DNA of 64,000 nucleotides from Candidatus Saccharimonadota bacterium (GTDB lineage Bacteria > Patescibacteriota > Saccharimonadia > Saccharimonadales > UBA4665): positions 62,001 through 126,000 of the forward strand of contig JAQGGT010000004.1 in assembly GCA_028289245.1 (NCBI GenBank), read 5' to 3'. Position numbers and translations under genes: made by a program. Positions 1 through 64,000 of this stretch are shown piece by piece (positions within the stretch are counted from its first letter, which is position 1; the number at the start of each line of letters is the position of its first letter). Under the pieces are notes generated by a model. It had not been told where the DNA came from. It was given only the letters and a program-made list of their open reading frames with translations, and did no database searches.

Positions 1-1
1 A

Positions 2-265
2 CTCATTTACACCCTGCACTACTTGGCGCTCAGCCATGGCAAAACTATCAGCCCACAGATTGTTGAGATTACCCTCGATCTCACTCACCAGGACTTTGCC
101 AATCTCACTGGCCTCACCCGTGAAACCGCTGCCACCGAGCTCAATAAGCTGAAGCATCAGGGCGTTATTTCTTATTCTAAGTCCACGCCATACCGGTTGG
201 ATATTGGGCGTTTGGTGACGATGCTCAACGACCAGTATATCGCTGATATCCAAGTCAAGCTCTAA
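2..265 (+). CDS. Crp/Fnr-family transcriptional regulator, C-terminal end (5' cut by window)
   Basis: The frame is open from the window edge, so only the last 87 or so codons are visible. The residues DLTHQDFANLTGLTRETAAT followed by ELNKLKHQGVISYSK form the winged helix-turn-helix of Crp/Fnr regulators: recognition helix with the TRET motif, then the wing. The cyclic-nucleotide-binding-like sensor domain lies outside the window. A TTG at 23 could be misread as a start, but the codons before it (IYTLHY) already match the family, so the true start is upstream. The role is sequence-specific DNA binding; ligand and targets cannot be judged from this fragment. Confidence 0.85.
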   Translation, partial: LIYTLHYLALSHGKTISPQIVEITLDLTHQDFANLTGLTRETAATELNKLKHQGVISYSKSTPYRLDIGRLVTMLNDQYIADIQVKL

Positions 266-284
266 GCCTACCCCAGCGCTAAGC

Positions 285-312
285 TTGAATAAAGTCAGTA
301 AGCTGATATTAT
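285..312 (+). promoter_or_regulatory. Putative sigma-70-type promoter
   Basis: TTGAAT (285-290), a 16-nt spacer and TATTAT (307-312) lie directly before the ATG at 323. Transcription would start within a few bases of the start codon, giving a very short leader with no Shine-Dalgarno sequence. Confidence 0.5.
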
Positions 313-322
313 ATAGACAATT

Positions 323-1234
323 ATGAGCACCCCTGACATGTTTCCCCGCCTGGCGCTGGCTGATACGCCTGGCGACTCAACCGAAATCGCCCTGCGTAGC
401 ATTGGCGACGTGACGGCCGTCTTACGCACTCACTATGATGTACTGCGGGCCGAAATGGCCGGCGGCACCGCGTTGGCGGCCATCGACGAGATCAAACACC
501 AGACTAAAACTGCCGAAGAAGACACTGAGTTCGTGCAAGCAGCGCTCGATCTACTGCCCGCCCAGATAAACTCGAGGTGGGGTGGTCAAGAAATGTTGAA
601 TCGTCAGTGGAATGGTTTCCGTGTCACCGACCCGGCCGATGTGCAGTTGTTACGCGGGCTGTCGTTCGTAGAGACATCTAATCGTGATGGTGGGCTGGCC
701 TACGTGCTTGGCACGCGCCCCCTCGATGACAATTATAGTAGTATGCTGATTGGCTCGACGGCAATCATTCGTAAAGAATACGGTCCGTCTTCTGACTATA
801 GTGATATGAAACGGTCCGGTCATCTTGGCGCTGTCACCGTGCATAACAGAAGCCTCGCGCATTTCAGGCAGTACTCTGAGAGATTGCTCAATACGCCGCT
901 GACTGAAGCAGAGCTTGTCGAACTGTACGACTTTGACCGTGAAGTATTCATTTTACCGGCCAATCCTGCATATAATTCACGCCTGCCAAGACTGCAGGTA
1001 GTCTATGCTAATAAAAAAACACCCAAACGGCAGCGTGAAGCCGGCATTGTTACCGATGGCCTCCATACTGCCAACAAGGTCTATGGCAAGGAGGCGCTCA
1101 TGGGCGCTAACTACGACGCCTACCGCCCTGAGGTTCGCTTAACGGAGCTGGCGGCGGCCTTCCACCAGGAAGTCGCCTTCGGCGCGCTGCTGCAGGCTCG
1201 CGTCGCCAAGCGTCGCGCTACTGCTAAAAATTGA
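323..1234 (+). CDS. Hypothetical protein, paralog of the next gene
   Basis: A 303-residue soluble protein I cannot assign. It shares a clear N-terminal signature with the next gene: a proline-flanked hydrophobic segment, then D-PGDSTE-ALRS, then a helical stretch ending LLP(A/V)Q near residue 78. The C-termini also match (a tyrosine-centred segment, LA-AF, then (L/A)-LLQAR-AK). The central part has diverged. There are no membrane segments and no signal peptide, so it is probably cytoplasmic. The ATG at 323 is chosen because a promoter abuts it; the leader is nearly absent. The pair looks like a tandem duplication of a lineage-specific gene. Confidence 0.75.
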   Translation: MSTPDMFPRLALADTPGDSTEIALRSIGDVTAVLRTHYDVLRAEMAGGTALAAIDEIKHQTKTAEEDTEFVQAALDLLPAQINSRWGGQEMLNRQWNGFRVTDPADVQLLRGLSFVETSNRDGGLAYVLGTRPLDDNYSSMLIGSTAIIRKEYGPSSDYSDMKRSGHLGAVTVHNRSLAHFRQYSERLLNTPLTEAELVELYDFDREVFILPANPAYNSRLPRLQVVYANKKTPKRQREAGIVTDGLHTANKVYGKEALMGANYDAYRPEVRLTELAAAFHQEVAFGALLQARVAKRRATAKN

Positions 1235-1259
1235 CATCTATGGAACTAAATATTATAGT
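1231..1259 (+). promoter_or_regulatory. Strong sigma-70-type promoter
   Basis: A consensus TTGACA (1231-1236), a 17-nt spacer and TATAGT (1254-1259). The -35 hexamer contains the TGA stop codon of the upstream gene. The start codon of the downstream gene follows 12 bases after the -10 box, so the leader is very short. Confidence 0.75.
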
Positions 1260-1270
1260 AAGCATTAAGT

Positions 1271-2242
1271 ATGGCTTTTGACCCCGAGATAGTTGAATTT
1301 CCGCCCATTGCGCTGACTGATCAGCCGGGCGATAGCACGGAAGTAGCCCTGCGCAGCCTGCGCGAAATTGATAAGTTGGTTGCTCCTCACTATGCTGAGT
1401 TGCGTGCTGCATTACTTGGTGACGTCGGGTTGCGCGAGATTATTTCTGCCGAAGAAAAAACCGAGCACGCCAAAGCTGATTTTGCCCTCCTCCAAGGGTT
1501 TGTGGAGTTATTGCCAGTACAGTCACTAACGTTTCATCCCCCTCAACAAAGGTACTATTACCATGCCAGCGATATATTTCGGCCAACGACAGTAGAGGTC
1601 CATGCCCCGGACCCCTATACCATTAAAATTTTACAAGCCAAAACCATGGGGGTTCATATTGCATCTGACCAAATCCCTATTACTACCGAGCCAGCGGGAT
1701 CATTTAAGTGGCTGAGCTATATTGTCGGCCGCAAGGATACGGGCAAAAAGGCGGAATTGCTACTGCTGGGTATGCAAACGGAGGCGACTATACTGCCCGA
1801 TCAAGCCAGTTCGGTACAGGTGCCAGAGCGTCAAATGGTACCATCTCCGCTGTACAGCCGAACATTTTCTACAAGGCAGGCCGACCAAATTATGGACAGC
1901 GGTGACATCTTACTACACCAAGGCTTCAGCCAGGCTGACTTACAGGCGATCGCCGATCCTGTCGGTAAGCGCTTCCGCTGGCCAGTTCCTCAGGTGGCGC
2001 AACTAAAAATGTTTAATGCCTGCATGCGCGACAGACGCAGCCACAAATCTCTGATGGCCCACGGCGCTGCGCTAAGAGGCGGTTCTCGCGCTAGGCACAC
2101 CCCGGCAGATTTTATCGATACGCCAATGAGTGCCTACAACTTCGAACGTTACTTGGCAGACCTGGCCACGGCCTTCGACAAAACGCCCGAGCTCGAAGGG
2201 CTGCTGCTAGCCCGTAAAGCCAAGCAAGATCGTACTGATTAA
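1271..2242 (+). CDS. Hypothetical protein, paralog of the preceding gene
   Basis: A 323-residue protein of unknown function, sharing the N-terminal PGDSTE-ALRS block and C-terminal LLLARKAK block with its upstream neighbour. It has its own consensus promoter overlapping the stop codon of that neighbour, so the copies can be expressed independently even though they are adjacent. It is soluble with no export signal. Its last four bases overlap the end of the converging gene on the other strand. Because the termini are conserved and the middle is not, the ends are probably the functional core. Confidence 0.75.
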   Translation: MAFDPEIVEFPPIALTDQPGDSTEVALRSLREIDKLVAPHYAELRAALLGDVGLREIISAEEKTEHAKADFALLQGFVELLPVQSLTFHPPQQRYYYHASDIFRPTTVEVHAPDPYTIKILQAKTMGVHIASDQIPITTEPAGSFKWLSYIVGRKDTGKKAELLLLGMQTEATILPDQASSVQVPERQMVPSPLYSRTFSTRQADQIMDSGDILLHQGFSQADLQAIADPVGKRFRWPVPQVAQLKMFNACMRDRRSHKSLMAHGAALRGGSRARHTPADFIDTPMSAYNFERYLADLATAFDKTPELEGLLLARKAKQDRTD

Positions 2243-2577
2243 CGTTCGGAGTCTTGACCGAGGAATAGCTCGCAGGCGCGCGGCAGAATCAGCTGGGCTA
2301 GCTCGGGGCGCAGCGAGAAGCGGTAGTCGCCGAACTGCATACTACGCAGCGATAGGGTGTCGACGTGCGGATCCGGGCTATAGCCATTCGGACCGGCAAA
2401 CAAGAAGTGGATATCCAAACCACCTTCGACGGGCTCCGGTAAACGCTCGACGGCTGGTATGGCGATAACATGCCGACTGCACAGCGCCGAGTACTGCTCG
2501 GCGGCCCTAGTGGTCACACAGAATGCTTCCTTCGCGACTACCAGCTGGGATCCGTCTTCGTAACAGGCAATGCTCAT
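2239..2577 (-). CDS. Hypothetical protein
   Basis: A 112-residue protein read from the ATG at 2577; an upstream in-frame start (2637) would add 20 unlikely residues. The sequence alternates short beta-prone stretches (SQLVVAKEAFCVTT, DIHFLFAG, GDYRFSL) with loops, suggesting a small all-beta or alpha/beta fold. I recognise no family. It ends four bases inside the converging unknown gene on the plus strand. Confidence 0.6.
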   Translation of the reverse strand: MSIACYEDGSQLVVAKEAFCVTTRAAEQYSALCSRHVIAIPAVERLPEPVEGGLDIHFLFAGPNGYSPDPHVDTLSLRSMQFGDYRFSLRPELAQLILPRACELFLGQDSER

Positions 2578-2643
2578 TATCGATGCATTATAGAATATTC
2601 CTGGTGCCCTGTAAACGCTAGCTAGTAGCTGCCGCACGAGTCA

Positions 2644-2734
2644 AATAGGCTAGTTTTTGTTTGGCGAGACTGAAGCTGTCGAACCGAGCGCAGCGCAGGT
2701 GAGCGGCGTCTCGCAACAGGAAAAGTAGCCTATT
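2644..2734. other. Long intergenic stem-loop (possible structured RNA)
   Basis: Two nested perfect inverted repeats: AATAGGCTA (2644-2652) with TAGCCTATT (2726-2734), and inside them GCGAGAC (2664-2670) with GTCTCGC (2708-2714). Together they could fold a stem-loop of about 90 nt that fills almost the whole gap between the response regulator and the next minus-strand gene. There is no T-run of the kind an intrinsic terminator needs. Confidence 0.5.
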
Positions 2735-2739
2735 CGGTG

Positions 2740-3120
2740 CTAGGCCTTAGCCGGCTCAGATTCCAGGGCTTCGTTGATGACGCGCGCCAAGTTGTGGGGT
2801 GCCGTCCAAGATTTGATGATGCAGCGGTGGGCACCGAGGCGGTATGATTCGGCGACTTCGGGGGAATTTTCCATGTTAGTAAAGATAAGCACCTTCACAT
2901 CAGGGTGAATTTTGAGGTCGAACCGTTGCAAAAATTCTAGACCGCCCATGATTGGCATGAGCAGATCAAGCAGAATAAGCTGGGGGTTGAAATGCTCGAG
3001 TTTGTCGAGGGCTTCTTGGCCATCGTAGGCTGATTCTACGGTGTAACCTTGACTCTCTAGGATGATGCAGTACGCGTTGTTGAGATCCTTATCATCTTCT
3101 ACGACCAGAATGTTTGCCAC
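2740..3120 (-). CDS. Single-domain response regulator (receiver only)
   Basis: A CheY-like receiver of about 126 residues with no output domain. Counting from the longer possible start at 3141, visible landmarks are the acidic pair in VVEDD (16-17), the phospho-acceptor D59 in LILLDLLMP, T88 and the conserved K110 in CIIKSW. The GTG at 3120 is preferred because GGGAG lies just before it; the ATG at 3141 would add seven residues. It follows the histidine kinase gene 74 bases downstream on the same strand, so the two form a phosphorelay pair. With no DNA-binding domain it must act by protein contact or pass the phosphate on. Confidence 0.9.
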   Translation of the reverse strand: MANILVVEDDKDLNNAYCIILESQGYTVESAYDGQEALDKLEHFNPQLILLDLLMPIMGGLEFLQRFDLKIHPDVKVLIFTNMENSPEVAESYRLGAHRCIIKSWTAPHNLARVINEALESEPAKA

Positions 3121-3215
3121 AATGTCTCCCTCATTAGCCATTAGCGCTTTTTTGATTACCCTTATTTATAGCATGGATTTAAGTAACGGTGGTATAAGAA
3201 ATTTCACGTTGCTGA

Positions 3216-4358
3216 TTATTTTTGTGAACTGGCGGCGCGGGCAGCGGTATTACGTCGTTCTTTGGGAAGCGTGAAGTAAAAGCTCGTACCCTTGCCTTCG
3301 GCGCTTTCGAACCAGATTTCACCATTTAACCGCTCCAACAAACCTTTCACCAGGTAGAGGCCAAGGCCAGTACCGGTCGTCTCGCGTTTGACGGTGTTTT
3401 GGGCCCGAAAGAACTTGCTAAAGACTTGGTCGTGTGAGGCCTTAGGAATGCCCCAGCCGTTGTCATGAATAGCTACGAGTACGTCACGCGGGCGGCCCTG
3501 GACTTCGATACGAATAGCGCCGCCCTCGTTAGTGTATTTGATGGCGTTGGAGACGAGGTTAGAAATAATTTCTTTCAAGATGAGATTATCGGTTTTAACG
3601 GTGGTGGTGCCCCGCCCTTTTTGGCTCAGTGTCATGCTGATTTCTTTGTCGGCTGCAGCCAGGCTCAGTTCCTTGATAACTTCCTCGCAGGCCCGCTCGA
3701 TCTTGAGTGTTTTGGGTACGATGTTGATGGTACCGCTTTCGATACGGGTAATGTTGAGTAGCGTACTAATCAGCTCGTTCATCCGGTTGGTAGCGGTAAT
3801 AATAGTCCGGAGCGACTTCTTTTGAGCCGGGGTCACTTCGCCCATGTAGCCATCGACCAGCATGTGTGAGTACGTTTTGATGGCTGACAGCGGCGTGCGC
3901 AACTGGTGCGAGGCCAGCGAGATGAATTCGCTTTTCATGCGGTCGACCTCTTCTTCGAGGGTGATGTCACGAAACACTTCGATGGCACCGATGGGTCGGT
4001 CGGCCAGCAGGATTGGTGAGACCGTTATTATTACTGGCAGCACGGTGCCATCTTTTTTGCGATAAAACATTTTCTCAGTGGCTGATTTGCCGGTAAGGAA
4101 GGCTTTAGTGATCGGGCGGTCGATGAGGTTCACGGGCGTGTCTTGGTCGGTAAGGGCCACAATTTTTTTGGGAAACCATTCGCCGAGCAGCTCACGTTCT
4201 TTATAGCCGAGCATACCGAGGGCAATGGGATTGATGCGGGTAATGCGACCAAACTCGTCGGTAGCGATGGCGCCCTCACCGATACTATTGAAGAGGGCCT
4301 CAGCTTGGGCGCGTTGCTCTTGAGCATGCTGAATCGAGGCGGGAAGAATGTCAGCCAT
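3216..4358 (-). CDS. PAS-domain sensor histidine kinase
   Basis: A 380-residue kinase: PAS domain at about 18-135 (RKKDGTVLPVIITVSP is the typical PAS core), HisKA dimerisation domain with phospho-acceptor H151 in LASHQLRTPLSA, then HATPase_c with the N box (NLVSNAIKYT), G1 box (DNGWGIP) and G2 box (GTGLGLYLV). It has no membrane segments, so it is cytosolic. The PAS domain or the membrane protein encoded upstream in the same cluster may supply the signal. Only six bases separate it from the 87-residue protein gene upstream. It autophosphorylates and should pass phosphate to the receiver protein encoded downstream. Confidence 0.93.
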   Translation of the reverse strand: MADILPASIQHAQEQRAQAEALFNSIGEGAIATDEFGRITRINPIALGMLGYKERELLGEWFPKKIVALTDQDTPVNLIDRPITKAFLTGKSATEKMFYRKKDGTVLPVIITVSPILLADRPIGAIEVFRDITLEEEVDRMKSEFISLASHQLRTPLSAIKTYSHMLVDGYMGEVTPAQKKSLRTIITATNRMNELISTLLNITRIESGTINIVPKTLKIERACEEVIKELSLAAADKEISMTLSQKGRGTTTVKTDNLILKEIISNLVSNAIKYTNEGGAIRIEVQGRPRDVLVAIHDNGWGIPKASHDQVFSKFFRAQNTVKRETTGTGLGLYLVKGLLERLNGEIWFESAEGKGTSFYFTLPKERRNTAARAASSQK

Positions 4359-4364
4359 TAGATA

Positions 4365-4628
4365 TTATTTTGGCCTTTTTTGTGGAACGGTCAAGCGCAT
4401 TAATTGGGCAGTGTACTCTTCGATGATGTCGGAGTCTTCGGTGATAAGGGAGACGGCCACTCGAATCCAGTCGATCAGCATCTTGAGATCGTCAACAGAA
4501 ATGTCCTCCGGCCGTTTGTCGAGGTGGTTTTGAACTTGGCGGGCGATAAATCTGTCGGCTGCCGGTCCGAGATAGACGTGGGTTACCCGCAAGACGCGAT
4601 CGTAGAGCGGTGGATCGTAGGCCGGCAT
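4365..4628 (-). CDS. Small hypothetical protein in two-component operon
   Basis: An 87-residue, largely helical, charged protein between a membrane protein gene (one base upstream) and the histidine kinase gene (six bases downstream). The spacing implies co-transcription, and the conserved neighbourhood suggests a signalling accessory role, but no motif is recognised. Confidence 0.7.
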   Translation of the reverse strand: MPAYDPPLYDRVLRVTHVYLGPAADRFIARQVQNHLDKRPEDISVDDLKMLIDWIRVAVSLITEDSDIIEEYTAQLMRLTVPQKRPK

Positions 4629-4629
4629 C

Positions 4630-5550
4630 TCAGACTTCCTCGATTTTCTTAAGTTTCTTAGCGCCGACGGCCAGGAGCCAGAAACCGATGGCTTCGATAA
4701 TCCGAATCAAGTAGTTCAAGATCAGTATAGAGTTGAGCGATATGAAACCGGTGCGCGGTACGATTGACGAAGTATATTGCAGGCTAATCAAACTAACGAT
4801 GACGGCAACAGTACCCAGGCCTAGAAACTGCAAGGCTTGTCGATAAATGACCCCCTGGACTTGCCTGGAGTATAGCAGGATCTCATAGGCAGCCAGTAAG
4901 CCGATAAACCAGGAGTAGAGATACGGAATAGCCACCGTGAGCAACATCAGCCAGATTGGGATGAAGTAGGGGTTGTTCGTCGAGCCAACGGACTGCAGGT
5001 CGAAGTGCCGGAACGTGAAGTAACAGTACAGTACGCCCAGAATTGCCAAGGCGGCCATGATAAGTTTGGCGCCGCTAAAATCGAGACGGATTTTAACCCG
5101 CTCGGTGAGGTTGCGCGAGCCGCGGCTTAAGTATGTAAAGGCGATCAGCGGTATCAGGATGTTGATGTAATTATTGGAGATAATCGCCGTCGAGTGGAAG
5201 CGGTGATAATGATCGGCGATGGTATTCAGAATAATACTAATAATTGCCGTCGCCGGCAGGCCGTAGGCCAGCCATTTTATACCGTTGGCCAGCGTATGAA
5301 AATCTTCTCCCTCGGCTGATCTACTAATAATCTTGGCGTATTCGCGTAGCTTGCCGAAGCCATAAAAGGCGGCAAACCAGATGCCAATATAAGGGACGAC
5401 TGCCAGAAAAAGAATGGTGTGGTACTGCAAGGGCGAGATGTTGTAGGCGGCCAATGCCCGATGGTTGGCCGGCAACAGAATAACAAGTGCAAAGTAAAAG
5501 ACAGTGACTATGACGTAAGCCAGGAGCGGTCGCTTGAATAGTTTCATCAA
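4630..5550 (-). CDS. Multi-pass membrane protein, first gene of the two-component operon
   Basis: A 306-residue integral membrane protein with about eight predicted membrane spans, starting at an ATG with GAAAGG six bases before it. It has no recognised catalytic motif. It heads a four-gene minus-strand operon: membrane protein, 87-residue protein, histidine kinase, receiver. As the kinase itself has no membrane domain, this protein is a plausible sensor partner; that is inference from order only. A TATAAT-like -10 (minus strand, around 5577-5582) lies before it. Confidence 0.75.
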   Translation of the reverse strand: MMKLFKRPLLAYVIVTVFYFALVILLPANHRALAAYNISPLQYHTILFLAVVPYIGIWFAAFYGFGKLREYAKIISRSAEGEDFHTLANGIKWLAYGLPATAIISIILNTIADHYHRFHSTAIISNNYINILIPLIAFTYLSRGSRNLTERVKIRLDFSGAKLIMAALAILGVLYCYFTFRHFDLQSVGSTNNPYFIPIWLMLLTVAIPYLYSWFIGLLAAYEILLYSRQVQGVIYRQALQFLGLGTVAVIVSLISLQYTSSIVPRTGFISLNSILILNYLIRIIEAIGFWLLAVGAKKLKKIEEV

Positions 5551-5646
5551 TTCCTTTCAGCAAGTTGTAAGACTAACATTATACATAGTGCGGTATTGGT
5601 TACACAGTGAATTTGGCCATTGTATTTCGCCACTTGTGGAAAATGC

Positions 5647-5675
5647 TTGTGCTCACCAATGGAGTAGCCGATAAT
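5647..5675 (+). promoter_or_regulatory. Putative promoter of the flippase-like gene
   Basis: TTGTGC (5647-5652), a 17-nt spacer and GATAAT (5670-5675), ten bases before the ATG at 5686. The spacer contains TGCTCACCAATGGAGTA, which recurs with one change near 18477. Confidence 0.5.
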
Positions 5676-5685
5676 AACCATAAAC

Positions 5686-6633
5686 ATGTCACGACCGGTC
5701 GCCGATTCTAAACAGCTCAAACTGCGTCTGCTAGTGGTGGCGATAACTGCGGTTGCCCTGTTCGTAATCGTGCCGCACATTGGCTCGTTTCGCAGTAGCT
5801 TGCAGACGATTGGTCAGGCGCGGCCCGGTTTGCTGCTGGCTGGCCTCGGCTGCTTTGGCGCTACCTACCTGGCGGCTGCACTCACCTACACCTTGCTGGC
5901 GCCACGCCGCTTATCGTATCGCGAGTCGTGGCTGGTGGCGATTGCCAGTGGCTTTACCGGCAAGCTTTTACCAGCTGGCGCTGGCGGGATAGCGACCTAC
6001 TATTTGTATCTTATGAAGCAGCGTCATACGGCCGGTCAGGCGGCCAGTGTAGTCGCCGTTAACAACATACTGGGATTCGTTGGCCATAGCACGATTGTGC
6101 TCGTTGCCGGGCTCAGCGCTTCGCGCCAGGCCAGCCTGTCCATCAAACCCGATACCGGTACGGCGGCTTGGGTGACTGCCGGCTTGCTTTTGGCGCTGTT
6201 GGGAGCGTACTTCGTGTTGCGGCCCGGCAAGACCGCTCGCCGGCTGCGGACAGTACTGAAAACTTTTGTTGCAAATCTAGCTGATTACCGTCAGCGACCG
6301 TTTCGGCTGCTGGCGGCTTATTTGAGTTCCCTGCTGCTGACCGGTTCGTACGCCGTCTGTTTGTACTTTTGCTTGCAAGCCGTAGGTGGCTCGCTGAGCT
6401 GGCCGGAAGTGGTAGCGGTCTTTACGGTGGGCATGGCGGCTAATAGTATCGCACCAACGCCTGGCGGCATCGGGGCGGTAGAAGCCGGCCTCGTTGCTGC
6501 CATGGTCGCCTACAATGTACCAGCAGCGGTAGCGCTAGCCGCCAGTTTACTGTTTCGACTGATTACCTACTGGTTATCGATTATTCTGGGCATTGGTGGT
6601 CTAGTGGTGGCCCGGCGTCAAAAACTGGTCTAG
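5686..6633 (+). CDS. Lysylphosphatidylglycerol synthase-type membrane protein (UPF0104/YbhN-like)
   Basis: A 315-residue multi-pass protein with about eight membrane spans. Family signs are the conserved patch ASGFTGKLLPAGAGGIATYYLY near residue 87 (shown here in part: GFTGKLLPAG) and TPGGIGAVEAG near 257, both typical of the transmembrane domain of MprF/LPG synthase and its stand-alone flippase-like relatives. The aminoacyltransferase domain of true MprF is absent. The likely role is flipping or handling a (glyco)lipid in the cytoplasmic membrane. It converges on pgi with one base between them. Confidence 0.85.
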   Translation: MSRPVADSKQLKLRLLVVAITAVALFVIVPHIGSFRSSLQTIGQARPGLLLAGLGCFGATYLAAALTYTLLAPRRLSYRESWLVAIASGFTGKLLPAGAGGIATYYLYLMKQRHTAGQAASVVAVNNILGFVGHSTIVLVAGLSASRQASLSIKPDTGTAAWVTAGLLLALLGAYFVLRPGKTARRLRTVLKTFVANLADYRQRPFRLLAAYLSSLLLTGSYAVCLYFCLQAVGGSLSWPEVVAVFTVGMAANSIAPTPGGIGAVEAGLVAAMVAYNVPAAVALAASLLFRLITYWLSIILGIGGLVVARRQKLV

Positions 6634-6634
6634 T

Positions 6635-8242
6635 TTATTGCCAGTCACGAAACTGGTTGAGCAGCTGCGCGGTAGAACTGTCCTGGCTGGTAGTGTCGCC
6701 CGTGCTGATGAGCGGCAAAATTTCTTTAGCCAGTGACTTGCCGAGCTCGACGCCCCATTGGTCGAATGAGTTAATCCCCCAAATAACACCCTGAACGAAG
6801 ATCTTGTGCTCATAGAGTGCAATTAATTGGCCGAGGGTATGCGGGGTGAGCTTGGGTAGTAGTAAGGTGTTGGTCGGCCGGTTACCGGAAAAGACTTTGT
6901 GGGGCGCCAAATCGGCAGTGACGCCCTCGGCCAGGACGGCTTCCAGGCTTTTGCCAAACGCGAGCGCTTTGGTTTGAGCCAGTAGATTGGCGGTGAGCTT
7001 GTGATGGTGCTCTCCAAGCGGGTTAAGTGACTGGGCGAAGCCAATAAAGTCGGCGGGAATAATGTGCGTGCCTTGGTGGATCAGTTGGTAAAAGGCATGT
7101 TGGCCATTAGTGCCCGGTTCGCCCCAGACGATTGGTCCGGTGGGGTAACGCACGGCCTGGCCGTTTTTGGTGACCGATTTGCCGTTGCTCTCCATATTAC
7201 CCTGCTGGAAGTAGGCCGCGAAGCGATGCAGGTACTGGTCGTAGGGCAGAATCGCTTCCGTCTCGGCGCCTAAAAAGTTAGTGTTCCAAATGCCAATCAT
7301 GGCGAGCACGACTGGCAAATTTTCTTCTAACGGTGCCTCAATAAAGTGGCGGTCCATGGCATAAAAACCTTCGAGCAGCGACTGAAAATTATCTGGCCCA
7401 ATGGCGATCATGATCGACAAACCGATGGCGCTGCCCAGAGAATAGCGGCCCCCAACCCAATCCCAAAATTCAAACATGTTGGCCGTATCAATGCCAAAAC
7501 TGCTGACGGCTTCGGTGTTGGTCGACAGCGCTACGAAGTGTTTGGCGACGGCCGCTTTATCGCCAAGTTTGGCGAGTAGCCAGTCGCGGGCGGTGTGGGC
7601 GTTCGTCATGGTTTCGTCGGTAGTGAAGGTTTTGGAAGCGATAATAAATAACGTTTCAGCCGGGTCAAGGTCGCGGGTTGTTTCGGCAAAATGGCTACCG
7701 TCGACATTCGACACAAACCGAACGTTGAGGTCGCGTTGGCTATAGAACTTGAGCGCCTCAGTGACCATGACCGGGCCGAGATCTGAGCCACCAATCCCTA
7801 TGTTAATGATGTTCTTGATCGGCTGGCCAGTGTGGCCTTTCCAGTCACCGCTGCGAATTGCCTGGCTAAATGTCTTCATCTTGGCTAAAACGGCTCGGAC
7901 GGCGGGCATCACATCTTTACCGTCGACGTATACCGGCTCGGAAGATTGGTTGCGCAGCGCCGTGTGCAGCACGGCCCGGTTTTCGGTGGTATTGATTTTT
8001 TGGCCTTCGAACATGGCGTCGCGGGCCGCCTCGATGTCGCGGGCGCGGGCCAACGCCAAAAGGGCTCGTAGGGTAGCTTCATCGAGACGGTTTTTGGAGT
8101 AATCAGCGTAGATATCGCCGGCTTGCAGACTAAATTTGCTAGCCCGCGCCGGGTCCTCGAAGAGGGTGCGCAGCTGTGTGTCTTTAATTTCCTTATAATG
8201 TTGTTGGAGGGCTTGCCACTCGGGCATATCGGTTACGTTCAT
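6635..8242 (-). CDS. pgi: Glucose-6-phosphate isomerase
   Basis: Interconverts glucose 6-phosphate and fructose 6-phosphate in glycolysis and hexose metabolism (cytoplasm). At 535 residues it has the length of the bacterial/eukaryotic long form. Recognisable blocks: [13 protein letters not shown] (phosphate loop), [24 protein letters not shown] (first signature region), the catalytic glutamate region QGNMESNGK, and the second signature [18 protein letters not shown] stands just before the ATG. It lies 11 bases after the YcnI-like gene and on the same strand as the cyo operon, so it is probably its last gene, an unusual place for a glycolytic enzyme. Confidence 0.97.
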
Positions 8243-8253
8243 ACTATCTCCAT

Positions 8254-8889
8254 TTAATCTTTGCGGGTTGCTAAGAAAATTGCTGCGAGCCCGACCACCA
8301 CACTCGCCAGCCCAATAATATAAGCACTGTTGGCCCGAGACTGGGCTTTGAGTGCAGTTTGGTCGGCTTCGGCTAAAGTCTTAGCATCGGCCGTCTCGCT
8401 GACAACTGAAGTCGTTGAGTAAGGGCCGCTGGTGGCGGTTTCTTTGGTAGTCTCTCCCCCAGCCTGGTCCCACGATATCACGCTGCCGTCGGCGTAGGTT
8501 TGGTAGGCTTTCCAGTCAAGAGCGGTTTCGCCGGCCGGTGTTTGAGCCGAAAACGCAAACTGGTCGTGCAAACCGGGCTCAATGTCACCACCGGACCAGT
8601 CTATTTCAGACACGGTGGCGGTTTCGCCGCTGCCGCTAGTTTTAGTAGTAATTTGCCAGCCACCCTTCACGTTGGGACTGACGTTTTTTAGGCCGCTTGG
8701 TATCTCCAGACGGAGACCGGTTGTGGCGACGTTTTTCTCGGTGGGCACGGTGACGACAAAAGTTTGCTCGGTGCCGGTAGTAACTTCTTCGGGTTGGACG
8801 ATGACATGGGCCGATGCCAGGCCGCCAAAGGCTAGCGTCATAGCCAAGGATAGGCCGCTAAACTGGATGGCTGAAAAAATTTTACGCAT
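8254..8889 (-). CDS. YcnI/DUF1775-like exported copper-binding protein
   Basis: A 211-residue protein with a signal peptide (residues 1-27, ending GGLASA) and a predicted mature N-terminus of HVIVQP. This matches YcnI/DUF1775 proteins, in which the exposed N-terminal histidine and a nearby tryptophan bind Cu(II). Other family features are the beta-sandwich segments [21 protein letters not shown] and EIDWSGG. A C-terminal membrane helix (about 189-206) ends in a short basic tail, so it is anchored on the outside of the membrane. It is co-transcribed with the heme-copper oxidase genes, so copper storage or delivery to CuB is a reasonable inference, not shown. Confidence 0.82.
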
Positions 8890-8891
8890 GA

Positions 8892-9428
8892 TTAGCCCCT
8901 CGGTTTTTGTAGGCTTGCCACGATGGCACGCCGATTGTTCACTCCCAGTATAGCAAGAAGCAGCAACCCGCCGCCGGCCACGATCGCACCACTTTCGGCC
9001 CAGGCCGGAGCGATGGGAGTCAGGCTGGAGCCATTGCCGCGGGCGATGCGTTGCACAAAGCTGAAATGTCGATCCGGCAGATCGGCGTCACGTCCAATGG
9101 CGTCGAGCGTAAAGTGATAGAGCCCTTTGTCGGCGAAGGTGTAGTTGATCGTCAGGCTGCCGCTCTCGGCCGTTACGGGTAATGACGAGGAATGGCCAGC
9201 CGGGTCAGTAACGGTCAAGGTAAAGGCGTATCCCGGCTCGGCTAGCTGGTGCTCCTGAAAATCAATATACAACACGGCTGGTTTAGCGGCGACTGGGTCA
9301 TCATTTGGATCGATGTGCAGAATCGCACCGCTAACCCCGGCGTCGTCTATCAGCAGCTCGTGAGCCGAGGTAGTGATTGGCGTGGCGCACACTAGTAGCA
9401 ACCCTACGACGGCCAGCAGTTTATTCAT
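8892..9428 (-). CDS. Exported, membrane-anchored beta-rich protein with predicted N-terminal His
   Basis: A 178-residue protein: signal peptide 1-22 ending TTSA, mature start HELLIDD, a beta-sandwich-like body (AFTLTVTDPAG, SLTINYTF, GLYHFTLDA), and one C-terminal membrane helix near 150-166. The body resembles small immunoglobulin-like copper-associated domains (CopC/YtkA style) in layout, but I cannot assign a family. The predicted mature His, as in the YcnI-like protein encoded next, hints at metal binding. Its start overlaps the upstream gene by eight bases (ATGAATAA), so translation is coupled. Confidence 0.75.
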   Translation of the reverse strand: MNKLLAVVGLLLVCATPITTSAHELLIDDAGVSGAILHIDPNDDPVAAKPAVLYIDFQEHQLAEPGYAFTLTVTDPAGHSSSLPVTAESGSLTINYTFADKGLYHFTLDAIGRDADLPDRHFSFVQRIARGNGSSLTPIAPAWAESGAIVAGGGLLLLAILGVNNRRAIVASLQKPRG

Positions 9429-10173
9429 GGTGCCGCTCCAGGTGCTGGTGGTTGTGTAGGCTTGGCGAGAGTTTGGGCAGCGCTAGCAAACCGCCAATTA
9501 GGACCAGCCACGTAGTTACAGCCAATGTGATGATTAGCTCTTGATGATCTAAGCCATTAAATTTAAGCGCCAAATTTTGGCTAAAACGATAGGCTTCCAG
9601 CCCAAAAAGCAAAGCCAGCAGTATAAAGCCAGTAATCTGGACACTCGTACTGGCGCTGTGCGAACCGATCATCCACACGTGCACAATGATTGCTAGCCCG
9701 GCGATGTAAACCAGCCTTTGGAGCTGCTTCCAACGGCGGAAGGTCATCGCCGTAATCGCGCTATCAAAGGAGGTTGCCGCTTGGGCTAACAAGATCACTA
9801 AGGCGACGCCGCCAAGCCCCAGCGCGACCAAGAAGCGGTTTGGCAGCAGCGTGAGGCTGTTGATACCATGCAACTCCCAGCCGATCACTATAAGCGTGTG
9901 CAGGCTGGCAAAATACGCGGCCGAGACGCCGATGGCACGGCGCCCAAACTTGAGGGCTTCACCGAAAGTGGTTGTAGGCAGTAGCCGTAGTAGCGGCGAA
10001 ATGAGTAGTGCCAGGTAGAGATACAGCACCGCTAAGTAGCCAAAACTCTGCCCGGCCTGAAGATAAAACAAACTGTCGCTTCCGGCATGAGTCCGCAGTA
10101 GTGATACCACGAGCAGACTGAGTAAGACCGACTTGGCCAAGATATAAAAGCGTAGATTGGCAACTAATTTCAT
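9421..10173 (-). CDS. Ferric-reductase-like transmembrane protein (YedZ/MsrQ-like)
   Basis: A 250-residue protein with six to seven membrane spans. The core carries spaced histidines in helices (SLHTLIVIGWELHG near 105-118; IIVHVWMIGSH near 175-185) and the segment FRRWKQLQRLVYIAG, which are features of the ferric-reductase-like transmembrane domain that binds b-type heme. It has no FAD/NAD domain, like MsrQ. The ATG at 10173 overlaps the cyoE stop as ATGA; a GTG three codons earlier is possible. In this operon a heme-based membrane electron carrier would fit, perhaps reducing metal or thiol partners outside the cell. Confidence 0.75.
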   Translation of the reverse strand: MKLVANLRFYILAKSVLLSLLVVSLLRTHAGSDSLFYLQAGQSFGYLAVLYLYLALLISPLLRLLPTTTFGEALKFGRRAIGVSAAYFASLHTLIVIGWELHGINSLTLLPNRFLVALGLGGVALVILLAQAATSFDSAITAMTFRRWKQLQRLVYIAGLAIIVHVWMIGSHSASTSVQITGFILLALLFGLEAYRFSQNLALKFNGLDHQELIITLAVTTWLVLIGGLLALPKLSPSLHNHQHLERHHE

Positions 10174-11027
10174 GGTAGCCACCAGTTCACAGAAATTACC
10201 ACGCTGAATACCGTTAAGGTGGCCAGCGACATACCGAATACCTGCTTGGCCCAGCGGTTGTCATCACTGGCCCGGCGGCCTTTGAGGGCTAGCTTGAGCC
10301 AGTACAGGCCCACGACCAGCATGATGGCCAGGTAGACGTAGCCGGTGTAGCCCAAAATTGTGAGCAGCGTGCAGGCGACTACAAAACCCGCGATGTAAGC
10401 GATGATCTGTCGCTTGGCGGCCGCGATGCCTCGTACCACCGGCAGTACTGGTAACCCGGCGGCGGCATAGTCCTGACGGCGGTAGATGGCGATGGCGTAA
10501 AAATGGGGCATCTGCCAAACGGTGAGCACCACAAACAACAGCCCGGCGGCACCATCCAGCCTACCCGATGCCGCGGTGTAGCCGGTAACGATTGGAATAG
10601 CACCGGAGATGCTGCCGACCAGCGTGCCGTGTACCGAGCGTCGTTTAGCCAGGCCGTACAGCGCGACGTAAGCAAAAACGCCGAATAGCCCCAATGCCAA
10701 GCTAATCCAGTTCACGAAGGCTAAGGCCACTGCCCCAGCTATGAGCAACCCGGCCGCAAAAGTCAGGGCTCGCTGAGGACTAATGGTACCGCGCACCATA
10801 GCCCGCTTGCGGGTCCGCTCCATGTGGCGGTCGATGCCCCGGTCGAGGTAATTATTACTAACGCAGGCCCCGCCAATCACTAGCGACATACCTATTATGG
10901 CCAGCACCAGCCGGCTCCAGCTAATATGGCCGCGCGAGGCCAGGAGAAAACCGGCGATGGTGGTCATGACGTTACCGCGGATAATACCGGGTTTGGTAAG
11001 TTGATAGTAATCGCGTCGGCTGGCCAC
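10170..11027 (-). CDS. cyoE: Heme O synthase (protoheme IX farnesyltransferase)
   Basis: Transfers a farnesyl group to heme B to make heme O for the oxidase. At 285 residues with about eight to nine membrane spans, it shows the UbiA-family aspartate-rich motif NNYLDRGIDRHMERT and RKRAMVRG, plus a second aspartate patch (RRQDYAAAG) after the typical WQMPHF segment. A GTG start overlaps the cyoD stop (TAGTG). Its presence implies that the cell makes or takes up heme B; no heme-synthesis genes lie in this window. Confidence 0.95.
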   Translation of the reverse strand: MASRRDYYQLTKPGIIRGNVMTTIAGFLLASRGHISWSRLVLAIIGMSLVIGGACVSNNYLDRGIDRHMERTRKRAMVRGTISPQRALTFAAGLLIAGAVALAFVNWISLALGLFGVFAYVALYGLAKRRSVHGTLVGSISGAIPIVTGYTAASGRLDGAAGLLFVVLTVWQMPHFYAIAIYRRQDYAAAGLPVLPVVRGIAAAKRQIIAYIAGFVVACTLLTILGYTGYVYLAIMLVVGLYWLKLALKGRRASDDNRWAKQVFGMSLATLTVFSVVISVNWWLP

Positions 11028-11407
11028 TAGAAGCCTTTTTGATTTTGAATCTGCATGTAGTTATCTTGCTCTTCTGGCGTGAGCTGCATGTGGTAATCCA
11101 GATTGTGCATAATCCACAGTGACCCGAAGACAACGATTAAGACAACGGTCATCATAAAGCTAACCAGAATCAAATTCCAGCGCGTGCCCTTTTCGCGACC
11201 CAGGTGCAGGAAGAAAAACAGCTGAACGAAGAATTGCAGCAGAGCCATGCTGACAATTGCCACCACTAAAATTGAACCGTTAAACAGGTGTTGAGTGACG
11301 CTAAAGTAGGCGCCCAGCGTTAACACTAAGGACAAAATAAATCCGGTAGTATACGTAGCCAAACTACTCTGCTCGGTAGTAGCTTTGGTGACATGTGTGG
11401 CGCCCAT
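11027..11407 (-). CDS. cyoD: Cytochrome bo3 quinol oxidase subunit IV
   Basis: A 126-residue protein with three membrane helices and the family motif FFLHLGREKGTRWN between helices two and three. The start at 11407 shares its A with the TAA stop of cyoC (TAATG); longer in-frame starts lie inside cyoC. This is a small structural subunit that helps assemble the CuB site of subunit I. The order A-B-C-D-E is the same as in Escherichia coli. Confidence 0.93.
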   Translation of the reverse strand: MGATHVTKATTEQSSLATYTTGFILSLVLTLGAYFSVTQHLFNGSILVVAIVSMALLQFFVQLFFFLHLGREKGTRWNLILVSFMMTVVLIVVFGSLWIMHNLDYHMQLTPEEQDNYMQIQNQKGF

Positions 11408-11982
11408 TACAAAGTTCCTTTCAGGTAGACAATGGTGAAGATGAAAATCCAGACAATATCCAAGAAGTGCCAAAACAAACTCAGCAGCGTCAGTCGCTTA
11501 ATGGTGCTGTGCACCAGGCCTTTTTTGGCGAGTTGGAAGCCGAGCACAGCCATCCACAGTAGCCCAACCGTGATGTGCAGGCCATGGGTGCCGACGAGCG
11601 TAAAGAAGGCCGACAAAAAACCGCTACGGCGCCAGCTATTACCCTCGACGGCCAGGTGGTGGAATTCGGACAGCTCCATTCCCACGAAAGCAGCGCCGAG
11701 TAAGAATGTGACGCCTAGCCAGAATAGCACCGCTTGTTTCTTGCCGCGATGGGCGCTGAGCAACATCAGGCCACTCGTATAGCTGCTGGTGAGCAATAGA
11801 AGGGTTTCGGTAAGGACGTAGGGTAGCTTAAATAGTTCGTGGCCACCGGGGCCGCCAAAAGTATTATTTCGCAGCACGGCGAAGGTAGCAAACAGGGTGG
11901 CGAATAAAACGAGGTCAGTCATCAGGTAGACCCAAAAGCCAAACGAGACCTTTTCAATGTCAGCGGTTTGTTTGAGGCTCAT
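11407..11982 (-). CDS. cyoC: Cytochrome bo3 quinol oxidase subunit III
   Basis: A 191-residue protein with five membrane helices, as in CyoC (five rather than the seven of mitochondrial COX3). Family features are FWVYLMTDLVLFATLF at the start, GMELSEFHHL, GTHGLHITVGLLWM and the end segment FWHFLDIVWIFIF. Its ATG overlaps the cyoB stop by four bases. Confidence 0.95.
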   Translation of the reverse strand: MSLKQTADIEKVSFGFWVYLMTDLVLFATLFATFAVLRNNTFGGPGGHELFKLPYVLTETLLLLTSSYTSGLMLLSAHRGKKQAVLFWLGVTFLLGAAFVGMELSEFHHLAVEGNSWRRSGFLSAFFTLVGTHGLHITVGLLWMAVLGFQLAKKGLVHSTIKRLTLLSLFWHFLDIVWIFIFTIVYLKGTL

Positions 11983-13967
11983 GTCTGCCTCCGCTTGGCG
12001 TAGGCTGCTTGATCGGCGGCAACCTGCTCGGCCGTGATAGTCACCTCCGTGTCGTCATCGGTGGAGCGGATAATGATCATCGTAAGTGCGCCGAGTAAGC
12101 CAGCCGCGGCCAGCCACCAAATATGCCAGACAAATCCGAAGCCAACGGCGAAGGCGCCGGCAGCGATGTACATCCCAAACGGTGTGTTCTTAGGGAGTTC
12201 AATGTCTTCGTAAGTTGGTGGGGCGATTGGCTTGGCTTGTTTTATCGCCCACCAGGCATCGCGATCGGTAACTTCGGGTATGACCGCAAAGTTATAGCTC
12301 GGCGCCGGTGACGGCACCGACCATTCGAGGGTCCGGCCGTCCCACGGGTCGCCGGTGGTGTCGATGGTTTCGTGGCGCTTCCAGATGCTGTAGCCCATCT
12401 GCAAAATCTGGAAGCCAATACCCATTAGAATAATCAGCACCCCGATGCCGGCCACCACAAACAAACCTTGCCAGCCGAGTGAGGCGTCGTAGTGGTCGAG
12501 GCGGCGGGTGGCGCCCATCAAGCCGAGGATGTAGAGCGGCGTAAAGGCCAGCGTAAAGCCAATCAGCCAGCAGCGGAAGGCATAGGTACCGAGCCGTTCG
12601 TTGAGCCGGAAGCCAAAAATCTTCGGGAACCAATAAGTAAACCCAGCGAAGTAGCCGAACACCACGCCGCCAACGATCATGGTATGGAAGTGGGCCACCA
12701 GGAATAAGCTGTTGTGAACCTGAAAATCGATGGCCGGGATAGACATGAGCACGCCGGCGGCACCACCGATGGTAAAAGTGACTATAAAGCCCAGGAACCA
12801 CAGCATCGGCGTGGCAAAGGTGATCCGTCCGCGGAACATTGTGAACAGCCAGTTAAAGACTTTGACGCCGGTGGGTATGGCAATCACGGCCGTCATGATG
12901 CCGAAGAAGGCATTAACGTTGGCCCCTGCCCCCATCGTAAAGAAGTGGTGCAGCCACACTAAAAATGACAGTGCCACAATACTCGCCAGGGCCCAGACCA
13001 TCGAGGTGTAGCCAAAGAGTCGCTTGCGCGAGTAGGTGGCCACAACTTCGGAGTAGATGCCGAAAGCCGGCAGTACCAAGATGTAGACTTCCGGGTGTCC
13101 CCAGGCCCAGATCAGGTTGATGTACATCATCGGATCGCCGCCACCGACTGAGGTGAAGAAGTGCATGCCAAGGGTACGGTCGAGGGCTAGCATAGTTAAG
13201 GTGGCGGTTAGGATGGGGAAGGCAAACATGACGAGTGACATACTGCCCAGGACGCTCCAGATAAAGATCGGCATGCGCATTAAATTCATGCCGGGCGCGC
13301 GCATTTTAATAATAGTCACAAAGAAGTTAACACCCGACAGTAGGCTGCCAATACCGGCGATTTGCAGGGCCCAAATCCAGTAATCAACTCCCACGCCGGG
13401 GCTGTAGGCGAGTTCCGACAGTGGCGGATAGGCTAACCAGCCGGTCGCGGCAAACTGGCCGACGATCAGCGATAGGTTTACCAACACCATGCCGGCAGCA
13501 AACAGCCAAAAGCTGACCGAGTTCAGGAACGGAAAGGCCACATCGCGGGCGCCAATCATCAGCGGCACCACAAGGTTGATTAGTCCGAACATCAGGCCCA
13601 TGGCTACAAAGAAAATCATGATCGTGCCGTGGGCGCTAAAAATTTGCTGGAACTGGTCGGACGGCAAGATGCCGTGGTTGGTCCCGCTCGAGAGGGCCTG
13701 CTGGGTACGCAGTAGAGTGGCATCGCCAATGCCGCGTAGCAACATCACAAAGGCCACGGCTATGTACATGATGCCTATCTTCTTTGGGTCAAGCGAGGTC
13801 AGCCAGTTGTCCCAAAGCCAGCGCCACTTTTTGAAGTAGGTCATGCCGGCGATGACGGCTAAGACGCCAAAGACCATAGCCAGCACCCCGCCCATTTGTA
13901 TCAGGTCGTGCTTAAAATCGCCCAGGGTCAGGCGCCCGAGCAGCCAGTTGGCGGCCAAGTTATTCAT
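11979..13967 (-). CDS. cyoB: Cytochrome bo3 quinol oxidase subunit I
   Basis: The catalytic subunit: 662 residues with about 15 membrane helices, the usual CyoB length. It binds low-spin heme b and the heme o3-CuB centre and reduces O2 to water while pumping protons. Visible landmarks are FSAHGTIMIFF (heme b histidine), WGHPEVYILVLPAFGI (CuB histidine, cross-linked tyrosine and K-channel), FLVWLHHFFTMG (two CuB histidines) and FLVAHFHTMIVGG (heme o3 and heme b histidines). The E. coli-like extra terminal helices are present. The start overlaps cyoA by eight bases. Confidence 0.97.
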   Translation of the reverse strand: MNNLAANWLLGRLTLGDFKHDLIQMGGVLAMVFGVLAVIAGMTYFKKWRWLWDNWLTSLDPKKIGIMYIAVAFVMLLRGIGDATLLRTQQALSSGTNHGILPSDQFQQIFSAHGTIMIFFVAMGLMFGLINLVVPLMIGARDVAFPFLNSVSFWLFAAGMVLVNLSLIVGQFAATGWLAYPPLSELAYSPGVGVDYWIWALQIAGIGSLLSGVNFFVTIIKMRAPGMNLMRMPIFIWSVLGSMSLVMFAFPILTATLTMLALDRTLGMHFFTSVGGGDPMMYINLIWAWGHPEVYILVLPAFGIYSEVVATYSRKRLFGYTSMVWALASIVALSFLVWLHHFFTMGAGANVNAFFGIMTAVIAIPTGVKVFNWLFTMFRGRITFATPMLWFLGFIVTFTIGGAAGVLMSIPAIDFQVHNSLFLVAHFHTMIVGGVVFGYFAGFTYWFPKIFGFRLNERLGTYAFRCWLIGFTLAFTPLYILGLMGATRRLDHYDASLGWQGLFVVAGIGVLIILMGIGFQILQMGYSIWKRHETIDTTGDPWDGRTLEWSVPSPAPSYNFAVIPEVTDRDAWWAIKQAKPIAPPTYEDIELPKNTPFGMYIAAGAFAVGFGFVWHIWWLAAAGLLGALTMIIIRSTDDDTEVTITAEQVAADQAAYAKRRQT

Positions 13968-14847
13968 GTTGCATCTCCATTTTTAAATCACTGGGATCCA
14001 TATATTTGGCAAGGACGCGGTCGTAAATGTCGCTGTCTTTAGAGGCGTAGTACATCGGTTGCACATCTTTGCTCGGCCGGGCGAGTTTGTCGTATTCGAA
14101 GTTACTGAGTTGGGTGGTGCCCTGCTTCACGCCGCTCACCCAGTTGGCGAAATTATCATTAGTGGTGGCTTCGGCCTTAAACTTCATACCAGAGAAGCCA
14201 TCACCGCTTAAGTTGGCCGATGAGCCTTGGTACATGCCGGTTTGGCTGGCCATGAGGTTTAAATGGGTGCTCATGCCGGACATGGCGTAAATTTGGCCGC
14301 CCAGCTGCGGGATCCAGAACGAGTTCATTGGTGCATCGGAGGTGATCTCAAAATCCACCGGCCGATCTTTGGGGAACTGTACGTAATTGACGCTGGCAAT
14401 GCCTTGGTCGGGGTACAAAAAGAGCCATTTCCACTGCAGCGCCACGACTTGAATTTTGAGGGGTTTGACAGTACTGGCGATCGGCCGGAACGGGTCGAGC
14501 CGGTGGCTGCTCTGCCAGGTGATAATGCTCAAAAAGGTGATCAGGACCATCGGGATGGCCCACCAGATGGTCTCGGCGACAATATTGTGGTCCCATTCCG
14601 GAGTGTATTTGGCTTTTTCGTTGCTAGCCCGGTAGCGCCAGGCGATGCCAAAGGTCAGCGCGAACACCGGTATAACCACCACCAGCATCAATACCGAGGC
14701 AGCAATCATCAGGCCCCGCTGTTGCGCGGCAATCGTGCCTCGCGGGGCCAGCACGGCAAAAGTGTGGCCTCGCAGTAATACCACGGCTAAAGCCACTATG
14801 CCAACAGCGACCAGCCCAGTTAGTAAGCGTTTGTTTTTTGCCCTCAT
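13960..14847 (-). CDS. cyoA: Cytochrome bo3 quinol oxidase subunit II
   Basis: A 295-residue protein with two N-terminal membrane helices, then an extracytoplasmic cupredoxin-like domain. The loop after NSFWIPQLGGQIYAMSGM lacks the two cysteines and methionine of a CuA centre, which identifies a quinol rather than cytochrome c oxidase. The ATG at 14847 is chosen; a longer in-frame reading to 15036 would run into the divergent gene. In contrast to many CyoA proteins there is no obvious lipobox cysteine. First gene of the operon; a TATGAT box lies about 20 bases upstream on the minus strand. Confidence 0.95.
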   Translation of the reverse strand: MRAKNKRLLTGLVAVGIVALAVVLLRGHTFAVLAPRGTIAAQQRGLMIAASVLMLVVVIPVFALTFGIAWRYRASNEKAKYTPEWDHNIVAETIWWAIPMVLITFLSIITWQSSHRLDPFRPIASTVKPLKIQVVALQWKWLFLYPDQGIASVNYVQFPKDRPVDFEITSDAPMNSFWIPQLGGQIYAMSGMSTHLNLMASQTGMYQGSSANLSGDGFSGMKFKAEATTNDNFANWVSGVKQGTTQLSNFEYDKLARPSKDVQPMYYASKDSDIYDRVLAKYMDPSDLKMEMQHE

Positions 14848-14970
14848 CTCAGTAGTTTTATCATACCATAACCGATATATCGCTTGTTTGGTTTTATCCG
14901 TCAGGGCTAGAAGGTGTACACTGGGGCGCGGAAATGCAATAATTAAGTGTGAAATCCGGTTACGCTTCGT

Positions 14971-17619
14971 ATGAATAGCAAGAATAGTTCCGCCAACAGC
15001 GCCCACGACACCACCGGTGTCGTACTTTTGCTGCAAGTGCCCCGGACCAATGATAAAAAAGAACTGGCCGCCGAGCAGATGTTTGCCAGCCTCAATGGTC
15101 TGCTGACCCTACCCTCTAATAAATTCTTGCAACCACCGATCCGCGAGCGAATCAGTTTTGAGATCGCCGTCCGCAAAAAACGGATTGGGTTTTATGTCTG
15201 GGTACCAATGTACCTCAAAAGCTTCGTCGAGGAACAGATCTATGCCCAGTATCCTACCGTCCAGATTAGCGAAGTCCTGGACTATGCCGCTGACACCAGC
15301 CAGCACTACGAAACTACGCTGGCCACCGAGCTCAAGCTGATCGCCAATGATGCCCTGCCAATCAAGACCTTCCAGAGCTTTGAGGTTGACCCGCTGGCGG
15401 CCATTACTGCTACGCTCGCCAAGTTTGAAGATACCGAAGAGGCTTGGATGCAGATGGTCATTAAGCCGGCTAGTAGCCAGTGGCATAAGCGCAGCGAACG
15501 CTACGTCGCCAAAATGCGCAATTCCAGCAATGCTGACACTCGGGCCGTGCTGCGCTCACTGTGGTCGCCGGCCACCACTAAAACTGATAGCATCAAACTG
15601 ACGGAGTACGAGCAGGCCCGAGCCAGCGGTGCCGAAGAAAAAAGCCACAAGCTAGCCTTTGAGGCTTCGGTGCGGATTATTTACCGTGGCCACTTGCAGG
15701 TGGAGCATGCCATGCTGCGCATGCAGTCGATTGTAGCCAGCTATAAGCAGTTCAATACCACCTATATGAACGGTTTCGACCAAAAGCGCAGCAAAGATGG
15801 CCTGGCCGCCGTCAGCCTTTACGAACAGCGATCGATCCCCCAAAAGGGTCTGATCCTTAACATCGAAGAAGTGGCGACGCTGTATCACCTGCCCCACACT
15901 ACTGTAGAGACGCCGTATATACTCTGGGCGCCAGCCCAGACGGCCGAGCCACCGGCTAACTTGCCGGTCGTCACTGAGACTTATAATAATGAGATCAGTC
16001 CGGTGGCCGTCGCCAATTTCCGCGGCCATAACGCCATGTTCGGTATGCCGCGCCAAGATCGTGGCCGGCACATGTACGTCATTGGCCAGACCGGTGTCGG
16101 TAAGTCGGCCTTTTTGGAGCTGCTGACGATCTCGGATATTTATGCCGGCGTTGGCTTTGCCATCATCGACCCGCACGGTGACTACGCCCTCAATATCCTG
16201 CGCCGGATACCGGTTGAGCGCGCCAAGGATGTGATCTACTTCAATCCGGCCGACACGGCCTACCCGATTGCCTTTAACCCAATGGAAGTGGCTGATCCCA
16301 AGCTCAAGACCCACACCGTCTCGGAGCTGATCGGTGTGCTGAAGCGCATGTTTGATAGCTGGGGACCGCGACTGGAGTATATCTTGCGCTACAGCCTGCT
16401 GGCCTTGCTTGACATGCCGGACGCCACCATGCTGGATATCACCCGCATCCTGACCGATAAAAAATTCCGACAGGAAGTGCTGAGCTACGTTAGCGACCCA
16501 GTGGTGCGTAGTTTCTGGGAAGTGGAATTTGCCAGTTGGAATGATAAGTTTGCCGCCGAAGCCGTGGCGCCGGTGCTCAACAAAGTCGGTGCTTTTACGG
16601 CTAACCCCTTAGTGCGTAACATCATCGGTCAGCCCAAGAGTAGCTTTAATATTCGCCAGATTATGGACGACAAGAAAATTTTGATCGTTAATCTTAGCCG
16701 CGGACTGGTCGGCGAAGATAACGCCTCGCTACTAGGCTCGCTGCTGGTTACCAAAATTCAGCTGGCGGCGATGAGTCGGGCCGATATCCATGCCAGTGAT
16801 CGCCATCCCTTCTATTTGTATGTCGATGAATTCCAGAACTTCGCTACTGACTCGTTTGCTACGATTCTGTCTGAGGCCCGTAAGTACGGCCTCAACCTGA
16901 CGGTGGCCAACCAGTACATTGCGCAGATGTCGATGGAAGTTAAAGACGCCGTGTTTGGTAACGTGGGTACCATCGTGGCTTTCCGCATGGGTGCCGACGA
17001 TGCCCGGGTCATGCTGCGCTACTTTGAGCCGCGCTTCTTGGAGCACGACCTGGTGCACATGCACAACCGCTACTTCGTGGTGAGCATGACCATCGAGGGC
17101 GAAAAAATGCAGGGCTTCTCGGCTATTAGCCTGAACCTGCCAGAAAATCACGTTGATAATTCGGCCGAGATTATCGAGCATAGCCGGCAACTGTACTCGG
17201 TGCAGCGTAGTATCGTCGAAGATTACGTCGGCGAGCGCTACCTAGTGCCGACGGCACCGCAAAAGCAGGTGCAACGCCAGGCGCCGCCCAAGCCGGCCGT
17301 TAAACAAGTGGCGCCCCTCGAGGCAGAAATTATTAATACTCCGGAAAAACCCCACGCCGTGGCGGCCCACAAAGTGGTGACTGCCGTGACGAATGCTATT
17401 AATTCGGTCACCGCTCCTAAGCCGGTTGCGGCCCGACCGCAGCCAGCCGACGACACAAAACCGGCAGCGCCCATCGACCCGAATGCTCCCCCCAAGCCAA
17501 AGCGCAAGCGGACGCGCAAACGCAAAAAATCGGCCGGCGCTCCGGCAGCAGCCAATCCGGCCCCTGCCAATACTGACGGTACCCAGGATATGGGCCAGTC
17601 CGGCACTATTAAGTTGTAA
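14971..17619 (+). CDS. VirD4/TraG-like type IV secretion or conjugation ATPase with long N-terminal domain
   Basis: An 882-residue cytoplasmic protein. Residues 1-350 form an unassigned domain common to such proteins in Patescibacteria. The motor follows: Walker A GQTGVGKSAFLE near 372-383, AIIDPHGDYAL, Walker B FYLYVDEFQNFAT near 612, and the TraG/TraM-recognition-type end EARKYGLNLTVANQY. The tail from about 755 is Pro/Ala-rich and ends in a basic stretch (KPKRKRTRKRKKS). No other T4SS genes are nearby, so its partners must lie elsewhere. In CPR bacteria such ATPases are often near pilus or DNA-uptake functions. It is divergent from the cyo operon. Confidence 0.85.
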   Translation: MNSKNSSANSAHDTTGVVLLLQVPRTNDKKELAAEQMFASLNGLLTLPSNKFLQPPIRERISFEIAVRKKRIGFYVWVPMYLKSFVEEQIYAQYPTVQISEVLDYAADTSQHYETTLATELKLIANDALPIKTFQSFEVDPLAAITATLAKFEDTEEAWMQMVIKPASSQWHKRSERYVAKMRNSSNADTRAVLRSLWSPATTKTDSIKLTEYEQARASGAEEKSHKLAFEASVRIIYRGHLQVEHAMLRMQSIVASYKQFNTTYMNGFDQKRSKDGLAAVSLYEQRSIPQKGLILNIEEVATLYHLPHTTVETPYILWAPAQTAEPPANLPVVTETYNNEISPVAVANFRGHNAMFGMPRQDRGRHMYVIGQTGVGKSAFLELLTISDIYAGVGFAIIDPHGDYALNILRRIPVERAKDVIYFNPADTAYPIAFNPMEVADPKLKTHTVSELIGVLKRMFDSWGPRLEYILRYSLLALLDMPDATMLDITRILTDKKFRQEVLSYVSDPVVRSFWEVEFASWNDKFAAEAVAPVLNKVGAFTANPLVRNIIGQPKSSFNIRQIMDDKKILIVNLSRGLVGEDNASLLGSLLVTKIQLAAMSRADIHASDRHPFYLYVDEFQNFATDSFATILSEARKYGLNLTVANQYIAQMSMEVKDAVFGNVGTIVAFRMGADDARVMLRYFEPRFLEHDLVHMHNRYFVVSMTIEGEKMQGFSAISLNLPENHVDNSAEIIEHSRQLYSVQRSIVEDYVGERYLVPTAPQKQVQRQAPPKPAVKQVAPLEAEIINTPEKPHAVAAHKVVTAVTNAINSVTAPKPVAARPQPADDTKPAAPIDPNAPPKPKRKRTRKRKKSAGAPAAANPAPANTDGTQDMGQSGTIKL

Positions 17620-17620
17620 G

Positions 17621-17735
17621 TTCGTTTCGCCGTTCACCGGCTCTTCAGTACGACCATTGTATTCGTAGACGAACAAGACAAGCAGAAGACGGTGATAGGA
17701 GAAAACACGTGGCGGGCCACGACTGCCTATGACGC
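17621..17735 (+). repeat. Structured direct repeat, copy A
   Basis: About 90-110 bases match a second copy beginning at 20827, with a 29-base identical core (ATTGTATTCGTAGACGAACA and the following AGACAAGCA). Both copies fold small hairpins: GCCG-loop-CGGC, TTCG-TAGA-CGAA, and a last hairpin CGTGG-CGGG-CCACG here versus CATGGG-AGA-CCCATG in copy B, where the stem bases changed but pairing is kept. AGGAG and a GTG that opens a six-codon frame also occur in the last part. Function unknown; it could be an RNA gene, a leader, or the 3' end of the minus-strand transcript. Confidence 0.7.
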
Positions 17736-17755
17736 ATCGCTGCTTGGCTTGCTCG

Positions 17756-18172
17756 TTAACCGGCACTGATGACGACGGCTGTCAGCAGGCATCCAACGGT
17801 GATGCAACTGACGACGCCAGTCATGCATGCCAGGGCGTAGCGCGGTCGCAAGTAGCACAGCGAACAGGCGGTCATGGCGAGAAACGTACCGACGCTGAAA
17901 CCGGTGATGGCGACGTCGGAGTCATGGACGCTGTAGCTGTTGTTGCTGAGAAAAACGACGGTCATGAAGCACAAGGCGAAGCCCATCAGGAAGATGCCAG
18001 CCAACGTGCTTGTCAGACCCCCGAATTCGCCGTGCCGCTGACCAAAAGTCGTAAAGTACGACTTTTTGAAGGCCTGCGGGTTGCAGTGCTCGTCGAGAGT
18101 GATCTCGAACTGCGTGGCGTGCCTCAGGACCTTGTCGTCCAGGTTAGGCCTATCCCACCATTGTCGTGCCAT
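17756..18172 (-). CDS. Small membrane protein of the 17.6-21.5 kb island
   Basis: A 138-residue protein from the ATG at 18172 (MARQWWDRPNLDD). The first half is polar; the second half has three hydrophobic spans (FLMGFALCFMTVVFL, FSVGTFLAMTACSLC, TGVVSCITVGCLLTAV) and several cysteines. No family recognised. It shares layout (short polar N-terminus with a W-D pair, then membrane spans) with the protein at 21050-21388. It is expressed from a good minus-strand promoter about 230 bases upstream, with a 14-bp hairpin and a 32-codon frame in the leader. A longer in-frame reading to 18352 exists but would run through the hairpin. Confidence 0.65.
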   Translation of the reverse strand: MARQWWDRPNLDDKVLRHATQFEITLDEHCNPQAFKKSYFTTFGQRHGEFGGLTSTLAGIFLMGFALCFMTVVFLSNNSYSVHDSDVAITGFSVGTFLAMTACSLCYLRPRYALACMTGVVSCITVGCLLTAVVISAG

Positions 18173-18177
18173 GTCGC

Positions 18178-18276
18178 TCACCGTCCGATCGTGTAGTAGT
18201 ACACATGGCGGTCGAAGCTTTTCTGGCTGCCCTGGGTGTACCGGAAGCTGGTGAACGGTGAAGTTGCGATTTTCAT
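18178..18276 (-). CDS. Possible 32-residue small protein or leader peptide
   Basis: Frame starting at an ATG preceded by AGGAATTCCT, ending five bases before the start of the membrane protein. The residues are polar with many aromatics (TSFRYTQGS, VYYYTIGR). The GGAATTCC just before its start resembles the GGAGAATTCC before the start of the other island membrane protein at 21388, which supports it being translated. Could equally be a regulatory leader frame. Confidence 0.35.
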   Translation of the reverse strand: MKIATSPFTSFRYTQGSQKSFDRHVYYYTIGR

Positions 18277-18302
18277 AGGAATTCCTATCGTAGTAGTTAC
18301 GG

Positions 18303-18343
18303 CGAACGGTAAGCCGGGCGGCCGAGGCTCGGCTTACCGTTCG
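18303..18343. other. Perfect 14-bp inverted repeat in 5' leader
   Basis: CGAACGGTAAGCCG (18303-18316) and CGGCTTACCGTTCG (18330-18343) with a 13-base GC-rich loop. It lies between the minus-strand promoter and the membrane protein gene, so it would form a very stable hairpin in the leader RNA. No T-run follows on either strand, so it is not a standard terminator. Confidence 0.75.
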
Positions 18344-18402
18344 TCGCAACACTTCTGCTTGTCAAAGGGCATTCGGAACCGCATGGCTCAACGAATCGTG
18401 AA

Positions 18403-18431
18403 ATTATAACATTTTATAGTGTTAACAGCAA
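18403..18431 (-). promoter_or_regulatory. Minus-strand promoter of the island membrane protein
   Basis: On the minus strand: TTGCTG (18431-18426), a 17-nt spacer and consensus TATAAT (18408-18403). A second TATAAT (18438-18433) with a weaker -35 lies behind it. Confidence 0.7.
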
Positions 18432-18441
18432 GATTATAACA

Positions 18442-18470
18442 TTGACCTCATGAGGTAAAAACAGTATAAT
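18442..18470 (+). promoter_or_regulatory. Consensus promoter with palindromic operator, DGQQR operon
   Basis: TTGACC (18442-18447), a 17-nt spacer and TATAAT (18465-18470). The perfect 12-bp palindrome ACCTCATGAGGT (18445-18456) sits between the -35 and -10 boxes, where a bound repressor would block RNA polymerase. It also lies just behind the divergent minus-strand promoter, so one regulator could control both directions. About 136 bases of untranslated leader follow before the ATG at 18607. Confidence 0.75.
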
Positions 18471-18606
18471 AATTTTTGCTCACCAGTGGAGTACTGTCTC
18501 ATATATAGACGTTTAAACCACTACCGAGTAGCAGTTTAACAATTCATTCGAAATGAGTACTATCCCGACTAAGGGTGCGACTCACAACCGAGAGGAACCA
18601 GCCACC

Positions 18607-19707
18607 ATGGCTGCAACCGAAGGAACGACCAAGTCCAAGATCAAGATCGTCAACTCGGCGCTCGATGACCACGAGGGCGACATCGTCCTGCGCGGCATCA
18701 TCGACCCCAACTGCCTTCCGCAGCTGCTGTACGCCAAGTACCAGCGCGAGATGCTGTCGGCTGCCAAGATCAAGGCGCTCGTCGAGGCCCACCGGGCTGG
18801 CGACCGCGTGCCGGACATCGAGCTCGGCATGCGTGGCCACAAGTACCAGGAGCGCAAGGTCGGAGGCAAGGATGTCGTCTACCTCGAAGACGAGGTCTAC
18901 GTCGTCGACGGCCAGCAGCGCGTCAGGTCGGCTATCCAGCTGATGCAGCTCGAACCGCAGGCCCGCCCGCACATCGGCGTCGTGGTCCACTTCGGCACCA
19001 ACGAGCCCTGGGAGCGTGCCCGCTTCAAGGTCCTCAACCTCGGCCAGACCAAGCTGTCCAGCAACGTCACGTTGCGCAACCTGGCCGAAGATCTCGAGGT
19101 GATGAAGGCCATCCTCAGCCTGACGACGAACAACAAGACGTTCGTCATGAACGGCCGGGTCTGCTGGAACCAGTCGATGATCCGCGGTCAGCTGATGACG
19201 GCCGTCGCTTTCGACCGGATCGTCGGCATGCTGCACAGTCACGCCGGCTCCGGCCTCAGCACCGATGCGGTCGAGCTGGCGCACAACCTCCAGAAGATCA
19301 TGGAGAACGTCGGCAAGCCGGTGTTTCTGGCCAACATCCGCACCTACTTCGACATCGTCGACCGGTGCTACGGGGTCCAGAACGTCCAGTACAAGGCCGG
19401 CGCTAACCAGCTCAAGCTGACCTTCTCCTTGGCCTTGGCCAAGTTGTTCAGCCAGCACTTGAACTTCTGGAAGCAGGACCGCCTGGAGGTGGACGAGACG
19501 ACCATCAAGAAGCTGGCCGGTTTCGCCATTTACGACCCGCAGGTCACCAACCTGTCGTCATCCAGCGGCATGGCCGGCAACATGCTGTTCCAGCTGCTGG
19601 TCGAGCACGTCAACTCCGGTCGGCGCACCGGCAGGCTCAAGCCTCGCAGCTACACCGAGCCGCTCGTTCTCGAAGACGAGAGCAGCAGTCTCGATGGCGA
19701 GGACTAG
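18607..19707 (+). CDS. DGQQR-motif protein (DndB/ParB-like fold family)
   Basis: A 366-residue protein from the ATG at 18607, chosen over 18553 because GAGAGG precedes it. The motif VVDGQQRVRSAIQL (DGQQR at 101-105) is the hallmark of the DGQHR group, which includes DndB, the regulator of DNA phosphorothioation genes, and distant ParB/Srx-like nucleases and NTPases. A second conserved-looking block is KVLNLGQTKLSSN. No Dnd or other modification genes are in the window, so a lone regulatory or partition role is more likely than DndB function. Codon use (GTC, CTC, GAC, AAG heavy) differs from most neighbours, which suggests transfer or very strong translational selection. Confidence 0.75.
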   Translation: MAATEGTTKSKIKIVNSALDDHEGDIVLRGIIDPNCLPQLLYAKYQREMLSAAKIKALVEAHRAGDRVPDIELGMRGHKYQERKVGGKDVVYLEDEVYVVDGQQRVRSAIQLMQLEPQARPHIGVVVHFGTNEPWERARFKVLNLGQTKLSSNVTLRNLAEDLEVMKAILSLTTNNKTFVMNGRVCWNQSMIRGQLMTAVAFDRIVGMLHSHAGSGLSTDAVELAHNLQKIMENVGKPVFLANIRTYFDIVDRCYGVQNVQYKAGANQLKLTFSLALAKLFSQHLNFWKQDRLEVDETTIKKLAGFAIYDPQVTNLSSSSGMAGNMLFQLLVEHVNSGRRTGRLKPRSYTEPLVLEDESSSLDGED

Positions 19708-19709
19708 CC

Positions 19710-20612
19710 ATGAAGGGCAAGAGCGGATCAACCGCCGAATGCCTGGCTGACCTCGCTCGGCGCTACTCGTTGGCTGAGGCCACCGATCTGCTTGTCGATT
19801 TCGCATCCAGCGACAAGAAGACAGTCGAACGGTGGTTCACTGGCACCAATTTGCCCCAGGGCGAGCGCTTGTTACAGGTTCGCTGCTTTCTTTGGCTTGC
19901 CCGGTACGAGCCTCGCGAGTTCATGAGCATGCCCCCGCTGAACAGGCGGTTTGCCCTGCTGTTAGCGCTAGGCGTGGTGCCATTCGATGATGTCATCGTG
20001 GCTCTCGGTTACAGCGGACACAATGGTCTCTACGACATCGTGCTTCGCGGTCGGGACACTATGCCGACGCGTCGTCACCAGCTGAACCGTCTGGTCGAGA
20101 ATCACTTCGACGAGATTGAGCAGCGGAAGGGTGAGTGGCGTGACAAGATCAAACAGCTGAAGGAGATCCTTCCGCTGGCTGATCCAACGCAGGAAGTCGC
20201 GGTCAGCCCCGAGCCGACCCCGATCGCCGACCTGCCGGCCGTCAAGTCCCCTGCACCCAGCACCCCGCCTGAGCCTGTCGCCAGCGAAACCCCCTCTTCC
20301 AAGAGGAATCGCCGGCGTCGTCGTTCACGAGGTGCTGTACTGCTGCAGTCTGACGCCACCGGAACGGTGACCCTGTCAGGACCTGCAGCTGCGCCGCCGC
20401 AGCTCGAGCCGCCCGCTTTGTCGCCGGAAGCTTCCGCCGACTTGGCCAACGCTCGCATGCTGTCGCACCTGCTCCTGGCGGCGGATGAACTCATCCCCCG
20501 TTTGCTCGAGTCCGAGGACGCGATGCAGCTGTTTCAGCGGCGTTTCGCGGCCAATCGGTTGCTTGCCCTCCGGGCTTTCGCGGACCGGGCTCTGCCGGCC
20601 CCGACGGAGTAG
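19710..20612 (+). CDS. Putative DNA-binding protein paired with DGQQR protein
   Basis: A 300-residue protein starting two bases after the DGQQR gene, so translationally coupled. Residues about 15-60 (SLAEATDLLVDF, KKTVERWFTGTNLPQGERL) look like a helix-turn-helix domain. A helical region follows to about 150, then a Pro/Ala/Ser-rich linker containing the basic block KRNRRRRRSRG, then a helical C-terminal domain (from about 245). The build suits a protein that binds DNA at one end and a partner at the other. It is the best local candidate to bind the ACCTCATGAGGT operator. No named family recognised. A 24-codon frame (20622-20696) follows it but has weak support. Confidence 0.65.
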   Translation: MKGKSGSTAECLADLARRYSLAEATDLLVDFASSDKKTVERWFTGTNLPQGERLLQVRCFLWLARYEPREFMSMPPLNRRFALLLALGVVPFDDVIVALGYSGHNGLYDIVLRGRDTMPTRRHQLNRLVENHFDEIEQRKGEWRDKIKQLKEILPLADPTQEVAVSPEPTPIADLPAVKSPAPSTPPEPVASETPSSKRNRRRRRSRGAVLLQSDATGTVTLSGPAAAPPQLEPPALSPEASADLANARMLSHLLLAADELIPRLLESEDAMQLFQRRFAANRLLALRAFADRALPAPTE

Positions 20613-20794
20613 CTCTATCGAATGAACTGGCATCCTGCCATCACAAGTCCTGATCTCCAGGCCATGGTGAGGATTTCCGAGTACGGACAGATTTGAGTCG
20701 CAGCCAGCGATTCGTCTTTCCCGAAAGAAATCCGCACCATGTAGTTTCTACAAATGTGTGTTTGTACTGACGAGTTGGAAACAACGAAAAACTA

Positions 20795-20822
20795 AAAAAG
20801 ACCCCAGTGATGGGGTCTTTTT
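20795..20822 (+). terminator. Intrinsic terminator of the DGQQR operon
   Basis: AAAAAGACCCC (20795-20805), six-base loop, GGGGTCTTTTT (20812-20822). The stem is symmetrical in A and T tracts, so it can end transcription from both directions. Confidence 0.9.
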
Positions 20823-20826
20823 ACGT

Positions 20827-20935
20827 TTCGTTTCGCCGTTATGCGGCTTATCAATACGACGATTGTATTCGTAGACGAACAAGACAAGCAAGAGATAGGA
20901 GAAAACTCATGGGAGACCCATGCCACCTACGTACC
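20827..20935 (+). repeat. Structured direct repeat, copy B
   Basis: The second copy of the element at 17621, starting right after the operon terminator. Conserved first hairpin (GCCG-TTATG-CGGC), identical core with TTCG-TAGA-CGAA, and a last hairpin CATGGG-AGA-CCCATG whose stem differs from copy A but still pairs. AGGAG followed seven bases later by ATG (20909) opens a 46-codon frame. Relative to the minus-strand membrane protein, copy B lies about 115 bases past its stop codon, much as copy A does for the other membrane protein. Confidence 0.7.
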
Positions 20936-21049
20936 TGCAGAGTCTGGTTCGCCGTAGGTGCTCAGCCCGACAGCCACGAGGTCAGCTTGCTGCCGGCGTG
21001 GGCGGTACGAGTGCGTGGTGGGTATGTCTGTTCCATGATGTGCTCCTGA
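20909..21049 (+). CDS. Possible 46-residue cysteine-containing small protein
   Basis: ATG with AGGAG seven bases upstream. The frame has four cysteines in two pairs (PCHLRTCRVW near the start, CSMMCS at the end), which could bind a metal. It ends next to the stop codon of the converging membrane protein. The same ribosome-binding site in repeat copy A leads to only a six-codon frame, so the protein may be incidental to the RNA element. Confidence 0.35.
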   Translation: MGDPCHLRTCRVWFAVGAQPDSHEVSLLPAWAVRVRGGYVCSMMCS

Positions 21050-21388
21050 CTAGACGCTGTTGAGGTACCAGTTCATGAGGTAGAGCATGCCGACGAACAG
21101 GCCGATCACCAGCAGCAGGGTGCTGCTGTACATGAGTACCGCTCGCCGCTGGAAAAAAATCATGCACCAAACGGTGTAGCTGATGAAGTAGCCCGCCAAG
21201 CAGCACCAGGCGATGAGGCGCCGCGTGTCAACGCTGGTCACACCCTGAAGGCTTGCCCCCATGATGATGAACAGCATGCACCAGATGAGGAGGCCAAACA
21301 GCATCCCCTCGCCGGGTCCCACGAGGCGTGGGCGATTGCGTCGCCGACTGAAGTCGGAGCGCTGGTCGTCCCAGTAGGTCTCGGGCAT
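21050..21388 (-). CDS. Small membrane protein of the island, second type
   Basis: A 112-residue protein from the ATG at 21388 (GGAG seven bases before it; a longer reading to 21421 is less likely). The N-terminus is polar and basic (MPETYWDDQRSDFSRRRNRP), followed by about four hydrophobic spans, one containing WCMLFIIMG and another WCCLAGYFISYTVWC. Not assigned. It has its own promoter (21451-21479) and a structured repeat past its 3' end, mirroring the 17756-18172 gene. The two may be paralogs that have diverged. Confidence 0.65.
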   Translation of the reverse strand: MPETYWDDQRSDFSRRRNRPRLVGPGEGMLFGLLIWCMLFIIMGASLQGVTSVDTRRLIAWCCLAGYFISYTVWCMIFFQRRAVLMYSSTLLLVIGLFVGMLYLMNWYLNSV

Positions 21389-21450
21389 GGAATTCTCCAA
21401 TCTTTGCTTGTCGAGGTGCATCCGGAGTAAAACTCTACGAACTGAGCAGA

Positions 21451-21479
21451 ACTATAAAACAAATATGCTTAAATTTCAA
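21451..21479 (-). promoter_or_regulatory. Minus-strand promoter of the second island membrane protein
   Basis: On the minus strand: TTGAAA (21479-21474), a 17-nt spacer and TATAGT (21456-21451), about 60 bases before the ATG. Confidence 0.7.
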
Positions 21480-21532
21480 CTAGTGGCCCGCTCGCTTAGC
21501 AAAACTACGGCAGGCGGCGACCCCAAGGTACG

Positions 21533-21925
21533 CTAGCGCAGATCGCCGGGATAGGCCATCAGCCAGCTGCCGTAGTGACTAGTGGTATCAGTAAAGCGCA
21601 AGCAGTCTGCCGTGCGGGCAACTTCTAGGTGCCGCCGGCTGACATACGGGCCGAGCCGTAACAGCGGCGTGACACTGCGGCCAATTAATACCGGCTCGTC
21701 AGTAAGGATAAAGTCGATCTCGGCTCCCTGAGCGGCCGGTGTGATATTTTGTAACCGGTAAGTGGCAGTGTCGAGCTGGCTAAGTCGCAGCATATCGTGG
21801 CCAAGTTTTACCAGCAGGTCGTGGGCAGGCGAGACTATCTGGCTGCGCTCCGGTTGAGCGGCCAGATCTACTTCTGTAAAAAGCCCAAGCATCGGCTCAG
21901 TGGCCTGCCTATCAACAAACATCAT
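21533..21925 (-). CDS. FHA-domain-like protein
   Basis: A 130-residue protein. The C-terminal two thirds carry the forkhead-associated pattern: LIGRSVTPLLRL (G82, R83), VSRRHLEV (S96, R97, H99), then FTDTTSHYGSWL (G119). FHA domains bind phosphothreonine peptides, so it may read out a Ser/Thr kinase signal. The first 60 residues are not recognised. No kinase or phosphatase gene is adjacent. Confidence 0.75.
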   Translation of the reverse strand: MMFVDRQATEPMLGLFTEVDLAAQPERSQIVSPAHDLLVKLGHDMLRLSQLDTATYRLQNITPAAQGAEIDFILTDEPVLIGRSVTPLLRLGPYVSRRHLEVARTADCLRFTDTTSHYGSWLMAYPGDLR

Positions 21926-21969
21926 AAAACAACCATACTACAATTATGACAGATAACAATAATTATGGC

Positions 21970-23343
21970 CTAGGTATCGGTTTCGATATAGATCGAACAG
22001 ATGTCTTGGCCGCAGGCCAGCGCCGTGGCATTGTTGGTGATCCAGTTTTTATGCAGTAACAGCGTACTACTCTGGGGCACGACGGTCGCCGCACCGGTCA
22101 GGGTACCGCTGGTAGTGGCGCCGGTCGATATATTAGTGACCTGGTAGTAGTAGGTGTTGGCCGTTTGGCACGGCGCAAAGATAGCGAGCTCATAGGCGGT
22201 GGTGCTCAGCGTGCCGGCTGGGAAGTTAGCCGCACCCAGAGCGATCGACGTCTGAGCCGTAGAGCCGCCGTAAACAAGGTAGAGTTGAGTGGCGTCGGTG
22301 GACAGTTGCGCCACGCCAATCTGGTTAAGTAGCGTAGAGGGTTCGACGTTGGTAGCCGCAGACGTGCTGGAGCTGAGACCTACAAAGCTGCGTTCGCCTG
22401 ATACGGCGGCGGCATCAGAAGGCACCCAGCGGACTACGTAGTAAAAGCCTGAGCCATCACCAGTAGCTGCGCCCGTCCCGCAGGTAAACTGCCCGACAGA
22501 CATTCTGCCTTCGGCCAGTGACCCGGCCGTAGCCGCAGTGACAAACCCCAACCGCCGCATGCGCTGAGCCAAGTTGGTAACGGCAACCGTACGGGCCGTA
22601 AGCGTACCGGCGATGGTGAGAGCCAGAAAGCCAAAGACACCCGGTACGGCATTGGAGTTACCCGAGGGGTTGAAGTAGCCAATCTTATTACGAGCTAACA
22701 ATGGTTGCAGGCTGGTGGTTTCCATACCGCTAGCGCCAGCTTGGGCCAGGAAGGTGCGGTTGGCGTTAGTCTTGGCGAAGATTGTGGTCCAGCCAGCGCT
22801 CGTGCCGGTGGGAGAAGTCGTCACGCCTTTGATGTCGATGCTCGGCGTCGTGCCATTGAGCGTCACGGTTTGTGTGCTTTTGTCCCACTGGAGGTTGGTA
22901 TCGCCGGCTAGGCCGGTGCCGCCGTCATTAAATTGGATTTCTTTGTCGGCACCGGCAGCACTGATCTGGCTGGCCTGCAAAATGTTACCGACACTGTTAA
23001 TAACCGTCCAGGAGTTCTCGCCATACTGCAGGGTGTGGCCCGCTTGCAGAGCCACCGAAACCATAATACGCACGGTGGCGCTGTTCTTAAGGCGAACGGT
23101 GACGGTGGCCGCCGCTGTGTCGGCGTTATAAATTGTCATGCTCTTGACTTGGCGTTGGGTGCTAGCAGCCGGCGCTGCTACAACCGTTACGGCGGTGGTT
23201 CCAGTAGTAATGGTGTCGCTACTGGCCGGCACGAAGGTGCTGCTGGTCATGTCGGCATAGGTAGCAAAAATCGGCAGCTGGTTTGCGGCCGGTGCTGCCG
23301 TTAAAACGACTTCGATGGTCTTGCTGGTAGTATCAAGAATCAT
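21970..23343 (-). CDS. Tail-fibre/adhesin-like repetitive beta protein
   Basis: A 457-residue Thr/Ser/Ala/Gly-rich protein of mostly short beta strands without a signal peptide. The middle (KEIQFNDGGTGLAGDTNLQWD) resembles the segment before the trimeric fibre region of phage tail fibres, and the C-terminal half looks like a globular receptor-binding knob. It follows a small LPTPG protein gene by 14 bases. The pair could be a phage-derived fibre or part of a surface or contractile-injection structure; no sheath or baseplate genes are in the window, so function is open. Confidence 0.6.
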   Translation of the reverse strand: MILDTTSKTIEVVLTAAPAANQLPIFATYADMTSSTFVPASSDTITTGTTAVTVVAAPAASTQRQVKSMTIYNADTAAATVTVRLKNSATVRIMVSVALQAGHTLQYGENSWTVINSVGNILQASQISAAGADKEIQFNDGGTGLAGDTNLQWDKSTQTVTLNGTTPSIDIKGVTTSPTGTSAGWTTIFAKTNANRTFLAQAGASGMETTSLQPLLARNKIGYFNPSGNSNAVPGVFGFLALTIAGTLTARTVAVTNLAQRMRRLGFVTAATAGSLAEGRMSVGQFTCGTGAATGDGSGFYYVVRWVPSDAAAVSGERSFVGLSSSTSAATNVEPSTLLNQIGVAQLSTDATQLYLVYGGSTAQTSIALGAANFPAGTLSTTAYELAIFAPCQTANTYYYQVTNISTGATTSGTLTGAATVVPQSSTLLLHKNWITNNATALACGQDICSIYIETDT

Positions 23344-23357
23344 TATCTAAAGTCCTA

Positions 23358-23735
23358 TTAAAGTCCTAGTGAAACCCTCGCCATAGTTTGAGCATGGGTC
23401 ATACCCGTACCGGCGCCGGGAGCTGCAATGGGTTTCCATATGCTATTAGTATTGTCCCAGGTAAGAACGTCGCCAGCAGCTGGAGTTGCACTGCTCACCG
23501 GTCGTCCCTGGAGCCCGGTGACATTTGGGAGTAATGCTGTGCCGCCGAGGTCCGTGACAAGTTTAACCAGACCAGCCTGGCTAGTGGTGGCCAGGTTCAT
23601 GTTAGTGGTGCTGGTGTAGGAGTTAGTGGCTGTGGTAACCAATGTGCCGTCAGCGTTGTGCGCCTGCTGCAAATAATCGTTCAGCAGAGTACCCCAGTTG
23701 TTGGAATCAGCTCCAGGGGTTGGCAAACGTGACAT
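23358..23735 (-). CDS. LPTPG-type tail-associated protein
   Basis: A 125-residue protein from the ATG at 23735 with GGAGG six bases upstream. It opens with SRLPTPGADSNNWGTLLND, then DYLQQAHNADGTL, a start typical of proteins found before phage tail fibre and collar proteins and in many Saccharibacteria and Actinobacteria surface proteins. The rest is Thr-rich. It is probably the attachment end for the fibre-like protein encoded immediately downstream. Confidence 0.65.
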   Translation of the reverse strand: MSRLPTPGADSNNWGTLLNDYLQQAHNADGTLVTTATNSYTSTTNMNLATTSQAGLVKLVTDLGGTALLPNVTGLQGRPVSSATPAAGDVLTWDNTNSIWKPIAAPGAGTGMTHAQTMARVSLGL

Positions 23736-23934
23736 CAAACTCCTCCAATTTGTTCTACCACCTCCCGAGCGCTAGAACTTAATAAACTCTTATTGATGAT
23801 AGCATGAGCTTTATGGCTCTGACAACTTTTGTCCTGTGTAATTATCTACTATAGTGTTTGATTTTTGGATGACATGCGCTACAATCATCATTAGTGCAAG
23901 TAAACACAAAACAATCTAAAAAAACGGTATAAAA

Positions 23935-24549
23935 ATGCTCCTACCACGTACCTCAGTTCCGGCTCTCAGGATTACCTCATTTATTACAGTGATCGGTATG
24001 TTGATGGTCTTAGCTACTGCCATTGCCTCGGCTAGTACGACTACCACGACTATTAGCTCCACGGTTGCCGGAGTGATCAGCCTCTTGACATCCAGCGGCA
24101 CGGTCAACGTCAATGTTACTCCTACCGCCTCTGGTGCACAGACTATTTCCAGTGATACGGTTACTGTCAGCACTAGTGATTCCTCGGGCTACACCCTGCA
24201 GCTTGCCGAAAATGCGGCTAGCTCGGCGATGGTATCCGGCGGAAACTCGATTCCTGGTATAGCTGGCTCGCAAGCTTCGCCGGTTGCCTTGACTGCCAAT
24301 ACCTGGGGCTACCGTGTCGATGGCATCGGCGGTTTTGGCGCCGGCCCGACTACCACCCAGTCTAGTATTGCCCTTTCTGCGGCAAAATTCGCGCCAGTAC
24401 CAGCCACGGCTTCACCGAATACGATTAAGACGACCGCCAGTACCGCCAGCAATGATACCACCAGCGTCTGGTACTCGGTGGCCGCCAGCACCGCGCAGCC
24501 GTCGGGCACCTATACAAACACCGTAATTTATACAGCAACGGCCAATTAG
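23935..24549 (+). CDS. Exported beta-rich surface protein, WxL-like paralog 1
   Basis: A 204-residue protein with an N-terminal signal region (hydrophobic core about 18-33, ending IASAS). The mature part is a repeat-poor Thr/Ser beta protein with blocks shared by two nearby paralogs: VNVNVTPTASGAQTI, SDTVTVSTSDSSGYTLQL, NTWGYRVDGIGGFGAGPT and a final SGTYTNTVIYTATAN. The C-terminal GTYT-T(V/I)-YTA pattern resembles the last strand of WxL cell-wall-binding domains. No sortase motif or C-terminal membrane helix is present, so it would be non-covalently held at the surface or released. Confidence 0.75.
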   Translation: MLLPRTSVPALRITSFITVIGMLMVLATAIASASTTTTTISSTVAGVISLLTSSGTVNVNVTPTASGAQTISSDTVTVSTSDSSGYTLQLAENAASSAMVSGGNSIPGIAGSQASPVALTANTWGYRVDGIGGFGAGPTTTQSSIALSAAKFAPVPATASPNTIKTTASTASNDTTSVWYSVAASTAQPSGTYTNTVIYTATAN

Positions 24550-24703
24550 CTTTTTGTCTTCCCTGTTCCCACCCTCAAAAACATTAAATAAATTGTTGAT
24601 ATTTCTACAATACTTTTTCACTCGCATTTCTAAAGCCTCATGCTATGCTTATGCTTAGTTATATAAATACTTCACTACCAAAAGTATCCGGAGGAAAACA
24701 AGA

Positions 24704-25300
24704 ATGAAACAAATAAAAGCAATTGCAGCAACCGTTGCAGGCGTGCTGGTTATGGTCAGTGGAACGGCAGTTGTCTCTGCCATCACTACTACCACAACCA
24801 TTAGTTCTGTGGTGAGTCCGGTCATTACGCTCTTTAGTAGCAATGGTACTGTCAACATTAACGCCTTGCCGACCGGCGGTGGTGTCCAGACCATCGCCAG
24901 TGATACGGTCACCGTTAGTACCAACGACGCATCCGGCTACACGCTCCAGCTTAATGAGACGAGTGGCTCTAGTGCCTTAGTATCGGGTGGCAATTCAATT
25001 CCTGCTACTGCCGGTACGTTTGGTACGCCGATTCCAGAGGCTGTTAATACCTGGGGTTACCGGGTTGATAGCCTCGGCACCTTTGGTGCTGGTCCGACCA
25101 ACAGCGCGTCTAACGCAGCAATTAGTGGCTCTATCAAGTTCGCAGCCGTTCCGGCCACTGCTTCACCGCAAACACTCAAGACAACCGCAACCACTGCCAG
25201 TAGCGATACGACTGCGGTTTGGTACGGAGTTGCCGTCAATACTACACAAGCCTCTGGTACCTATACTAACGGCGTAACCTACACTGCGACTGCTAATTAG
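24704..25300 (+). CDS. Exported beta-rich surface protein, WxL-like paralog 2
   Basis: A 198-residue protein with GGAGG nine bases before the ATG and a clean signal peptide (residues 1-25, ending VSA). It is collinear with paralog 1: TTTTTISSVVSPVI, SDTVTVSTNDASGYTLQL, NTWGYRVDSLGTFGAGPT, and the end SGTYTNGVTYTATAN. Six bases before the DUF916-like gene, so the two are co-transcribed. Presumably part of the cell coat or an adhesin layer. Confidence 0.8.
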   Translation: MKQIKAIAATVAGVLVMVSGTAVVSAITTTTTISSVVSPVITLFSSNGTVNINALPTGGGVQTIASDTVTVSTNDASGYTLQLNETSGSSALVSGGNSIPATAGTFGTPIPEAVNTWGYRVDSLGTFGAGPTNSASNAAISGSIKFAAVPATASPQTLKTTATTASSDTTAVWYGVAVNTTQASGTYTNGVTYTATAN

Positions 25301-25306
25301 TGTAAA

Positions 25307-26242
25307 ATGGTGAGGATGTTGCGTCAGCCCCACCCCTACCGTGCGTTACTTCTAGTTTGGGCGCTAGTTGTCAGCACGCTGTGCTTGCAGCCACTAACGG
25401 CTTTTGCTGCCCCCCAAGAGCTGACAATTACGCCGACGTCGCTTACCCAGACAATCACCCCCGGTAAGACCTATAATGGCTCGTTCCAGATCCTCAACCG
25501 CGGGGAGGCGGGCTACAATTACAAAGTCTACCCTAGCGCCTACAGCGTGAAAGGCGAGGCTTATACGCCCGATTTCCAACCCATCAAGGGCGCCCCGGAC
25601 GTTGCCAGCTGGTTTAGTATCCCCACCAAGACTGGCTACGTGAAGCCTGGTCAATCGATTACAGTCAATTTTAGTATCGCCATGCCGGCCGGTACGCCTC
25701 CCGGTGGTTATTACGCGACTATTTTTACCGAGACACAGTACCCCCGGAGCGACCAAGGTATTACGCTCAATCAACGCGTTGGCGAGATCTTTTATCTGCA
25801 AGCCGCCGGCAAGGTAAAAGAAAGCGGCCAAGTCGATACTTGGAAGGCCGGACTGCTACAAAGCTCACCATTGGTAGCCACGCTGCGCCTTAGAAACGAT
25901 GGCGGTGTTCACTATGCAGCCTCGGCACAAGTCCAGGTGCGCGATGTTTTCGGCAATACTAAATACGCCCTAAACACCACCAAACAGGTCTTACCGCAGA
26001 CCATCCGCAGCATCCCAGTACAATGGGACAAAAGCCCGGCTATCGGCCTGTTCAAAGTTACCGGTTCGGTCAACTTACTAGGTAATGGCCAGACGCTGCC
26101 CACTAAATGGGTACTGGTGATGTCACCGCTGATTCGAGTTATCGTTTTGCTATTGTTTGCGACGGCTGTGGCTGCGGCGCTCCGTAAGCCGGTTGTCAAA
26201 AACCGCACCCAGCACAAAAAGAAGATCGCAAAGAAGGAGTAA
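25307..26242 (+). CDS. DUF916-like surface protein with C-terminal membrane anchor
   Basis: A 311-residue protein: signal peptide (about 1-33, ending TAFA), then a beta-sandwich domain (LTITPTSLTQTITPGKTYNG, SFQILNRG, PGQSITVNFSIAMPAGTPPG, GYYATIFTET) and a second beta domain, a membrane helix near 268-290 and a basic tail. The layout (COOH-anchored, two Ig-like domains, a strand motif with PGQ) matches the DUF916 proteins that accompany WxL proteins in Gram-positive bacteria. It sits between two WxL-like paralogs, which strengthens the comparison. The likely role is to anchor those proteins to the membrane or envelope. Confidence 0.7.
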   Translation: MVRMLRQPHPYRALLLVWALVVSTLCLQPLTAFAAPQELTITPTSLTQTITPGKTYNGSFQILNRGEAGYNYKVYPSAYSVKGEAYTPDFQPIKGAPDVASWFSIPTKTGYVKPGQSITVNFSIAMPAGTPPGGYYATIFTETQYPRSDQGITLNQRVGEIFYLQAAGKVKESGQVDTWKAGLLQSSPLVATLRLRNDGGVHYAASAQVQVRDVFGNTKYALNTTKQVLPQTIRSIPVQWDKSPAIGLFKVTGSVNLLGNGQTLPTKWVLVMSPLIRVIVLLLFATAVAAALRKPVVKNRTQHKKKIAKKE

Positions 26243-26243
26243 A

Positions 26244-26855
26244 GTGCGGCGCCTCCTCGCGGTTCTGACCGCCCTCGTCGTCCTTACTGGCTCGAGCGGT
26301 GTGGCGTCGGCTACCTTTGCCACCGGCACATACGGCGCGGGTAATTATGGCATTTGTAGCTTCGGTACGGCCTGCAGCATTACTATCTCGAGCAGCAGTA
26401 CCGTCAACCTCAATGTTACCCCGGCCAGCGGTGGACGCTGTACCATCCAGAAAGATATCGCGACGGTTACCACGGACGACAGTAACGGTTATACCTTGAG
26501 CCTGGCCAGCACCACCACGGCAACCTCGCTGACGAATGGTGCGGCGACGATTACCGCCACCAGCGGTACGGCCGCGAGTCCGGCCGTACTAGTGAGCAAC
26601 CGCTGGGGTTACCGGGTTGATGGTTTTGGAAGTTTTGGCGCCGGGCCAACGTCCGCCCAGAGCAGTATCAGTCCCCCGAGTCTGACGTTTGCGGCGCTCG
26701 TTTCGAGTAGCGGGACGGCCGACACCATCGCGACTACCTCGGTTGCTGCCAGCTCGGGCGCCGTGACAAATGTTTGGTACGGTGCGTGCGCTGACAATAC
26801 CACGAAAAGCGGTACCTACACTGCCCAGGTTACCTACACTGCCGTCGCTAACTAG
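26244..26855 (+). CDS. Exported beta-rich surface protein, WxL-like paralog 3
   Basis: A 203-residue protein from the GTG at 26244; AAGGAG lies four bases before it and the start follows the DUF916-like stop by one base, so an upstream in-frame ATG is rejected. Signal peptide 1-22 ends GVASA. Shared blocks: VNLNVTPASGG, NRWGYRVDGFGSFGAGPTSAQSSI and the end SGTYTAQVTYTAVAN. It differs from the other two by three or four cysteines (YGICSFGTACSI, GGRCTI, GACADN) that could form disulfides outside the cell. Confidence 0.8.
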   Translation: MRRLLAVLTALVVLTGSSGVASATFATGTYGAGNYGICSFGTACSITISSSSTVNLNVTPASGGRCTIQKDIATVTTDDSNGYTLSLASTTTATSLTNGAATITATSGTAASPAVLVSNRWGYRVDGFGSFGAGPTSAQSSISPPSLTFAALVSSSGTADTIATTSVAASSGAVTNVWYGACADNTTKSGTYTAQVTYTAVAN

Positions 26856-26928
26856 GCAACTAATTGACATGCGCACGCGTATAGCATAAGCTTTAAGTAG
26901 TAAGGTTTTTGGGAAAAAGAAACACGTC

Positions 26929-27108
26929 ATGATAATCAAAATTGAAGAGCTTCTCCAGCGACAAATGACTCGCAAACAGTTCCTCCAGGCGATGGGAATG
27001 GCTATCTTGTCATTGGTTGGCGTTTCTAGCTTACTGGGTGCTATGAGCCACAGCGATCTCCAGTCTGGCGGTAAGCCAGGTTACGGTCTACGTGACTACG
27101 GACCATAG
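26929..27108 (+). CDS. Small membrane-anchored protein, 59 residues
   Basis: A short gene just after the surface cluster: a basic N-terminus (LLQRQMTRKQFLQ), a hydrophobic stretch (AMGMAILSLVGVSSLLGAM), then a Gly/Tyr-rich tail (GGKPGYGLRDYGP). The N-terminus looks like a membrane anchor or Tat-like signal in which one arginine of the twin pair is lysine. Its size, position and composition support a real gene, but the function is unknown. Confidence 0.6.
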   Translation: MIIKIEELLQRQMTRKQFLQAMGMAILSLVGVSSLLGAMSHSDLQSGGKPGYGLRDYGP

Positions 27109-27117
27109 GTTGGTCCG

Positions 27118-27849
27118 CTAGGCGGCCGGTCGTTTAGTAAGGAGCTTGCCGGCTCGCGGCAAAATGTACGTGGCTAGTATGATTGCAAACAAAACCGCAA
27201 AGCCGCACATGATACTCGGGATGCCTTTGCGGGTCTCTGGCTTGATAGTGTTAGCCACAGCCGTCGGTACCAAAAATACAAGGTAGCCGATGATCAGGGC
27301 TCGTACAGTGGCCTGTCTGGTGGTTGTTTGCCGGTCGGAGTCAGTTAACTGATTGATCCAGCGCACGCCAAGTACGATGCCGGTCAGCAGCCAGCCATAG
27401 TAGTAGATGCCATAGGCAATGGCAGGTTTGGCACCGATCTGGAAAATGACGTAGTTGCCGGCGCATTTATGGCCGATAAAGGCCGCCGAGTATATCGTGA
27501 AGTACACCATACAGCCTGCCATAGTTGTGTAGGCGGCGGCGATGACCTTTCGGCCGGGTTTGCCGGCTAAAACATAGAGCATGTGTAGGCCTAGCGGCGG
27601 CAGTGCCGTAATGGCGACGTAGCCAAGTCGCGACCACTGCTCTGCCGGAACACCAAAGCCGGTGCATACCTGATATTCACAGAGCTGGAACAGGCCCAGC
27701 GCCACCAAACTAGCTACTACAAGCCGGGCAATGGTATTCATTTTATATCGCCACAAGCTGTACGCCGCAAGGCTAAACTCGATGATCAAGGTGGCCAGCA
27801 TAACGGGCGGAGAAAAGCAGTTAAACTGCGTGAACGGTTGCTTGCGCAT
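27118..27849 (-). CDS. Seven-span membrane protein of unknown function
   Basis: A 243-residue protein with about seven predicted membrane helices and cytoplasmic loops of low charge. The layout (7TM without soluble domain; aromatic-rich helices; IKPETRKGIPSIMCGFAV near the end) recalls the N-terminal sensor halves of some histidine kinases, but no kinase domain follows. It converges on the 59-residue gene. Confidence 0.7.
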   Translation of the reverse strand: MRKQPFTQFNCFSPPVMLATLIIEFSLAAYSLWRYKMNTIARLVVASLVALGLFQLCEYQVCTGFGVPAEQWSRLGYVAITALPPLGLHMLYVLAGKPGRKVIAAAYTTMAGCMVYFTIYSAAFIGHKCAGNYVIFQIGAKPAIAYGIYYYGWLLTGIVLGVRWINQLTDSDRQTTTRQATVRALIIGYLVFLVPTAVANTIKPETRKGIPSIMCGFAVLFAIILATYILPRAGKLLTKRPAA

Positions 27850-27893
27850 AGGCGCAGTATAGCAGAGTTATTCCGCTTGTGGTTAGCGGGGGA

Positions 27894-28145
27894 CTACTTA
27901 CGAATTCGGGTCATCAAACGGAGGTTTGCCAGATAGATCTGAGGGTTCGTTTGAGGGTGCTCGCTGAGGTAGTTGAGGTGTTTGTCGACGAAGGGCATGT
28001 TATTGTCGGGGTACGATGCGCTGTCGGTGGTGTAACTCACTGGGGTAGCGTAGGTGTCGTCAGTAAGCATGTTTAGTAGCTTAACCCTGATCGCTAAGCC
28101 TTCTTCAGAGTTTAGGAAATCAATTTTCTTCTTGAGGGCTTGCAT
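27894..28145 (-). CDS. Hypothetical protein, 83 residues
   Basis: A soluble, mixed-charge protein (FLNSEEGLAIRVKLLNML, DNNMPFVDKHLNYLS) with no recognised motif. It starts two bases after the stop of a 20-codon basic frame and is probably translated from the same RNA. Confidence 0.6.
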   Translation of the reverse strand: MQALKKKIDFLNSEEGLAIRVKLLNMLTDDTYATPVSYTTDSASYPDNNMPFVDKHLNYLSEHPQTNPQIYLANLRLMTRIRK

Positions 28146-28147
28146 GA

Positions 28148-28210
28148 TTAAACACTGCCTTTAGCCTGCTTGGGCTTTTTGACTTCTTTACGTCCTTTAT
28201 CCTTTGACAT
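28148..28210 (-). CDS. Lysine-rich micro-protein, 20 residues
   Basis: A 20-codon frame, MSKDKGRKEVKKPKQAKGSV, with CAGGAG six bases before its ATG and a TATAAT box 25 bases upstream. Very short lysine-rich proteins beginning MSKDK-(K/R)KE are annotated in many bacteria. Its start signals are better than those of the 83-residue gene it overlaps in transcription. Confidence 0.6.
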   Translation of the reverse strand: MSKDKGRKEVKKPKQAKGSV

Positions 28211-28234
28211 GATTGCTCCTGTAATCTTTACCTA

Positions 28235-28263
28235 ATTATACGCTTATCTTTGACAAGTTACTA
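28235..28263 (-). promoter_or_regulatory. Promoter of the 20/83-residue gene pair
   Basis: On the minus strand: TAGTAA (28263-28258), a 17-nt spacer and consensus TATAAT (28240-28235). The -35 match is poor, the -10 perfect. Confidence 0.5.
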
Positions 28264-28339
28264 ATTAAATATTAGAACATAGTAATTCTGATGATTCACT
28301 GATATGTTCTGACAGGCTTACTATGTCGTTCGCGAGCTC

Positions 28340-29125
28340 TCATCCACGTGCGCGAGTATAAAACGCTTCGTTGGCCTGCACTACCTGGTCCCAGGTCAAA
28401 ACTAGGCCACTCTCCATATCTTGCAAGAGCGACAAATCGTGTAGATACACATGAGGGCGCATGTTTCCGAATAAAACTTCTGCGCAACCCAGAGGGTAGC
28501 AGTACGTCTGTAAGAGCCGTAGCTGCTCGCCTTGAAATACCGCGTAGTCCTTGACGGCATTTTCTGGTGGATGACCGCGTCGTTTTTGTCTTTCTTCAAA
28601 TATTTTTTGCCCCGCGATCGGGCCATGCGGCGCGACGAGGGCTTCCATGTCGGCGCTTGCAACACAGGCAGCAATGCCCTGGGCACGACTGTTAGGATAA
28701 TTGATATTCCAGTAGTTCTGGGTCAAGGTGCCGTCGACATCGAAATGGTAGGCTGTTGCAGCGATGGCCAACTTCGCAATTTCGATGTCCTCTGGGGGCA
28801 TTGAAAGCTGGCGTAATCGCTCGGTAAGCCAGGCAGCGCTGGCTTCCTCGGCGGTTTGGCCGGATGAGGCTTCGTGGATCACATCATGCGCCGCAGCGAC
28901 CGTACTGACGAGTGCACAATCGTAAGACGAAAGCGCTAGGTTGTCGGCAAGTAAACCTGCGGCGTGCTGGACGCGTACGGTATGCCCGACGTTATGATAA
29001 GGCAGATCCTCTGGCCGCTGGCTGTGACCGTCGCCGTAGGCGTCGGCGATATGATCGAGGGCCTGTCGCCCAAGCGATGCCAGCAGTTCTATTTGGTAAA
29101 GCTCTGACTGATTAAATTGTTCCAT
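28340..29125 (-). CDS. HD-domain phosphohydrolase-like protein
   Basis: A 261-residue protein with HD-superfamily metal ligands: YHNVGHTVRVQHA (first histidines near 45), then the HD pair in VAAAHDVIHEAS near 95-97, and a helical core with ACVASADMEALV that could give the last aspartate. HD enzymes hydrolyse phosphate esters of nucleotides such as (p)ppGpp or dNTPs; the substrate here is not evident. It is transcribed away from a TrmB-type regulator gene with a palindrome in between, so the two are probably linked. Confidence 0.8.
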   Translation of the reverse strand: MEQFNQSELYQIELLASLGRQALDHIADAYGDGHSQRPEDLPYHNVGHTVRVQHAAGLLADNLALSSYDCALVSTVAAAHDVIHEASSGQTAEEASAAWLTERLRQLSMPPEDIEIAKLAIAATAYHFDVDGTLTQNYWNINYPNSRAQGIAACVASADMEALVAPHGPIAGQKIFEERQKRRGHPPENAVKDYAVFQGEQLRLLQTYCYPLGCAEVLFGNMRPHVYLHDLSLLQDMESGLVLTWDQVVQANEAFYTRARG

Positions 29126-29176
29126 ATGTTCCTCCTACGGCTCCAGGATACCGTACAAATGACATGGATGATAGGT

Positions 29177-29197
29177 GTTGTGCAAAAAGTGCACAAC
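29177..29197. promoter_or_regulatory. Operator-like palindrome before the TrmB gene
   Basis: A perfect inverted repeat GTTGTGC (29177-29183) and GCACAAC (29191-29197) with a seven-base spacer, next to a -10-like TATGCTATAT and 18 bases before the ATG at 29215. The position over the promoter suggests autoregulation by the TrmB-like protein and perhaps control of the divergent HD gene. Confidence 0.65.
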
Positions 29198-29214
29198 TAT
29201 GCTATATTCATGGT

Positions 29215-29994
29215 ATGAGTCATATTCAAAATATGATTACGCGCTACTTTAGCGAGCTTGGACTGTCGGATGAAGCGGCTGGTGTGTACGCCACCCTCAT
29301 CGAGCAGGGACCGCAAACCATTTCTGAGTTGGGACGCAATGCCGATATCGAGCGTACAAAACTGTATCGCCTCCTGCCCGTTCTAGAGAAGGCCCGGCTT
29401 ATCGTAATTGATAGCGAGTACAAGCACGGTGTTATAGAAGCGGCACCGCTCGATAATCTCGAACTGCTGCTGGCCGAACGGGAAAGTGAAATTCAGCTCC
29501 TCAAGCAAGAGCTACCATTGTTAAAACAGTCGCTGCTGCCAAGTGTTCAGCAAGACCCGAAAACCAAGGTGCAATTTTACCGTGGGGCTTCGGGAGTCAA
29601 ACAGATGCTGTGGAACGAAACTGCGGCCACCACCGAAATCGTCAGCCTCTTGCACCAAGGTTTGCAGCAGTATGCCGGCCTGGCCTTTTTTGAGCGCTGG
29701 GTAGCTAAATGTAACGACCGCGGTATTGTCAGCCGGAGTCTGGTGAATGAGGCCTTTTTTGAAGAACAGGCCGCGTGGCATCAAGGCCATCGTAGCGCCA
29801 AACTAAAAAACTGGGACGGTAAAGCCCTGCCTGCAGAAATCTTTACGATCTCGCACAGCATGATTGTCTACGATAACGTACTGGCTTACTTTAACTGGCA
29901 ACCTGACGGTGAAGTATTTGGTGTTGAGCTGCATAACCAGCAGCTTGCCGATACGCAGCGGCAGTTTTTTGAGTTGTTGTGGCGTCAAACTTGA
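29215..29994 (+). CDS. TrmB-family transcriptional regulator
   Basis: A 259-residue protein from the ATG at 29215 (an upstream ATG would read through the operator and promoter). The winged helix (SDEAAGVYATLIEQGPQTISEL, ERTKLYRLLPVLEKARLI) is typical of TrmB and related archaeal-type regulators. It is followed by a coiled segment (ESEIQLLKQELPLLKQSL) and an effector domain resembling the phospholipase D-like C-domain of TrmB (KVQFYRGASGVKQML). Such proteins often sense sugars. Its operator-like palindrome points to self-control. Confidence 0.85.
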   Translation: MSHIQNMITRYFSELGLSDEAAGVYATLIEQGPQTISELGRNADIERTKLYRLLPVLEKARLIVIDSEYKHGVIEAAPLDNLELLLAERESEIQLLKQELPLLKQSLLPSVQQDPKTKVQFYRGASGVKQMLWNETAATTEIVSLLHQGLQQYAGLAFFERWVAKCNDRGIVSRSLVNEAFFEEQAAWHQGHRSAKLKNWDGKALPAEIFTISHSMIVYDNVLAYFNWQPDGEVFGVELHNQQLADTQRQFFELLWRQT

Positions 29995-30086
29995 GACAAA
30001 ATAAGACCTGCTTTGCGCGCATATTTACGCGGCTCTCGTCAGCCAACGTACTCCGTGGCCACCAATACGCTAACGTACGACAGTTG

Positions 30087-30860
30087 CTACCATTGCGTAA
30101 ATAAATTTTGTGCAGCGTCTGCCATGCCAGGGTTGAACTGAGGGTTTTGCATGGCAGTTCGTAGCATTGCTAGTGTTTCCTCTGCTGCCTCGACGATACC
30201 CGTTAACTTTTCTCCAAGATCTCGGACAGTCGCACCCAAACCGTCGTGGTTCTTATAAAGATCTGTGGCAATCCACGCCCCTGATTCATCTAACACGGGA
30301 GTTTTGCCTCTTATCTCGAAAGGTTTAGCCGTTAATTTTTCCACGTAAATGAGATGCTGCTTATCATTAGTGGTAAGAGTGAACACCGTGGAAGCACTTG
30401 GCTCATTCGGATATGTAATAATGGTAGCTGACAGGATTCCAGTGCCAAAGACGTTATCCTCGTACGTCGGATTAAGAACTATAGGATTACTTCTTATATA
30501 TAATGGGTCTGAACTGGCAGGGAAACCTGCAACTTTGCTGACTTCGTTAAAGCCGCTTAACGCATTCGTATACCGCTTACCGAATGCAGCAGCCTCTTGT
30601 AAAGCATACGCTCGCGAAGCTTCATATTCTAGCTCTTCAACTCGTGCGGGGGCCAATTTATATCGTACTATTGCTTCAAGTGAAATAGGATTCATAGAAA
30701 CCAGATTATGCATGCTTAACGACAATTGCAAGCACGAGCAAGATATAAATCCCGAGCTGCTTGAAACTAGCTGGTTTTCAGTAGAGAAGTTAACCGAAAT
30801 TACACCACTTCTACTTGTTGCTACTAACTCACTAATTACAGACATCGTTTTAGCATACAT
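30087..30860 (-). CDS. Hypothetical protein
   Basis: A 257-residue soluble protein, no export signal or membrane helix. The N-terminal third is Ser-rich, the centre has a helical run (APARVEELEYEASRAYALQ), the rest is mixed. No family recognised. AT-richer than the housekeeping genes, as are the neighbouring accessory genes. Confidence 0.55.
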   Translation of the reverse strand: MYAKTMSVISELVATSRSGVISVNFSTENQLVSSSSGFISCSCLQLSLSMHNLVSMNPISLEAIVRYKLAPARVEELEYEASRAYALQEAAAFGKRYTNALSGFNEVSKVAGFPASSDPLYIRSNPIVLNPTYEDNVFGTGILSATIITYPNEPSASTVFTLTTNDKQHLIYVEKLTAKPFEIRGKTPVLDESGAWIATDLYKNHDGLGATVRDLGEKLTGIVEAAEETLAMLRTAMQNPQFNPGMADAAQNLFTQW

Positions 30861-31196
30861 AAAATAATAAGACTACCGAAGAAGTCTTTCATTGTGCTTA
30901 TGCCTGGCTGAGCATCATTGACATTATTAGAACCACGTTCGTTGAGTGAACCAACTGTCCGACATCATTCTGATGCTACAGTTAGCTCCTCGCCATCAGG
31001 AAATGCGTAAATAAATTTAAGTATTATCTCTAGAAAAGTAAGTATAAGCTTTGCTTGGTGCGCCCTTTTCTAGGGCTATATGCATAAGTAATTTTCTCGT
31101 TGCGAGTACTGAGGCGGTGAACGTACTGACTGTCATGCGACCGTCAATTCTCTAAACATATTGCATAAATATAGATAATATGGTATTAATATTTAA
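30861..31196. other. Gene-poor stretch with a possible 39-codon minus-strand frame
   Basis: No clear gene. A hairpin AAGACT/AGTCTT with T-rich flank lies at about 30870-30889. On the minus strand, 31136-31017 encodes a 39-residue frame with protein-like composition (VLATRKLLMHIALEKGAPSK) but no ribosome-binding site, so it may be a relic. The 3' end holds the promoter of the next gene. Confidence 0.4.
31161..31189 (+). promoter_or_regulatory. Promoter of the 442-residue protein gene
   Basis: TTGCAT (31161-31166), a 17-nt spacer and TATTAA (31184-31189), only seven bases before the ATG. As at 323 and 1271, the leader would be almost absent. Confidence 0.55.
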
Positions 31197-32525
31197 ATGC
31201 CTGATCGATTTTTAGATAATCTACATGCCGACCCTTCAATTGCGTCCTGCAGTGTACTCGCGAGCCAAGTTTTTGCTGAAATTGACCAACAGCTGAGCGC
31301 CGCAGATACGCAACTCGCCGATGTCGTAGTTGTTAATGAAACAAACAGGGTACCGCGGGAAGCTTCCAAGGTACGGGTGCTGGGAATCACCGCCACACAA
31401 GGTTTTGATGTACGGGTGGCGGAATTCCGTGATGCACGTTCAGGACGCACGGACCAGGGGTTGTACAGCCTGTTTAGGGGCAATGTACTTCTAGAAGTCG
31501 CCACACTCGGCACCACCGCCATCGGGCCATGTAACTACGTACAGTTTCCCGGAGAGATCGGTGAAAACATGGTACTTACACCTTATGATGAACAGCGCCG
31601 TAAACCTTTGCTCAACGAAATTTTAGGGCTCAAAGATCAGCGGCCAGCTCCAGTCGTTCAAACTCATGAAAAAGGCTTTGGCTACGACCTTGATATATAT
31701 GCCCCAGAAGCGGTACGACTCATTAGCGAGTATGCGCTCTGCCCCGCAGAAGATCTATGGGATGCCGGAAAAAAGTTGCTGGCCGCCTTTGCTGATCAAG
31801 ATGGCTTGGACAACCACACCGCAGCCGCAGCCGCGTACGCTACTATGCTTGGCCGCTTCGATAACGGCCCACTCGTGCACATATATAACGCCACTAGGCA
31901 GACAGTGCACCGCAACGTATACAGGGACATACTCAACCATATCAAAGCTGACCCAATGTCAAAGTATGAGGAAGCCATGGGGGTCGTGGGGTTAAAACTA
32001 GGCGAGTACTATCGATCACTCCACGGACTACCCGTCTTGGAGCAGCCGGCCACTACGCTCAAGGCACCAATGCTAGAAGATCTGATTGGCTCACAGTTCA
32101 CCAAAACATTCGGCATAGAGTACAGTGCCACGCACGAAAAAATCATGAAAATGGTGTTTGAAGTTGGCAGCGCAACGGTGAAGAAGACGGTCGAAAAGGG
32201 CTACGTTTCGCCCGATGGAACAGTGAGCGCCGATGTTGAATATAGCCTCTCGCTGCAGAGTGAGGGCACTGACGAACGCTACCTGCAACTGTTTGCGCAA
32301 ATCGTTTCTATGCGAGACCTCGCCCCCACCCCTTGCGGCCTCTTTAAGGCCACGAAGTTCGGCAGCCTCCAGGCAATTAAATCAAACGGTGACCTTACCG
32401 AGCTTGTGCCTGCTCAGATCGCCGAGCTCGAAGATATTCTCTTAGGTGACGTCACTGAAGCAACTTCTGCACCTACAGCGCTCACACGGCAAAAAACAAA
32501 CAAAGCTAGTCGCTGGCACCGGTAG
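31197..32525 (+). CDS. Hypothetical protein, 442 residues
   Basis: A large soluble protein of unknown function with a balanced composition and no membrane segments. Readable regions: an N-terminal helical part, a central part (YVQFPGEIGENMVLTPYDEQ) that looks enzyme-like, and a helical part (YKEMG-type, KYEEAMGVVGLKLGEYYRSL). I recognise no catalytic signature. It ends before a bidirectional terminator. Confidence 0.65.
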   Translation: MPDRFLDNLHADPSIASCSVLASQVFAEIDQQLSAADTQLADVVVVNETNRVPREASKVRVLGITATQGFDVRVAEFRDARSGRTDQGLYSLFRGNVLLEVATLGTTAIGPCNYVQFPGEIGENMVLTPYDEQRRKPLLNEILGLKDQRPAPVVQTHEKGFGYDLDIYAPEAVRLISEYALCPAEDLWDAGKKLLAAFADQDGLDNHTAAAAAYATMLGRFDNGPLVHIYNATRQTVHRNVYRDILNHIKADPMSKYEEAMGVVGLKLGEYYRSLHGLPVLEQPATTLKAPMLEDLIGSQFTKTFGIEYSATHEKIMKMVFEVGSATVKKTVEKGYVSPDGTVSADVEYSLSLQSEGTDERYLQLFAQIVSMRDLAPTPCGLFKATKFGSLQAIKSNGDLTELVPAQIAELEDILLGDVTEATSAPTALTRQKTNKASRWHR

Positions 32526-32544
32526 CTGCTGCTCACCATATTTA

Positions 32545-32658
32545 TGATATGAGGGATATACGGCCGCGCTTCGCTCTGCGTAGATTTGCACGCAAATAAC
32601 ACTCGCGTTGCCGCCGACGGCACGTTGATCTTACGAATCGGTAATCCCCAGCGCCAAG
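32545..32658 (+). repeat. Degenerate intergenic repeat before terminator, copy 1
   Basis: Shares with 34689-34780 a start GAGGGATAT, an internal CTCGCGTTGC, a TTACGAA(T/C)C block, TAATCCC and the end CGCCA(A/G)GCC that runs straight into a long terminator hairpin beginning CCAAATAAAA. The two copies are clearly related but interrupted by indels. A third, shorter relative starts near 34243 (GAGGGATATC then GATCGGGTAGCCA). Confidence 0.5.
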
Positions 32659-32698
32659 CCAAATAAAAATACCCACTTTTGTGGGTATTTTTATTTGG
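32659..32698. terminator. Bidirectional intrinsic terminator
   Basis: An 18-bp perfect stem (CCAAATAAAAATACCCAC with GTGGGTATTTTTATTTGG) and a four-T loop between converging genes. A/T tracts on both sides allow termination from either strand. Confidence 0.92.
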
Positions 32699-32769
32699 TT
32701 GGCCATGAGGGTAGTAGTCGGAACCCTCTGTTTGCTAACTTATGTCAGCTAGCGGCAAAAATAGAAAAC

Positions 32770-33315
32770 CTAGTGAATATAGACAGCAACTAATAATGCG
32801 CTTTGTATACCAACAATATACAAAGTCTGAAAAATAATAAAATGCTGCTCATACTTTTTGAGGATACTCACCCAAATCATTGTGAAAAGCATGTAGATTG
32901 CTACAACAGTGGCGTAGAAACGCGCTATCTCGGATAGCTCGCCCGAAAGCACCATCAAGAGATCGAGTGGAAAATAGAAAAATGCGAGCGAATATGCACT
33001 TGCGCGATGAACGAGCCTTGATACACCGAATGTGTCAGGAGCCAATGCTGTAATGGTCTGTAGACTAAATGTGAGTATGAGTAGAATTTCAAATGCAACG
33101 GAGTGGGATACGACTGGCGTTAGGAAGTGCTGCACCCACAGGTAGAACGGCATGCCCAGGGCAGTTAATGTAACTAAGAACAACAGACGTGCTTTTATGG
33201 AGCTGGCGGCGTGGTGGCTGATGGTCTTAAGATTCTTATCGCGCCATTTCAATAAAAGTCTCACGGCCAGTACCCAACTTACGAGAACGAGTACTAAACC
33301 TAAATATTTGGGCAT
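32770..33315 (-). CDS. Five-span membrane protein of unknown function
   Basis: A 181-residue protein, five or so hydrophobic helices (LGLVLVLVSWVLAVRLLL, LFLVTLTALGMPFYLWV, FEILLILTFSLQTI, FFYFPLDLLMVLSG, FYATVVAIYMLFTMIWV). No catalytic motifs seen and no family recognised. It stands alone, with terminators on one side and a divergent HEPN-like gene on the other. Confidence 0.7.
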   Translation of the reverse strand: MPKYLGLVLVLVSWVLAVRLLLKWRDKNLKTISHHAASSIKARLLFLVTLTALGMPFYLWVQHFLTPVVSHSVAFEILLILTFSLQTITALAPDTFGVSRLVHRASAYSLAFFYFPLDLLMVLSGELSEIARFYATVVAIYMLFTMIWVSILKKYEQHFIIFQTLYIVGIQSALLVAVYIH

Positions 33316-33375
33316 GAGTTTATCATAGCAAATGATGTCGGGATGTAATTCGTACGATCAGTTCATTTGATAACC

Positions 33376-34218
33376 ATGCGAGAAATCTGGCGGGTGTATC
33401 ATATGCTCATGGATAACGTTAATACCACGTCTCAAATTCCCGATCTCCAGACTTTATTTGAGCGCAGAACTCAAAATATTAGCTCTATTTTTTCCTCGTA
33501 CAGAACCCTATATCAGATTTACATGGCTGCTTTAGATACCGTAAAGGCAAACGAAAATACAATCATCGCCTTAACAAAAGCGAAAGAGAGTGTTGGAAGA
33601 GAACAGTCAAAAATATCGAACCAGCTTTATTCGCAAGGCTTTATTTTGCTTGTAGCCTCCGCGGAAGCGTTGCTCAAAGACGTATTTGATCGGTTGCTGA
33701 CCGAAAACTTTACAAAGATTAATCTATCTTCGAGCTTGAACTTTTCGGCAAAAGACATTCAAAAAGCGTTGAGTGATTGGAACCCAGTCAATAACCAAAT
33801 TAGAGATCTGCATACCTCTCTCGGCAGACTGGTTGAGAAAAAAATGCACGACTCTAAGAATCCGATTGAAAAAATAAACTTTCAAAACGTACTATCAATG
33901 CGCACCATCTTCAAATCGTATCTAGATTTAGAAATTAGCGACAGTGAAACAACTAGGCGTATACATAAGTACTGGCAGCAGCGTCATTTGTTAATGCACA
34001 GTAATGGAATTATTGACGAGCGCTACATAAACAACGTTAAAGTAGTTGATTTACTGACTAAAAATGAAGTTGTGGGCGCCGAAGTCATTATTACGAAGAA
34101 AGACTATGACAAAGCGGTAGGCGATTTCACACTCTTATTTGGTGAGTTGACAAAATTAATCCTTGAAGCGAAGCTTAATCTGGATATTATAAATGCGACC
34201 GACCAGGTTGATTTTTGA
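33376..34218 (+). CDS. HEPN-domain protein (RiboL-PSP-HEPN/MAE-like)
   Basis: About 280 residues, AT-rich (unlike the core genes). The segment GFILLVASAEALLKDVFDRLL followed 120 residues later by WQQRHLLMHSNGIIDERYI is the pattern of HEPN domains; RHLLMH fits the Rx4H catalytic motif of HEPN ribonucleases, and the N-G-D tail after it is usual for the RiboL-PSP group. Such proteins cut RNA in abortive-infection and stress systems. No toxin-antitoxin partner (such as a nucleotidyltransferase) is next to it. The start is uncertain: ATG 33376, 33403 or 33409 are possible. Confidence 0.7.
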   Translation: MREIWRVYHMLMDNVNTTSQIPDLQTLFERRTQNISSIFSSYRTLYQIYMAALDTVKANENTIIALTKAKESVGREQSKISNQLYSQGFILLVASAEALLKDVFDRLLTENFTKINLSSSLNFSAKDIQKALSDWNPVNNQIRDLHTSLGRLVEKKMHDSKNPIEKINFQNVLSMRTIFKSYLDLEISDSETTRRIHKYWQQRHLLMHSNGIIDERYINNVKVVDLLTKNEVVGAEVIITKKDYDKAVGDFTLLFGELTKLILEAKLNLDIINATDQVDF

Positions 34219-34318
34219 TGAAGTATTTCCGGTGTAGTTAAGAGGGATATCTCATGCTTTGATTGCTCCAAGATCGGGTAGCCATAAGTAACTCAATTTA
34301 AAGCTAACCCCCAAAGGG

Positions 34319-34573
34319 CTACAATTCGCCGAGACTATTTCCCCTTGATTCGTATTGATATTTGACGGCGTTATTACTTGAGATATAAGAATTTAGTCCA
34401 CGGCCTTGTTTGGCTAGTCTTTTCATCTCTTCTACGTGACCTTGCCCTGGTTTCAGGTAACCGTATTTGTAGAACGTGTGTTTTCCGTCTTTGAACTGTA
34501 CGATTATGTAGTTTGCTCCTGTCTGGTATGCCAGTACGTCTGAGTCACCGTCGGTGTTGTCGTATCGCTCCAT
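34319..34573 (-). CDS. Small hypothetical protein (KTSC-like)
   Basis: An 84-residue protein from the ATG at 34573, with AAGGAG five bases before it. The segment YIIVQFKDGKHTFYKYGYL followed by GRGLNSYISSN resembles small KTSC-type domains (beta hairpin with K-Y-x-V, then a helix containing a G-x-G loop and N). The role of such domains is unknown. Isolated gene, AT-rich. Confidence 0.6.
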   Translation of the reverse strand: MERYDNTDGDSDVLAYQTGANYIIVQFKDGKHTFYKYGYLKPGQGHVEEMKRLAKQGRGLNSYISSNNAVKYQYESRGNSLGEL

Positions 34574-34688
34574 ATGCACTCCTTGTTAGTTTGCTCTCGG
34601 AGAATACTCTTATGACATTAAATAAAGATTAACTTTTGAAATATTGACCGAGCAAGTGCACTCCGAGTGAGCCGGTGTTCTGTAGTTG

Positions 34689-34780
34689 GAGGGATATCAC
34701 TCGCGTTGCTCGCTCTAAAATCGGCTTGCCACTGGCAACCCAATTTTACGAACCTCGTTCTATAATCCCGCCACGCCAGG
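34689..34780 (+). repeat. Degenerate intergenic repeat before terminator, copy 2
   Basis: The counterpart of 32545-32658: GAGGGATATC, CTCGCGTTGC, TTTTACGAACC, TATAATCCC and CGCCAGGCC, again running directly into a terminator that begins CCAAATAAAA. The TTCTATAATCCC-GCC part faintly resembles a tRNA T arm and acceptor end, so a decayed tRNA origin is possible. Confidence 0.5.
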
Positions 34781-34818
34781 CCAAATAAAACACCCGCATC
34801 AGCGGGTGTTTTATTTGG
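34781..34818 (-). terminator. Intrinsic terminator overlapping the tRNA-Gln CCA end
   Basis: A 17-bp perfect stem (CCAAATAAAACACCCGC with GCGGGTGTTTTATTTGG) and a four-base loop. Read on the minus strand, the first three bases of the stem are the encoded CCA of the tRNA, so termination and the mature 3' end are fused. Confidence 0.9.
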
Positions 34819-34890
34819 CTGGGATGGAGGGATTCGAACCCCCGAATGCTGGTACCAAAAACCAGTGCCTTACCACTTGGCGACATCCCA
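34816..34890 (-). tRNA. tRNA-Gln (anticodon UUG)
   Basis: Minus strand. The cloverleaf is complete: acceptor TGGGATG/CATCCCA, D arm GCC...GGC, anticodon stem CTGGT/ACCAG with loop TTTTGGT (anticodon TTG), T stem GGGGG/CCCTC with loop TTCGAAT, discriminator G and an encoded CCA. The sequence closely follows bacterial tRNA-Gln. It decodes CAA and, by wobble, CAG. Confidence 0.97.
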
Positions 34891-34963
34891 TAGTGATGGA
34901 GTGCAGCATTGTGCAACTCAAGCGGTGATTATAGCGGTTTTGAGCCCAAAATCCAAGACTGGG

Positions 34964-35749
34964 CTACTGGTAGTCGGGTGCCAGCGGTAAGCCGAAGAAT
35001 TCTTCGAGCGTGGGATCGCCTTGGCGGTGGAGTTCTTCTGACAGCGCGGTGCCGACGTAGCGGACGTGCCACGGCTCATATATATAGCCGGTTTTGGCTT
35101 GACCGTCTTTGGGGTAACGGATAATGAAGCCGTAGCTATGGGCGTTGGCAGCCAGCCATTTGCCCTCGACCGTATCAGCAAAGCATGGGTCGACATTGCA
35201 ACTTGGCTGGGTGGTGCCACCAAGGTCAGCGGCCAAACCAGATTGGTGCTCGCTGTAGCCTGGGCGAGCACTTTGACTGTCGGCCACTGACTGCCCCTGG
35301 GACGAGACATAGTCGTTGTAGAGCGTAACCTGGAAGCTGTAAGAACGGTAGCCGCTTTGCAGATTGAGATTGACGCCCTGCGCGGCTGCGGCGGCAACCA
35401 TCGTCTCCAGGGCTTTGGCAGTAGCGGCCCGGACGTACTTTTCGGTACTGGTGATGTTGCTGCGCAGAGGGATGTTTGGGACGACTAGATCGGCCGGAGC
35501 GTAATCTTTGGGGTTAAGCGGGCGGAGTTTGTTGACGACCAGCCAGAGGCTGGCGGGGTCATCGTTAGAGTACTGTTTTTTGTCAAAACTGGCTGGTGGC
35601 GGGTTCGCGGGAGTAGTTGTGGTGCCACTGGCCGGCTTAGTGACAGTTGGCTTTTCGGGGGCGCTGGCAGTTTGCGTAAACACGATCGCCAATACGACGA
35701 CGATGACGATCAAAAGGCCGATACCAAACCGAGTGCGATGTTTTTTCAT
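34964..35749 (-). CDS. D-alanyl-D-alanine carboxypeptidase, VanY/M15B type
   Basis: A 261-residue exported zinc peptidase. N-terminal anchor (residues 9-26), Pro/Thr linker, then the M15B domain: SGYRSYSFQ, the zinc motif SEHQSGLAADLGG (His and Asp ligands), EGKWLAANAHSYGF (catalytic region) and the last histidine in YEPWHVRYVG. It trims the terminal D-Ala of peptidoglycan stem peptides at the cell surface. The ATG at 35749 is preferred over a TTG three codons earlier. VanY here is a cell-wall enzyme; no vancomycin-resistance genes are near. Confidence 0.93.
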   Translation of the reverse strand: MKKHRTRFGIGLLIVIVVVLAIVFTQTASAPEKPTVTKPASGTTTTPANPPPASFDKKQYSNDDPASLWLVVNKLRPLNPKDYAPADLVVPNIPLRSNITSTEKYVRAATAKALETMVAAAAAQGVNLNLQSGYRSYSFQVTLYNDYVSSQGQSVADSQSARPGYSEHQSGLAADLGGTTQPSCNVDPCFADTVEGKWLAANAHSYGFIIRYPKDGQAKTGYIYEPWHVRYVGTALSEELHRQGDPTLEEFFGLPLAPDYQ

Positions 35750-35820
35750 ATACCCCAAGTATACGCGGCGGTGGCAGGTGGCGAAAGGCCGTATATTCTG
35801 TTACAGTTTAAGTAATTACT

Positions 35821-36750
35821 ATGCCAGCCAAAATTGCTACTAATCCCGTCGACCACGTTGTGCCTTTAAACATCAATCATCTCGAAGGCCGGATGTTAAA
35901 ATTGCCCGCTCCAAAGCGCCGCAACCGCGAAATCTTGCTGCTCTACGGCAGCCACTCTAATTTAGAGCGCATGTTTAGCTTGGCCGAAGAGCTCAACAAA
36001 TATGGCGCTGTCACCATGCCCGACTTGCCCGGTTTTGGCGGTATGGACAGCCTCTATAAGATCGGCAAAAAACCAACCATCGAAAGCCAAGCCGACTACC
36101 TCGCTAGCTTCGTAAAAATGCAGTATCGCCGCCGCCGATTTACGATTATCGGTTTATCCTACGGTTTCTTGGTGGCCACGCGCATGCTGCAAAAATATCC
36201 GGAGCTGGCTGCCCGCGTCGATTTTGCCGTTAGCTTGGTCGGTTTTGCGCACAAGGATGACTTCCGGATTGCGCCCAACAGAAAGTGGCTCATACGTAAT
36301 GGTACTGGCCTGTTCCGCCTGCGGCCCTTATCATTTATGGCGACGGTGCTGTTTCGCGGGCCGGTAATTACACTCACCTATAAAGCGTTAGCCGGTCGCC
36401 ACGCTAAAATGAAGGATGCTGACCCCGAAGAACTACGAAAGCGCATTGCTTTCGAGAAGATTCTCTGGACTACCAATGATTTTCGGACTTATTTTTATCA
36501 CACACACGAAATGTTTATGGTTGATTTGTGCACCGCCCAAACCAAAGTACCGGTCTACCATGTGGCGGTCGGTAATGACCAATACTTCGACAATAAACTA
36601 GTGGAGCAGCACTTGGCCATCATCTACTCCAGCGTGACGATGCTGAGCGTTTCCATGAAGGCGCATATGCCAACGATTATTGCCACGGCCGCCGAAATCG
36701 CGCCGCTAATTCCCCAAAAACTGCGCAAGGCATTGTCCGCGCGGCCATAG
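35821..36750 (+). CDS. Alpha/beta hydrolase
   Basis: A 309-residue protein with the hydrolase pattern: oxyanion loop LLLYGSHSNLERMF, TMPDLPGFGGMD, nucleophile elbow IIGLSYGFLVA (serine near 120), and a late histidine in SMKAHMPTI. The acid is probably in YHVAVGNDQYFD. No signal peptide; the basic N-terminus may associate with membranes. It is followed 27 bases later by two GT4 glycosyltransferase genes, so it may act on a lipid in the same pathway; the substrate is unknown. Confidence 0.82.
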   Translation: MPAKIATNPVDHVVPLNINHLEGRMLKLPAPKRRNREILLLYGSHSNLERMFSLAEELNKYGAVTMPDLPGFGGMDSLYKIGKKPTIESQADYLASFVKMQYRRRRFTIIGLSYGFLVATRMLQKYPELAARVDFAVSLVGFAHKDDFRIAPNRKWLIRNGTGLFRLRPLSFMATVLFRGPVITLTYKALAGRHAKMKDADPEELRKRIAFEKILWTTNDFRTYFYHTHEMFMVDLCTAQTKVPVYHVAVGNDQYFDNKLVEQHLAIIYSSVTMLSVSMKAHMPTIIATAAEIAPLIPQKLRKALSARP

Positions 36751-36777
36751 TTACGTCGGGATGCTATACTAAGGCAT

Positions 36778-37902
36778 ATGAAAATTGGCATCATTTGTCC
36801 GTATAACATCCACAAGGGTGGCGGCGTCCAAGAGCATGTCAAAGCTTTACAGGCTGAGCTGATTAAACGCGGCCACCAAGCGATCATTATTACACCCCTA
36901 CCCCGCGACACCGATGTTATCGATATGCATAACGTGATTTTTATAGGTACTTCGACCGATTTTCGTTCACCAATGCATACCAGCGTCCAAGTATCGGCCA
37001 CTGCCGCCACCGAAAAAATCAAAGAGGTCCTCGACCAAGAGCAATTTGATATTCTACACTTTCACGAGCCATGGATACCGGTGATTAGCCGCCAGATTTT
37101 GCAGCGCTCCAGCTCGATCAACATCGCTACCTTCCACGCCAAAGTGCCAGAAACACTGATGAGCCGTACGGTAATTCGGGTCGTTACGCCCTATACTAAA
37201 TCGGTCTTAAAATATTTCCACCAGTTCACCGCGGTGTCCGAATCGGCCTTGGAATATGCGAGCTCGCTGACCGATGAACCTTTCGAGATTATCCCTAACG
37301 GCATCGACCTGACGACCTACCGGCCAACGGCCCGCATTGATAGGCCAACTGAGCCCAAAAATATCCTCTATATTGGCCGCCTGGAGCGCCGCAAAGGTGT
37401 CAATTATTTGCTAAAGGCTCTGGAGATACTGCAACAAAAACACCCCCGTGTGTCGCTGACGATTGCCGGTGACGGTCCGGACCGCGAAAAACTCGAGTTA
37501 TTAACCGAAGACTTGCAGCTTAAAAATGTGAAGTTCCTGGGCTATATTAGTGACGCCAAAAAGCACTCTCTGCTGGCTAAGGCCGACCTGTTCTGTTCGC
37601 CGGCGGTGTATGGAGAAAGCTTCGGCATTGTGTTGCTCGAAGCTATGGCCACCGGTTTGGTAGCGGCTGCCGGTAACAACTCCGGTTACGCGGACCTTAT
37701 GCAGGGCCTCGGCGCCATGTCGATCCTTAACCCGAAAGATTCCACAGAGTTTTCGCGGCGACTGGAGCTGTTGCTTTACGAAGAAAAAGTCCGCGACCTC
37801 TGGCGGGCGTGGGCTAAAGACTATGTGCCGCAGTACAGCTATGTGCGGATTGTCGATAAGTACGAAGAGTTGTACCAACGGGTGCTAAAGCGTCATGGCT
37901 AA
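36778..37902 (+). CDS. GT4-family glycosyltransferase 1
   Basis: A 374-residue GT-B enzyme. N-terminal acceptor domain (GIICPYNIHKGGGVQEHVK), C-terminal donor domain with ILYIGRLERRKGVNYLLKAL and the E-x7-E motif in YGESFGIVLLEAM. The closest general match is to PimB/PimA/MshA-like mannosyl- or glucosyltransferases that act on lipid acceptors at the inner face of the membrane. Its last eight bases overlap the next gene. Confidence 0.92.
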   Translation: MKIGIICPYNIHKGGGVQEHVKALQAELIKRGHQAIIITPLPRDTDVIDMHNVIFIGTSTDFRSPMHTSVQVSATAATEKIKEVLDQEQFDILHFHEPWIPVISRQILQRSSSINIATFHAKVPETLMSRTVIRVVTPYTKSVLKYFHQFTAVSESALEYASSLTDEPFEIIPNGIDLTTYRPTARIDRPTEPKNILYIGRLERRKGVNYLLKALEILQQKHPRVSLTIAGDGPDREKLELLTEDLQLKNVKFLGYISDAKKHSLLAKADLFCSPAVYGESFGIVLLEAMATGLVAAAGNNSGYADLMQGLGAMSILNPKDSTEFSRRLELLLYEEKVRDLWRAWAKDYVPQYSYVRIVDKYEELYQRVLKRHG

Positions 37903-39046
37903 AACCGTTGGCAAGCTCAAAATCGCGCTAGTACTTGACGACTCGCTCGATAAAACCGGCGGCGTGCAAGAGTACATTATCAGTTTGGGTGACTGGCTCC
38001 GGGCCGAAGGCCACCAGGTGCATTTCTTGGTCGGCAAAACGACACGTACCGATATAGCCAATGTGCATAGTCTCAGCCGGAATGTCGGCGTTCGCTTTAA
38101 CGGTAACCATATGTCGATGCCCCTGCCGGCCTCGCGCCGTAAGCTGCGAGCGCTACTGGCTCGTGAGCAATACGATGTGTTGCATGTACAGGTGCCCTAT
38201 AGCCCATTTCTGGCGCATCGCTTGATCTTGGCCGCGCCGGCTCACACGGCAGTAATTGGTACCTTTCATATTGTTGCCTATTCACAGCTGGTTACGTTAG
38301 CCACCCGCGCTCTGGCGATTTGGACCCGTCGCTCGACGCGTCGCTTCGACCAAATGATCAGTGTTTCATCGGCAGCGGTCGTGTTTGCCCGTGAAACATA
38401 CCATATGCCGAGCGTGGTGATTCCCAACGCTATCGAATATAAACGTTTCAACACAGCCCAACCGATCAGGCCTGACGACCCACTGATAAATGTTTTGTTT
38501 TTGGGCCGGTTGGTGGCGCGCAAGGGTTGCCAATATTTGTTGCAAGCAGTGGCGGCCTTGCAAACACGCGCCGACCTGCCAGCCTACACGATAACAATTT
38601 GCGGTAAAGGCCCGCTCGATGCCAGTCTGCGTGCATACGCTACCCAACACGGCATTAGCGAGCGGGTGAGGTTTGTAGGTTACGTTAGCGAGCCCGACAA
38701 GCCGGGTTATTACGCTGGTGCCGACATCGCGGTTTTCCCGAGCACTGGCGGCGAAAGCTTCGGTATCGTGTTGGTGGAGGCCATGGCTACCGGCCGGACG
38801 GTGGTGCTGGCCGGTGATAACAGCGGCTACCGTACCGTCATGGAACCCCAGCCAGAACTACTGTTTCAGCCCCAGGACACCGCAGAACTGGCCGAAAAAT
38901 TGGCAGGCTTATTACAAGACGCTGGCCGCCGAAAAGCCTTGGCTGACTGGGGTGGCATGTATGCAAAAAACTTCGATGCCAGTATCGTGGGCGCCAAAAT
39001 CGTCGCCGAATATCAGCAGGCATTGCGCAAACGCGCTAAAGTATAG
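37895..39046 (+). CDS. GT4-family glycosyltransferase 2
   Basis: A 383-residue paralog of the upstream enzyme with the same plan: KIALVLDDSLDKTGGVQEYI at the start, VLFLGRLVARKGCQYLLQAV in the donor half, and GGESFGIVLVEAMATG (E-x7-E). Coupled to gene 1 by an eight-base overlap. Two adjacent enzymes suggest two successive sugar additions to one lipid acceptor. Confidence 0.92.
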   Translation: MAKTVGKLKIALVLDDSLDKTGGVQEYIISLGDWLRAEGHQVHFLVGKTTRTDIANVHSLSRNVGVRFNGNHMSMPLPASRRKLRALLAREQYDVLHVQVPYSPFLAHRLILAAPAHTAVIGTFHIVAYSQLVTLATRALAIWTRRSTRRFDQMISVSSAAVVFARETYHMPSVVIPNAIEYKRFNTAQPIRPDDPLINVLFLGRLVARKGCQYLLQAVAALQTRADLPAYTITICGKGPLDASLRAYATQHGISERVRFVGYVSEPDKPGYYAGADIAVFPSTGGESFGIVLVEAMATGRTVVLAGDNSGYRTVMEPQPELLFQPQDTAELAEKLAGLLQDAGRRKALADWGGMYAKNFDASIVGAKIVAEYQQALRKRAKV

Positions 39047-39061
39047 ATAATACTAGGTACC

Positions 39062-40201
39062 ATGCGCCTGCACCGCTCAAACACAAACGAAGCTCACGCT
39101 CAAGTCGAAGTTACCGTTTCGGTCGAGACCTATGCCAAACTAGCCATCCTCGTCGTAGGCACACTGACGCTGATCTTTGCCGTTATGCAAGCCGCCCACG
39201 CCATACTGCTCCTATTTACGGCCTTTTTCTTAGCGCTGGCCCTCAACGGCCCAGTTACGTGGGTGGCGCGCCATTTGCCTGGTAAGCGTCGGGGTAGCCG
39301 GTCATTAGCAACCGCGCTGTCCTTCATTATCGTTGTCCTGCTACTTGGGGCATTTTTAGCTAGTATTGTGCCGCCGCTTATTAAGCAGACCCAGAGTTTT
39401 GTCAAAGCCGCACCCGGTTTGGTCGAGGACTTCCGCGGCCAAGATAGTCAAACCGGTAAGCTGATCCGGAAATATCATTTGGAGGGTCAAGTCTCTGAGC
39501 TATCCGGCCAACTCCAATCAAGGCTTAAAAACGTCGGCAGCGGTGCTTTCTCGACAGTTCAAAAAATTGGCAGCAGCATTTTTTCGACGCTAACCATACT
39601 GGTGCTCACCTTTATGATGCTCATCGAAGGCCCGCACTGGCTCGATTTTATACGGCGATTAATCCCTCGACGTCATCATGAGACGACTGAACGGGTTAGC
39701 AATGACATGTACCGGGTAGTTAAGGGGTATGTTAACGGCCAGGTCATCTTGGCGGCGATAGCATCGGCCTTTATATTCCCGATGCTATTCATCATGAATG
39801 TCAGCTATCCGGTGGCTCTGGTGTTTATTGTCTTTGTCTGTGGGTTAATTCCGATGGTCGGCCACACGATTGGCGCAGTAATTGTCACCACGGTGGCATT
39901 ATTCACTTCGACTACCTCGGCCCTTGTCGTCTTGGCCTACTATATTATGTATCAGCAGATCGAAAATATCTTCATTCAGCCGCGCATTCAGGCTAACTCT
40001 ACCAACATGTCGCCGTTGCTGGTATTTGCCTCGGTTATTGTCGGCGTCAGTTTTAGTGGCCTGTTTGGTGGTCTGGTGGCGATTCCGGTGGCCGGCTGCT
40101 TGCGCGTACTAGTACTCGAGTACCTGCGATCTAAGAATATTCTCGATACCGCAGAAGTCGACGACGCCATCGAGCCCGAACCAAAACCAGCTGCGGCTTA
40201 G
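39062..40201 (+). CDS. AI-2E/PerM-family membrane transporter
   Basis: A 379-residue protein with about eight membrane helices. Family features: the N-terminal pair of helices with LLFTAFFLALALNGPVTWVARHLP, a long soluble loop (about 115-180), GPHWLDFIRRLIPRRHHE, and C-terminal FVCGLIPMVGHTIGAVIV, QQIENIFIQPRI and GVSFSGLFGGLVAIPVAG. Members are exporters of unclear substrate (AI-2, sodium/proton, or lipids). Fifteen bases after the glycosyltransferases, hence probably the last gene of that unit. It converges on cysS. Confidence 0.9.
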   Translation: MRLHRSNTNEAHAQVEVTVSVETYAKLAILVVGTLTLIFAVMQAAHAILLLFTAFFLALALNGPVTWVARHLPGKRRGSRSLATALSFIIVVLLLGAFLASIVPPLIKQTQSFVKAAPGLVEDFRGQDSQTGKLIRKYHLEGQVSELSGQLQSRLKNVGSGAFSTVQKIGSSIFSTLTILVLTFMMLIEGPHWLDFIRRLIPRRHHETTERVSNDMYRVVKGYVNGQVILAAIASAFIFPMLFIMNVSYPVALVFIVFVCGLIPMVGHTIGAVIVTTVALFTSTTSALVVLAYYIMYQQIENIFIQPRIQANSTNMSPLLVFASVIVGVSFSGLFGGLVAIPVAGCLRVLVLEYLRSKNILDTAEVDDAIEPEPKPAAA

Positions 40202-40205
40202 AAAT

Positions 40206-41555
40206 CTAGATTCTAGACCAGATCGGGCCCTGGGGGGTATCGCGGACAGCGATGCCCTGTTCGGCGAGCTGGCCACGAGTGGTGTCGGACGCAGCCCAGT
40301 CCTGCGAGTTGCGAGCGGCTTGGCGCTGTGCGATTAGCTGCTTTTGCGCATCGGTGATGTCACTGCGAGTGCTGAGGTGCAGGCCGAAAACTTCGTCGAG
40401 AAATGCCAGTGTGTCTGCGGAGGGCGCGGTAACGGTCGCCTGGCTTAGGATGGCGAGTGCTTCGGGTGTGTTGAGGTCGTGCAAGAGCGCCGCCGTAATG
40501 TCTTGGCGGAGTGAATCACCGTTGTCGGCATCGGATTGCCAGCGGAGGTCGGCCCAGGCCTCAAGGTCGCGGAGGCGGTTCTGGGCGGCTTCCAGGCTTT
40601 CCCAGCTGAATTTAGACTGGCTGCGGTAGTGCGACTCGAGAACATTCAGGCGTACCGTGTCCACTGAAAAGCCTTTCTCCATAATCTGCTGCAGGCGGAT
40701 ACCGTTGCCGAGGCTTTTACTGATTTTCTCGCCGTTGACGGTGACGTGATTGGAGTGTAGCCACAGATTAGCAAAGCGCTGACCGGTGGCGGCTTCGGAC
40801 TGGGCAATCTCGTTGGTGTGGTGGATGGGAATGTGGTCGATACCGCCGGTGTGGATGTCTAGGGTGCTACCGAGGTACTTCATACTCATAGCCGAACATT
40901 CGATGTGCCAACCGGGGAAGCCCTTGCCCCAAGGTGAATCCCATTCCATATCGCGCTGTTGGCCCGCCGGCGAGAACTTCCAGAGAGCAAAGTCCGAGAT
41001 AGTGCGCTTCTGATCGTTGAATGACACGCGAGCCCCAGCTTGCTGTTCGTCGAGATCGAGCCGAGCGAAACTGGCGTAGCCTTCGAACTTCGAGGTGTCG
41101 TAATAGACACCGTCGTCGATAACGTAGGTGTAACCCTTCTCTTCTAAGGTTTTGATGAGGGCAATTTGTTCTTCGATGTGCTCGGTGGCCTTGGTGATCT
41201 GAGTAGGCATAGTGATGTTTAGCAGGTCCATGCACTTTAAAAAGTCTGCGGTGTAGAACTCGGCCACTTCCCAGGCCGTTTTGCCCTCGCGGCGAGCGCC
41301 TTTTTCGAGTTTGTCCTCGCCGTCGTCAGCATCGCTGACGAGGTGGCCGACATCAGTGATGTTCATGACCCAGTTGGGTTCCAGGCCACTTATTTTGAGG
41401 GCCCGGATAAGCGTATCCATGCGGACGTAATTGAACCAGTTTCCGATGTGCAAGTAATCATAAACCGTCGGCCCGCAAGTATAAACGGCCACTGTCGGTG
41501 GGTTAAGGGGCACGACTTCATCGAGCTGCCTAGTAAGTGTGTTGTATAGTTTCAT
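40206..41555 (-). CDS. cysS: Cysteinyl-tRNA synthetase
   Basis: Charges tRNA-Cys. A 449-residue class I enzyme: zinc ligand C28 in YTCGPTVYD, ATP motif LHIGNW (HIGN replaces the usual HIGH at 36-39), CSAMS zinc cysteine and GGIDHIPIHHTNEIAQSEA (histidine and glutamate ligands), and GEKISKSLGN in place of KMSKS. The C-terminal anticodon-binding region is of normal size. Its start lies inside the end of nrnA (26-base overlap), tying it to a nrnA-NUDIX-recR operon. Confidence 0.96.
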   Translation of the reverse strand: MKLYNTLTRQLDEVVPLNPPTVAVYTCGPTVYDYLHIGNWFNYVRMDTLIRALKISGLEPNWVMNITDVGHLVSDADDGEDKLEKGARREGKTAWEVAEFYTADFLKCMDLLNITMPTQITKATEHIEEQIALIKTLEEKGYTYVIDDGVYYDTSKFEGYASFARLDLDEQQAGARVSFNDQKRTISDFALWKFSPAGQQRDMEWDSPWGKGFPGWHIECSAMSMKYLGSTLDIHTGGIDHIPIHHTNEIAQSEAATGQRFANLWLHSNHVTVNGEKISKSLGNGIRLQQIMEKGFSVDTVRLNVLESHYRSQSKFSWESLEAAQNRLRDLEAWADLRWQSDADNGDSLRQDITAALLHDLNTPEALAILSQATVTAPSADTLAFLDEVFGLHLSTRSDITDAQKQLIAQRQAARNSQDWAASDTTRGQLAEQGIAVRDTPQGPIWSRI

Positions 41556-42567
41556 TTTCGGTTCCCATGTCTTGGTTAGTGAGTATTGTCTCGGCGTAGC
41601 TTAGACATTCCGACTTGATCTCATTAAATGGCTTGCTGGTTTCGATTTTAAAGCCGCTGGCAAAGGCGTGCCCGCCGCCGCCCATATGCTCGGCGAGCTC
41701 GGCGGCAATACCATAGCCGGGATTGCAGCGAATGGCGGCGGTGACTTTACCGTCGTCGTAGGATTTAAAGACGATGGCGACCTTGACACCTCGAGTTTGC
41801 AACATATCGGCTTGCACTAGCGGGCCCGGATTGTACAGCGGGCTAAACTCCTTGATCTCAACTTGGGGCACGCTGACGCTCGCAATGGCGCCGTCAAGGG
41901 CAAACTCGGCTCGCTGTAGCAGGCGGCCTTTGTAAGCCAGTATCGGCTGGGGCATTTTGCTTGATTCACGACGTAGTTCTTCGAGGGCTGGCCGGTCGAC
42001 GCCGGCGGCAACCATTTCACCCATAACGTGATAGGTATCGGCCGAAGCCAGCTGATTGCTGAGGCCTTGGGTGTCGCCCAGAATACAGGTCATAATGTTG
42101 GTTTGGGCGGCGACCGATAGTGGCCAATTGAGTTCACGAGCGATAGTGTAGATCAGCTCGCCCGCCGATGACTTGTGGGAATCATTAATCAAAACTTCGG
42201 CAAACGGGATAACGCGCTCAACTTTTTCGTGGTGGTCGAGCACAATGCATGGCTTGGCGGCGAGCCACGGTTGCTGGCCGGACTGCTGTAATTTCTCGAA
42301 TAAATTGAGTGTCGAGGCATCGACGATAATGCTGGCGTCAAACTGCTTTGGCAATTCATTGCTAACGCGGTCCCAGCCTTCCAAATATTGTAAATAACCC
42401 GGCATGTCGACGCCGCAATACAAACTGGTCTGCTTACCCATGTCACTGAGGATGTGCTCGAGCGCCAGCGCGCTCCCCAGGCTGTCGCCGTCTGGGTTGT
42501 CGGCCTGCACAATCACAATGTGCTGCGCGGCTTCTATGATGCTGGTGAGTTTAGGTAGTTGGTCCAT
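41530..42567 (-). CDS. nrnA: DHH-family nanoRNase/PAP phosphatase (NrnA-like)
   Basis: A 345-residue cytoplasmic enzyme. DHH/DHHA1 motifs: VQADNPDGDSLGSALAL (motif I), IVDAS (II), VLDHHEKVERV (the DHH triplet), a later IND-SAGELIY segment, and the C-terminal GGGGHAFASGF of DHHA1. It degrades short RNA fragments and 3'-phosphoadenosine 5'-phosphate. Gene overlaps at both ends (17 bases with the NUDIX gene, 26 with cysS) show an operon. Confidence 0.92.
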   Translation of the reverse strand: MDQLPKLTSIIEAAQHIVIVQADNPDGDSLGSALALEHILSDMGKQTSLYCGVDMPGYLQYLEGWDRVSNELPKQFDASIIVDASTLNLFEKLQQSGQQPWLAAKPCIVLDHHEKVERVIPFAEVLINDSHKSSAGELIYTIARELNWPLSVAAQTNIMTCILGDTQGLSNQLASADTYHVMGEMVAAGVDRPALEELRRESSKMPQPILAYKGRLLQRAEFALDGAIASVSVPQVEIKEFSPLYNPGPLVQADMLQTRGVKVAIVFKSYDDGKVTAAIRCNPGYGIAAELAEHMGGGGHAFASGFKIETSKPFNEIKSECLSYAETILTNQDMGTENETIQHTY

Positions 42568-43057
42568 GATTGTCTATGTAGGCTTGTAATAATGATGGCA
42601 CATCGCGATGGGCCGGCCAAGCAAAGGCGTCACTGGCGATGACCGCCGGCTCGACCCATTCTAGACTAGCAACGTCGTCTGCGGCGGCCATGTCACCCGT
42701 CCATTCGGTGATCACAAATAGGCTATCGCACGCGTAGACGTTTTCTTCGTAGGTGTTGCCGACGCTACCGATGTAGTCAAATTTGCTGGCAGTCAGCCCC
42801 GTTTCTTCGAGCAATTCCCGGCTAGCTGCTTGTTCGATGCTCTCCTCCGGATTGACGAAACCGCCGATAGAATCATACTTGCCGCGTTGTGGCTGGCGGC
42901 CGCGCACTGCTAGTAGAACTTTACCGTCCTTGATTGGAAAAATCGCCGCTGCCGTCCGTGGATTATTCCAGTAGGGGTGTCCATTAGCGCAGACATATTT
43001 CATGCCCTCATCTTTGCTGAGCTCGGCGCCACACTCGATACAAAAGAGTAGCTTCAT
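42551..43057 (-). CDS. NUDIX hydrolase with N-terminal zinc ribbon
   Basis: A 168-residue protein. Residues 6-26 hold CIECGAEL and CANGH, a NudC-like zinc ribbon. The NUDIX box is complete: GGFVNPEESIEQAASRELLEETGL matches GX5EX7REUXEEXGU (given in short: GGFVNPEES then RELLEETGL). NudC relatives act on NADH or NAD-capped RNA; others clean up oxidised nucleotides. The substrate cannot be decided here. Starts four bases inside recR. Confidence 0.9.
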   Translation of the reverse strand: MKLLFCIECGAELSKDEGMKYVCANGHPYWNNPRTAAAIFPIKDGKVLLAVRGRQPQRGKYDSIGGFVNPEESIEQAASRELLEETGLTASKFDYIGSVGNTYEENVYACDSLFVITEWTGDMAAADDVASLEWVEPAVIASDAFAWPAHRDVPSLLQAYIDNHGPTT

Positions 43058-43659
43058 AAGGTCTGCCGCCCTTCCAGTGCCCGGCCTAGTGTGATTTGGT
43101 CGGCATACTCTAAGTCGACGCCAATCGGCAGGCCGCGCGCTAATCGGGTAATTTTCACATCTCGGTCACCGATTTGCTGCTGGATGTACAGCGCAGTAGA
43201 TTCGCCTTCTACACTGGCGTTAGTGGCCAGAATAATCTCCTTCACGTCATCGTCGTCGATGCGGGCTACGAGTTCTGCGATGTGGAGCTGATCGGGGCCG
43301 ACGCCATCAATCGGTGATACCAAGCCGCCCAGCACGTGGTAGGTGCCGTGAAACTGACCGGTTTTCTCTAGTGCGACTAGGTCAAACGGCTCGGCTACCA
43401 CGGCAATAGTGGTTTTATCACGTCGCGGGTCGGTGTAGAGGTCCGACAATTCTTGGTCGGAGGAGATCAAGGCAAACGTTTTACGGCAGTAACCAATGCC
43501 GCCCCGAAGGTCTTGCAGGCCACTGATCAGTTTGGCGGGTGCGTCGGTGTTGTGCCGCACTAAATAATAGGCGTAGCGTTCAGCGGTACGCGGCCCGACG
43601 CCCGGCAGTGCACCAAAGGCGTCAATTAAATCGGTCAGTGCCGGCGGAAGAACTTGCAT
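43054..43659 (-). CDS. recR: Recombination protein RecR, zinc finger lost
   Basis: A 201-residue protein of normal RecR length. Family signs: helix-hairpin-helix FGALPGVGPRTAERYAYYL, Toprim domain TIAVVAEPFDLVALEKTG, YHVLGGLVSPIDGVGP, EIILATNASVEGESTALYI and TRLARGLPIGVDLEYAD. The usual C4 zinc finger is degenerate: only the cysteine in IGYCRKTF remains and the other three positions (TFALISSDQELSDLYTD) have none. It loads RecA at gaps together with RecO/RecF in other bacteria; the missing zinc suggests an altered clamp interface. Confidence 0.95.
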   Translation of the reverse strand: MQVLPPALTDLIDAFGALPGVGPRTAERYAYYLVRHNTDAPAKLISGLQDLRGGIGYCRKTFALISSDQELSDLYTDPRRDKTTIAVVAEPFDLVALEKTGQFHGTYHVLGGLVSPIDGVGPDQLHIAELVARIDDDDVKEIILATNASVEGESTALYIQQQIGDRDVKITRLARGLPIGVDLEYADQITLGRALEGRQTL

Positions 43660-43671
43660 CGGTTGCTTAGA

Positions 43672-43965
43672 TTAGAGTCCGAGGCCGCCCAGGGCGCCCA
43701 TCATTGGCTGCATTTTCTCGGCGGCGATCCGCTGGCTCTCTTGAATGGCCTCTTTAACGGCGTCTTCGATGAGGCGCTCGGTGTAACCGATGTCGGATAG
43801 ATCGATGGCGGTAGGGTCCAGGGTGATTTTTTTGAGCTTTTGCTCGCCGGTAATTTCTACCTTGACGGCGCCATCACCCTTTTCGATACTAATCACCTGC
43901 TTCTGCAGCTCTTTCTGGATCTTTTTTACTTTCATTAGCATTTTTGCTTGGTCAAAACGGCTCAT
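43672..43965 (-). CDS. YbaB/EbfC nucleoid-associated protein
   Basis: A 97-residue helical DNA-binding dimer protein: AKMLMKVKKIQKELQKQ, then VKVEITGEQKLKKITLDPTAIDL and a C-terminal helix with MQPMMGALGGLGL. It lies directly before recR (12 bases), the order dnaX-ybaB-recR being widespread, although here dnaX is separated by two genes. Confidence 0.92.
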   Translation of the reverse strand: MSRFDQAKMLMKVKKIQKELQKQVISIEKGDGAVKVEITGEQKLKKITLDPTAIDLSDIGYTERLIEDAVKEAIQESQRIAAEKMQPMMGALGGLGL

Positions 43966-44017
43966 ATGTCTCCTTCGGTAGTGGTCTTATAACTTCTTAT
44001 ACCACTATTGTAACAAG

Positions 44018-45214
44018 CTAGGGGTCAGAGCGAAAGCTCGCCTTGGTGACGTCGTTGTTGGGCCAAGCTACAAAGTAGCTACGCAAATTATAAAAACAGC
44101 TGACAGCGATGGCTAGTGTCAGCAAGCTGATGCCGGCGGCGCGGGCAAAGGGGTTGATCGGAAAAGTCCTCAGCCAGTCGCGCAGTAGCCAATGGGCGCC
44201 GGCCGCAGCTGACACGTAGAGCAGTGGTACCAGCAGGCTAAAGGCTACCGGTCCGCCCAACCCAACGAGGAGCGTACCTACTAGCGCGTAGCTAATTAGA
44301 ATCCGGCTACGAGCGGCCTTCCAGTTGCGGCCGTAATAGTAAATACCCAGGCCTGCCAGGACGAGGCTGATAGTATCAAGAATCGGCAGTCGGCCAAGCC
44401 ATAAGGTTGGGTACTCCGGGCCGCGAATGAAGAGATGTACCGGTATGCCTAATAGATTACGCCCGATGTGGCTGAGCGAATCGAGGTGGGCTGGCAGACC
44501 AATCCAGGTTTTGAGTAATGCCGGCTGCTGCACAAAGCCAATAATGAGTAGCGGTAAACTAATGAGTGTACTGACGGCCATCGCCACGCGGCGCTTCTTA
44601 CTGGCATGAATTTTGAGGACGATTTTGAGCGATTTTTTTTGCCACCACAGGGTCACTAGCACCAGCCAAATACCGCCGGGTATGTAGAGCGCTAAGCCCC
44701 AGCCAAATAACGTCAAACACACAACCGATAGCCGCTTAGCTCCTTGCAGCAAGGCCGCTTGAGTCGCCAGCAAAAATGGTATTACTGCCAAAAATAATAC
44801 GTCGTTACTAGCATAGCGGCTGACGTGCAGCGTCCAAGCCGAGAGTGCAAACAGGGCTGTTGCCATACTGGCAATCCGGAGGCCGTGGTAGTAGTACAGC
44901 ACAAAGCCCAGACACAAGACAGTGCCCACGCCGATGACTACGTTTGGCAGTCGGGTAACGAACTCACCCGGTACGCCCGTAAAAAATAAGGCTACTGAAC
45001 GCAGGGCGAGCAATGGTAGGTAGAGTGGATCGTGTGCCAGGCCGCTCCAGCCGATCGGCGTATGGCTAACTAAGAGCTCACTGGGGCTCAGGCTAGGCGT
45101 TAAGGTACCGAGCTTATAGCAAAATAGTAGGAGCGTTACTACGGTGGTGCCGATGGCTACTGCCATTAAGTGGTAGGGGAGCTTGAGGAGAGCCTTGATT
45201 TTTTTGTGCTTCAT
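44018..45214 (-). CDS. GT-C-type membrane glycosyltransferase-like protein
   Basis: A 398-residue protein with about ten membrane helices. After the first helix an outside loop has acidic and polar residues and FVTRLPNVVIGVGTVLCLGF, reminiscent of dolichyl/undecaprenyl-phosphate-mannose glycosyltransferases (PMT/ArnT type), although the loop-one DE/ED motif is not clear (the PSLSPSELL segment stands where it should be). Probably transfers a lipid-linked sugar at the outer face. Not part of an obvious operon. Confidence 0.7.
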   Translation of the reverse strand: MKHKKIKALLKLPYHLMAVAIGTTVVTLLLFCYKLGTLTPSLSPSELLVSHTPIGWSGLAHDPLYLPLLALRSVALFFTGVPGEFVTRLPNVVIGVGTVLCLGFVLYYYHGLRIASMATALFALSAWTLHVSRYASNDVLFLAVIPFLLATQAALLQGAKRLSVVCLTLFGWGLALYIPGGIWLVLVTLWWQKKSLKIVLKIHASKKRRVAMAVSTLISLPLLIIGFVQQPALLKTWIGLPAHLDSLSHIGRNLLGIPVHLFIRGPEYPTLWLGRLPILDTISLVLAGLGIYYYGRNWKAARSRILISYALVGTLLVGLGGPVAFSLLVPLLYVSAAAGAHWLLRDWLRTFPINPFARAAGISLLTLAIAVSCFYNLRSYFVAWPNNDVTKASFRSDP

Positions 45215-45267
45215 AAACTTTTGCCATTATAGCTTGTTTGTGGGCTGAGCCATAGTACGGCTTATGC

Positions 45268-46629
45268 TTATTCTCCAAACGGTTGGTCGCGCTGGGTGTC
45301 GAGTGATTTAATACGTTGCTTTTCCCTGTCAAAATACAGCTCAACACCACCAACGGGACCGTTACGGTGCTTCTTGATAAGTACGTCCATGATATTTTTG
45401 CGATCAGATTCCGGATTGTAGTAATCCTCACGGTACAAAAAGGCCACTACGTCGGCATCCTGCTCGATCGAACCGGATTCACGGAGGTCGGATAACTGCG
45501 GAATTTGCGGCGTGCGGCTCTCTACCGATCGGCTGAGCTGGCTGAGGGCAATCAATGGCACGTTGAGCTCACGGGCTACGCCCTTAAGTCCTCGCGAAAT
45601 CTCGGAGATTTCCTGGACTCGGTTACCTTCGCCGCCAAACCGGCTGCCACCACTCATTAGCTGCAAATAGTCGACAATGATCAGGCCGAGTGGCCGATTG
45701 TGGGCCTCGCGACGGGCTTTAGTACGCATATCGCTTACTGTAATGCCCGGTGTGTCGTCGATGAGGATTTGGGCTTCGCCGAGCGTACCCATGGCATTGC
45801 CAATTTTCTCAAAGTCGCTGTCATTGAGGTTACCGGTACGGAGTGCCCAGGCATCAACACCCGATTCCATGGCCAATAAGCGATCAACCAGCTGTTCCTT
45901 GCTCATTTCTAGGCTAAAAATGAGTACCGGTTCTTTGGCCTGGGTCGAAATTTTGTGGGCTAGGTTGAGTACGAAAGCCGTTTTACCCATCGACGGCCGA
46001 GCCGCCAAAATAAACAGATCGGAACGCTGCAGGCCGGCGAGCATGTTATCGAGGTCGCGGTAGCCGGTCGGTATGCCACGGATAGTTTTTTTGTCTTTGT
46101 GTAGTTCGTCGAGGCGGTCAAAGCTGTCGGCCAGGATGGTCTCAATGCTGACAATGCTTTGTTTGACGTGCTGCTGGCTGACCTGAAACAGCCGGGTTTC
46201 GGCTTCTTCGACTAGCTCTTTGAGCTGCTTCGACTCGTCATAGCCCATTTCGCTGATCTCGGCCGAGGCGCTAATCAGCCGCCGGCGGAGGGCTTTTTGA
46301 GCAATAATATCGGCATACTGCTCGGCGTGGGCGGCCGTTGGCACGAAGTTTGTCAGCTCGGTGAGGTAGGAAGGGCCGCCAACCATGTCGAGGTAGCCAT
46401 CGTTTTTGAGCTGGTCGGCCAGTGTTAAGACATCGAGGGCTTCGCGGCGCTCGTAGAGCTTGATCATGGCACCGTAAATTTTCTGGTGGCGGGCTTCAAA
46501 GAAATCAGTGGCATCAAGCGCGTCGGCGATTTTGACGACGGCGTCGGTATCAATCAGAATAGCGCCGAGCAACGAAGCTTCGGCGTCGGTATTTTGCGGT
46601 GCTGCGCGCCGCTGGCCTGTGTCATCCAT
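45268..46629 (-). CDS. dnaB: Replicative DNA helicase
   Basis: A 453-residue hexameric 5'-3' helicase of the replication fork. N-terminal domain (NTDAEASLLGAILID), linker helix, RecA-like motor with Walker A AARPSMGKTAFVLN near 210, Walker B LIIVDYLQLM, and RESGSIEQDADVVAFLYRE near the arginine finger. Ends with FDREKQRIKSL. Follows dnaX by 28 bases on the same strand; both are replisome parts. Confidence 0.97.
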   Translation of the reverse strand: MDDTGQRRAAPQNTDAEASLLGAILIDTDAVVKIADALDATDFFEARHQKIYGAMIKLYERREALDVLTLADQLKNDGYLDMVGGPSYLTELTNFVPTAAHAEQYADIIAQKALRRRLISASAEISEMGYDESKQLKELVEEAETRLFQVSQQHVKQSIVSIETILADSFDRLDELHKDKKTIRGIPTGYRDLDNMLAGLQRSDLFILAARPSMGKTAFVLNLAHKISTQAKEPVLIFSLEMSKEQLVDRLLAMESGVDAWALRTGNLNDSDFEKIGNAMGTLGEAQILIDDTPGITVSDMRTKARREAHNRPLGLIIVDYLQLMSGGSRFGGEGNRVQEISEISRGLKGVARELNVPLIALSQLSRSVESRTPQIPQLSDLRESGSIEQDADVVAFLYREDYYNPESDRKNIMDVLIKKHRNGPVGGVELYFDREKQRIKSLDTQRDQPFGE

Positions 46630-46657
46630 GTCAGTATTCCCTTTTCGTTAGTATACT

Positions 46658-48157
46658 CTACACCAGTTCGCCGCCGCCGAAAATGTCGCTGATAGCCGAC
46701 AGGTCTGCTGGCTCCGACGCGCCAACTGCGGCAACAATCGCCGGTTTGGCCACGGCATCTTTGCGTACAATGCAGGTAACCTGCACGGCTTGGCCGCTGA
46801 GCTCTTGGATGATGTCGCCGAGAATTTTTTTGTTTTTGGGTTCGCTCAAGCGCTTCTGGTGAAACGCAAAGCCGAAGGCGAGCTCGAGTTCGCGGTCTTT
46901 AAACTCTGGTTCGGCCATCCGTACTACCCCATACAACGTGTTGTACTGCTTTTTGAGGGCGCTCAGAATCGCTGGCCACAGGTTGGCGTTAAATGAACCG
47001 ACGGGTTCTGGAGCGGTTGCTGGCTCGGGCACTACTGCTGCAACTTCGGGTTCCACCTTGGGCTCGGGCTTTATAGCAACGGGTGGCGGTGGGGCCTTCG
47101 GTGCTGGTGCTAGTGGCGGCGGGCTGGGCGCTGCCGCCGGTTTAGGTACCTGACCGCTAACGGTCGTGGTGGCACCACCACTCGATAACACGGCGCTGCC
47201 AGTGACGCTACCGAGCAGTATGATCTCTAAGAAACGTTCCGGATCGTGACTGGCCGGCACCTCGAGTAAGCGGGCTAGCAAATCGAGCACTACCGGTACC
47301 TCAAGACGTGACTGGCCGGCAATCAGGGCTTCACGCAGCAGCTTACTTACCGACTTGGCAATGGCGGCTGCCTGAAAGCCCTGCTCGTACAGGCTGTTCA
47401 GCTGGACGGCCGTAGCTTGGCTACTGCCGGTCGCTAAACTATCGACCAACTGCTGAATGCCGGCAACCGAAGGGATTCCGAGGAGTATCTCCACATCGCT
47501 CCGTTCGAGTTTGGCGCCGTGGTTGCTGGCTTGGTCGAGCAGGCTGATGCTATCGCGGAAGCTACCCTCGCCATGGTCGGCCAGGAGTTCCAGTGCCTCA
47601 TCACTGACGGCTATTTTTTCTTTGTCGGCAATCTCTCGTAAATGAGCCACGACCTGCCCCTGCGATACCGGCTTAAAGGTAAACCTTTGAGTGCGGCTAA
47701 CGATGGTCTCCGGCAATTTGTGGGCATCAGTGGTGGCCAGTATGAACACTACATGGGCCGGCGGCTCCTCGAGCGTCTTGAGGAGTGCGTTAAAGGCCTC
47801 CTTGGTGAGCATATGGACTTCGTCGATGATGTAGACCTTGTATTTGGCGCTGGTGGGAGCCACGGCAACTTTGTCGCGCAGCTCGCGGATTTCGTCGATG
47901 CGACGGTTACTAGCGGCGTCGATCTCGATGATATCCATGTGGGCTGCACTGGCCTCATCGTACGGCAGGCCATTGATCTCGTGGGCCAGGATGCGGGCAA
48001 TACTAGTTTTGCCGACGCCACGCGGCCCAGTAAACAGATAGGCATGGCTAATCCGGCCGGTTTTTAGCGCGTTTTCGAGGCTGTCGGTGATGTGTTCTTG
48101 CCCAACAATCTCGGACAGTTTTTTAGACCGGTATTTGCGGTACAGTGCTTGTCCCAT
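46658..48157 (-). CDS. dnaX: DNA polymerase III clamp-loader subunit gamma/tau, zinc ribbon absent
   Basis: A 499-residue AAA+ clamp loader. Start ALYRKYRSKKLSEIVGQEH, Walker A GPRGVGKTS near 45-53, Walker B IIDEVHML, SRC-like region VSRTQRFTFK and DNA Pol III gamma domain III. Between Walker A and the IEIDAASNRR sensor the usual C-x8-C-x2-C-x2-C zinc module is replaced by a short cysteine-free segment. Residues about 320-390 form a Pro/Ala-rich linker and a tau-like C-terminal domain follows. No frameshift signal for a short gamma form was seen. A TATAAT box lies just before it (48173-48168). Confidence 0.95.
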   Translation of the reverse strand: MGQALYRKYRSKKLSEIVGQEHITDSLENALKTGRISHAYLFTGPRGVGKTSIARILAHEINGLPYDEASAAHMDIIEIDAASNRRIDEIRELRDKVAVAPTSAKYKVYIIDEVHMLTKEAFNALLKTLEEPPAHVVFILATTDAHKLPETIVSRTQRFTFKPVSQGQVVAHLREIADKEKIAVSDEALELLADHGEGSFRDSISLLDQASNHGAKLERSDVEILLGIPSVAGIQQLVDSLATGSSQATAVQLNSLYEQGFQAAAIAKSVSKLLREALIAGQSRLEVPVVLDLLARLLEVPASHDPERFLEIILLGSVTGSAVLSSGGATTTVSGQVPKPAAAPSPPPLAPAPKAPPPPVAIKPEPKVEPEVAAVVPEPATAPEPVGSFNANLWPAILSALKKQYNTLYGVVRMAEPEFKDRELELAFGFAFHQKRLSEPKNKKILGDIIQELSGQAVQVTCIVRKDAVAKPAIVAAVGASEPADLSAISDIFGGGELV

Positions 48158-48247
48158 AAGACTACTTATTATACGAGCATTTTGTCATAAACGCATGTTG
48201 TACTAATTGCCAGGTAGCTTACATAGGATAGAATGCCGCAAAAGACG

Positions 48248-48339
48248 AATTCCCTAAAAGCAGTAGATTAACTGCCCTTAGGGAATTGCCAGAGGTTACA
48301 AACGAGAGCAAAATTGCACTCAAGTTTATATTCCTCTGG
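48248..48339 (-). other. Two-hairpin structured RNA region upstream of dnaX
   Basis: Hairpin 1: perfect AATTCCCTAA (48248-48257) with TTAGGGAATT (48278-48287), plus an inner GCAGT/ACTGC stem. Hairpin 2: CCAGAGG (48289-48295) with CCTCTGG (48333-48339). They lie back to back between the membrane protein gene and dnaX on the minus strand. A third weaker stem (GTGCC/GGTAC) is next to them. No T-run follows hairpin 1 in either direction, apart from TTTT five to six bases inside its loop side. Function unknown; candidate leader or small RNA. Confidence 0.65.
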
Positions 48340-48369
48340 CGACATCCCTGAATCGATGGTGCCGTGCAT
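48268..48369 (-). CDS. Possible 33-residue small protein
   Basis: Frame beginning seven bases after the stop of the membrane protein gene: MHGTIDSGMSPEEYKLECNF then ALVCNLWQFPKGS. The composition is protein-like and its stop lies inside hairpin 1, but no strong ribosome-binding site is visible. Confidence 0.35.
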   Translation of the reverse strand: MHGTIDSGMSPEEYKLECNFALVCNLWQFPKGS

Positions 48370-48376
48370 GGTACTG

Positions 48377-49015
48377 CTACCAGTGTCCTTGACCCCGCGA
48401 GACTGCCATAACCGCCGTCTGCCAGTACAAAGCCGTAAAGAGGTAGCATCCAAACGACAACAGATGGCTTTCAATCTCTTCTTGGGCCATGAAGTAGACC
48501 GCGCCAATCGGTGCGGCCAGTACCGCAGCGGCGACGACGAGTCCAATCGCCAAGGCTAACAGCGTGCACAGGATGATCACGAGGGCGTCGCCGAAGAACT
48601 GGCCGATGGTGATGGCGCTCTTTCCGGCGTCGGGGTTGTAACCCGGCAACGTATTCATCAGGCTGACAAAACCGTTGAGGACCTTAACGTCGAGCGGGTA
48701 CGTCAGCCAGGCAAGCAGCGAAGCGGTCGCCGGTGCGGCAAAGACGCGGAATAGCCAACCTCGATCATCTTGCGCAATCGCTCTGGATATCGTGGCTAGC
48801 ACCGTTACGGCGCCCAAAATTGCTAATAGCGCAATTGCGAGATAGAAAATTGCGTCGCCGATAAAGATCGCAACTGCAATTTCAGCCAAAAATTCGCACA
48901 AGAGAAACGCCCCGCCGAATACGACGATTGCGCCTACTGCACCCTCACCAGACACTACGACTCCCCAGGATATTTGATCGTACAGGGATGTTAAGGTACG
49001 GTGTACCTTAATCAT
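48377..49015 (-). CDS. Membrane protein of unknown function
   Basis: A 212-residue protein with about five hydrophobic segments (AVGAIVVFGGAFLLCEFL, AIFYLAIALLAILGAVTVL, FAAPATASLLAWLTYPL, ALVIILCTLLALAIGLVVAAAV, FGCYLFTALYW). No motif. The first codons contain the perfect inverted repeat TTAAGGTAC/GTACCTTAA (48991-49011), so either the true start is later or translation is controlled by this hairpin. Codon use is GC-rich, as in the 17.6-21.5 kb island genes, and like them it is followed by structured RNA. Confidence 0.6.
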   Translation of the reverse strand: MIKVHRTLTSLYDQISWGVVVSGEGAVGAIVVFGGAFLLCEFLAEIAVAIFIGDAIFYLAIALLAILGAVTVLATISRAIAQDDRGWLFRVFAAPATASLLAWLTYPLDVKVLNGFVSLMNTLPGYNPDAGKSAITIGQFFGDALVIILCTLLALAIGLVVAAAVLAAPIGAVYFMAQEEIESHLLSFGCYLFTALYWQTAVMAVSRGQGHW

Positions 49016-49055
49016 TTATAACATAATTTTAGCGTTGTCGATAAATCAAGTTTGC

Positions 49056-49565
49056 CTAGAGCGCGGCTTCGAGCGCAGCCCACTCGGCGGCGGAGTCGTC
49101 TTCGGGAACGTTGACGGAGACTTGGTCTCCTGGCTTGGCCTTAAAGTAGGTGACGCTGGCGAGGAGGACGCGCAGGCTGCGGCCGCCCACATCGACGAAG
49201 TAATGGCCATTCTCGAGCTTGAGCGTGCCAACCACTTGCTTGCGAGGGATGGGTCCGATCTGTTTGTACAAAAAGGCGCCGTCATCGGCGATGGTTAACT
49301 TAAGGATGTCGCCCTGCACCAGCTTGGACTTGCTGGCATAGTTGGCGGGAACTGGGTAGGTCTTAGAATCGGAACCGACCATGTTCTGGCCATCAAAAAC
49401 ACCTTCAATCACCTTGCCGAGCGTATCTTCACGGGCAACAGGCGCGACTTGATCGTCGTCGCCGACAAGACTAATAAGCAATTCAGTAGCCGCAGCTAAG
49501 CTGGTTTCAGCTTCCTGAATCAGTGCCCGCAGTCGTTTGACTTGTTTTTCTGGTACGTCTGGCAT
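49056..49565 (-). CDS. Hypothetical protein with C-terminal OB-like segment
   Basis: A 169-residue protein from the ATG at 49565 (a 57-codon upstream extension lacks protein character). Residues 1-35 form a helix (KQVKRLRALIQEAETSLAAAT), the rest is beta-rich (VIEGVFDGQNMVGSDSKTYP, KLVQGDILKLTIADDGAFLY, QVVGTLKLENGHYFVDVGG). Genes of this layout seem common in Saccharibacteria; the function is unknown. The KLVQGDILKL part suggests nucleic-acid binding, as in small beta-barrels. Confidence 0.6.
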   Translation of the reverse strand: MPDVPEKQVKRLRALIQEAETSLAAATELLISLVGDDDQVAPVAREDTLGKVIEGVFDGQNMVGSDSKTYPVPANYASKSKLVQGDILKLTIADDGAFLYKQIGPIPRKQVVGTLKLENGHYFVDVGGRSLRVLLASVTYFKAKPGDQVSVNVPEDDSAAEWAALEAAL

Positions 49566-49931
49566 AAGTGAGGTCTCTCGTATAAGTGGTTTTTGTGTCC
49601 TATACTCCCCCTCAAAATAGCACGTCTGCCCCTTCAAGTCAAAGATATGGGTGTTTCTGTGGATAAGTGACGAGTATGTAGTCAGAACATGGAAGGCACC
49701 GGTATTGGGCTTTTTCGGCAGTAGGTTGTCGTGCACACTGATTTCTCAGAAAGTCGCACACTCCTCAAACCTTGAAGCTTCAATAGTAACTGAAAGATTA
49801 AAATTACTAAATCGATGGGCTCATAAAGGAGCTGCACCGTTACTTGCAGAAGTGCTTAGCAGTATGGAGTTAAAAACGTAAGAAATATGATATAATTTGC
49901 TTTAATATGCAGCGTCAAAATAAACACTAAA
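49566..49931. other. Gene-poor stretch with a possible relic frame
   Basis: No convincing gene. A plus-strand frame from GTG 49651 to 49881 ends in a protein-like helix (VTERLKLLNRWAHKGAAPLL), but the first half is not protein-like and there is no ribosome-binding site; it may be the tail of a decayed gene. GATATAAT near 49887 may serve as -10 for the next gene. Confidence 0.4.
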
Positions 49932-51008
49932 ATGACCGAAGATTTCCCCGAAATAAACCCTGAGCAGTTCGATATGGCAGAGGCTAGCCAGATTGCAAAA
50001 GCTGGCCTTGGGTTTGTCGGTTCAGATCTTAAAGCTGACGGTCAACTAGAGTCATTGCGTGGTAGCGAACTTGTAGACGGCATTATTGTCGAGAGGCGTC
50101 CTATTAATATGCTTCCTCTAGCCAGTGCCAGATCCGATGAAACTGACCTGTTTTGGGCTCAACGTAAACTTCGACCAGACAATATCGGTGGCAACTTTGT
50201 GAGCGTACCAGTTTTAGGCCTTGGCATAACATATGAAGCTGCTACGGCAGTCCTACGCCTGCCTACAACAGCACACCTGAATAAAGTTGTAGATAGGTTC
50301 AATCCTGGAGGATTTCAGTTTAATGAAGTAGACGGTTTCCTCAAAACGGGTGAGTTCCTGGATCATATTGGTGCAAAGCGGTTTCCACTTAGTCAATCCA
50401 CCGATCGGACATCAGGTGTTCCTGACAGATATTTGGATGCTAGCTTAGGATCAGATAAAGAGTGGTGGTATGAGAGGAGAAGGTTCCTTAAGGATTCTAG
50501 TATTTCACCAGATCTTACTTCTCTAAAAGAACATGATTTAGTTGATCATATTGGCCTAGCTTTATTGCCTGCCTCAAGCGCTGACAACATAGCTGGACTT
50601 GCAAAAATTGCTACTAGAGACTTCTCGGGTAGTCAAGCGGTAGCAGGTCTTGACGTAATGTTAGACATGATTGCTAGTTATGCGTTGACTCCGGCAGTCC
50701 CCCACGATGCTAAACAAGCTGAGGCCAAAGATGCCGTATGGGAGATGTTACAGGATCAAATAGTCAAGACGGCCTCTACCGTGTTTAGTGGACTCGACTT
50801 GGCCTACCCTGTTCCTAGATTGCGTACGCCAGATACTCCACCACGCAGCGAATATGTAGATTGGTTTCATGCGCATCGTAAAAAAGAGCTGTCAGATGAA
50901 GCATACCGGACAATGATCAATGAGCGATTTGGTGTTGATCGGCAAGAATTTGATCAACAAATTGCGAAGATGCAAGCACTTACACTCGATGATGCATCAG
51001 CAGCGTAA
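49932..51008 (+). CDS. Hypothetical protein, 358 residues
   Basis: A soluble protein without export signal. Regions such as FVSVPVLGLGITYEAATAVLRLP and DHIGLALLPASSADNIAGLA alternate helix and strand. I see no catalytic signature. Codon use is more AT-rich than the ribosomal genes beside it, typical of the accessory genes here. It may overlap at its 3' end with a short minus-strand frame. Confidence 0.6.
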   Translation: MTEDFPEINPEQFDMAEASQIAKAGLGFVGSDLKADGQLESLRGSELVDGIIVERRPINMLPLASARSDETDLFWAQRKLRPDNIGGNFVSVPVLGLGITYEAATAVLRLPTTAHLNKVVDRFNPGGFQFNEVDGFLKTGEFLDHIGAKRFPLSQSTDRTSGVPDRYLDASLGSDKEWWYERRRFLKDSSISPDLTSLKEHDLVDHIGLALLPASSADNIAGLAKIATRDFSGSQAVAGLDVMLDMIASYALTPAVPHDAKQAEAKDAVWEMLQDQIVKTASTVFSGLDLAYPVPRLRTPDTPPRSEYVDWFHAHRKKELSDEAYRTMINERFGVDRQEFDQQIAKMQALTLDDASAA

Positions 51009-51162
51009 TACATTCGTGCATGACATATCGAATGGCTCCATTAGTATTAGAGTATTCCATTAAATAATTTTTTTTATGTTGCACCCATGCTATATAAACA
51101 TTATCTCCTTCTAAGATACTTGTTAGACCGCAAGCATACCCTGTTGCCTCCTTCCCTCCCAT
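50980..51162 (-). CDS. Possible small protein, 60 residues
   Basis: A minus-strand frame with protein-like content (SILEGDNVYIAWVQHKKNYL, EYSNTNGAIRYVMHE) overlapping the last 29 bases of the converging gene. A TATATG box is near the start, but a Shine-Dalgarno sequence is missing. It could be a real small gene or the end of a decayed one. Confidence 0.3.
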   Translation of the reverse strand: MGGKEATGYACGLTSILEGDNVYIAWVQHKKNYLMEYSNTNGAIRYVMHECITLLMHHRV

Positions 51163-51211
51163 ATATTTACATATAAAAGCCTACTTTCTTGAGCTAAGCA
51201 CGAGGCAAAAT

Positions 51212-51241
51212 AAAAGAGCCGCTCGGGTGAGCGGCTCTTTT
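51212..51241 (-). terminator. Intrinsic terminator of rplJL
   Basis: A 13-bp perfect stem AAAAGAGCCGCTC / GAGCGGCTCTTTT with loop GGGT, 20 bases past the rplL stop on the minus strand and followed there by TTTT. Confidence 0.93.
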
Positions 51242-51260
51242 GCGAAGTTTCGTAAGGAGA

Positions 51261-51635
51261 CTAGGCGAGTTCGACGGTGGCACCGGCGTCTTCGAGAGTC
51301 TTCTTGGCAGCTTCGGCGTCTTCGGTCTTGGCAGCTTCGAGGACGGCCTTTGGAGCGCCATCAACGATAGCCTTAGCTTCACCGAGGCCAAGACCAGTAA
51401 TGTCTTTGACGGCCTTGATAACAGCGACCTTAGCGGAACCAGCATCCTTAAGGATGACATCGTATTCGCTCTTGGCGTCTTCGGCAGGACCGGCTTCGGC
51501 GGCGGGGCCGGCTACGGCAACAGCTGCAGCAGCTGGTTCGATACCGTATTCATCCTTGAGGATGGTCTTAAGTTCGTTTACTTCGAGTACTGTCAAGCTA
51601 GTTAAGCTTTCTGCGAGTTTCTTTAAATCAGCCAT
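51261..51635 (-). CDS. rplL: 50S ribosomal protein L7/L12 (bL12)
   Basis: A 124-residue stalk protein that recruits translation GTPases. N-terminal dimer helix region ([20 protein letters not shown]), Ala/Gly hinge near 35-50, and the C-terminal domain with [20 protein letters not shown] and the [14 protein letters not shown] end. Follows rplJ by 24 bases; the pair forms the stalk operon. Confidence 0.97.
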
Positions 51636-51659
51636 GATAATTTCCTTATCTAAATAGTA

Positions 51660-52184
51660 TTAAGCGGTTGCCTTGTCGGCGACACCGTCGAGCAGGGCGT
51701 GCAGGTTGCCGGACAGAGCGTTGGTAACGTCGTGAACCGGTGACAGCAGCGTTGCGATGACCTGGGCGATGAGCTCGTTCTTGCTTGGCAAGAGGGCTAA
51801 GGCCTTAACGTCGTCGGAACTAATAAAAGTGCCTTCGGCGGTGATGGCGCCTACGAATTCAATCGTAGGGTTGGTTTTGGCAAAGGTGTTCAGGATCTGG
51901 GCGGGCGCAACTTCGTCTTCAGCGTTGAAGGCGTAGAGCAGCATCCCTTGCAGTGCGCTGGTGTCAGCATCCTTAAGGCCATCGTTTTGCGCAAGCGCCT
52001 TGATGACCAAGCGGTTTTTGACGACCTTTACCTTGGTGCCGTTGCCCTTGGCATCTTTGCGCAGTGTTTGTAACGCCTTGACGGTGGTACCTTGGTACTT
52101 GGCGACGACGGTCATCTTGGAGTCTTTGAGCAAGCCCGCAACTTCGGCGACGACGTCATCTTTTTCTAATTTGGTTAGTGCCAT
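51660..52184 (-). CDS. rplJ: 50S ribosomal protein L10 (uL10)
   Basis: A 174-residue stalk base protein, start at the ATG 52184 with AAGGAG six bases before it (the reading to 52247 runs through leader RNA). Family blocks: KYQGTTVKALQTLRKDAKG, KVVKNRLVIKAL, the helix IAQVIATLLSPVHDVTNALS and C-terminal helix that binds L12 dimers. Probably self-regulated through its leader, as in other bacteria. Confidence 0.95.
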   Translation of the reverse strand: MALTKLEKDDVVAEVAGLLKDSKMTVVAKYQGTTVKALQTLRKDAKGNGTKVKVVKNRLVIKALAQNDGLKDADTSALQGMLLYAFNAEDEVAPAQILNTFAKTNPTIEFVGAITAEGTFISSDDVKALALLPSKNELIAQVIATLLSPVHDVTNALSGNLHALLDGVADKATA

Positions 52185-52245
52185 TCGTACTCCTTGGAGT
52201 TCGTTAGTTTTGACCCTGCGTTCGACCTGCGCGGGATCCGTTGCC

Positions 52246-52278
52246 AAACAAAAACGTCTGCGGTAAACCGGAGACGTT
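52246..52278 (-). terminator. Terminator-like hairpin in the rplJ leader
   Basis: On the minus strand: AACGTCT and AGACGTT pair around an inner CGGT/ACCG stem and are followed by TTTTTGTTT. It lies 62 bases before rplJ and 104 bases after the stop of the previous gene, so it either ends that gene's transcript or acts as an attenuator for rplJL. Confidence 0.75.
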
Positions 52279-52381
52279 CAAACATACATACATGCATTTG
52301 TTTGTGACTATAAAGTCGTACCTTGGCGATGTTATTAAGGCGGTGAAGCCCGTCGCTGTCTCTGGCAACTTAGCTATTATT

Positions 52382-52729
52382 TTACACCAAAAGGGACTGG
52401 GTGGCAAGCGACGGCGCGGCATCAGCTTCAGCCGTGACACGGGTGGCATCTAGATAGAGCTGCATGGCTTCTCTGGCGCCGGTGCAATGGCGCCACATCT
52501 GTACGGCCGCACCGAGTATCAGGTCTTCCTGCACTTCGGGATAACCTCGATAATCATCGAGCTCCGGCATAAAGGAGTGGCGTATGGCGTCGACGGCGTC
52601 TTCGTAAGCGGTGGGTAGCATTTCTGTCACTACGGTGCTACTGAGGAGCCACTCATAATCGTGAATAGTGAAGCGTTCGGCCCAAGGCTTATAGGCGACG
52701 TGCTGACATTTGGGGGCTCGGTCTTTCAT
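52382..52729 (-). CDS. Hypothetical protein, 115 residues
   Basis: A soluble, helical protein (AYEDAVDAIRHSFMPELDDY, EDLILGAAVQMWRHCTGARE) with GAAAGGAT five bases before the ATG. The region contains several His, Cys and acidic residues but no recognised motif. It lies directly behind the terminator of a 34-residue gene. Confidence 0.65.
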   Translation of the reverse strand: MKDRAPKCQHVAYKPWAERFTIHDYEWLLSSTVVTEMLPTAYEDAVDAIRHSFMPELDDYRGYPEVQEDLILGAAVQMWRHCTGAREAMQLYLDATRVTAEADAAPSLATQSLLV

Positions 52730-52747
52730 AGGATCCTTTCAATCAAA

Positions 52748-52771
52748 AAGAGCTTCCGGATGGAAGCTCTT
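52748..52771 (-). terminator. Intrinsic terminator of the 34-residue gene
   Basis: A ten-bp stem AAGAGCTTCC / GGAAGCTCTT, four-base loop, followed on the minus strand by TTTTTG. It lies 18 bases after the small gene's stop codon and just before the start of the 115-residue protein gene. Confidence 0.85.
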
Positions 52772-52789
52772 GGTAGGTTGCTGAATTAG

Positions 52790-52894
52790 TTATTTCTTGG
52801 AGCGGGCTTCGATCCGAATGGGCACGGTTTTAATAATACCCAAATCAATCAAGACGCCGGTGAGGAAGTTTTTGATGGATTGCGTTACGTTCAT
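52790..52894 (-). CDS. Small protein, 34 residues
   Basis: MNVTQSIKNFLTGVLIDLGI then IKTVPIRIEARSKK: an amphipathic helix followed by a basic tail. It has its own terminator 18 bases downstream, so it forms a one-gene transcript. No Shine-Dalgarno is visible. Possibly membrane-associated; function unknown. Confidence 0.5.
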   Translation of the reverse strand: MNVTQSIKNFLTGVLIDLGIIKTVPIRIEARSKK

Positions 52895-52931
52895 GGACTT
52901 AATTTTACGCCCCTTAACGAGGTCCGTCAAC

Positions 52932-52961
52932 TTGGCACTGCTTGTGGTTTAGTGCTATAAC
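52932..52961 (+). promoter_or_regulatory. Promoter of the 256-residue protein gene
   Basis: TTGGCA (52932-52937), an 18-nt spacer and TATAAC (52956-52961), six bases before the ATG at 52968; another nearly leaderless start. Confidence 0.55.
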
Positions 52962-52967
52962 ATACCG

Positions 52968-53738
52968 ATGTCCGAAAAATTGATACCGCCGTTTGCCAAC
53001 GGCCAGCACAATGCCCACTGGATGCATGCTACGCATGCGCCGGAAGTGGTGGAGACGGCGGCGGGTGATCACCTTGCGCCAGATGAGGCGGTACTTACGA
53101 ATCTTGCGCACCTGCGCCAGTACGTCCCGATTATCGCCTCGGTTGATGTGACGCCGCTGGCCCAAGTTTCACGGGCGATCACCTGGGACGAACTTGATGT
53201 CCAAGCCTTCAATCTGTTCCGCCAGCAACTTGGCCCATTTGATTTTCGGCTGGAGCCGATGCAGCCCGTTGACAAAGTCGGCTATGCAGCCAAGGCGGCT
53301 ACGGGAATTGCCATGGCGATATTGGAGGTCTCGGCCCATTTTATCGAACCGACCGAAGCTAATAAAAATGCTGCCGGGCTGGCTATTGCCCATGAAACCC
53401 TGCCCTTGTTGCTCGAATGGATGAGTTTTTCTGATGCTACCGATGCACTACTGACCCGCCAACTGTTGCGTCGCAAGGTCGGACGGACCGGCATTCGCTC
53501 ATTCTATGGTATGCGCTTTCACCCTGATCGCTTCGAGCTACACGACGGGGGCCTGCGTTTTTCGGAAACGTTTCTACAAAATGTTGTCGATAAGCGCCAA
53601 CGTCACAGCCTGAAGGATGATGACCCGAGCGATGTTATTTTTGGCTGTCCTGCCCGCCGTGACTTCGGTAAACTCTACCGGGTTATGAGCCGTAAGGCCG
53701 CCGCCGATGGTCTGTTTAGCCTGCCTTACCGTAAGTAA
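52968..53738 (+). CDS. Hypothetical protein, 256 residues
   Basis: A soluble protein with a helical centre (AKAATGIAMAILEVSAHFI, LAIAHETLPLLLEWMSFSD) and a C-terminal segment with basic residues (RQLLRRKVGRTGIRSFYGM) ending FSLPYRK. The GCPARRDFGKLY part has a lone cysteine. Not recognised. It precedes the 53.8 kb attenuator region. Confidence 0.6.
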   Translation: MSEKLIPPFANGQHNAHWMHATHAPEVVETAAGDHLAPDEAVLTNLAHLRQYVPIIASVDVTPLAQVSRAITWDELDVQAFNLFRQQLGPFDFRLEPMQPVDKVGYAAKAATGIAMAILEVSAHFIEPTEANKNAAGLAIAHETLPLLLEWMSFSDATDALLTRQLLRRKVGRTGIRSFYGMRFHPDRFELHDGGLRFSETFLQNVVDKRQRHSLKDDDPSDVIFGCPARRDFGKLYRVMSRKAAADGLFSLPYRK

Positions 53739-53792
53739 ACCTGCACCAAAAAAAGTTTTGCTTTTTACATCACTCTTTGATAGCATGACCTT

Positions 53793-53931
53793 GTGACAAC
53801 ATATGCCGCCAACTGGACCCAGCAAAACTGCAAGCGCTTCGCTCGCATGATTTTGCACGCCTAGTTGGAATTCGGTTTTTCAAAAGCACTAACACCAAAC
53901 CGGATTCCAAACGAGGAAGCCGGTTTTTTTT
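53793..53931 (+). promoter_or_regulatory. Candidate transcription attenuator or riboswitch leader
   Basis: Mutually exclusive stems: 1:2 CCAACT (53809-53814) with AGTTGG (53863-53868), enclosing TGCAA/TTGCA (53829-53833, 53853-53857); 2:3 TTGGAATTCGGTTT (53865-53878) with AAACCGGATTCCAA (53897-53910), one G-U pair; 3:4 terminator AACCGGATTCC with GGAAGCCGGTT (53915-53925) followed by eight Ts. A promoter TTGCTT-17-TAGCAT (53758-53786) would start the RNA near 53793. A 23-codon GTG frame (53793-53864) ends exactly at strand 2. The controlled gene starts at 53944. Confidence 0.7.
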
Positions 53932-53943
53932 AAGGCAAGAAGT

Positions 53944-54495
53944 ATGACTACAAAAGAAGCAATTCCACTACAATCACCCCACACTAAAGAGGACGCCAGA
54001 GCCTTAGTTACGCATGGCCTCATGAAAACTAACGATCAGCACCTTGAGAGCGAATTCGGTAGTATCGCCAGCGAGAAGCGCCAGCGGTTGCTGCCCTACA
54101 TGTTCCGTTTGCGGCGAGCTCTGACTGAGCCAGGTGCGGTACCTTTCGTAGCTACCTTCCGGTCGGCTGAGGTGCCGATGGCCTCGGCTATCCAACCGCG
54201 GAGCATGGAATCTTTTGATAATATTCACGGTTTGTTTCTAGCCGAATTTGGTCACCGTCAACTGAGTGTCGCTCACGCTGTGGAAGAGCCGGCCCGTCTC
54301 CAAGTCGGTAGTTTAGGACGGTTCATTCTCGAACGAAATGGTGAAATCGGCCACAACGGCTCGGCGGCGGTAACGTACGAACTTCATGAAGTTGACCTCG
54401 ATGAGTACACGGCCGCACAGCATCAGCTGGTTCCGGAGCTGAGCCATATGATTCTCAGCCACTGGGTAGACTTTCTATACGCCACGCGTGGCTAA
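53944..54495 (+). CDS. Hypothetical protein downstream of the attenuator
   Basis: A 183-residue soluble protein, charged and mixed alpha/beta (ASEKRQRLLPYMFRLRRAL, GHRQLSVAHAVEEPARLQVG, AVTYELHEVDLDEYTAAQH). No recognised domain. The start follows the terminator T-run by 12 bases, with AAGG before it. Control of its transcription by the leader structure suggests a metabolic or translation-linked role; that is inference. Converges on the tmk-thyX fusion with one base between. Confidence 0.6.
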   Translation: MTTKEAIPLQSPHTKEDARALVTHGLMKTNDQHLESEFGSIASEKRQRLLPYMFRLRRALTEPGAVPFVATFRSAEVPMASAIQPRSMESFDNIHGLFLAEFGHRQLSVAHAVEEPARLQVGSLGRFILERNGEIGHNGSAAVTYELHEVDLDEYTAAQHQLVPELSHMILSHWVDFLYATRG

Positions 54496-54496
54496 G

Positions 54497-56872
54497 CTAT
54501 TTGTCGAGCTGCTGTAGCTTGTACTGGGTGTAGCGCTCGGCGGCGAGGCGTGTCAGCTTGGCGTCTTCGCCGGAATTTACAAACCGCATGGCTTCAGCGA
54601 GCTGTGGGTGGACTTCGGCAAGTTTTTCGTGCATTTGCAGCACTAATTTGCGATAGCCAGGGTGACCCTGCGGGCTAGTCCGCAACTCGTGTAAATGGAA
54701 GGCTTCGCGGGCATTGTACGTGACCTTCCAGCGCATTTTGTGGCCGAGCAGCGTGGCGTACTGTGCCTCGAGGGCGTAACCGGATTGCTGTAACAGACTA
54801 TAGAGTTTGAGACTAATCTCGAAGCACGCTTCGAACTGATCGGTGAGGTTGGCTTCTTCGATGAGCTTAGGCGTTTCGTAGCCATAGCGTGGCGTCAGCT
54901 GTTGCCATTCGAGGTCATCGACCATCCGGTGGCGCTGCAAGTCGCGGAAAATACCATAATCGCATACCAAATCCCAGCTGTAGTGGGCTTTTTCGAGGGC
55001 TCGGCCTGGCCGATGCCGGCGGTTGAGGCGTTCACCCATATACGCAGCAAAGACTTCGGTTTTTTTATCGTAAGACCAGCTGGCAACCTCGGTCTCAATG
55101 GCTTCGAGTGGTAAATTGCTGTGCTCGTAGAGCATGTCAGGAACCAGATTGAGCTCGTTGCGCGGCCAGTAGTCAGTTAAAGTGACGGCTTCGGAAGTAG
55201 CGGCGTAGTTGTCGGGCAGGAGGTCGGTGGCTAGTTTTTGAACGGCCGTATGCGTATTTGAGCGATAGGCGATCAGGGCGCCGCCGCGCTCTGGGTTGTC
55301 GGCGCGCTCTAGGAAGGTCGGCATGACTTTGCGGGCTTCGTCGAGTACCCGTTGGCCGGTTATCCGTGCTTCTGGTAAGTCATCGCTGAGGAGATGCATA
55401 ATCAGGCTCTCCAACGCCTGACCAGAGGCAAAAATGCCAACAGTTGAGGTGGTAGCCACTGGTAATACCGGCCGGACAGCGTCGCAAGCCTGGGCACGGA
55501 TAGCGCCCTTCCAGGCGCCGTCGCGTTCGGCCTCTGGGGTATCCGAAGCGTTCTGTAAGTGCAGCGTCAGGGCGTGGACCATCGCTGAGTAGAGATCAAA
55601 CATGGTGTTCATGGCTTCGATGTACTGCTTGCGGATGGATGGCTTGAAGTGCTTGGGTATATGGAAGCGGTAGTGGCCCTGGGCATCCTTCTGGTCGAAA
55701 TAAATATAGCGTGTGGACTGCTCAAGGTACGCGGCGAGGCGACCCCACTCTAATTTCTTGGTAAGCAAGTTACTGGCATTCTCGACGACCAGGTGTTGGC
55801 CGACTAGCTGCTGCACCGAATCGTCGCCGTAAGCGGTGATAACGCGCTGAATGAGCTTTTCATCTTTACCGAGATTAGCAGCAAATTCGTCGAGAATAGT
55901 AACCCGCATGTCGTCACCGCGGCGGCTAAGGCGAGCCATGGCGGCAGCAGCAGTGAGACCTTCGAGCTTAGTAGTGGCGTACACGTCGCCATCAACATTG
56001 GTAATATGCTCGCGCAGCCAGGCTTTGCCGGCGGCAGTGGGACGCATGCCGTACTTGGTTTTTTCGACTAACGGCTGTTCATCGGCTGGCTGAACCTCTT
56101 GAGAGGTGGCGGCAACTTCGGTTTCGGCGACTGCTGTTACCGGCAGCTCGGGACTGATCGGTGGCGCATAGGGCGCGGCTTTCTGCTCAATTATTTCTTT
56201 GATGGCAGTCGGCTCGCTGGGGTGCTGCCCGTCGCGGCTGGTGAGCTCGGTGCTGACCAGCTGCCAGATCTGTTCACCGACTTCTTCGGGGGTGGTATTC
56301 GCAAACACCACCGGGAACTGGCGCTGCTTGGCCTCCCAGAGGTAGCCGGCCCGGACGCGCTCCAAAAAGCCTTCGTCCAGGTTGTCGAAGCGCTCGCCGT
56401 TGTATCGGTCACGGACGCGCTCTTTGAGGGTAGTGGCTGGGGCGTCCATGACGATGCATAGATCGGGCTCATTTTCGCCGACGGCGAACTTGATGATATT
56501 AGTGATGGCCTGGTAATCCGGCACATCACCGCGGCCGTAGTACTGGATGGCCAGCGTAGTTAGATAGTTACGGTCGACTAAGCAAATAATGCCCTGCTCG
56601 ACGCTGGCCCGGATAACTTCGAGCGACTGCGAGCGCGCAGCGTTGTAGAGTAATACCTCGGTCCGGGTATTCATCGGGTAGCGGGGATCTTGGGTGAGCT
56701 GACGGATAGCCCGGGCGGTAAGGTCGCTCTGGCTGTCCGGCTCGCGCAAGGTGCGTACTGGATAACCGGCGGCTTGCAAGCGGTCGGCGAGCATGTTCAA
56801 CTGAGTGGTCTTGCCGACCCCCTCTGGTCCTTCGATGACGATGTAACGGCCGCGGCTGTTTGCGCTATTCAT
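54497..56872 (-). CDS. Fused thymidylate kinase and duplicated flavin-dependent thymidylate synthase (Tmk-ThyX-ThyX)
   Basis: One uninterrupted 791-residue ORF. Residues 8-205 are thymidylate kinase (dTMP to dTDP): P-loop EGPEGVGKTT (14-23), VDRNYLTTLAIQYYG, and a lid region RVRDRYNGERFD. After a linker (about 205-265), residues 270-560 are a ThyX-like half without the RHR signature (LEQSTRYIYF stands in its place). Residues about 565-790 are a second ThyX half with DLQRHRMVDD (RHR near 647-649) and NAREAFHLHELR. ThyX uses FAD, NADPH and methylene-THF to make dTMP from dUMP. The halves probably complement each other. Overlaps dcd by eight bases. Confidence 0.9.
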   Translation of the reverse strand: MNSANSRGRYIVIEGPEGVGKTTQLNMLADRLQAAGYPVRTLREPDSQSDLTARAIRQLTQDPRYPMNTRTEVLLYNAARSQSLEVIRASVEQGIICLVDRNYLTTLAIQYYGRGDVPDYQAITNIIKFAVGENEPDLCIVMDAPATTLKERVRDRYNGERFDNLDEGFLERVRAGYLWEAKQRQFPVVFANTTPEEVGEQIWQLVSTELTSRDGQHPSEPTAIKEIIEQKAAPYAPPISPELPVTAVAETEVAATSQEVQPADEQPLVEKTKYGMRPTAAGKAWLREHITNVDGDVYATTKLEGLTAAAAMARLSRRGDDMRVTILDEFAANLGKDEKLIQRVITAYGDDSVQQLVGQHLVVENASNLLTKKLEWGRLAAYLEQSTRYIYFDQKDAQGHYRFHIPKHFKPSIRKQYIEAMNTMFDLYSAMVHALTLHLQNASDTPEAERDGAWKGAIRAQACDAVRPVLPVATTSTVGIFASGQALESLIMHLLSDDLPEARITGQRVLDEARKVMPTFLERADNPERGGALIAYRSNTHTAVQKLATDLLPDNYAATSEAVTLTDYWPRNELNLVPDMLYEHSNLPLEAIETEVASWSYDKKTEVFAAYMGERLNRRHRPGRALEKAHYSWDLVCDYGIFRDLQRHRMVDDLEWQQLTPRYGYETPKLIEEANLTDQFEACFEISLKLYSLLQQSGYALEAQYATLLGHKMRWKVTYNAREAFHLHELRTSPQGHPGYRKLVLQMHEKLAEVHPQLAEAMRFVNSGEDAKLTRLAAERYTQYKLQQLDK

Positions 56873-57578
56873 AGGAAAGACCCTCGACTTTCTTTGGTAA
56901 CCGACGCTGATCCTTATAGGCTTTAGGAAGCATCATATCGGGCGACCAGGTCTTTATAATTGTCTCTAGGTCGGTGCCTTGCTGATATTTGCCGCTGAAC
57001 TGGTTGTCGCGGCCAGCACCGTAGTCGCCTTCAACTTCGCCGGTCTCGTGAAAAACAATTTGCGCAAAGCGCTCGCCGACCGGCAGCAGAACTGTTTCGC
57101 GTTCGTTGAGGTTATAAATCTCAAGGGTTAGACGATTGATGTAGCCCGGATCGATCCAACCGGCATCAAAACAGACGGCGATGCCGTTGCGACCCCAGCT
57201 GGAGCGGCTCCGGACTTCGCAGGCGCCCGGTGGCCGGATACCGAAGAACTCGTGGGTATGTGCCAAAATACGCTCCCGTGGTTTAAGGCTAATGACGGGA
57301 TGATCGAGCGGAATATTGGCCACCGGCTTAAAACCGTTGAGGGCGCACCACTCGCCGTGCGGCATGGCCTTGTAGGGGCCATCGAAGTAGCGCTCCACGT
57401 CTTCTTTATCGAACGGATTGTAGATGGTTCGATCCTGCATTTTTTCGATGCGGTAGTAATAATAGCCGAGCGTAACGTCAAGACTGGCATGACTGACGTG
57501 CTCCGGCGCGAATGGGTGACAGACGATATGGTCATCCTGGATAGCCTGACGAATCTGGACATTGCTATAAACAGCCAC
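56865..57578 (-). CDS. dcd: dCTP deaminase family protein
   Basis: A 237-residue trimeric dUTPase-fold enzyme. Family blocks: HASLDVTLGYYYY, RERILAHTHEFFGI, EVRSRSSWGRNGI (nucleotide loop, usual R-S-S), DAGWIDPGYINRLTLEIYN (catalytic glutamate in TLE), PVGERFAQIVFHE and a C-terminal GKYQQGTD. It turns dCTP to dUTP, or to dUMP if it is bifunctional; no dUTPase gene is in the window. GTG start with GGAGGAG seven bases before it. First gene of the operon feeding dUMP to the downstream ThyX. Confidence 0.9.
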   Translation of the reverse strand: MAVYSNVQIRQAIQDDHIVCHPFAPEHVSHASLDVTLGYYYYRIEKMQDRTIYNPFDKEDVERYFDGPYKAMPHGEWCALNGFKPVANIPLDHPVISLKPRERILAHTHEFFGIRPPGACEVRSRSSWGRNGIAVCFDAGWIDPGYINRLTLEIYNLNERETVLLPVGERFAQIVFHETGEVEGDYGAGRDNQFSGKYQQGTDLETIIKTWSPDMMLPKAYKDQRRLPKKVEGLSYE

Positions 57579-57603
57579 GGTTACTCCTCCACAGTTTTCC
57601 CCT

Positions 57604-57632
57604 ATTGTATGAGTGGCCGGGCTTTAGCGCAA
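57604..57632 (-). promoter_or_regulatory. Promoter of the dcd-tmk/thyX operon
   Basis: On the minus strand: TTGCGC (57632-57627), a 17-nt spacer and TACAAT (57609-57604), about 25 bases before the GTG start. Confidence 0.65.
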
Positions 57633-57691
57633 GTACAATAATAATGTGATTTTTACGCAAATCTGTGTCATACGGCTTGAGCTTATTCTAA

Positions 57692-58459
57692 TCAGCGATA
57701 GTCGCTGCCGCGATATTCACTGATAGTGTTGGCGGCAAGAATGTCGCCGTAGAGATTTTGGGCCAGCGCTTGAAGTTCGGGTAAGCCTCGATTGTTGATG
57801 ACTCGAATATCAGGTACGATCTCGCTGACATGGCGCTCGGTGACGTCACTGCGGTCGGCGTCGGGCAAGTCACGCTCAATGATGCAGACTACGCCACCTT
57901 GCGATTTGATGTAATCAGCCTCGGCGGGTGTTCGTACTGCAGTTAGAGCCACCAGGGTGATGTCATCACCAAATTCATGGATCCGACGCATCAGCTCTTT
58001 GTACCACAACAGCGGGTCGATACGGTGCAAGAAAAAACCGCCGATCCACTGCAGAAGCGGCCGGTAGTCATCTTTATTGCGGCTGGATATCGGCGTGTTG
58101 ATGAGTGCTGGGTTTTCGGCGACGCGGTCATAGTATGCAAACAATTTGGCATACCACTCCGGCTCGGCAATCATCTCGGCCTGGTCGAGCTGGACGTCGC
58201 GGAGGTCCAACTCCTGAAAGGTCATTGGCTGCAAGTAAGCCATGAAGGCGATCAGCGCGTCGTTGGTATTACTGACGAGCTGGGCGCGCGGGGCTTGAAA
58301 GTCAAAGCCGGTCAGCAAGGCATTAAAATGTTCGGCCAATTCGACGACCACGGCTGAGGTTTCGAGGTGCAGTGTTTGGCTGGCGTTGATATCACACAAC
58401 ATCTCGGCCAATGTGGTCTTGCCGCTGCCAATTTGGCCGCCGATGGCTATAATCTTCAT
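57692..58459 (-). CDS. P-loop nucleotide kinase-like protein
   Basis: A 255-residue protein with Walker A AIGGQIGSGKTTLAEML at 4-20, a middle helical part and VALTAVRTPAEADYIKSQGG then VVCIIERDLP near 170-200, as seen in dephospho-CoA kinase and AAA_18/deoxynucleotide monophosphate kinase-like families. Ends with a D-R-S-DVTERHVSEIV lid-like segment. A (deoxy)nucleotide kinase role would fit the dTTP genes beside it, but the substrate is not proven. Starts 32 bases after the rplA terminator. Confidence 0.75.
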   Translation of the reverse strand: MKIIAIGGQIGSGKTTLAEMLCDINASQTLHLETSAVVVELAEHFNALLTGFDFQAPRAQLVSNTNDALIAFMAYLQPMTFQELDLRDVQLDQAEMIAEPEWYAKLFAYYDRVAENPALINTPISSRNKDDYRPLLQWIGGFFLHRIDPLLWYKELMRRIHEFGDDITLVALTAVRTPAEADYIKSQGGVVCIIERDLPDADRSDVTERHVSEIVPDIRVINNRGLPELQALAQNLYGDILAANTISEYRGSDYR

Positions 58460-58490
58460 TGCTCTAGTTTAACAGATGCCGGTAACAAAA

Positions 58491-58514
58491 AAACCGGAGC
58501 CTCGGCTCCGGTTT
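58491..58514 (-). terminator. Intrinsic terminator of the ribosomal operon (after rplA)
   Basis: AAACCGGAGC / GCTCCGGTTT with a CTCG loop; on the minus strand followed by TTTTTTT. It is 20 bases past the rplA stop. Confidence 0.93.
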
Positions 58515-58534
58515 CTCGATACCCTAGGGCTGGG

Positions 58535-59524
58535 TTAGTTGATCGAGGAGATGTCGACCTTAACCGATGGGCCCATAGTGGTGGCCAGGTGGGCTGTTTT
58601 GAAGTAGTTGCCTTTAACGCTGGCTGGCTTGTTCGACTTGATGCTGGCCAGCACGGCATTGGCGTTCTCCAGCAGCTGTGGCGCGCTAAAGCTAACCTTA
58701 CCAATGCCAATGTGAACGATACCGGTTGAATCAACACGGTATTCAACGCGGCCAGCCTTGGCCTCGGACACGGCTTTGTTGATGTCGTTAGTGACGGTGC
58801 CGCTCTTTGGGTTTGGCATTAAGCCACGCGGTCCGAGGACACGTGCGTACTTACCAAGCTTGGCCATCAGAGCTGGCGTGGCGATCAGGATGTCAAAGTT
58901 CATAACACCCTTCTCGAGCTGTGCCAGAACCTCTTCGTTGCCAGCAATTTCGGCGCCAGCCGAGGTAGCGTCGTCAGGTGCATCGGTGAGGACGGCGACG
59001 CGGACGTGCTTACCGGTACCGGCAGGCAGGACTAAGTTGTCACGGATATTTTGATCGGCGTGGCGCGGGTCGACGCCAAGGTTGATGTGCAGCTCGACAG
59101 TGGCGTCAAACTTGGAAGGGCTAGTCTTGGCGACCAGTTCCAGTGCTTCTTCGAGCGGATAGTTTTTTTCAACCTCTACCAACGCGGCCTTCTCGCGGAA
59201 GGACCTGCCGCGGCGCTCTAGCCGTGAGCGAGTTGGGTTGCTGTGCTGCTTAGGCTTTTCGGCCTCATCTTCGCCAGATTCTTTGCGTTCTTCCTTGGCT
59301 TCTTTTTCCTCGGCCGCTTCGAGGGCTTTGGCGCTGCGTTTGCCGGCCTTGGCGACCTTTTTCGCTACAGGCGCTGCTTCTGCTTCAACAGGTGTTTCCT
59401 CGACAGCGACCGCTTGGTCGGTGATTTCGATAACTTCTTCGGGGGTGATTTCTGGCTCAACCGGCTTGGCAGCCTTGGCGGCTTTCGTATCCTTAACGCT
59501 GGTGGTTTTCTTGGCTTGTGCCAT
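58535..59524 (-). CDS. rplA: 50S ribosomal protein L1 (uL1) with about 100-residue N-terminal extension
   Basis: A 329-residue protein. The last 225 residues are ordinary L1: EEALELVAKTSPSKFDATVE, GTGKHVRVAVLTD, LGPRGLMPNPKSGTVT and SVKGNYFKTAHLATTMGPSV. The first 100 residues are an Ala/Lys/Glu-rich, low-complexity, probably disordered extension (AKAAKPVEPEITPEEVIEI, AEEKEAKEERKESGEDE). GAAGGAG before the ATG and continuous codon use support the long start. L1 also represses the L11-L1 operon in other bacteria. Confidence 0.95.
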   Translation of the reverse strand: MAQAKKTTSVKDTKAAKAAKPVEPEITPEEVIEITDQAVAVEETPVEAEAAPVAKKVAKAGKRSAKALEAAEEKEAKEERKESGEDEAEKPKQHSNPTRSRLERRGRSFREKAALVEVEKNYPLEEALELVAKTSPSKFDATVELHINLGVDPRHADQNIRDNLVLPAGTGKHVRVAVLTDAPDDATSAGAEIAGNEEVLAQLEKGVMNFDILIATPALMAKLGKYARVLGPRGLMPNPKSGTVTNDINKAVSEAKAGRVEYRVDSTGIVHIGIGKVSFSAPQLLENANAVLASIKSNKPASVKGNYFKTAHLATTMGPSVKVDISSIN

Positions 59525-59574
59525 GGTAATGCTCCTTCGTGGTGCTGGCGGCGGTAAGGCCTCCCACTAATTAA

Positions 59575-59919
59575 TTATGCTTGCGATTGTAAAAAATCGA
59601 TTTGTTCTTGAGTAGTACGAAAATCTGTTTGATTGCCATCTTCTAGCTCTTGCTGGGCGATCAAGCGAAGCTGAGCAACGTGCTGCCCTATGACTGAATT
59701 ATTGACGGCCATTTTCAGGGCCTCATCGGCGAGATCGGCTTGTGCTTGGGCGTACACCCAACGCATGTCGTTCTCCAGGCCCGGCCCAAACGATTCTGGC
59801 GTTGCGAGTTGTGCCTCGGTGAGGTTGGTAGCTACAGTCAGGAATATGTTGTGGGCAACTCTGGCTCGGCCCAATAGTTCATACGGTGTGAGGGTCTCCA
59901 GAACACACCGTGCGGCCAT
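59575..59919 (-). CDS. Hypothetical protein inserted between rplK and rplA
   Basis: A 114-residue helical, acidic protein (YELLGRARVAHNIFLTVATN, AQLRLIAQQELEDGNQTDFR). Its ATG begins one base after the rplK stop, so it is co-translated with the ribosomal genes. rplK and rplA are adjacent in most bacteria, so the insertion is unusual. No family recognised; a ribosome-linked function is only implied by position. Confidence 0.7.
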   Translation of the reverse strand: MAARCVLETLTPYELLGRARVAHNIFLTVATNLTEAQLATPESFGPGLENDMRWVYAQAQADLADEALKMAVNNSVIGQHVAQLRLIAQQELEDGNQTDFRTTQEQIDFLQSQA

Positions 59920-59920
59920 G

Positions 59921-60349
59921 CTAGGCCTCGACCTCTACGCCCATGCTGCGGGCGGTGCCCGCAACCATTTTTTTGACAGCTTCCACATCGTCGGCGTTCA
60001 TGTCGTGGGCTTTTTCTTCGGCGATCTTGGTCAGCTGTGCTTGGGTTAACTTCTTAGGAAGCTTTTCGCTGTTGGGGCGCCCAGAACCTTTTTGGATACC
60101 GAGTTCGGCGCGAATGCGGTCATCGGTCGGCATGCCTACGACACGGAAGGCCATAGTGCGGTCGTCGAACACCGTAATATGTGCCGTAACGGTCGCACCT
60201 TGCATGTCTTTAGTGGCTTCATTAAACGGGTTGATAAAATCCATCATGTTGACCCCATACTGTCCGAGGGTACTACCGACGGGTGGCGCAGCGCTGGCGC
60301 GGCCGGCCGGAATTTTCATTTTGAGGTTTGCTTTTACGACTTTCGCCAT
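59921..60349 (-). CDS. rplK: 50S ribosomal protein L11 (uL11)
   Basis: A 142-residue protein of the GTPase-associated centre. Blocks: LKMKIPAGRASAAPPVGSTL, GQYGVNMMDFINPFNE, GMPTDDRIRAELGIQKGSG and the C-terminal KIAEEKAHDMNADDVEAVKK, GTARSMGVEV. RBS AAGGAGAC before the ATG. Follows nusG after a 327-base gap. Confidence 0.97.
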   Translation of the reverse strand: MAKVVKANLKMKIPAGRASAAPPVGSTLGQYGVNMMDFINPFNEATKDMQGATVTAHITVFDDRTMAFRVVGMPTDDRIRAELGIQKGSGRPNSEKLPKKLTQAQLTKIAEEKAHDMNADDVEAVKKMVAGTARSMGVEVEA

Positions 60350-60491
60350 TATGTCTCCTTATTGCGAATGATATGCCATATGGCCATTGAAGCGACCGGC
60401 TGTTCATTCTCCTACTTTACGGTAGTGCGTAACAGATGTGATTATACCCCATTTGCTCGCAATTCACAAGCACTTCACGGGCTCGCCGCGC

Positions 60492-60531
60492 ACATCCTTT
60501 TGTATGTACAAACGTATATACAAAAGGATGT
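60492..60531. other. Perfect 14-bp inverted repeat between nusG and rplK
   Basis: ACATCCTTTTGTAT (60492-60505) and ATACAAAAGGATGT (60518-60531) with a 12-base loop. No T-run follows, so it is not a canonical terminator; it could be an RNA processing hairpin or a protein-binding site. The rest of the 60350-60676 gap holds a possible 39-codon frame and no other recognised gene. Confidence 0.7.
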
Positions 60532-60553
60532 GGTCCGAGAGTACTGAAAAAAC

Positions 60554-60673
60554 TTAGAATTGCTTACGGCGTGGACTGCGGCGCAGGTTTTGCGATAGCG
60601 CCATAGCCCCGCGGTGCATTGTAAACGTAGCTACCCATTCCTCGCGACTGCTGCGGCCGGGGAAGCCGACCAT
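60554..60673 (-). CDS. Possible 39-residue basic small protein after nusG
   Basis: A frame starting three bases after the nusG stop: MVGFPGRSSREEWVATFTMH then RGAMALSQNLRRSPRRKQF, with a basic C-terminus. No Shine-Dalgarno other than coupling to nusG; TTTTTT follows its stop. It could be a translated small gene or chance. Confidence 0.35.
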   Translation of the reverse strand: MVGFPGRSSREEWVATFTMHRGAMALSQNLRRSPRRKQF

Positions 60674-60676
60674 GGG

Positions 60677-61222
60677 TTAGACGCGCTTAACTTGAAGCGA
60701 GTCAAGTTCGACGGGCGTTTCGCGGCCGAACATGTTGACCAAGACTTTGAGCTTGCCCTTTTGCGGGTCGATCTCAGAAATAGAACCGTCGAAGCCCTTG
60801 AACGGACCGTCGGTGATATTGACGACGTCGCCGGGGTTGAAGTCGATCTTGTGCTTGGGCTGCTCGAGGCCCATGCGCTTCTGGATCTTTTCGATTTCGT
60901 CTTGCTCGATAGGTGTTGGATCGGTACCAGACCCAACAAAGCCGGTCACACCAGGTGTGTTGCGGACGATGTACCAGGCGTCTTCGCTGAGCTTCATCTG
61001 TACCAGGACGTAGCCCTGAAAAATGCGCTTTTCGACGACGCGGCGCTTGCCATTCTTGATTTCGATCATCTTTTCCTTGGGTACCAGCACCTCGAAGATC
61101 TTATCGCCCATATCGAGCGAGTCTGAGCGCTGCCGAATGCTCTCGGCAACTTTTTCTTCGTAGCCGCTGTAGGTGTGAATGGCGTACCACTGCTTGCTGG
61201 TGTCGTATCGTTTGTTAGTCAT
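60677..61222 (-). CDS. nusG: Transcription antitermination factor NusG
   Basis: A 181-residue protein: NGN domain (KQWYAIHTYSGYEEKVAESI, IFQGYVLVQMKLSEDAWYIV, NTPGVTGFVGSGTDPTPIEQ) binding RNA polymerase, and KOW domain (FNPGDVVNITDGPFKGFDG) that contacts Rho or ribosomal S10. The ATG overlaps the secE stop (TAATG). Confidence 0.97.
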   Translation of the reverse strand: MTNKRYDTSKQWYAIHTYSGYEEKVAESIRQRSDSLDMGDKIFEVLVPKEKMIEIKNGKRRVVEKRIFQGYVLVQMKLSEDAWYIVRNTPGVTGFVGSGTDPTPIEQDEIEKIQKRMGLEQPKHKIDFNPGDVVNITDGPFKGFDGSISEIDPQKGKLKVLVNMFGRETPVELDSLQVKRV

Positions 61223-61650
61223 TACTTAAGTAAAACCTCTCTGAATAATTTATCTAATCCGTAGTCAACAACTGCGACCGAGGCGCCGAACACGAAGGCG
61301 AACACGAGAACGGCAAAGGTGAGGCGGCGGCTTTCGGGCCACGATGGCCACTCGACGAGCTTAAGTTCACGCCAACTCTTACGGAAATAAGGTGGCAGTA
61401 AGATAAGGCCGACAAGACGGACGGGGCGGCGCAGTGGACGAAAGGCCTTGAAGCCAAAAAACTTCTGTAAGGCTCGGCCGATGGGGCCAAAGACCTTGGC
61501 AAAGCCGCTGGCTGCACCCCCTCGCACGCGTTGGCGTTTGCTGAGTTTGTCACCCGCTTCGGAGGCTTTGAGGGCCTTCTCGCGGAAGGTTTCTGGATTT
61601 TTAACTCGGCGTTTAGCCGTTGTCTCTGCGTCAGAGGCTTTTGTAGCCAC
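61222..61650 (-). CDS. secE: Preprotein translocase subunit SecE with long cytoplasmic N-terminus
   Basis: A 142-residue protein from the GTG at 61650 (GGGAGA before it). The C-terminal SecE domain is typical: FRKSWRELKLVEWPSWPESR followed by one membrane helix (LTFAVLVFAFVFGASVAVV). The N-terminal 85 residues are basic and low in complexity (KRRVKNPETFREKALKASEA, GDKLSKRQRVRGGAASGFA), longer than in minimal SecE. Part of SecYEG, which exports the many signal-peptide proteins seen here. First gene of the nusG-rplK-rplA operon. Confidence 0.93.
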   Translation of the reverse strand: MATKASDAETTAKRRVKNPETFREKALKASEAGDKLSKRQRVRGGAASGFAKVFGPIGRALQKFFGFKAFRPLRRPVRLVGLILLPPYFRKSWRELKLVEWPSWPESRRLTFAVLVFAFVFGASVAVVDYGLDKLFREVLLK

Positions 61651-61684
61651 GGGTGTCTCCCACTTGTGCGTTCCCAAAATTTTG

Positions 61685-61713
61685 TAAATAAAAAGCCTAC
61701 AGTTTTTGTAGGC
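61685..61713 (-). terminator. Terminator-like hairpin in the secE leader
   Basis: On the minus strand GCCTACA and TGTAGGC (61713-61707, 61701-61695) pair around an AAAAC loop and are followed by TTTTTATTTA. No minus-strand gene lies upstream (the neighbour is divergent), so this terminator must act on the operon's own leader. Confidence 0.8.
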
Positions 61714-61754
61714 GATCTTTGTCAAGTATACCAACTGCGCCAGGTAACGTCAAG

Positions 61755-63290
61755 ATGCAGCCCAGGCCGCGGTTTGCTATAGTATCGGTAATGCTCTCAC
61801 TATATGTTGCGCTTGCCATCGTTACTGTCCTCGACCTGGTCCTCTGTTTCCCGCTCGGCAAGCTTCGGCCGCAATTGGCAGCCATACTAAACTTATCGAG
61901 TATCGTCGCCGCTGGTATTTTGCTCCATGACGATGTCAATGCCTTTTCGGTCCTCTACGCCGTACTGACTGCCTATAAGATTTGCAACTACATCCGGATT
62001 TTGCAGGGGCGCCGCCAGGCCGACTATTTATTTACCATCTCGCGCCGCTCTAGCTGGGTACTGGCAGTGTCGCAGCTCGCGTTATTGGGCTTGGCGTATG
62101 GCTTGCTGCGGTTGCACCCGGCAGTGGCTGTCATGCCCTCTATCGCTGCCGCCAACCTCGTGGTGGCAGCAGTCGTGACGCTTGTGGCGCTGCGCCAATT
62201 AATAAAAACCCGGCCTCCTAAGTTGGTTGAACCGTTCCCCCCGAGCCAGCTACCCAGCCTGACCGTTGCCATTCCTGCCCGCAACGAAACCGATAGCCTT
62301 GAGGCTTGCTTACAGTCGCTGATTCAGAGCGATTATCCTAAGCTAGAAATTCTGGTGCTCGACGATTGCTCTCAGAATAAGCGGACGCCGCAGCTCATAA
62401 AGAGCTTTGCGCAGGACGGTGTGCGCTTTATCGCCGGTAAGCCGGCGCCGGAAGCCTGGCTGGCTAAAAACTTCGCCTACCAGCAGCTAGCCGATGCCGC
62501 GAGCGGTAGCCTACTACTGTTTTGTGGCGTCGACACTCGTTTTGAGAAGCAGACCCTGCGATTGCTGGTGGCCGATATGCTCGAAAAAAAGAAGACCATG
62601 ATAAGTCTGATCCCAGCTAATCAAGTGCCACCGGCCGGCGAGTTTGAATCGTTACTGGTGCAACCAAGCCGTTACGCCTGGGAGCTGCTGCTGCCCCGCC
62701 TCTGGACCAGCCGACCGCCCGTGCTCAGTACTTGCTGGATTATTAGCCAGCAGGTCCTCGAGGACGCTGGCGGCTTTGCCGCGGTCGCCCGAAACATCAC
62801 GCCGGAGCGCTACTTAGCCAAACACGCGGCCCTGCAAAACGATGGCTACAGCTTCATGCAAAGTGCTACCACCACCGGCCTGACAAGTCATAAACCGTTC
62901 GACGACCAACAGGCCACCGCCATCCGCAGCAAATATCCCCAGCTCCATCAACGGTTGGAGTATGCCGCTTTTGTGACATTGCTCGAAATCGGTCTGTTCG
63001 TACTACCCTTCGTGCTGGGACTTGGCGCCCTGGCAACCGGCTACTGGCTGGTAGCGGCGCTCAGCGGGGCCAGCCTGGTGCTGCTGACGTTTATCTACGT
63101 CCAAATTATGGCCGTTACCTATCGGCGCTTCTTATGGCGCAGCCTCTGGCTATTGCCCTTTGCGGCGCTGTATGACGTGGCCATCCTTAATTACTCGCTT
63201 TATAAATATGAATTCGATACGGTGATGTGGAAAGATCGCAACGTCTGCATTCCGGTCATGCGGGTGATTCCTACCCTGCCACCGGCATAG
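61755..63290 (+). CDS. Membrane GT2-family glycosyltransferase
   Basis: About 512 residues. Four or so N-terminal membrane helices, then a GT2 catalytic domain (SLTVAIPARNETDSLEACLQ, EILVLDDCSQN, and LLLFCGVDTRFE where the metal-binding D-x-D-like motif should be), then two or three C-terminal helices. This membrane-GT2-membrane plan resembles CrtQ/4,4'-diaponeurosporenoate-type and other lipid glycosyltransferases. The start could be ATG 61755 or 61791; a TTG at 61719 is less likely. Divergent from secE. Confidence 0.85.
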   Translation: MQPRPRFAIVSVMLSLYVALAIVTVLDLVLCFPLGKLRPQLAAILNLSSIVAAGILLHDDVNAFSVLYAVLTAYKICNYIRILQGRRQADYLFTISRRSSWVLAVSQLALLGLAYGLLRLHPAVAVMPSIAAANLVVAAVVTLVALRQLIKTRPPKLVEPFPPSQLPSLTVAIPARNETDSLEACLQSLIQSDYPKLEILVLDDCSQNKRTPQLIKSFAQDGVRFIAGKPAPEAWLAKNFAYQQLADAASGSLLLFCGVDTRFEKQTLRLLVADMLEKKKTMISLIPANQVPPAGEFESLLVQPSRYAWELLLPRLWTSRPPVLSTCWIISQQVLEDAGGFAAVARNITPERYLAKHAALQNDGYSFMQSATTTGLTSHKPFDDQQATAIRSKYPQLHQRLEYAAFVTLLEIGLFVLPFVLGLGALATGYWLVAALSGASLVLLTFIYVQIMAVTYRRFLWRSLWLLPFAALYDVAILNYSLYKYEFDTVMWKDRNVCIPVMRVIPTLPPA

Positions 63291-63389
63291 GCGCGCCAAA
63301 GAAAAAACCTCGAAGAACTATAGAACCAAACAAATGGGCGAACCGAGTGGCTCAAGCGAAGGTGTTTGGGTGGCTAGGAAGGAAATGAG

Positions 63390-63437
63390 GTGTGGCGCCG
63401 GGCTGCGGCCGGGGGAGGGGGCAACCCGACGCCACAC
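63390..63437. other. GC-rich hairpin after the 51-residue gene
   Basis: GTGTGGCG (63390-63397) pairs with CGCCACAC (63430-63437) around a G-rich 32-base loop that can form further pairs (GGCTGC/GCGGCC). It lies 20 bases past the stop of the small minus-strand gene. No T-run. Similar placement to the structured regions after the island membrane proteins. Confidence 0.5.
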
Positions 63438-63457
63438 GTTCATGGGAGTGGTACTGG

Positions 63458-63613
63458 TTAGAGCATCTTCACGGGCGTGCGGTTGGGGTTGGGTGCTCCG
63501 TGACCGGGGCTGGGGTTGTCGGCGTCGAATGCCTTGAGCAGTTTGCGTCTGCTGACAGGCCCCAGCTTGGCGTCGCTGATGTACTTCTCGAGCTTTTCGC
63601 GCTCCGATGCCAT
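63458..63613 (-). CDS. Small charged protein, 51 residues
   Basis: MASEREKLEKYISDAKLGPV then SRRKLLKAFDADNPSPGHGA and PNPNRTPVKML: a basic-acidic helix followed by a Pro/Asn-rich tail. AGGAAGG lies ten bases before the ATG. Codon use is GC-rich, like the 17.6-21.5 kb island. No family recognised. Confidence 0.6.
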   Translation of the reverse strand: MASEREKLEKYISDAKLGPVSRRKLLKAFDADNPSPGHGAPNPNRTPVKML

Positions 63614-63626
63614 GTGAATTACCTTC

Positions 63627-64000
63627 CTAGTCGGGTAGTTCTTCGAGGAACTTCTGTATTATGCTATGACTCTTCGAATAACGCAAGCGCGTCTTTGCGA
63701 GCAAGGTGGCCGTGTTGCGCTGGATGTACTCATCGGGGCGGTTTTCGTGCTGCCCGATTCGCTCAGTAACGGAGACATGGCTCGGCCAATAAGTCAGCCA
63801 AAAACTAGCGGGGATATCGCCACCGCAATAGATATCAAAGTCACTCAAAATGGCCGCACCAATCCGGTAAGCTGGCAGTCCGAGTTCTAAGGTGGCATGC
63901 GAGTAGCGGCCGCTACCATTAATTGCTTCATTACTGAGATCGCCTGTCAGCATCACAATGTACAGTAGAGGCGCTAGCAGTAGATCTTCGACGCGCCGTT
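63627..64000 (-). CDS. Hypothetical protein, N-terminal part outside the window
   Basis: The minus-strand frame is open to the window edge, so the start lies further right; at least 124 residues are seen. Residues such as ELGLPAYRIGAAILSDFDIY and PASFWLTYWPSHVSVTERIG give no recognised domain. An internal ATG/GTG near 63956 is not the real start because the upstream codons (DLLLAPLLYI) read naturally as protein. Confidence 0.55.
   Translation of the reverse strand, partial: RRVEDLLLAPLLYIVMLTGDLSNEAINGSGRYSHATLELGLPAYRIGAAILSDFDIYCGGDIPASFWLTYWPSHVSVTERIGQHENRPDEYIQRNTATLLAKTRLRYSKSHSIIQKFLEELPD

Follow-up and report, generated by a model that had tools for sequence, protein, structure and literature searches.

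A putative leaderless-ORF transcription attenuator conserved beside thyX in an order of Saccharibacteria-type bacteria

Results

Gene content of the locus

The window, i.e. the whole 64,000-nt stretch of DNA that was analysed, belongs to a genome of 1.22 Mb (hereafter G000). The gene of interest (53944-54495, forward strand) encodes a protein of 183 aa without a family match and ends 1 nt before the stop codon of the convergent thyX. The latter belongs to a 791-aa ORF (54497-56872, reverse strand) fusing a thymidylate kinase to a flavin-dependent thymidylate synthase (ThyX). With the genes that follow it, one for dCTP deaminase and one for what may be a nucleotide kinase, the fusion makes up a deoxynucleotide cluster. 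Upstream lies a 256-aa gene (52968-53738, forward strand) with a C-terminal VIFGCPA motif, and a 276-aa gene at a similar place in the congener G003 carries the same motif. Further upstream, an L10 leader (Rfam RF00557; 52240-52383, reverse strand) precedes rplJ.

The 183-aa protein has a single homolog among 60 relatives, a 37% identical protein in G003. Sequence searches of Pfam, PHROGs and the PDB with the protein yielded no match, and its AlphaFold model has a pLDDT of 51. The downstream proteins of relatives that were scanned (88-243 aa) had no family match either. By homology they sort into several small groups; most of the proteins are unrelated to one another and so give no functional clue.

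Anatomy of the leader

The region between the 256-aa gene and the 183-aa gene (53758-53944) had been predicted to hold an attenuator with mutually exclusive hairpins. A sigma-70-type promoter is predicted at 53758-53786 on the forward strand, with a -35 box TTGCTT (53758-53763), a 17-nt spacer and a -10 box TAGCAT (53781-53786). The consensus match is weak (7/12), but the promoter position is kept in relatives with a much better consensus of the form TTGACA-16/17-TANNNT, e.g. the TTGACA-17-TATAAT class. A GTG codon coincides with the predicted RNA start at 53793 and opens a leader ORF of 23 codons, MTTYAANWTQQNCKRFARMILHA, on the forward strand (53793-53864) that ends with TAG at 53862-53864. 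An RNA starting at the start codon leaves no room for a ribosome-binding site, hence initiation would be leaderless.

Four strands follow on the same strand of DNA. Strand 1, GCCGCCAACTGG (53805-53816), lies within the ORF and is predicted from folding and co-evolution to pair with strand 2, CTAGTTGGAATTCGGTTT (53861-53878), which is common to the 1:2 and 2:3 pairings. Strand 3, AAACCGGATTCCAA (53897-53910), would serve both as the antiterminator partner of strand 2 and as the 5' arm of the terminator. The predicted intrinsic terminator is completed by strand 4 (53915-53926) and a run of eight Ts (53924-53931; 53915-53931 overall), as judged from sequence and pair counts. The T-run is separated from the ATG of the 183-aa ORF (53944) by 12 nt. 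The promoter, the GTG at the RNA start, the frame ending at strand 2, all four strands and the eight-T terminator of the original prediction were confirmed base by base. The prediction had also recognised no riboswitch or T-box, and the Rfam search agrees: the window contains only tRNA and L10 leader matches, neither at the element, where no riboswitch, T-box or known leader family scored above the gathering threshold.

The whole leader folds better than its dinucleotide shuffles (z -2.7). A script scan covered ~450 kb (~37%) of G000 and covariance models covered the remainder. In the ~450 kb, scanned on both DNA strands, the strands of the element were the top-scoring three-strand set, and 4 of 99 terminator-like sites showed such a layout. 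We judged two of these four sites to be genuine attenuators, the thyX-side element and a leader upstream of trpS (see below). A covariance model of the strand 2-3-4 segment, R2, had a single match in the whole genome, which was the element itself.

Recurrence across the order

The element is not a chance arrangement. It recurs, mostly beside thyX, in at least 25 loci of a single order, distributed over more than ten families. The named records carrying it are Candidatus Saccharibacteria, and the titles of the records suggest that the order is Saccharimonadales. Leader DNA was found in two congeners. In G003, the leader is 72% identical at the same syntenic place, and thyX again follows a 256-aa-type gene, the leader and a 181-aa homolog in that order. 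G001 also retains the leader, but its next protein could not be related to the 183-aa protein. When the region 3' of thyX was searched for the structure in 30 genomes of the family, eight leaders were returned. These first eight were found by the strand 2-3-4 structure only, without an ORF criterion, and all eight also have an ORF ending at strand 2. Later leaders were screened jointly on promoter, ORF and terminator. The family total rose to 11 leaders in five genera, and six more came from a scan of 80 loci in named genomes, most of whose records bear the title Candidatus Saccharibacteria.

A nucleotide model of three close leaders (R1) had recovered one further secure copy (G004) and a weak syntenic one (G018), and was superseded by R2. 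R2 was built from 14 copies and covers only the part from stop codon to terminator. At E<=0.1 it matched 64 of the 392 order genomes searched. Many of the E-values lie between 1e-4 and 1e-14, and the strong matches are spread over more than ten families. Ten copies from outside the training set were read closely, and nine have a promoter, a start codon and a frame of 22-27 codons (G038, G046, G050, G119, G120, G124b, G133, G134 and G159); G049 fits partly. Outside the order, a sample of 379 genomes from the phylum gave two weak R2 matches (G545 and G613), which look like chance and were discarded. The weak matches in one large family of the order (f34) were mostly judged chance as well. Genome G124 has two leader copies (L214 and L236), the former without a clear leader frame.

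Most copies adjoin thyX (folA/thyA in G046), with rplJ/rplL on the other side in many, and thus occupy an orthologous place. Six matches in family f36 (L224, L227, L229, L234, L247 and L255; leaders MVQKR.. and MFTNS..SNAVVW) look like real leaderless leaders, located elsewhere in the genome. A gene with a YWPKLTRFHP motif (YWPKLTRFHPKDD) is close to four of them, so the element type probably occurs at another locus too. The comparison of relatives indicates that the switch is conserved and the downstream protein is not.

Co-evolution of the alternative pairings

The 1:2 pairing forms one long hairpin, within which most of the leader ORF lies. This hairpin is found in nearly all copies, with a mean z of -3.0 over 25 copies. 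Strand partners of the 25 copies were exchanged between genomes in 2000 permutations per duplex. The S1:S2 duplex has -17.3 kcal/mol with its own partner and -12.2 kcal/mol when swapped (sd 0.58), and the S2:S3 duplex -17.9 and -12.4 kcal/mol, respectively (sd 0.65). None of the 2000 permutations was as good as the native set for either duplex. Since close relatives have partners in common, the test is stricter, not more lenient. Compensatory changes were seen in 2:3 and 3:4. Some measures of these changes lie beyond nearly all shuffles (for 3:4, the counts of paired cells and of cells changed on both sides were reached in 0 of 500), and others do not. Taken alone, the compensatory-change counts are moderate evidence of pairing.

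A TCCAA-type sequence complementary to strand 2 is present in both strand 1 and strand 3 in several to many copies, so the 1:2 and 2:3 pairings would be mutually exclusive. Together with the terminator pairing 3:4, these exclusive pairings appear to be conserved by co-variation. The original prediction depended on conservation of the strands in relatives and on a transcript common to leader and gene. The strands are conserved and co-evolve, and leader and gene lie on the same strand with 12 nt from T-run to ATG, a layout that points to one transcript. The proposed attenuator layout therefore holds as far as sequence allows.

Geometry and coding content of the leader ORF

In typical copies, the start codon (mostly GTG) lies 6-10 nt behind the -10 box of a sigma-70 promoter. 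The frame always has 22-28 codons in such copies and stops at strand 2. An ORF that overlaps strand 1 and has its stop codon at strand 2 is an arrangement with a low background rate. Across the first 11 copies, the offset from stop codon to strand 2 ranged between -14 and +3 nt.

The 11 leaders of the element's own family, from five genera, all carry TGC (Cys) at codon 12-15. While the stop codon wanders, the spacing from this codon to strand 2 is steady at 30-40 nt. In G000, TGC is codon 13 (53829-53831, forward strand), a candidate stall codon ~36 nt ahead of strand 2. Besides the start Met, only Cys and the following Lys are common to all four leaders of genus g1, and only Cys to all four of genus g25. 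Elsewhere in the order, Cys is missing in L155/G121 (AGC at the aligned codon), G038, G124b, G133 and G159, and G046 and G133 have TGC against TTT at the same codon. A universal rule of a Cys codon in every leader was dropped, since Cys is lost in several other families of the order. TGC/TGT occurs in the leader frame of 16/17 copies compared to 14/17 and 11/17 in the other two frames. Being common in the other frames too, the TGC/TGT count alone proves nothing, and the case for Cys lies in its fixed position within the family. As a candidate control codon, Cys is fixed in the family and not order-wide, and the gene has no evident link to cysteine.

The hydrophobic C-terminal pattern of the peptide (YGFVLIMA) raised the idea of an arrest motif. 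Strong purifying selection on the peptide was not seen by eye in the codon-position changes of two close pairs (G000/G003 and G046/G133), hence this comparison lends no support to peptide-specific stalling. Because the ORF forms one long hairpin, A and C prevail in its 5' half and U and G in its 3' half, which explains much of the peptide pattern. The hairpin and the codon changes in close pairs thus account for much of what would otherwise suggest an arrest motif.

A second leaderless attenuator upstream of trpS

A second predicted leaderless attenuator of G000 (L116; G000:C4:145601-165600) is encoded on the reverse strand, with the leader start near contig position 159155 and a strong promoter, TTGACA-17-TATAGT. 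Its ATG lies 7 nt behind the -10 box and opens a 23-codon ORF, MKTTQRQQYWLTDTARDGLFCVF, followed by a terminator, an aspartate/glutamate-racemase-like gene and trpS. Of the 12 leaders that were detected ahead of trpS in family genomes, 11 have a Trp codon. The trpS leader resembles the thyX-side element in its promoter, the start just behind the -10 box, the 23-codon ORF and the terminator before the operon. Unlike the latter, it has a clear Trp control codon matching its target trpS, and the leader sequences are unrelated. By analogy, the trpS leader may serve as an internal precedent for codon sensing.

Discussion

The element has the anatomy of an attenuator, is conserved across an order, and combines co-evolution of both alternative pairings with a kept promoter-start-stop geometry. 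Its best explanation, which we hold with good though not full confidence, is a ribosome-mediated transcription attenuator with a leaderless leader ORF. Transcription start, translation, termination and readthrough are inferred. The RNA would start at or very near the GTG, and a ribosome would load on the 5' end and trail the RNA polymerase. Without a loaded ribosome, the ORF would fold as the long 1:2 hairpin, leaving strand 3 free for the 3:4 terminator that stops transcription. A ribosome reaching the stop codon would cover strand 2 and again favor the terminator. A ribosome stalled part-way, with the Cys codon 13 as a candidate site, would open the 1:2 hairpin and free strand 2. Strand 2 could then pair with strand 3, and RNA polymerase would read into the 183-aa gene. 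Because a part-way stall allows 2:3 to form, slow leader translation would induce the gene. The stall signal may be uncharged tRNA(Cys), a general slowdown of translation, or an effect of a drug or of the nascent peptide.

The original prediction left open whether control is by the ribosome or by a ligand. The leader frame is kept in typical relatives while the sequence diverges, which favors the ribosome and disfavors the ligand. An RNA switch binding a ligand or protein, with the long 1:2 hairpin as the sensor and the ORF incidental, draws on the strength and conservation of that hairpin and on nucleotides conserved locally around TGCAAGC...GCTCG in g1. Such a switch is nonetheless improbable given that frame, start distance and stop position are maintained over all typical copies. 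Within the leader ORF, the g1 alignment has a sole indel, of 3 nt, compared to indels of 1-5 nt outside the ORF, and there is neither a conserved aptamer-type loop nor an Rfam match. Intrinsic terminators are ordinary between two codirectional genes, and the hairpin might simply terminate the upstream 256-aa gene, with complementarity arising by chance. The co-evolution of the strands and their order-wide conservation make this highly improbable, as do the conserved promoter between upstream gene and leader and a next start codon only 12 nt past the T-run.

Two special cases of the ribosome-mediated attenuator differ in what the leader would sense. The leader could be a general sensor of translation stress, where any slowdown of the ribosome leads to readthrough and codon identity is secondary; this is a serious candidate, if short of an even chance. 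The slowdown might come from amino-acid shortage or from a ribosome-binding antibiotic of the host or neighbours. Codons drift between families while the geometry is kept, and Cys-less leaders retain the full layout, both as expected of such a sensor. The fixed TGC inside the family is left unexplained though, and no resistance-type gene lies downstream. That TGC is instead what a cysteine-specific attenuator would require, with uncharged tRNA(Cys) stalling the ribosome at the single Cys codon and turning the gene on. This version, which we entertain tentatively, is consistent with the codon position in all 11 family leaders of five genera, with Cys as the near-sole residue common to leaders within g1 and within g25, and with the 30-40 nt to strand 2. 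The Trp-codon attenuator of trpS is a precedent for single-codon sensing in the same genome. Against cysteine stand the failure of Cys to persist across the order, the frequency of TGY in all frames and a downstream gene that is not a cysteine gene.

The ribosome-mediated attenuator shares with the E. coli trp/his type a leader ORF over strand 1 with its stop codon at strand 2, exclusive 1:2 and 2:3 pairings, a 3:4 terminator, and a gene that would be off once the leader is read through. Unlike the E. coli type, the ORF is leaderless with at most one candidate control codon, most of the ORF lies inside the 1:2 hairpin, and the target is a non-biosynthetic, fast-diverging gene. From the parts of the literature consulted, the nearest published case appears to be the leaderless polycysteine short ORFs of mycobacteria (Canestrari et al. 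2020, Mol Microbiol 114:93; via PMC9094748). As far as the available account goes (PMC9094748), these likewise combine a leaderless ORF, cysteine codon(s) and control of a downstream gene. They carry runs of Cys codons (same account), whereas the leader here has one Cys codon and no consecutive run. An earlier comparative paper found the Mycobacterium cys leaders without a conserved terminator hairpin (PMC1262725). The element differs from the mycobacterial leaders in its clear terminator, unrelated target and phylum. The L10 leader (RF00557), ~1.4 kb away, is also a cis-acting leader in the same neighbourhood. It is a protein-responsive ribosomal leader on the other strand and has no sequence or layout in common with the element. 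The open literature searched contained no leader-peptide attenuator in Saccharibacteria/Patescibacteria and almost nothing on cis-regulatory RNA in Patescibacteria. As an attenuator, the element is an undescribed member of a known mechanism.

The RNA family points to leaderless translation and ribosome-coupled control of transcription in ultra-small bacteria, and the trpS companion provides a ready positive control. A broader role is possible, though we consider it rather doubtful. Saccharibacteria-type episymbionts might use the element throughout the order, its leaderless ORF sensing ribosome inhibition or a shortage of one host-supplied amino acid (cysteine in this family, re-tuned elsewhere). 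The element would then turn on hypervariable proteins whose genes share one fixed place, next to thymidylate synthase and the ribosomal stalk operon. If true, the switch would have been kept and the controlled protein largely replaced, as expected of proteins involved in conflict or host interaction. The fixed locus with its fast-changing proteins is marked as worth study, and the element would report what starves or stresses Saccharibacteria-type bacteria.

Follow-up and report, generated by a model that had tools for sequence, protein, structure and literature searches.

How does a single reading frame that joins a thymidylate kinase to two ThyX-like segments divide the work of making dTMP and phosphorylating it? 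The frame lies on the minus strand of the 64,000-nt window (the whole stretch of DNA that was analysed). A sequence-only reading had proposed that one ORF contains a thymidylate kinase (Tmk) domain and two ThyX-like halves and that its start overlaps dcd, and both proposals hold. The ATG of the fusion lies inside dcd, with an overlap of 8 nt, and the order on the minus strand is dNMP-kinase-like gene, dcd, 791-aa fusion, the first of these belonging to the same gene run as the other two (Table 1). Translation of the fusion is probably coupled to dcd.

Table 1. Positions of the fused gene, its parts and its neighbours in the window.
Feature	Position	Strand	Basis
Fused gene, thymidylate kinase + tandem (two-half) ThyX, 791 aa	54497..56872	-	single open frame
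Kinase domain, residues 7-213	56234..56854	-	PF02223 and TIGR00041 scores, fold match
Linker, residues 214-268	56069..56233	-	disorder predicted at 213-263
ThyX half 1, residues 270-535	55268..56065	-	Thy1 58.6 bits and alignment to 3gwc
S386-T-R388-Y389 (inside YLEQSTRY), half-1 dUMP-binding and lid motif	55706..55717	-	residue counts
ThyX half 2, residues 536-791	54500..55267	-	Thy1 61.1 bits and residue counts
RHR motif, residues 647-649, half 2	54926..54934	-	sequence and residue counts
dCTP deaminase-like gene dcd, 237 aa, GTG start	56865..57578	-	DCD 111.9 bits (Pfam)
dNMP-kinase-like gene upstream of dcd	57692..58459	-	PF21448, score exactly equal to the cut-off

Two kinds of kinase are found fused to the same ThyX among relatives: the standard bacterial kind (type 1), to which the window's kinase belongs, and a kind that matches PRK07933 (type 2). 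Most type-1 fusions overlap dcd by 8 nt, and most type-2 fusions by 4 nt. The window's kinase matches Thymidylate_kin (PF02223) at residues 13-202 with 97.6 bits (Pfam cut-off, 27) and the NCBIfam Tmk model TIGR00041 with 100.3 bits (cut-off, 83.25), passing both curated cut-offs, and it carries the P-loop GPEGVGKTT and a D100-R101 motif. The P-loop, the DR motif, Q110, R80 (the dTMP-side arginine) and the LID arginines R152 and R156 are conserved across the 28 type-1 rows. In an AlphaFold model of the 791-aa protein (one chain, built from 44 relatives; mean pLDDT 83, pTM 0.64), the kinase part superposes on Tmk 4s35 with Z 25.4 and 1.9 Å over 192 residues (VIA-align), and the matches listed by a structure search with the full model are all taken up by this domain. 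By cut-offs and fold, then, residues 7-213 resemble bacterial Tmk, from which they differ in being fused to ThyX. The linker is predicted to be disordered, with one short helix at 224-230 in the model, and its length varies among relatives. The helix (window 56183-56203) follows a motif, roughly P-x-S-I-K-E-I-I-x-Q-K, that is repeated in most long type-1 linkers and absent from type-2 linkers.

Thy1 (PF02511) matches the remainder of the chain in two stretches, with 117.8 bits in total against a Pfam cut-off of 24.8, and the genome-level search likewise gave two separate matches in the fusion frame (profile positions 11-191 and 40-191). Each half exceeds the cut-off alone, which disposes of the earlier worry that the first half might not be ThyX at all. 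The NCBIfam thyX equivalog TIGR02170 scores 51.1 bits and does not reach its cut-off of 87.9, and for this reason the protein does not count as a canonical single-domain ThyX. Profile-profile comparison of half 1 with half 2 gave no usable alignment (35 columns), so it is the match of both halves to Thy1, rather than their mutual similarity, that speaks for duplication. Searches of PDB profiles with the halves yielded marginal ThyX matches (half 1 to 3gwc, E 0.077; half 2 to 4fzb, E 0.001).

Each active site of M. tuberculosis ThyX takes R95, H96, R97 and R199 from subunit A, S71 and R190 from subunit B, and R87, S105, R107 and Y108 from subunit C (PMC6514825). We mapped these residues through the half-1 alignment to 3gwc, itself marginal, and counted them in 68 tandem ThyX sequences (44 fused, 24 unfused). 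Half 1 of the window's protein retains S352, E384, S386, R388, Y389 and R467; among the 68, all have S71, E/Q103, S105, R107, Y108 and R467 in this half. At the position of RHR, the window's half 1 has W376-G377-R378, and Q485 and L494 take the places of R190 and R199. Across the set, the half-1 counterpart of R95 is R in one sequence and W or D in most, that of H96 is mostly G, and that of R199 is never R, being mostly L or M. In half 2, R95 is present in 68/68, H96 in 67/68, R97 in 66/68 and R199 in 67 with one gap; the window's protein has R722 for R190 and R731 for R199, in addition to RHR. The sequence-only reading was right that RHR (647-649) occurs only in the second half, but it took LEQSTRY (383-389) for the first-half counterpart, and this segment in fact matches the downstream S105-x-R107-Y108, the true counterpart being the WGR triplet.

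A full active-site set is found within neither half. Half 1 is without R95, H96, R190 and R199, and half 2 is without S71 and R87 and has an altered dUMP motif; jointly, the halves hold every listed residue except R87. All 68 sequences combine two Thy1 domains per chain, an invariant SxRY in half 1, and RHR and R199 only in half 2, which is how we define tandem ThyX here. Judged by these residues, the halves are complementary, half 1 representing the dUMP side and half 2 contributing RHR, R190 and R199, and the earlier suggestion of a pseudo-dimer with specialised halves thus gains support from the complementary residues of all 68 proteins. Since unfused tandem ThyX is widespread, duplication is not special to the kinase fusion.

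On balance, we think it likely that the product is a bifunctional enzyme, a tandem ThyX with split roles in a pseudo-tetramer plus a flexibly linked thymidylate kinase, made as a unit coupled to dcd. The C-terminal 520 residues would form the tandem ThyX, with the shared active-site residues divided between its unlike halves. Half 1 would act as subunit C does in the M. tuberculosis enzyme and supply the dUMP-side residues. Half 2 would take role A, with RHR serving FAD and R199 as the second arginine for dUMP, and role B through R190. From this fit of half 2 to roles A and B and of half 1 to role C, we infer that two chains would assemble as a pseudo-tetramer in which two of the four active sites are complete and the other two dead. 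The N-terminal kinase, on its flexible linker, would phosphorylate the dTMP made by the ThyX part, and together with dcd a single unit would encode the steps leading from dCTP through dUMP to dTDP. That both parts are active and that the steps follow this order is presumed here. The role map is imperfect: half 1 has N368 where subunit C has R87, and for S71 of subunit B half 2 offers no clear equivalent. Moreover, half 2 of the fused lineage still has T660-P-R662-Y663, which may mean that its dUMP side is alive.

Could half 2 be catalytic by itself, using RHR and its own TPRY dUMP motif, with half 1 serving as a structural pseudo-subunit? R662 and Y/F663 are retained in half 2 of 44/44 fused copies, as this would predict. 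However, three extra residues separate RHR from TPRY, R662 is retained in only 1/25 unfused tandem ThyX, most of which have S-x-R-Y replaced (e.g. GAGLG in Miltoncostaea), and the S, R and Y of half 1 are retained in 68/68. These data argue against catalysis by half 2 alone, which we regard as improbable.

A survey of relatives, suggested earlier, shows that the fusion recurs. Thy1 exceeds its cut-off in 53/60 genomes, mostly as two matches per frame of about 750-820 aa, and almost all of these 53 have a double-ThyX ORF, usually of 737-829 aa including the kinase. Among 245 genomes sampled from the class, frames of 737-829 aa turn up in many families of the order, and tandem-ThyX frames in other orders of the class measure 541-641 aa; among 240 genomes sampled from the phylum, frames of fusion length occur only within the order. 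An assembly join or frame error, once raised as a possible objection, is refuted: the frame is open, dozens of independent genomes from many families share the architecture, and the overlap with dcd is conserved.

Kinase-free tandem ThyX occurs in other Patescibacteria and in Actinomycetota, Bacteroidota and Bacillota, the split-residue genes of the last three being plasmid-borne, and in a phage; the same residue split appears in phage Tunturi_5 and one viral contig. Variant forms were also seen. In G166, which also has ThyA, a compact 388-aa tandem ThyX (L117:2329-3495), which reads SARY in its first half and QRHR in its second, represents a second form of the split. ThyX seems circularly permuted at L116:2104-2988 (G254) and G052:C6:13472-14215, where a GHxSPLEH segment follows FFALR..AQPEIR. 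A fused gene at L142 (G408) has two in-frame stops inside half 1, reflecting either an error or a pseudogene.

Within the order, unfused arrangements include dcd-tmk-thyX (G051 and G054) and a tmk that adjoins thyX (G059). The ThyX tree places every fused copy in a single group, which includes the unfused G054; together with the unfused neighbours, the tree suggests that neighbouring genes probably fused. On the kinase tree, the two types are deeply separated (SH-aLRT 99), type 1 splits into the window's group and a G047/G049/G125 group, and several fused lineages are required. A single type-2 clade on the ThyX tree is not rejected (AU p 0.174). We conclude that at least two kinase lineages, and probably three, sit on the same ThyX. 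The best model for type 2 is PRK07933 (123.3 bits, under its cut-off of 193), which we take to be a mycobacterial-type dTMP kinase. Fused in relatives, this type is elsewhere in the phylum a separate gene, often beside tandem thyX (L130, with a 28-nt overlap; L131), and hence may be the older partner.

In relatives, the kinase gene upstream of dcd (e.g. L073:2676-3329) is either a DNMK-like homologue or a second Tmk, the two never occurring together in the stretches examined, and such a gene is present in about 25 loci. The fused kinase might thus be a passenger in many genomes, kept by descent, with the other kinase acting on dTMP. G053 (L101:250-2586) illustrates the point: its ThyX is intact, its fused kinase is degenerate and without the DR motif, and two other Tmk genes are present in the genome. 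Several genomes encode a further Tmk or dNMP kinase, and the window's genome has one weak extra PF02223 match (30.6 bits). Against a passenger role, kinase motifs are retained in nearly all fused copies (E14, G18, K21, R80, R101, Q110), genome searches found no other PF02223 match over the cut-off in about 25/60 genomes, and different kinase lineages occupy the same place. We consider it unlikely that the fused kinase is a passenger of this kind in many genomes.

The fusion could serve tight channelling, with the kinase docking on ThyX and receiving dTMP directly. Two consecutive steps do lie in one chain, and the short conserved helix of long type-1 linkers could be a docking element. But the linker is predicted to be disordered and varies in length, the helix is absent from type-2 fusions, and distant kinase lineages are found in the same place. 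Disorder and differing kinase types suggest that the tether is loose and exchangeable and not a conserved channel, and we give direct transfer little credence. In the split-role enzyme that we favour, the tether probably serves to keep the two parts close together and in fixed stoichiometry, and not to form a sealed channel.

Does the ThyX part work as the thymidylate synthase? It is the only one found in the window's genome and in most relatives, ThyA matches being present in 7/60. In the class sample of 245 genomes, Thy1 occurs in 88 and ThyA in 140, and both occur together in only 8. Six decayed fusions were examined (L059:4024-5844, L109:1506-3332, L110:105-1901, L147:1450-3102, L156:1456-3402 and L064:1351-3642), and they look like several independent events. 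Four of these genomes (G008, G033, G037, G432) have ThyA nearby on the same contig and two (G011, G385) have a separate intact tandem ThyX; decay in such company supports ThyX as the working thymidylate synthase elsewhere. ThyA coexists with a full-length fusion in G012 and G015. RHR, NAR and R731 are gone from the decayed tails, as is much of half 1, and yet the frame is still open and Q657, P661, Y705, G710, H711, R714 and H755-P756 are retained in 6/6, with R662 in 5/6. Kinase activity alone is an insufficient reason for keeping the tail, because the fused kinase motifs also look degraded in G033 and G011 and the P-loop is lost in G037. These cases hint at a second, non-catalytic role of the tail, as a scaffold or nucleotide-sensing partner, although such a role is less likely than not. 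The idea that residues specific to the fusion lineage are preferentially retained in decayed copies found no support (7/21 versus 8/27 columns; Fisher p 1.0); R662 alone stands out, and it was chosen post hoc.

The remaining step depends on dcd. Its product scores 93.2 against the dCTP deaminase equivalog cut-off of 92.8 (NCBIfam), just over, gives weak matches to PDB chains of the bifunctional type, and is the sole dUTPase-superfamily match in the window's genome. No separate dUTPase, ThyA or FolA was found in this genome, which is 97% complete, making the absences less than certain; such a gene set fits a genome that relies on ThyX and whose Dcd forms dUMP. Provided that the Dcd-like protein has this putative activity, two genes would span the path from deamination to first phosphorylation.

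The fusion shares its Pfam family with ThyX/FDTS (PF02511; M. tuberculosis 3gwc, T. maritima ThyX), and RHR, S-x-R-Y and NAR..R are all found somewhere in the chain. Known ThyX is a single domain of about 220-260 aa that forms a homotetramer with four equal sites, whereas the fusion has two unlike halves with the residues divided between them. Unfused tandem ThyX from Miltoncostaea (WP_217924789.1), Parabacteroides (WP_009276148.1) and Euzebya (WP_164711104.1) has the same two-half layout and residue split but no kinase, and is annotated merely as "FAD-dependent thymidylate synthase". Neighbouring steps of thymidylate synthesis are also fused in DHFR-TS of protists and in the thymidine kinase-thymidylate kinase chimera of white spot virus; the combinations of enzymes in these are unrelated to the kinase-ThyX fusion. 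We found no description of a tandem or kinase-fused ThyX in the literature searched, the coverage of which excludes most subscription journals. The component families are known, and it is the divided ThyX and its fusion to a kinase that we did not find described.

To our knowledge, humans lack ThyX. In known ThyX, each active site is built from three identical subunits (PMC6514825), and hence residues that act from one particular subunit cannot be mutated separately. Divided roles in tandem ThyX would make each role alterable alone within one gene, and thus directly testable. The kinase fusion offers a natural test of tethering, with relatives in which the genes are unfused, the kinase is of another kind or one part is dead. 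These findings bear on dTTP synthesis in those Saccharibacteria whose genomes are near 1 Mb.
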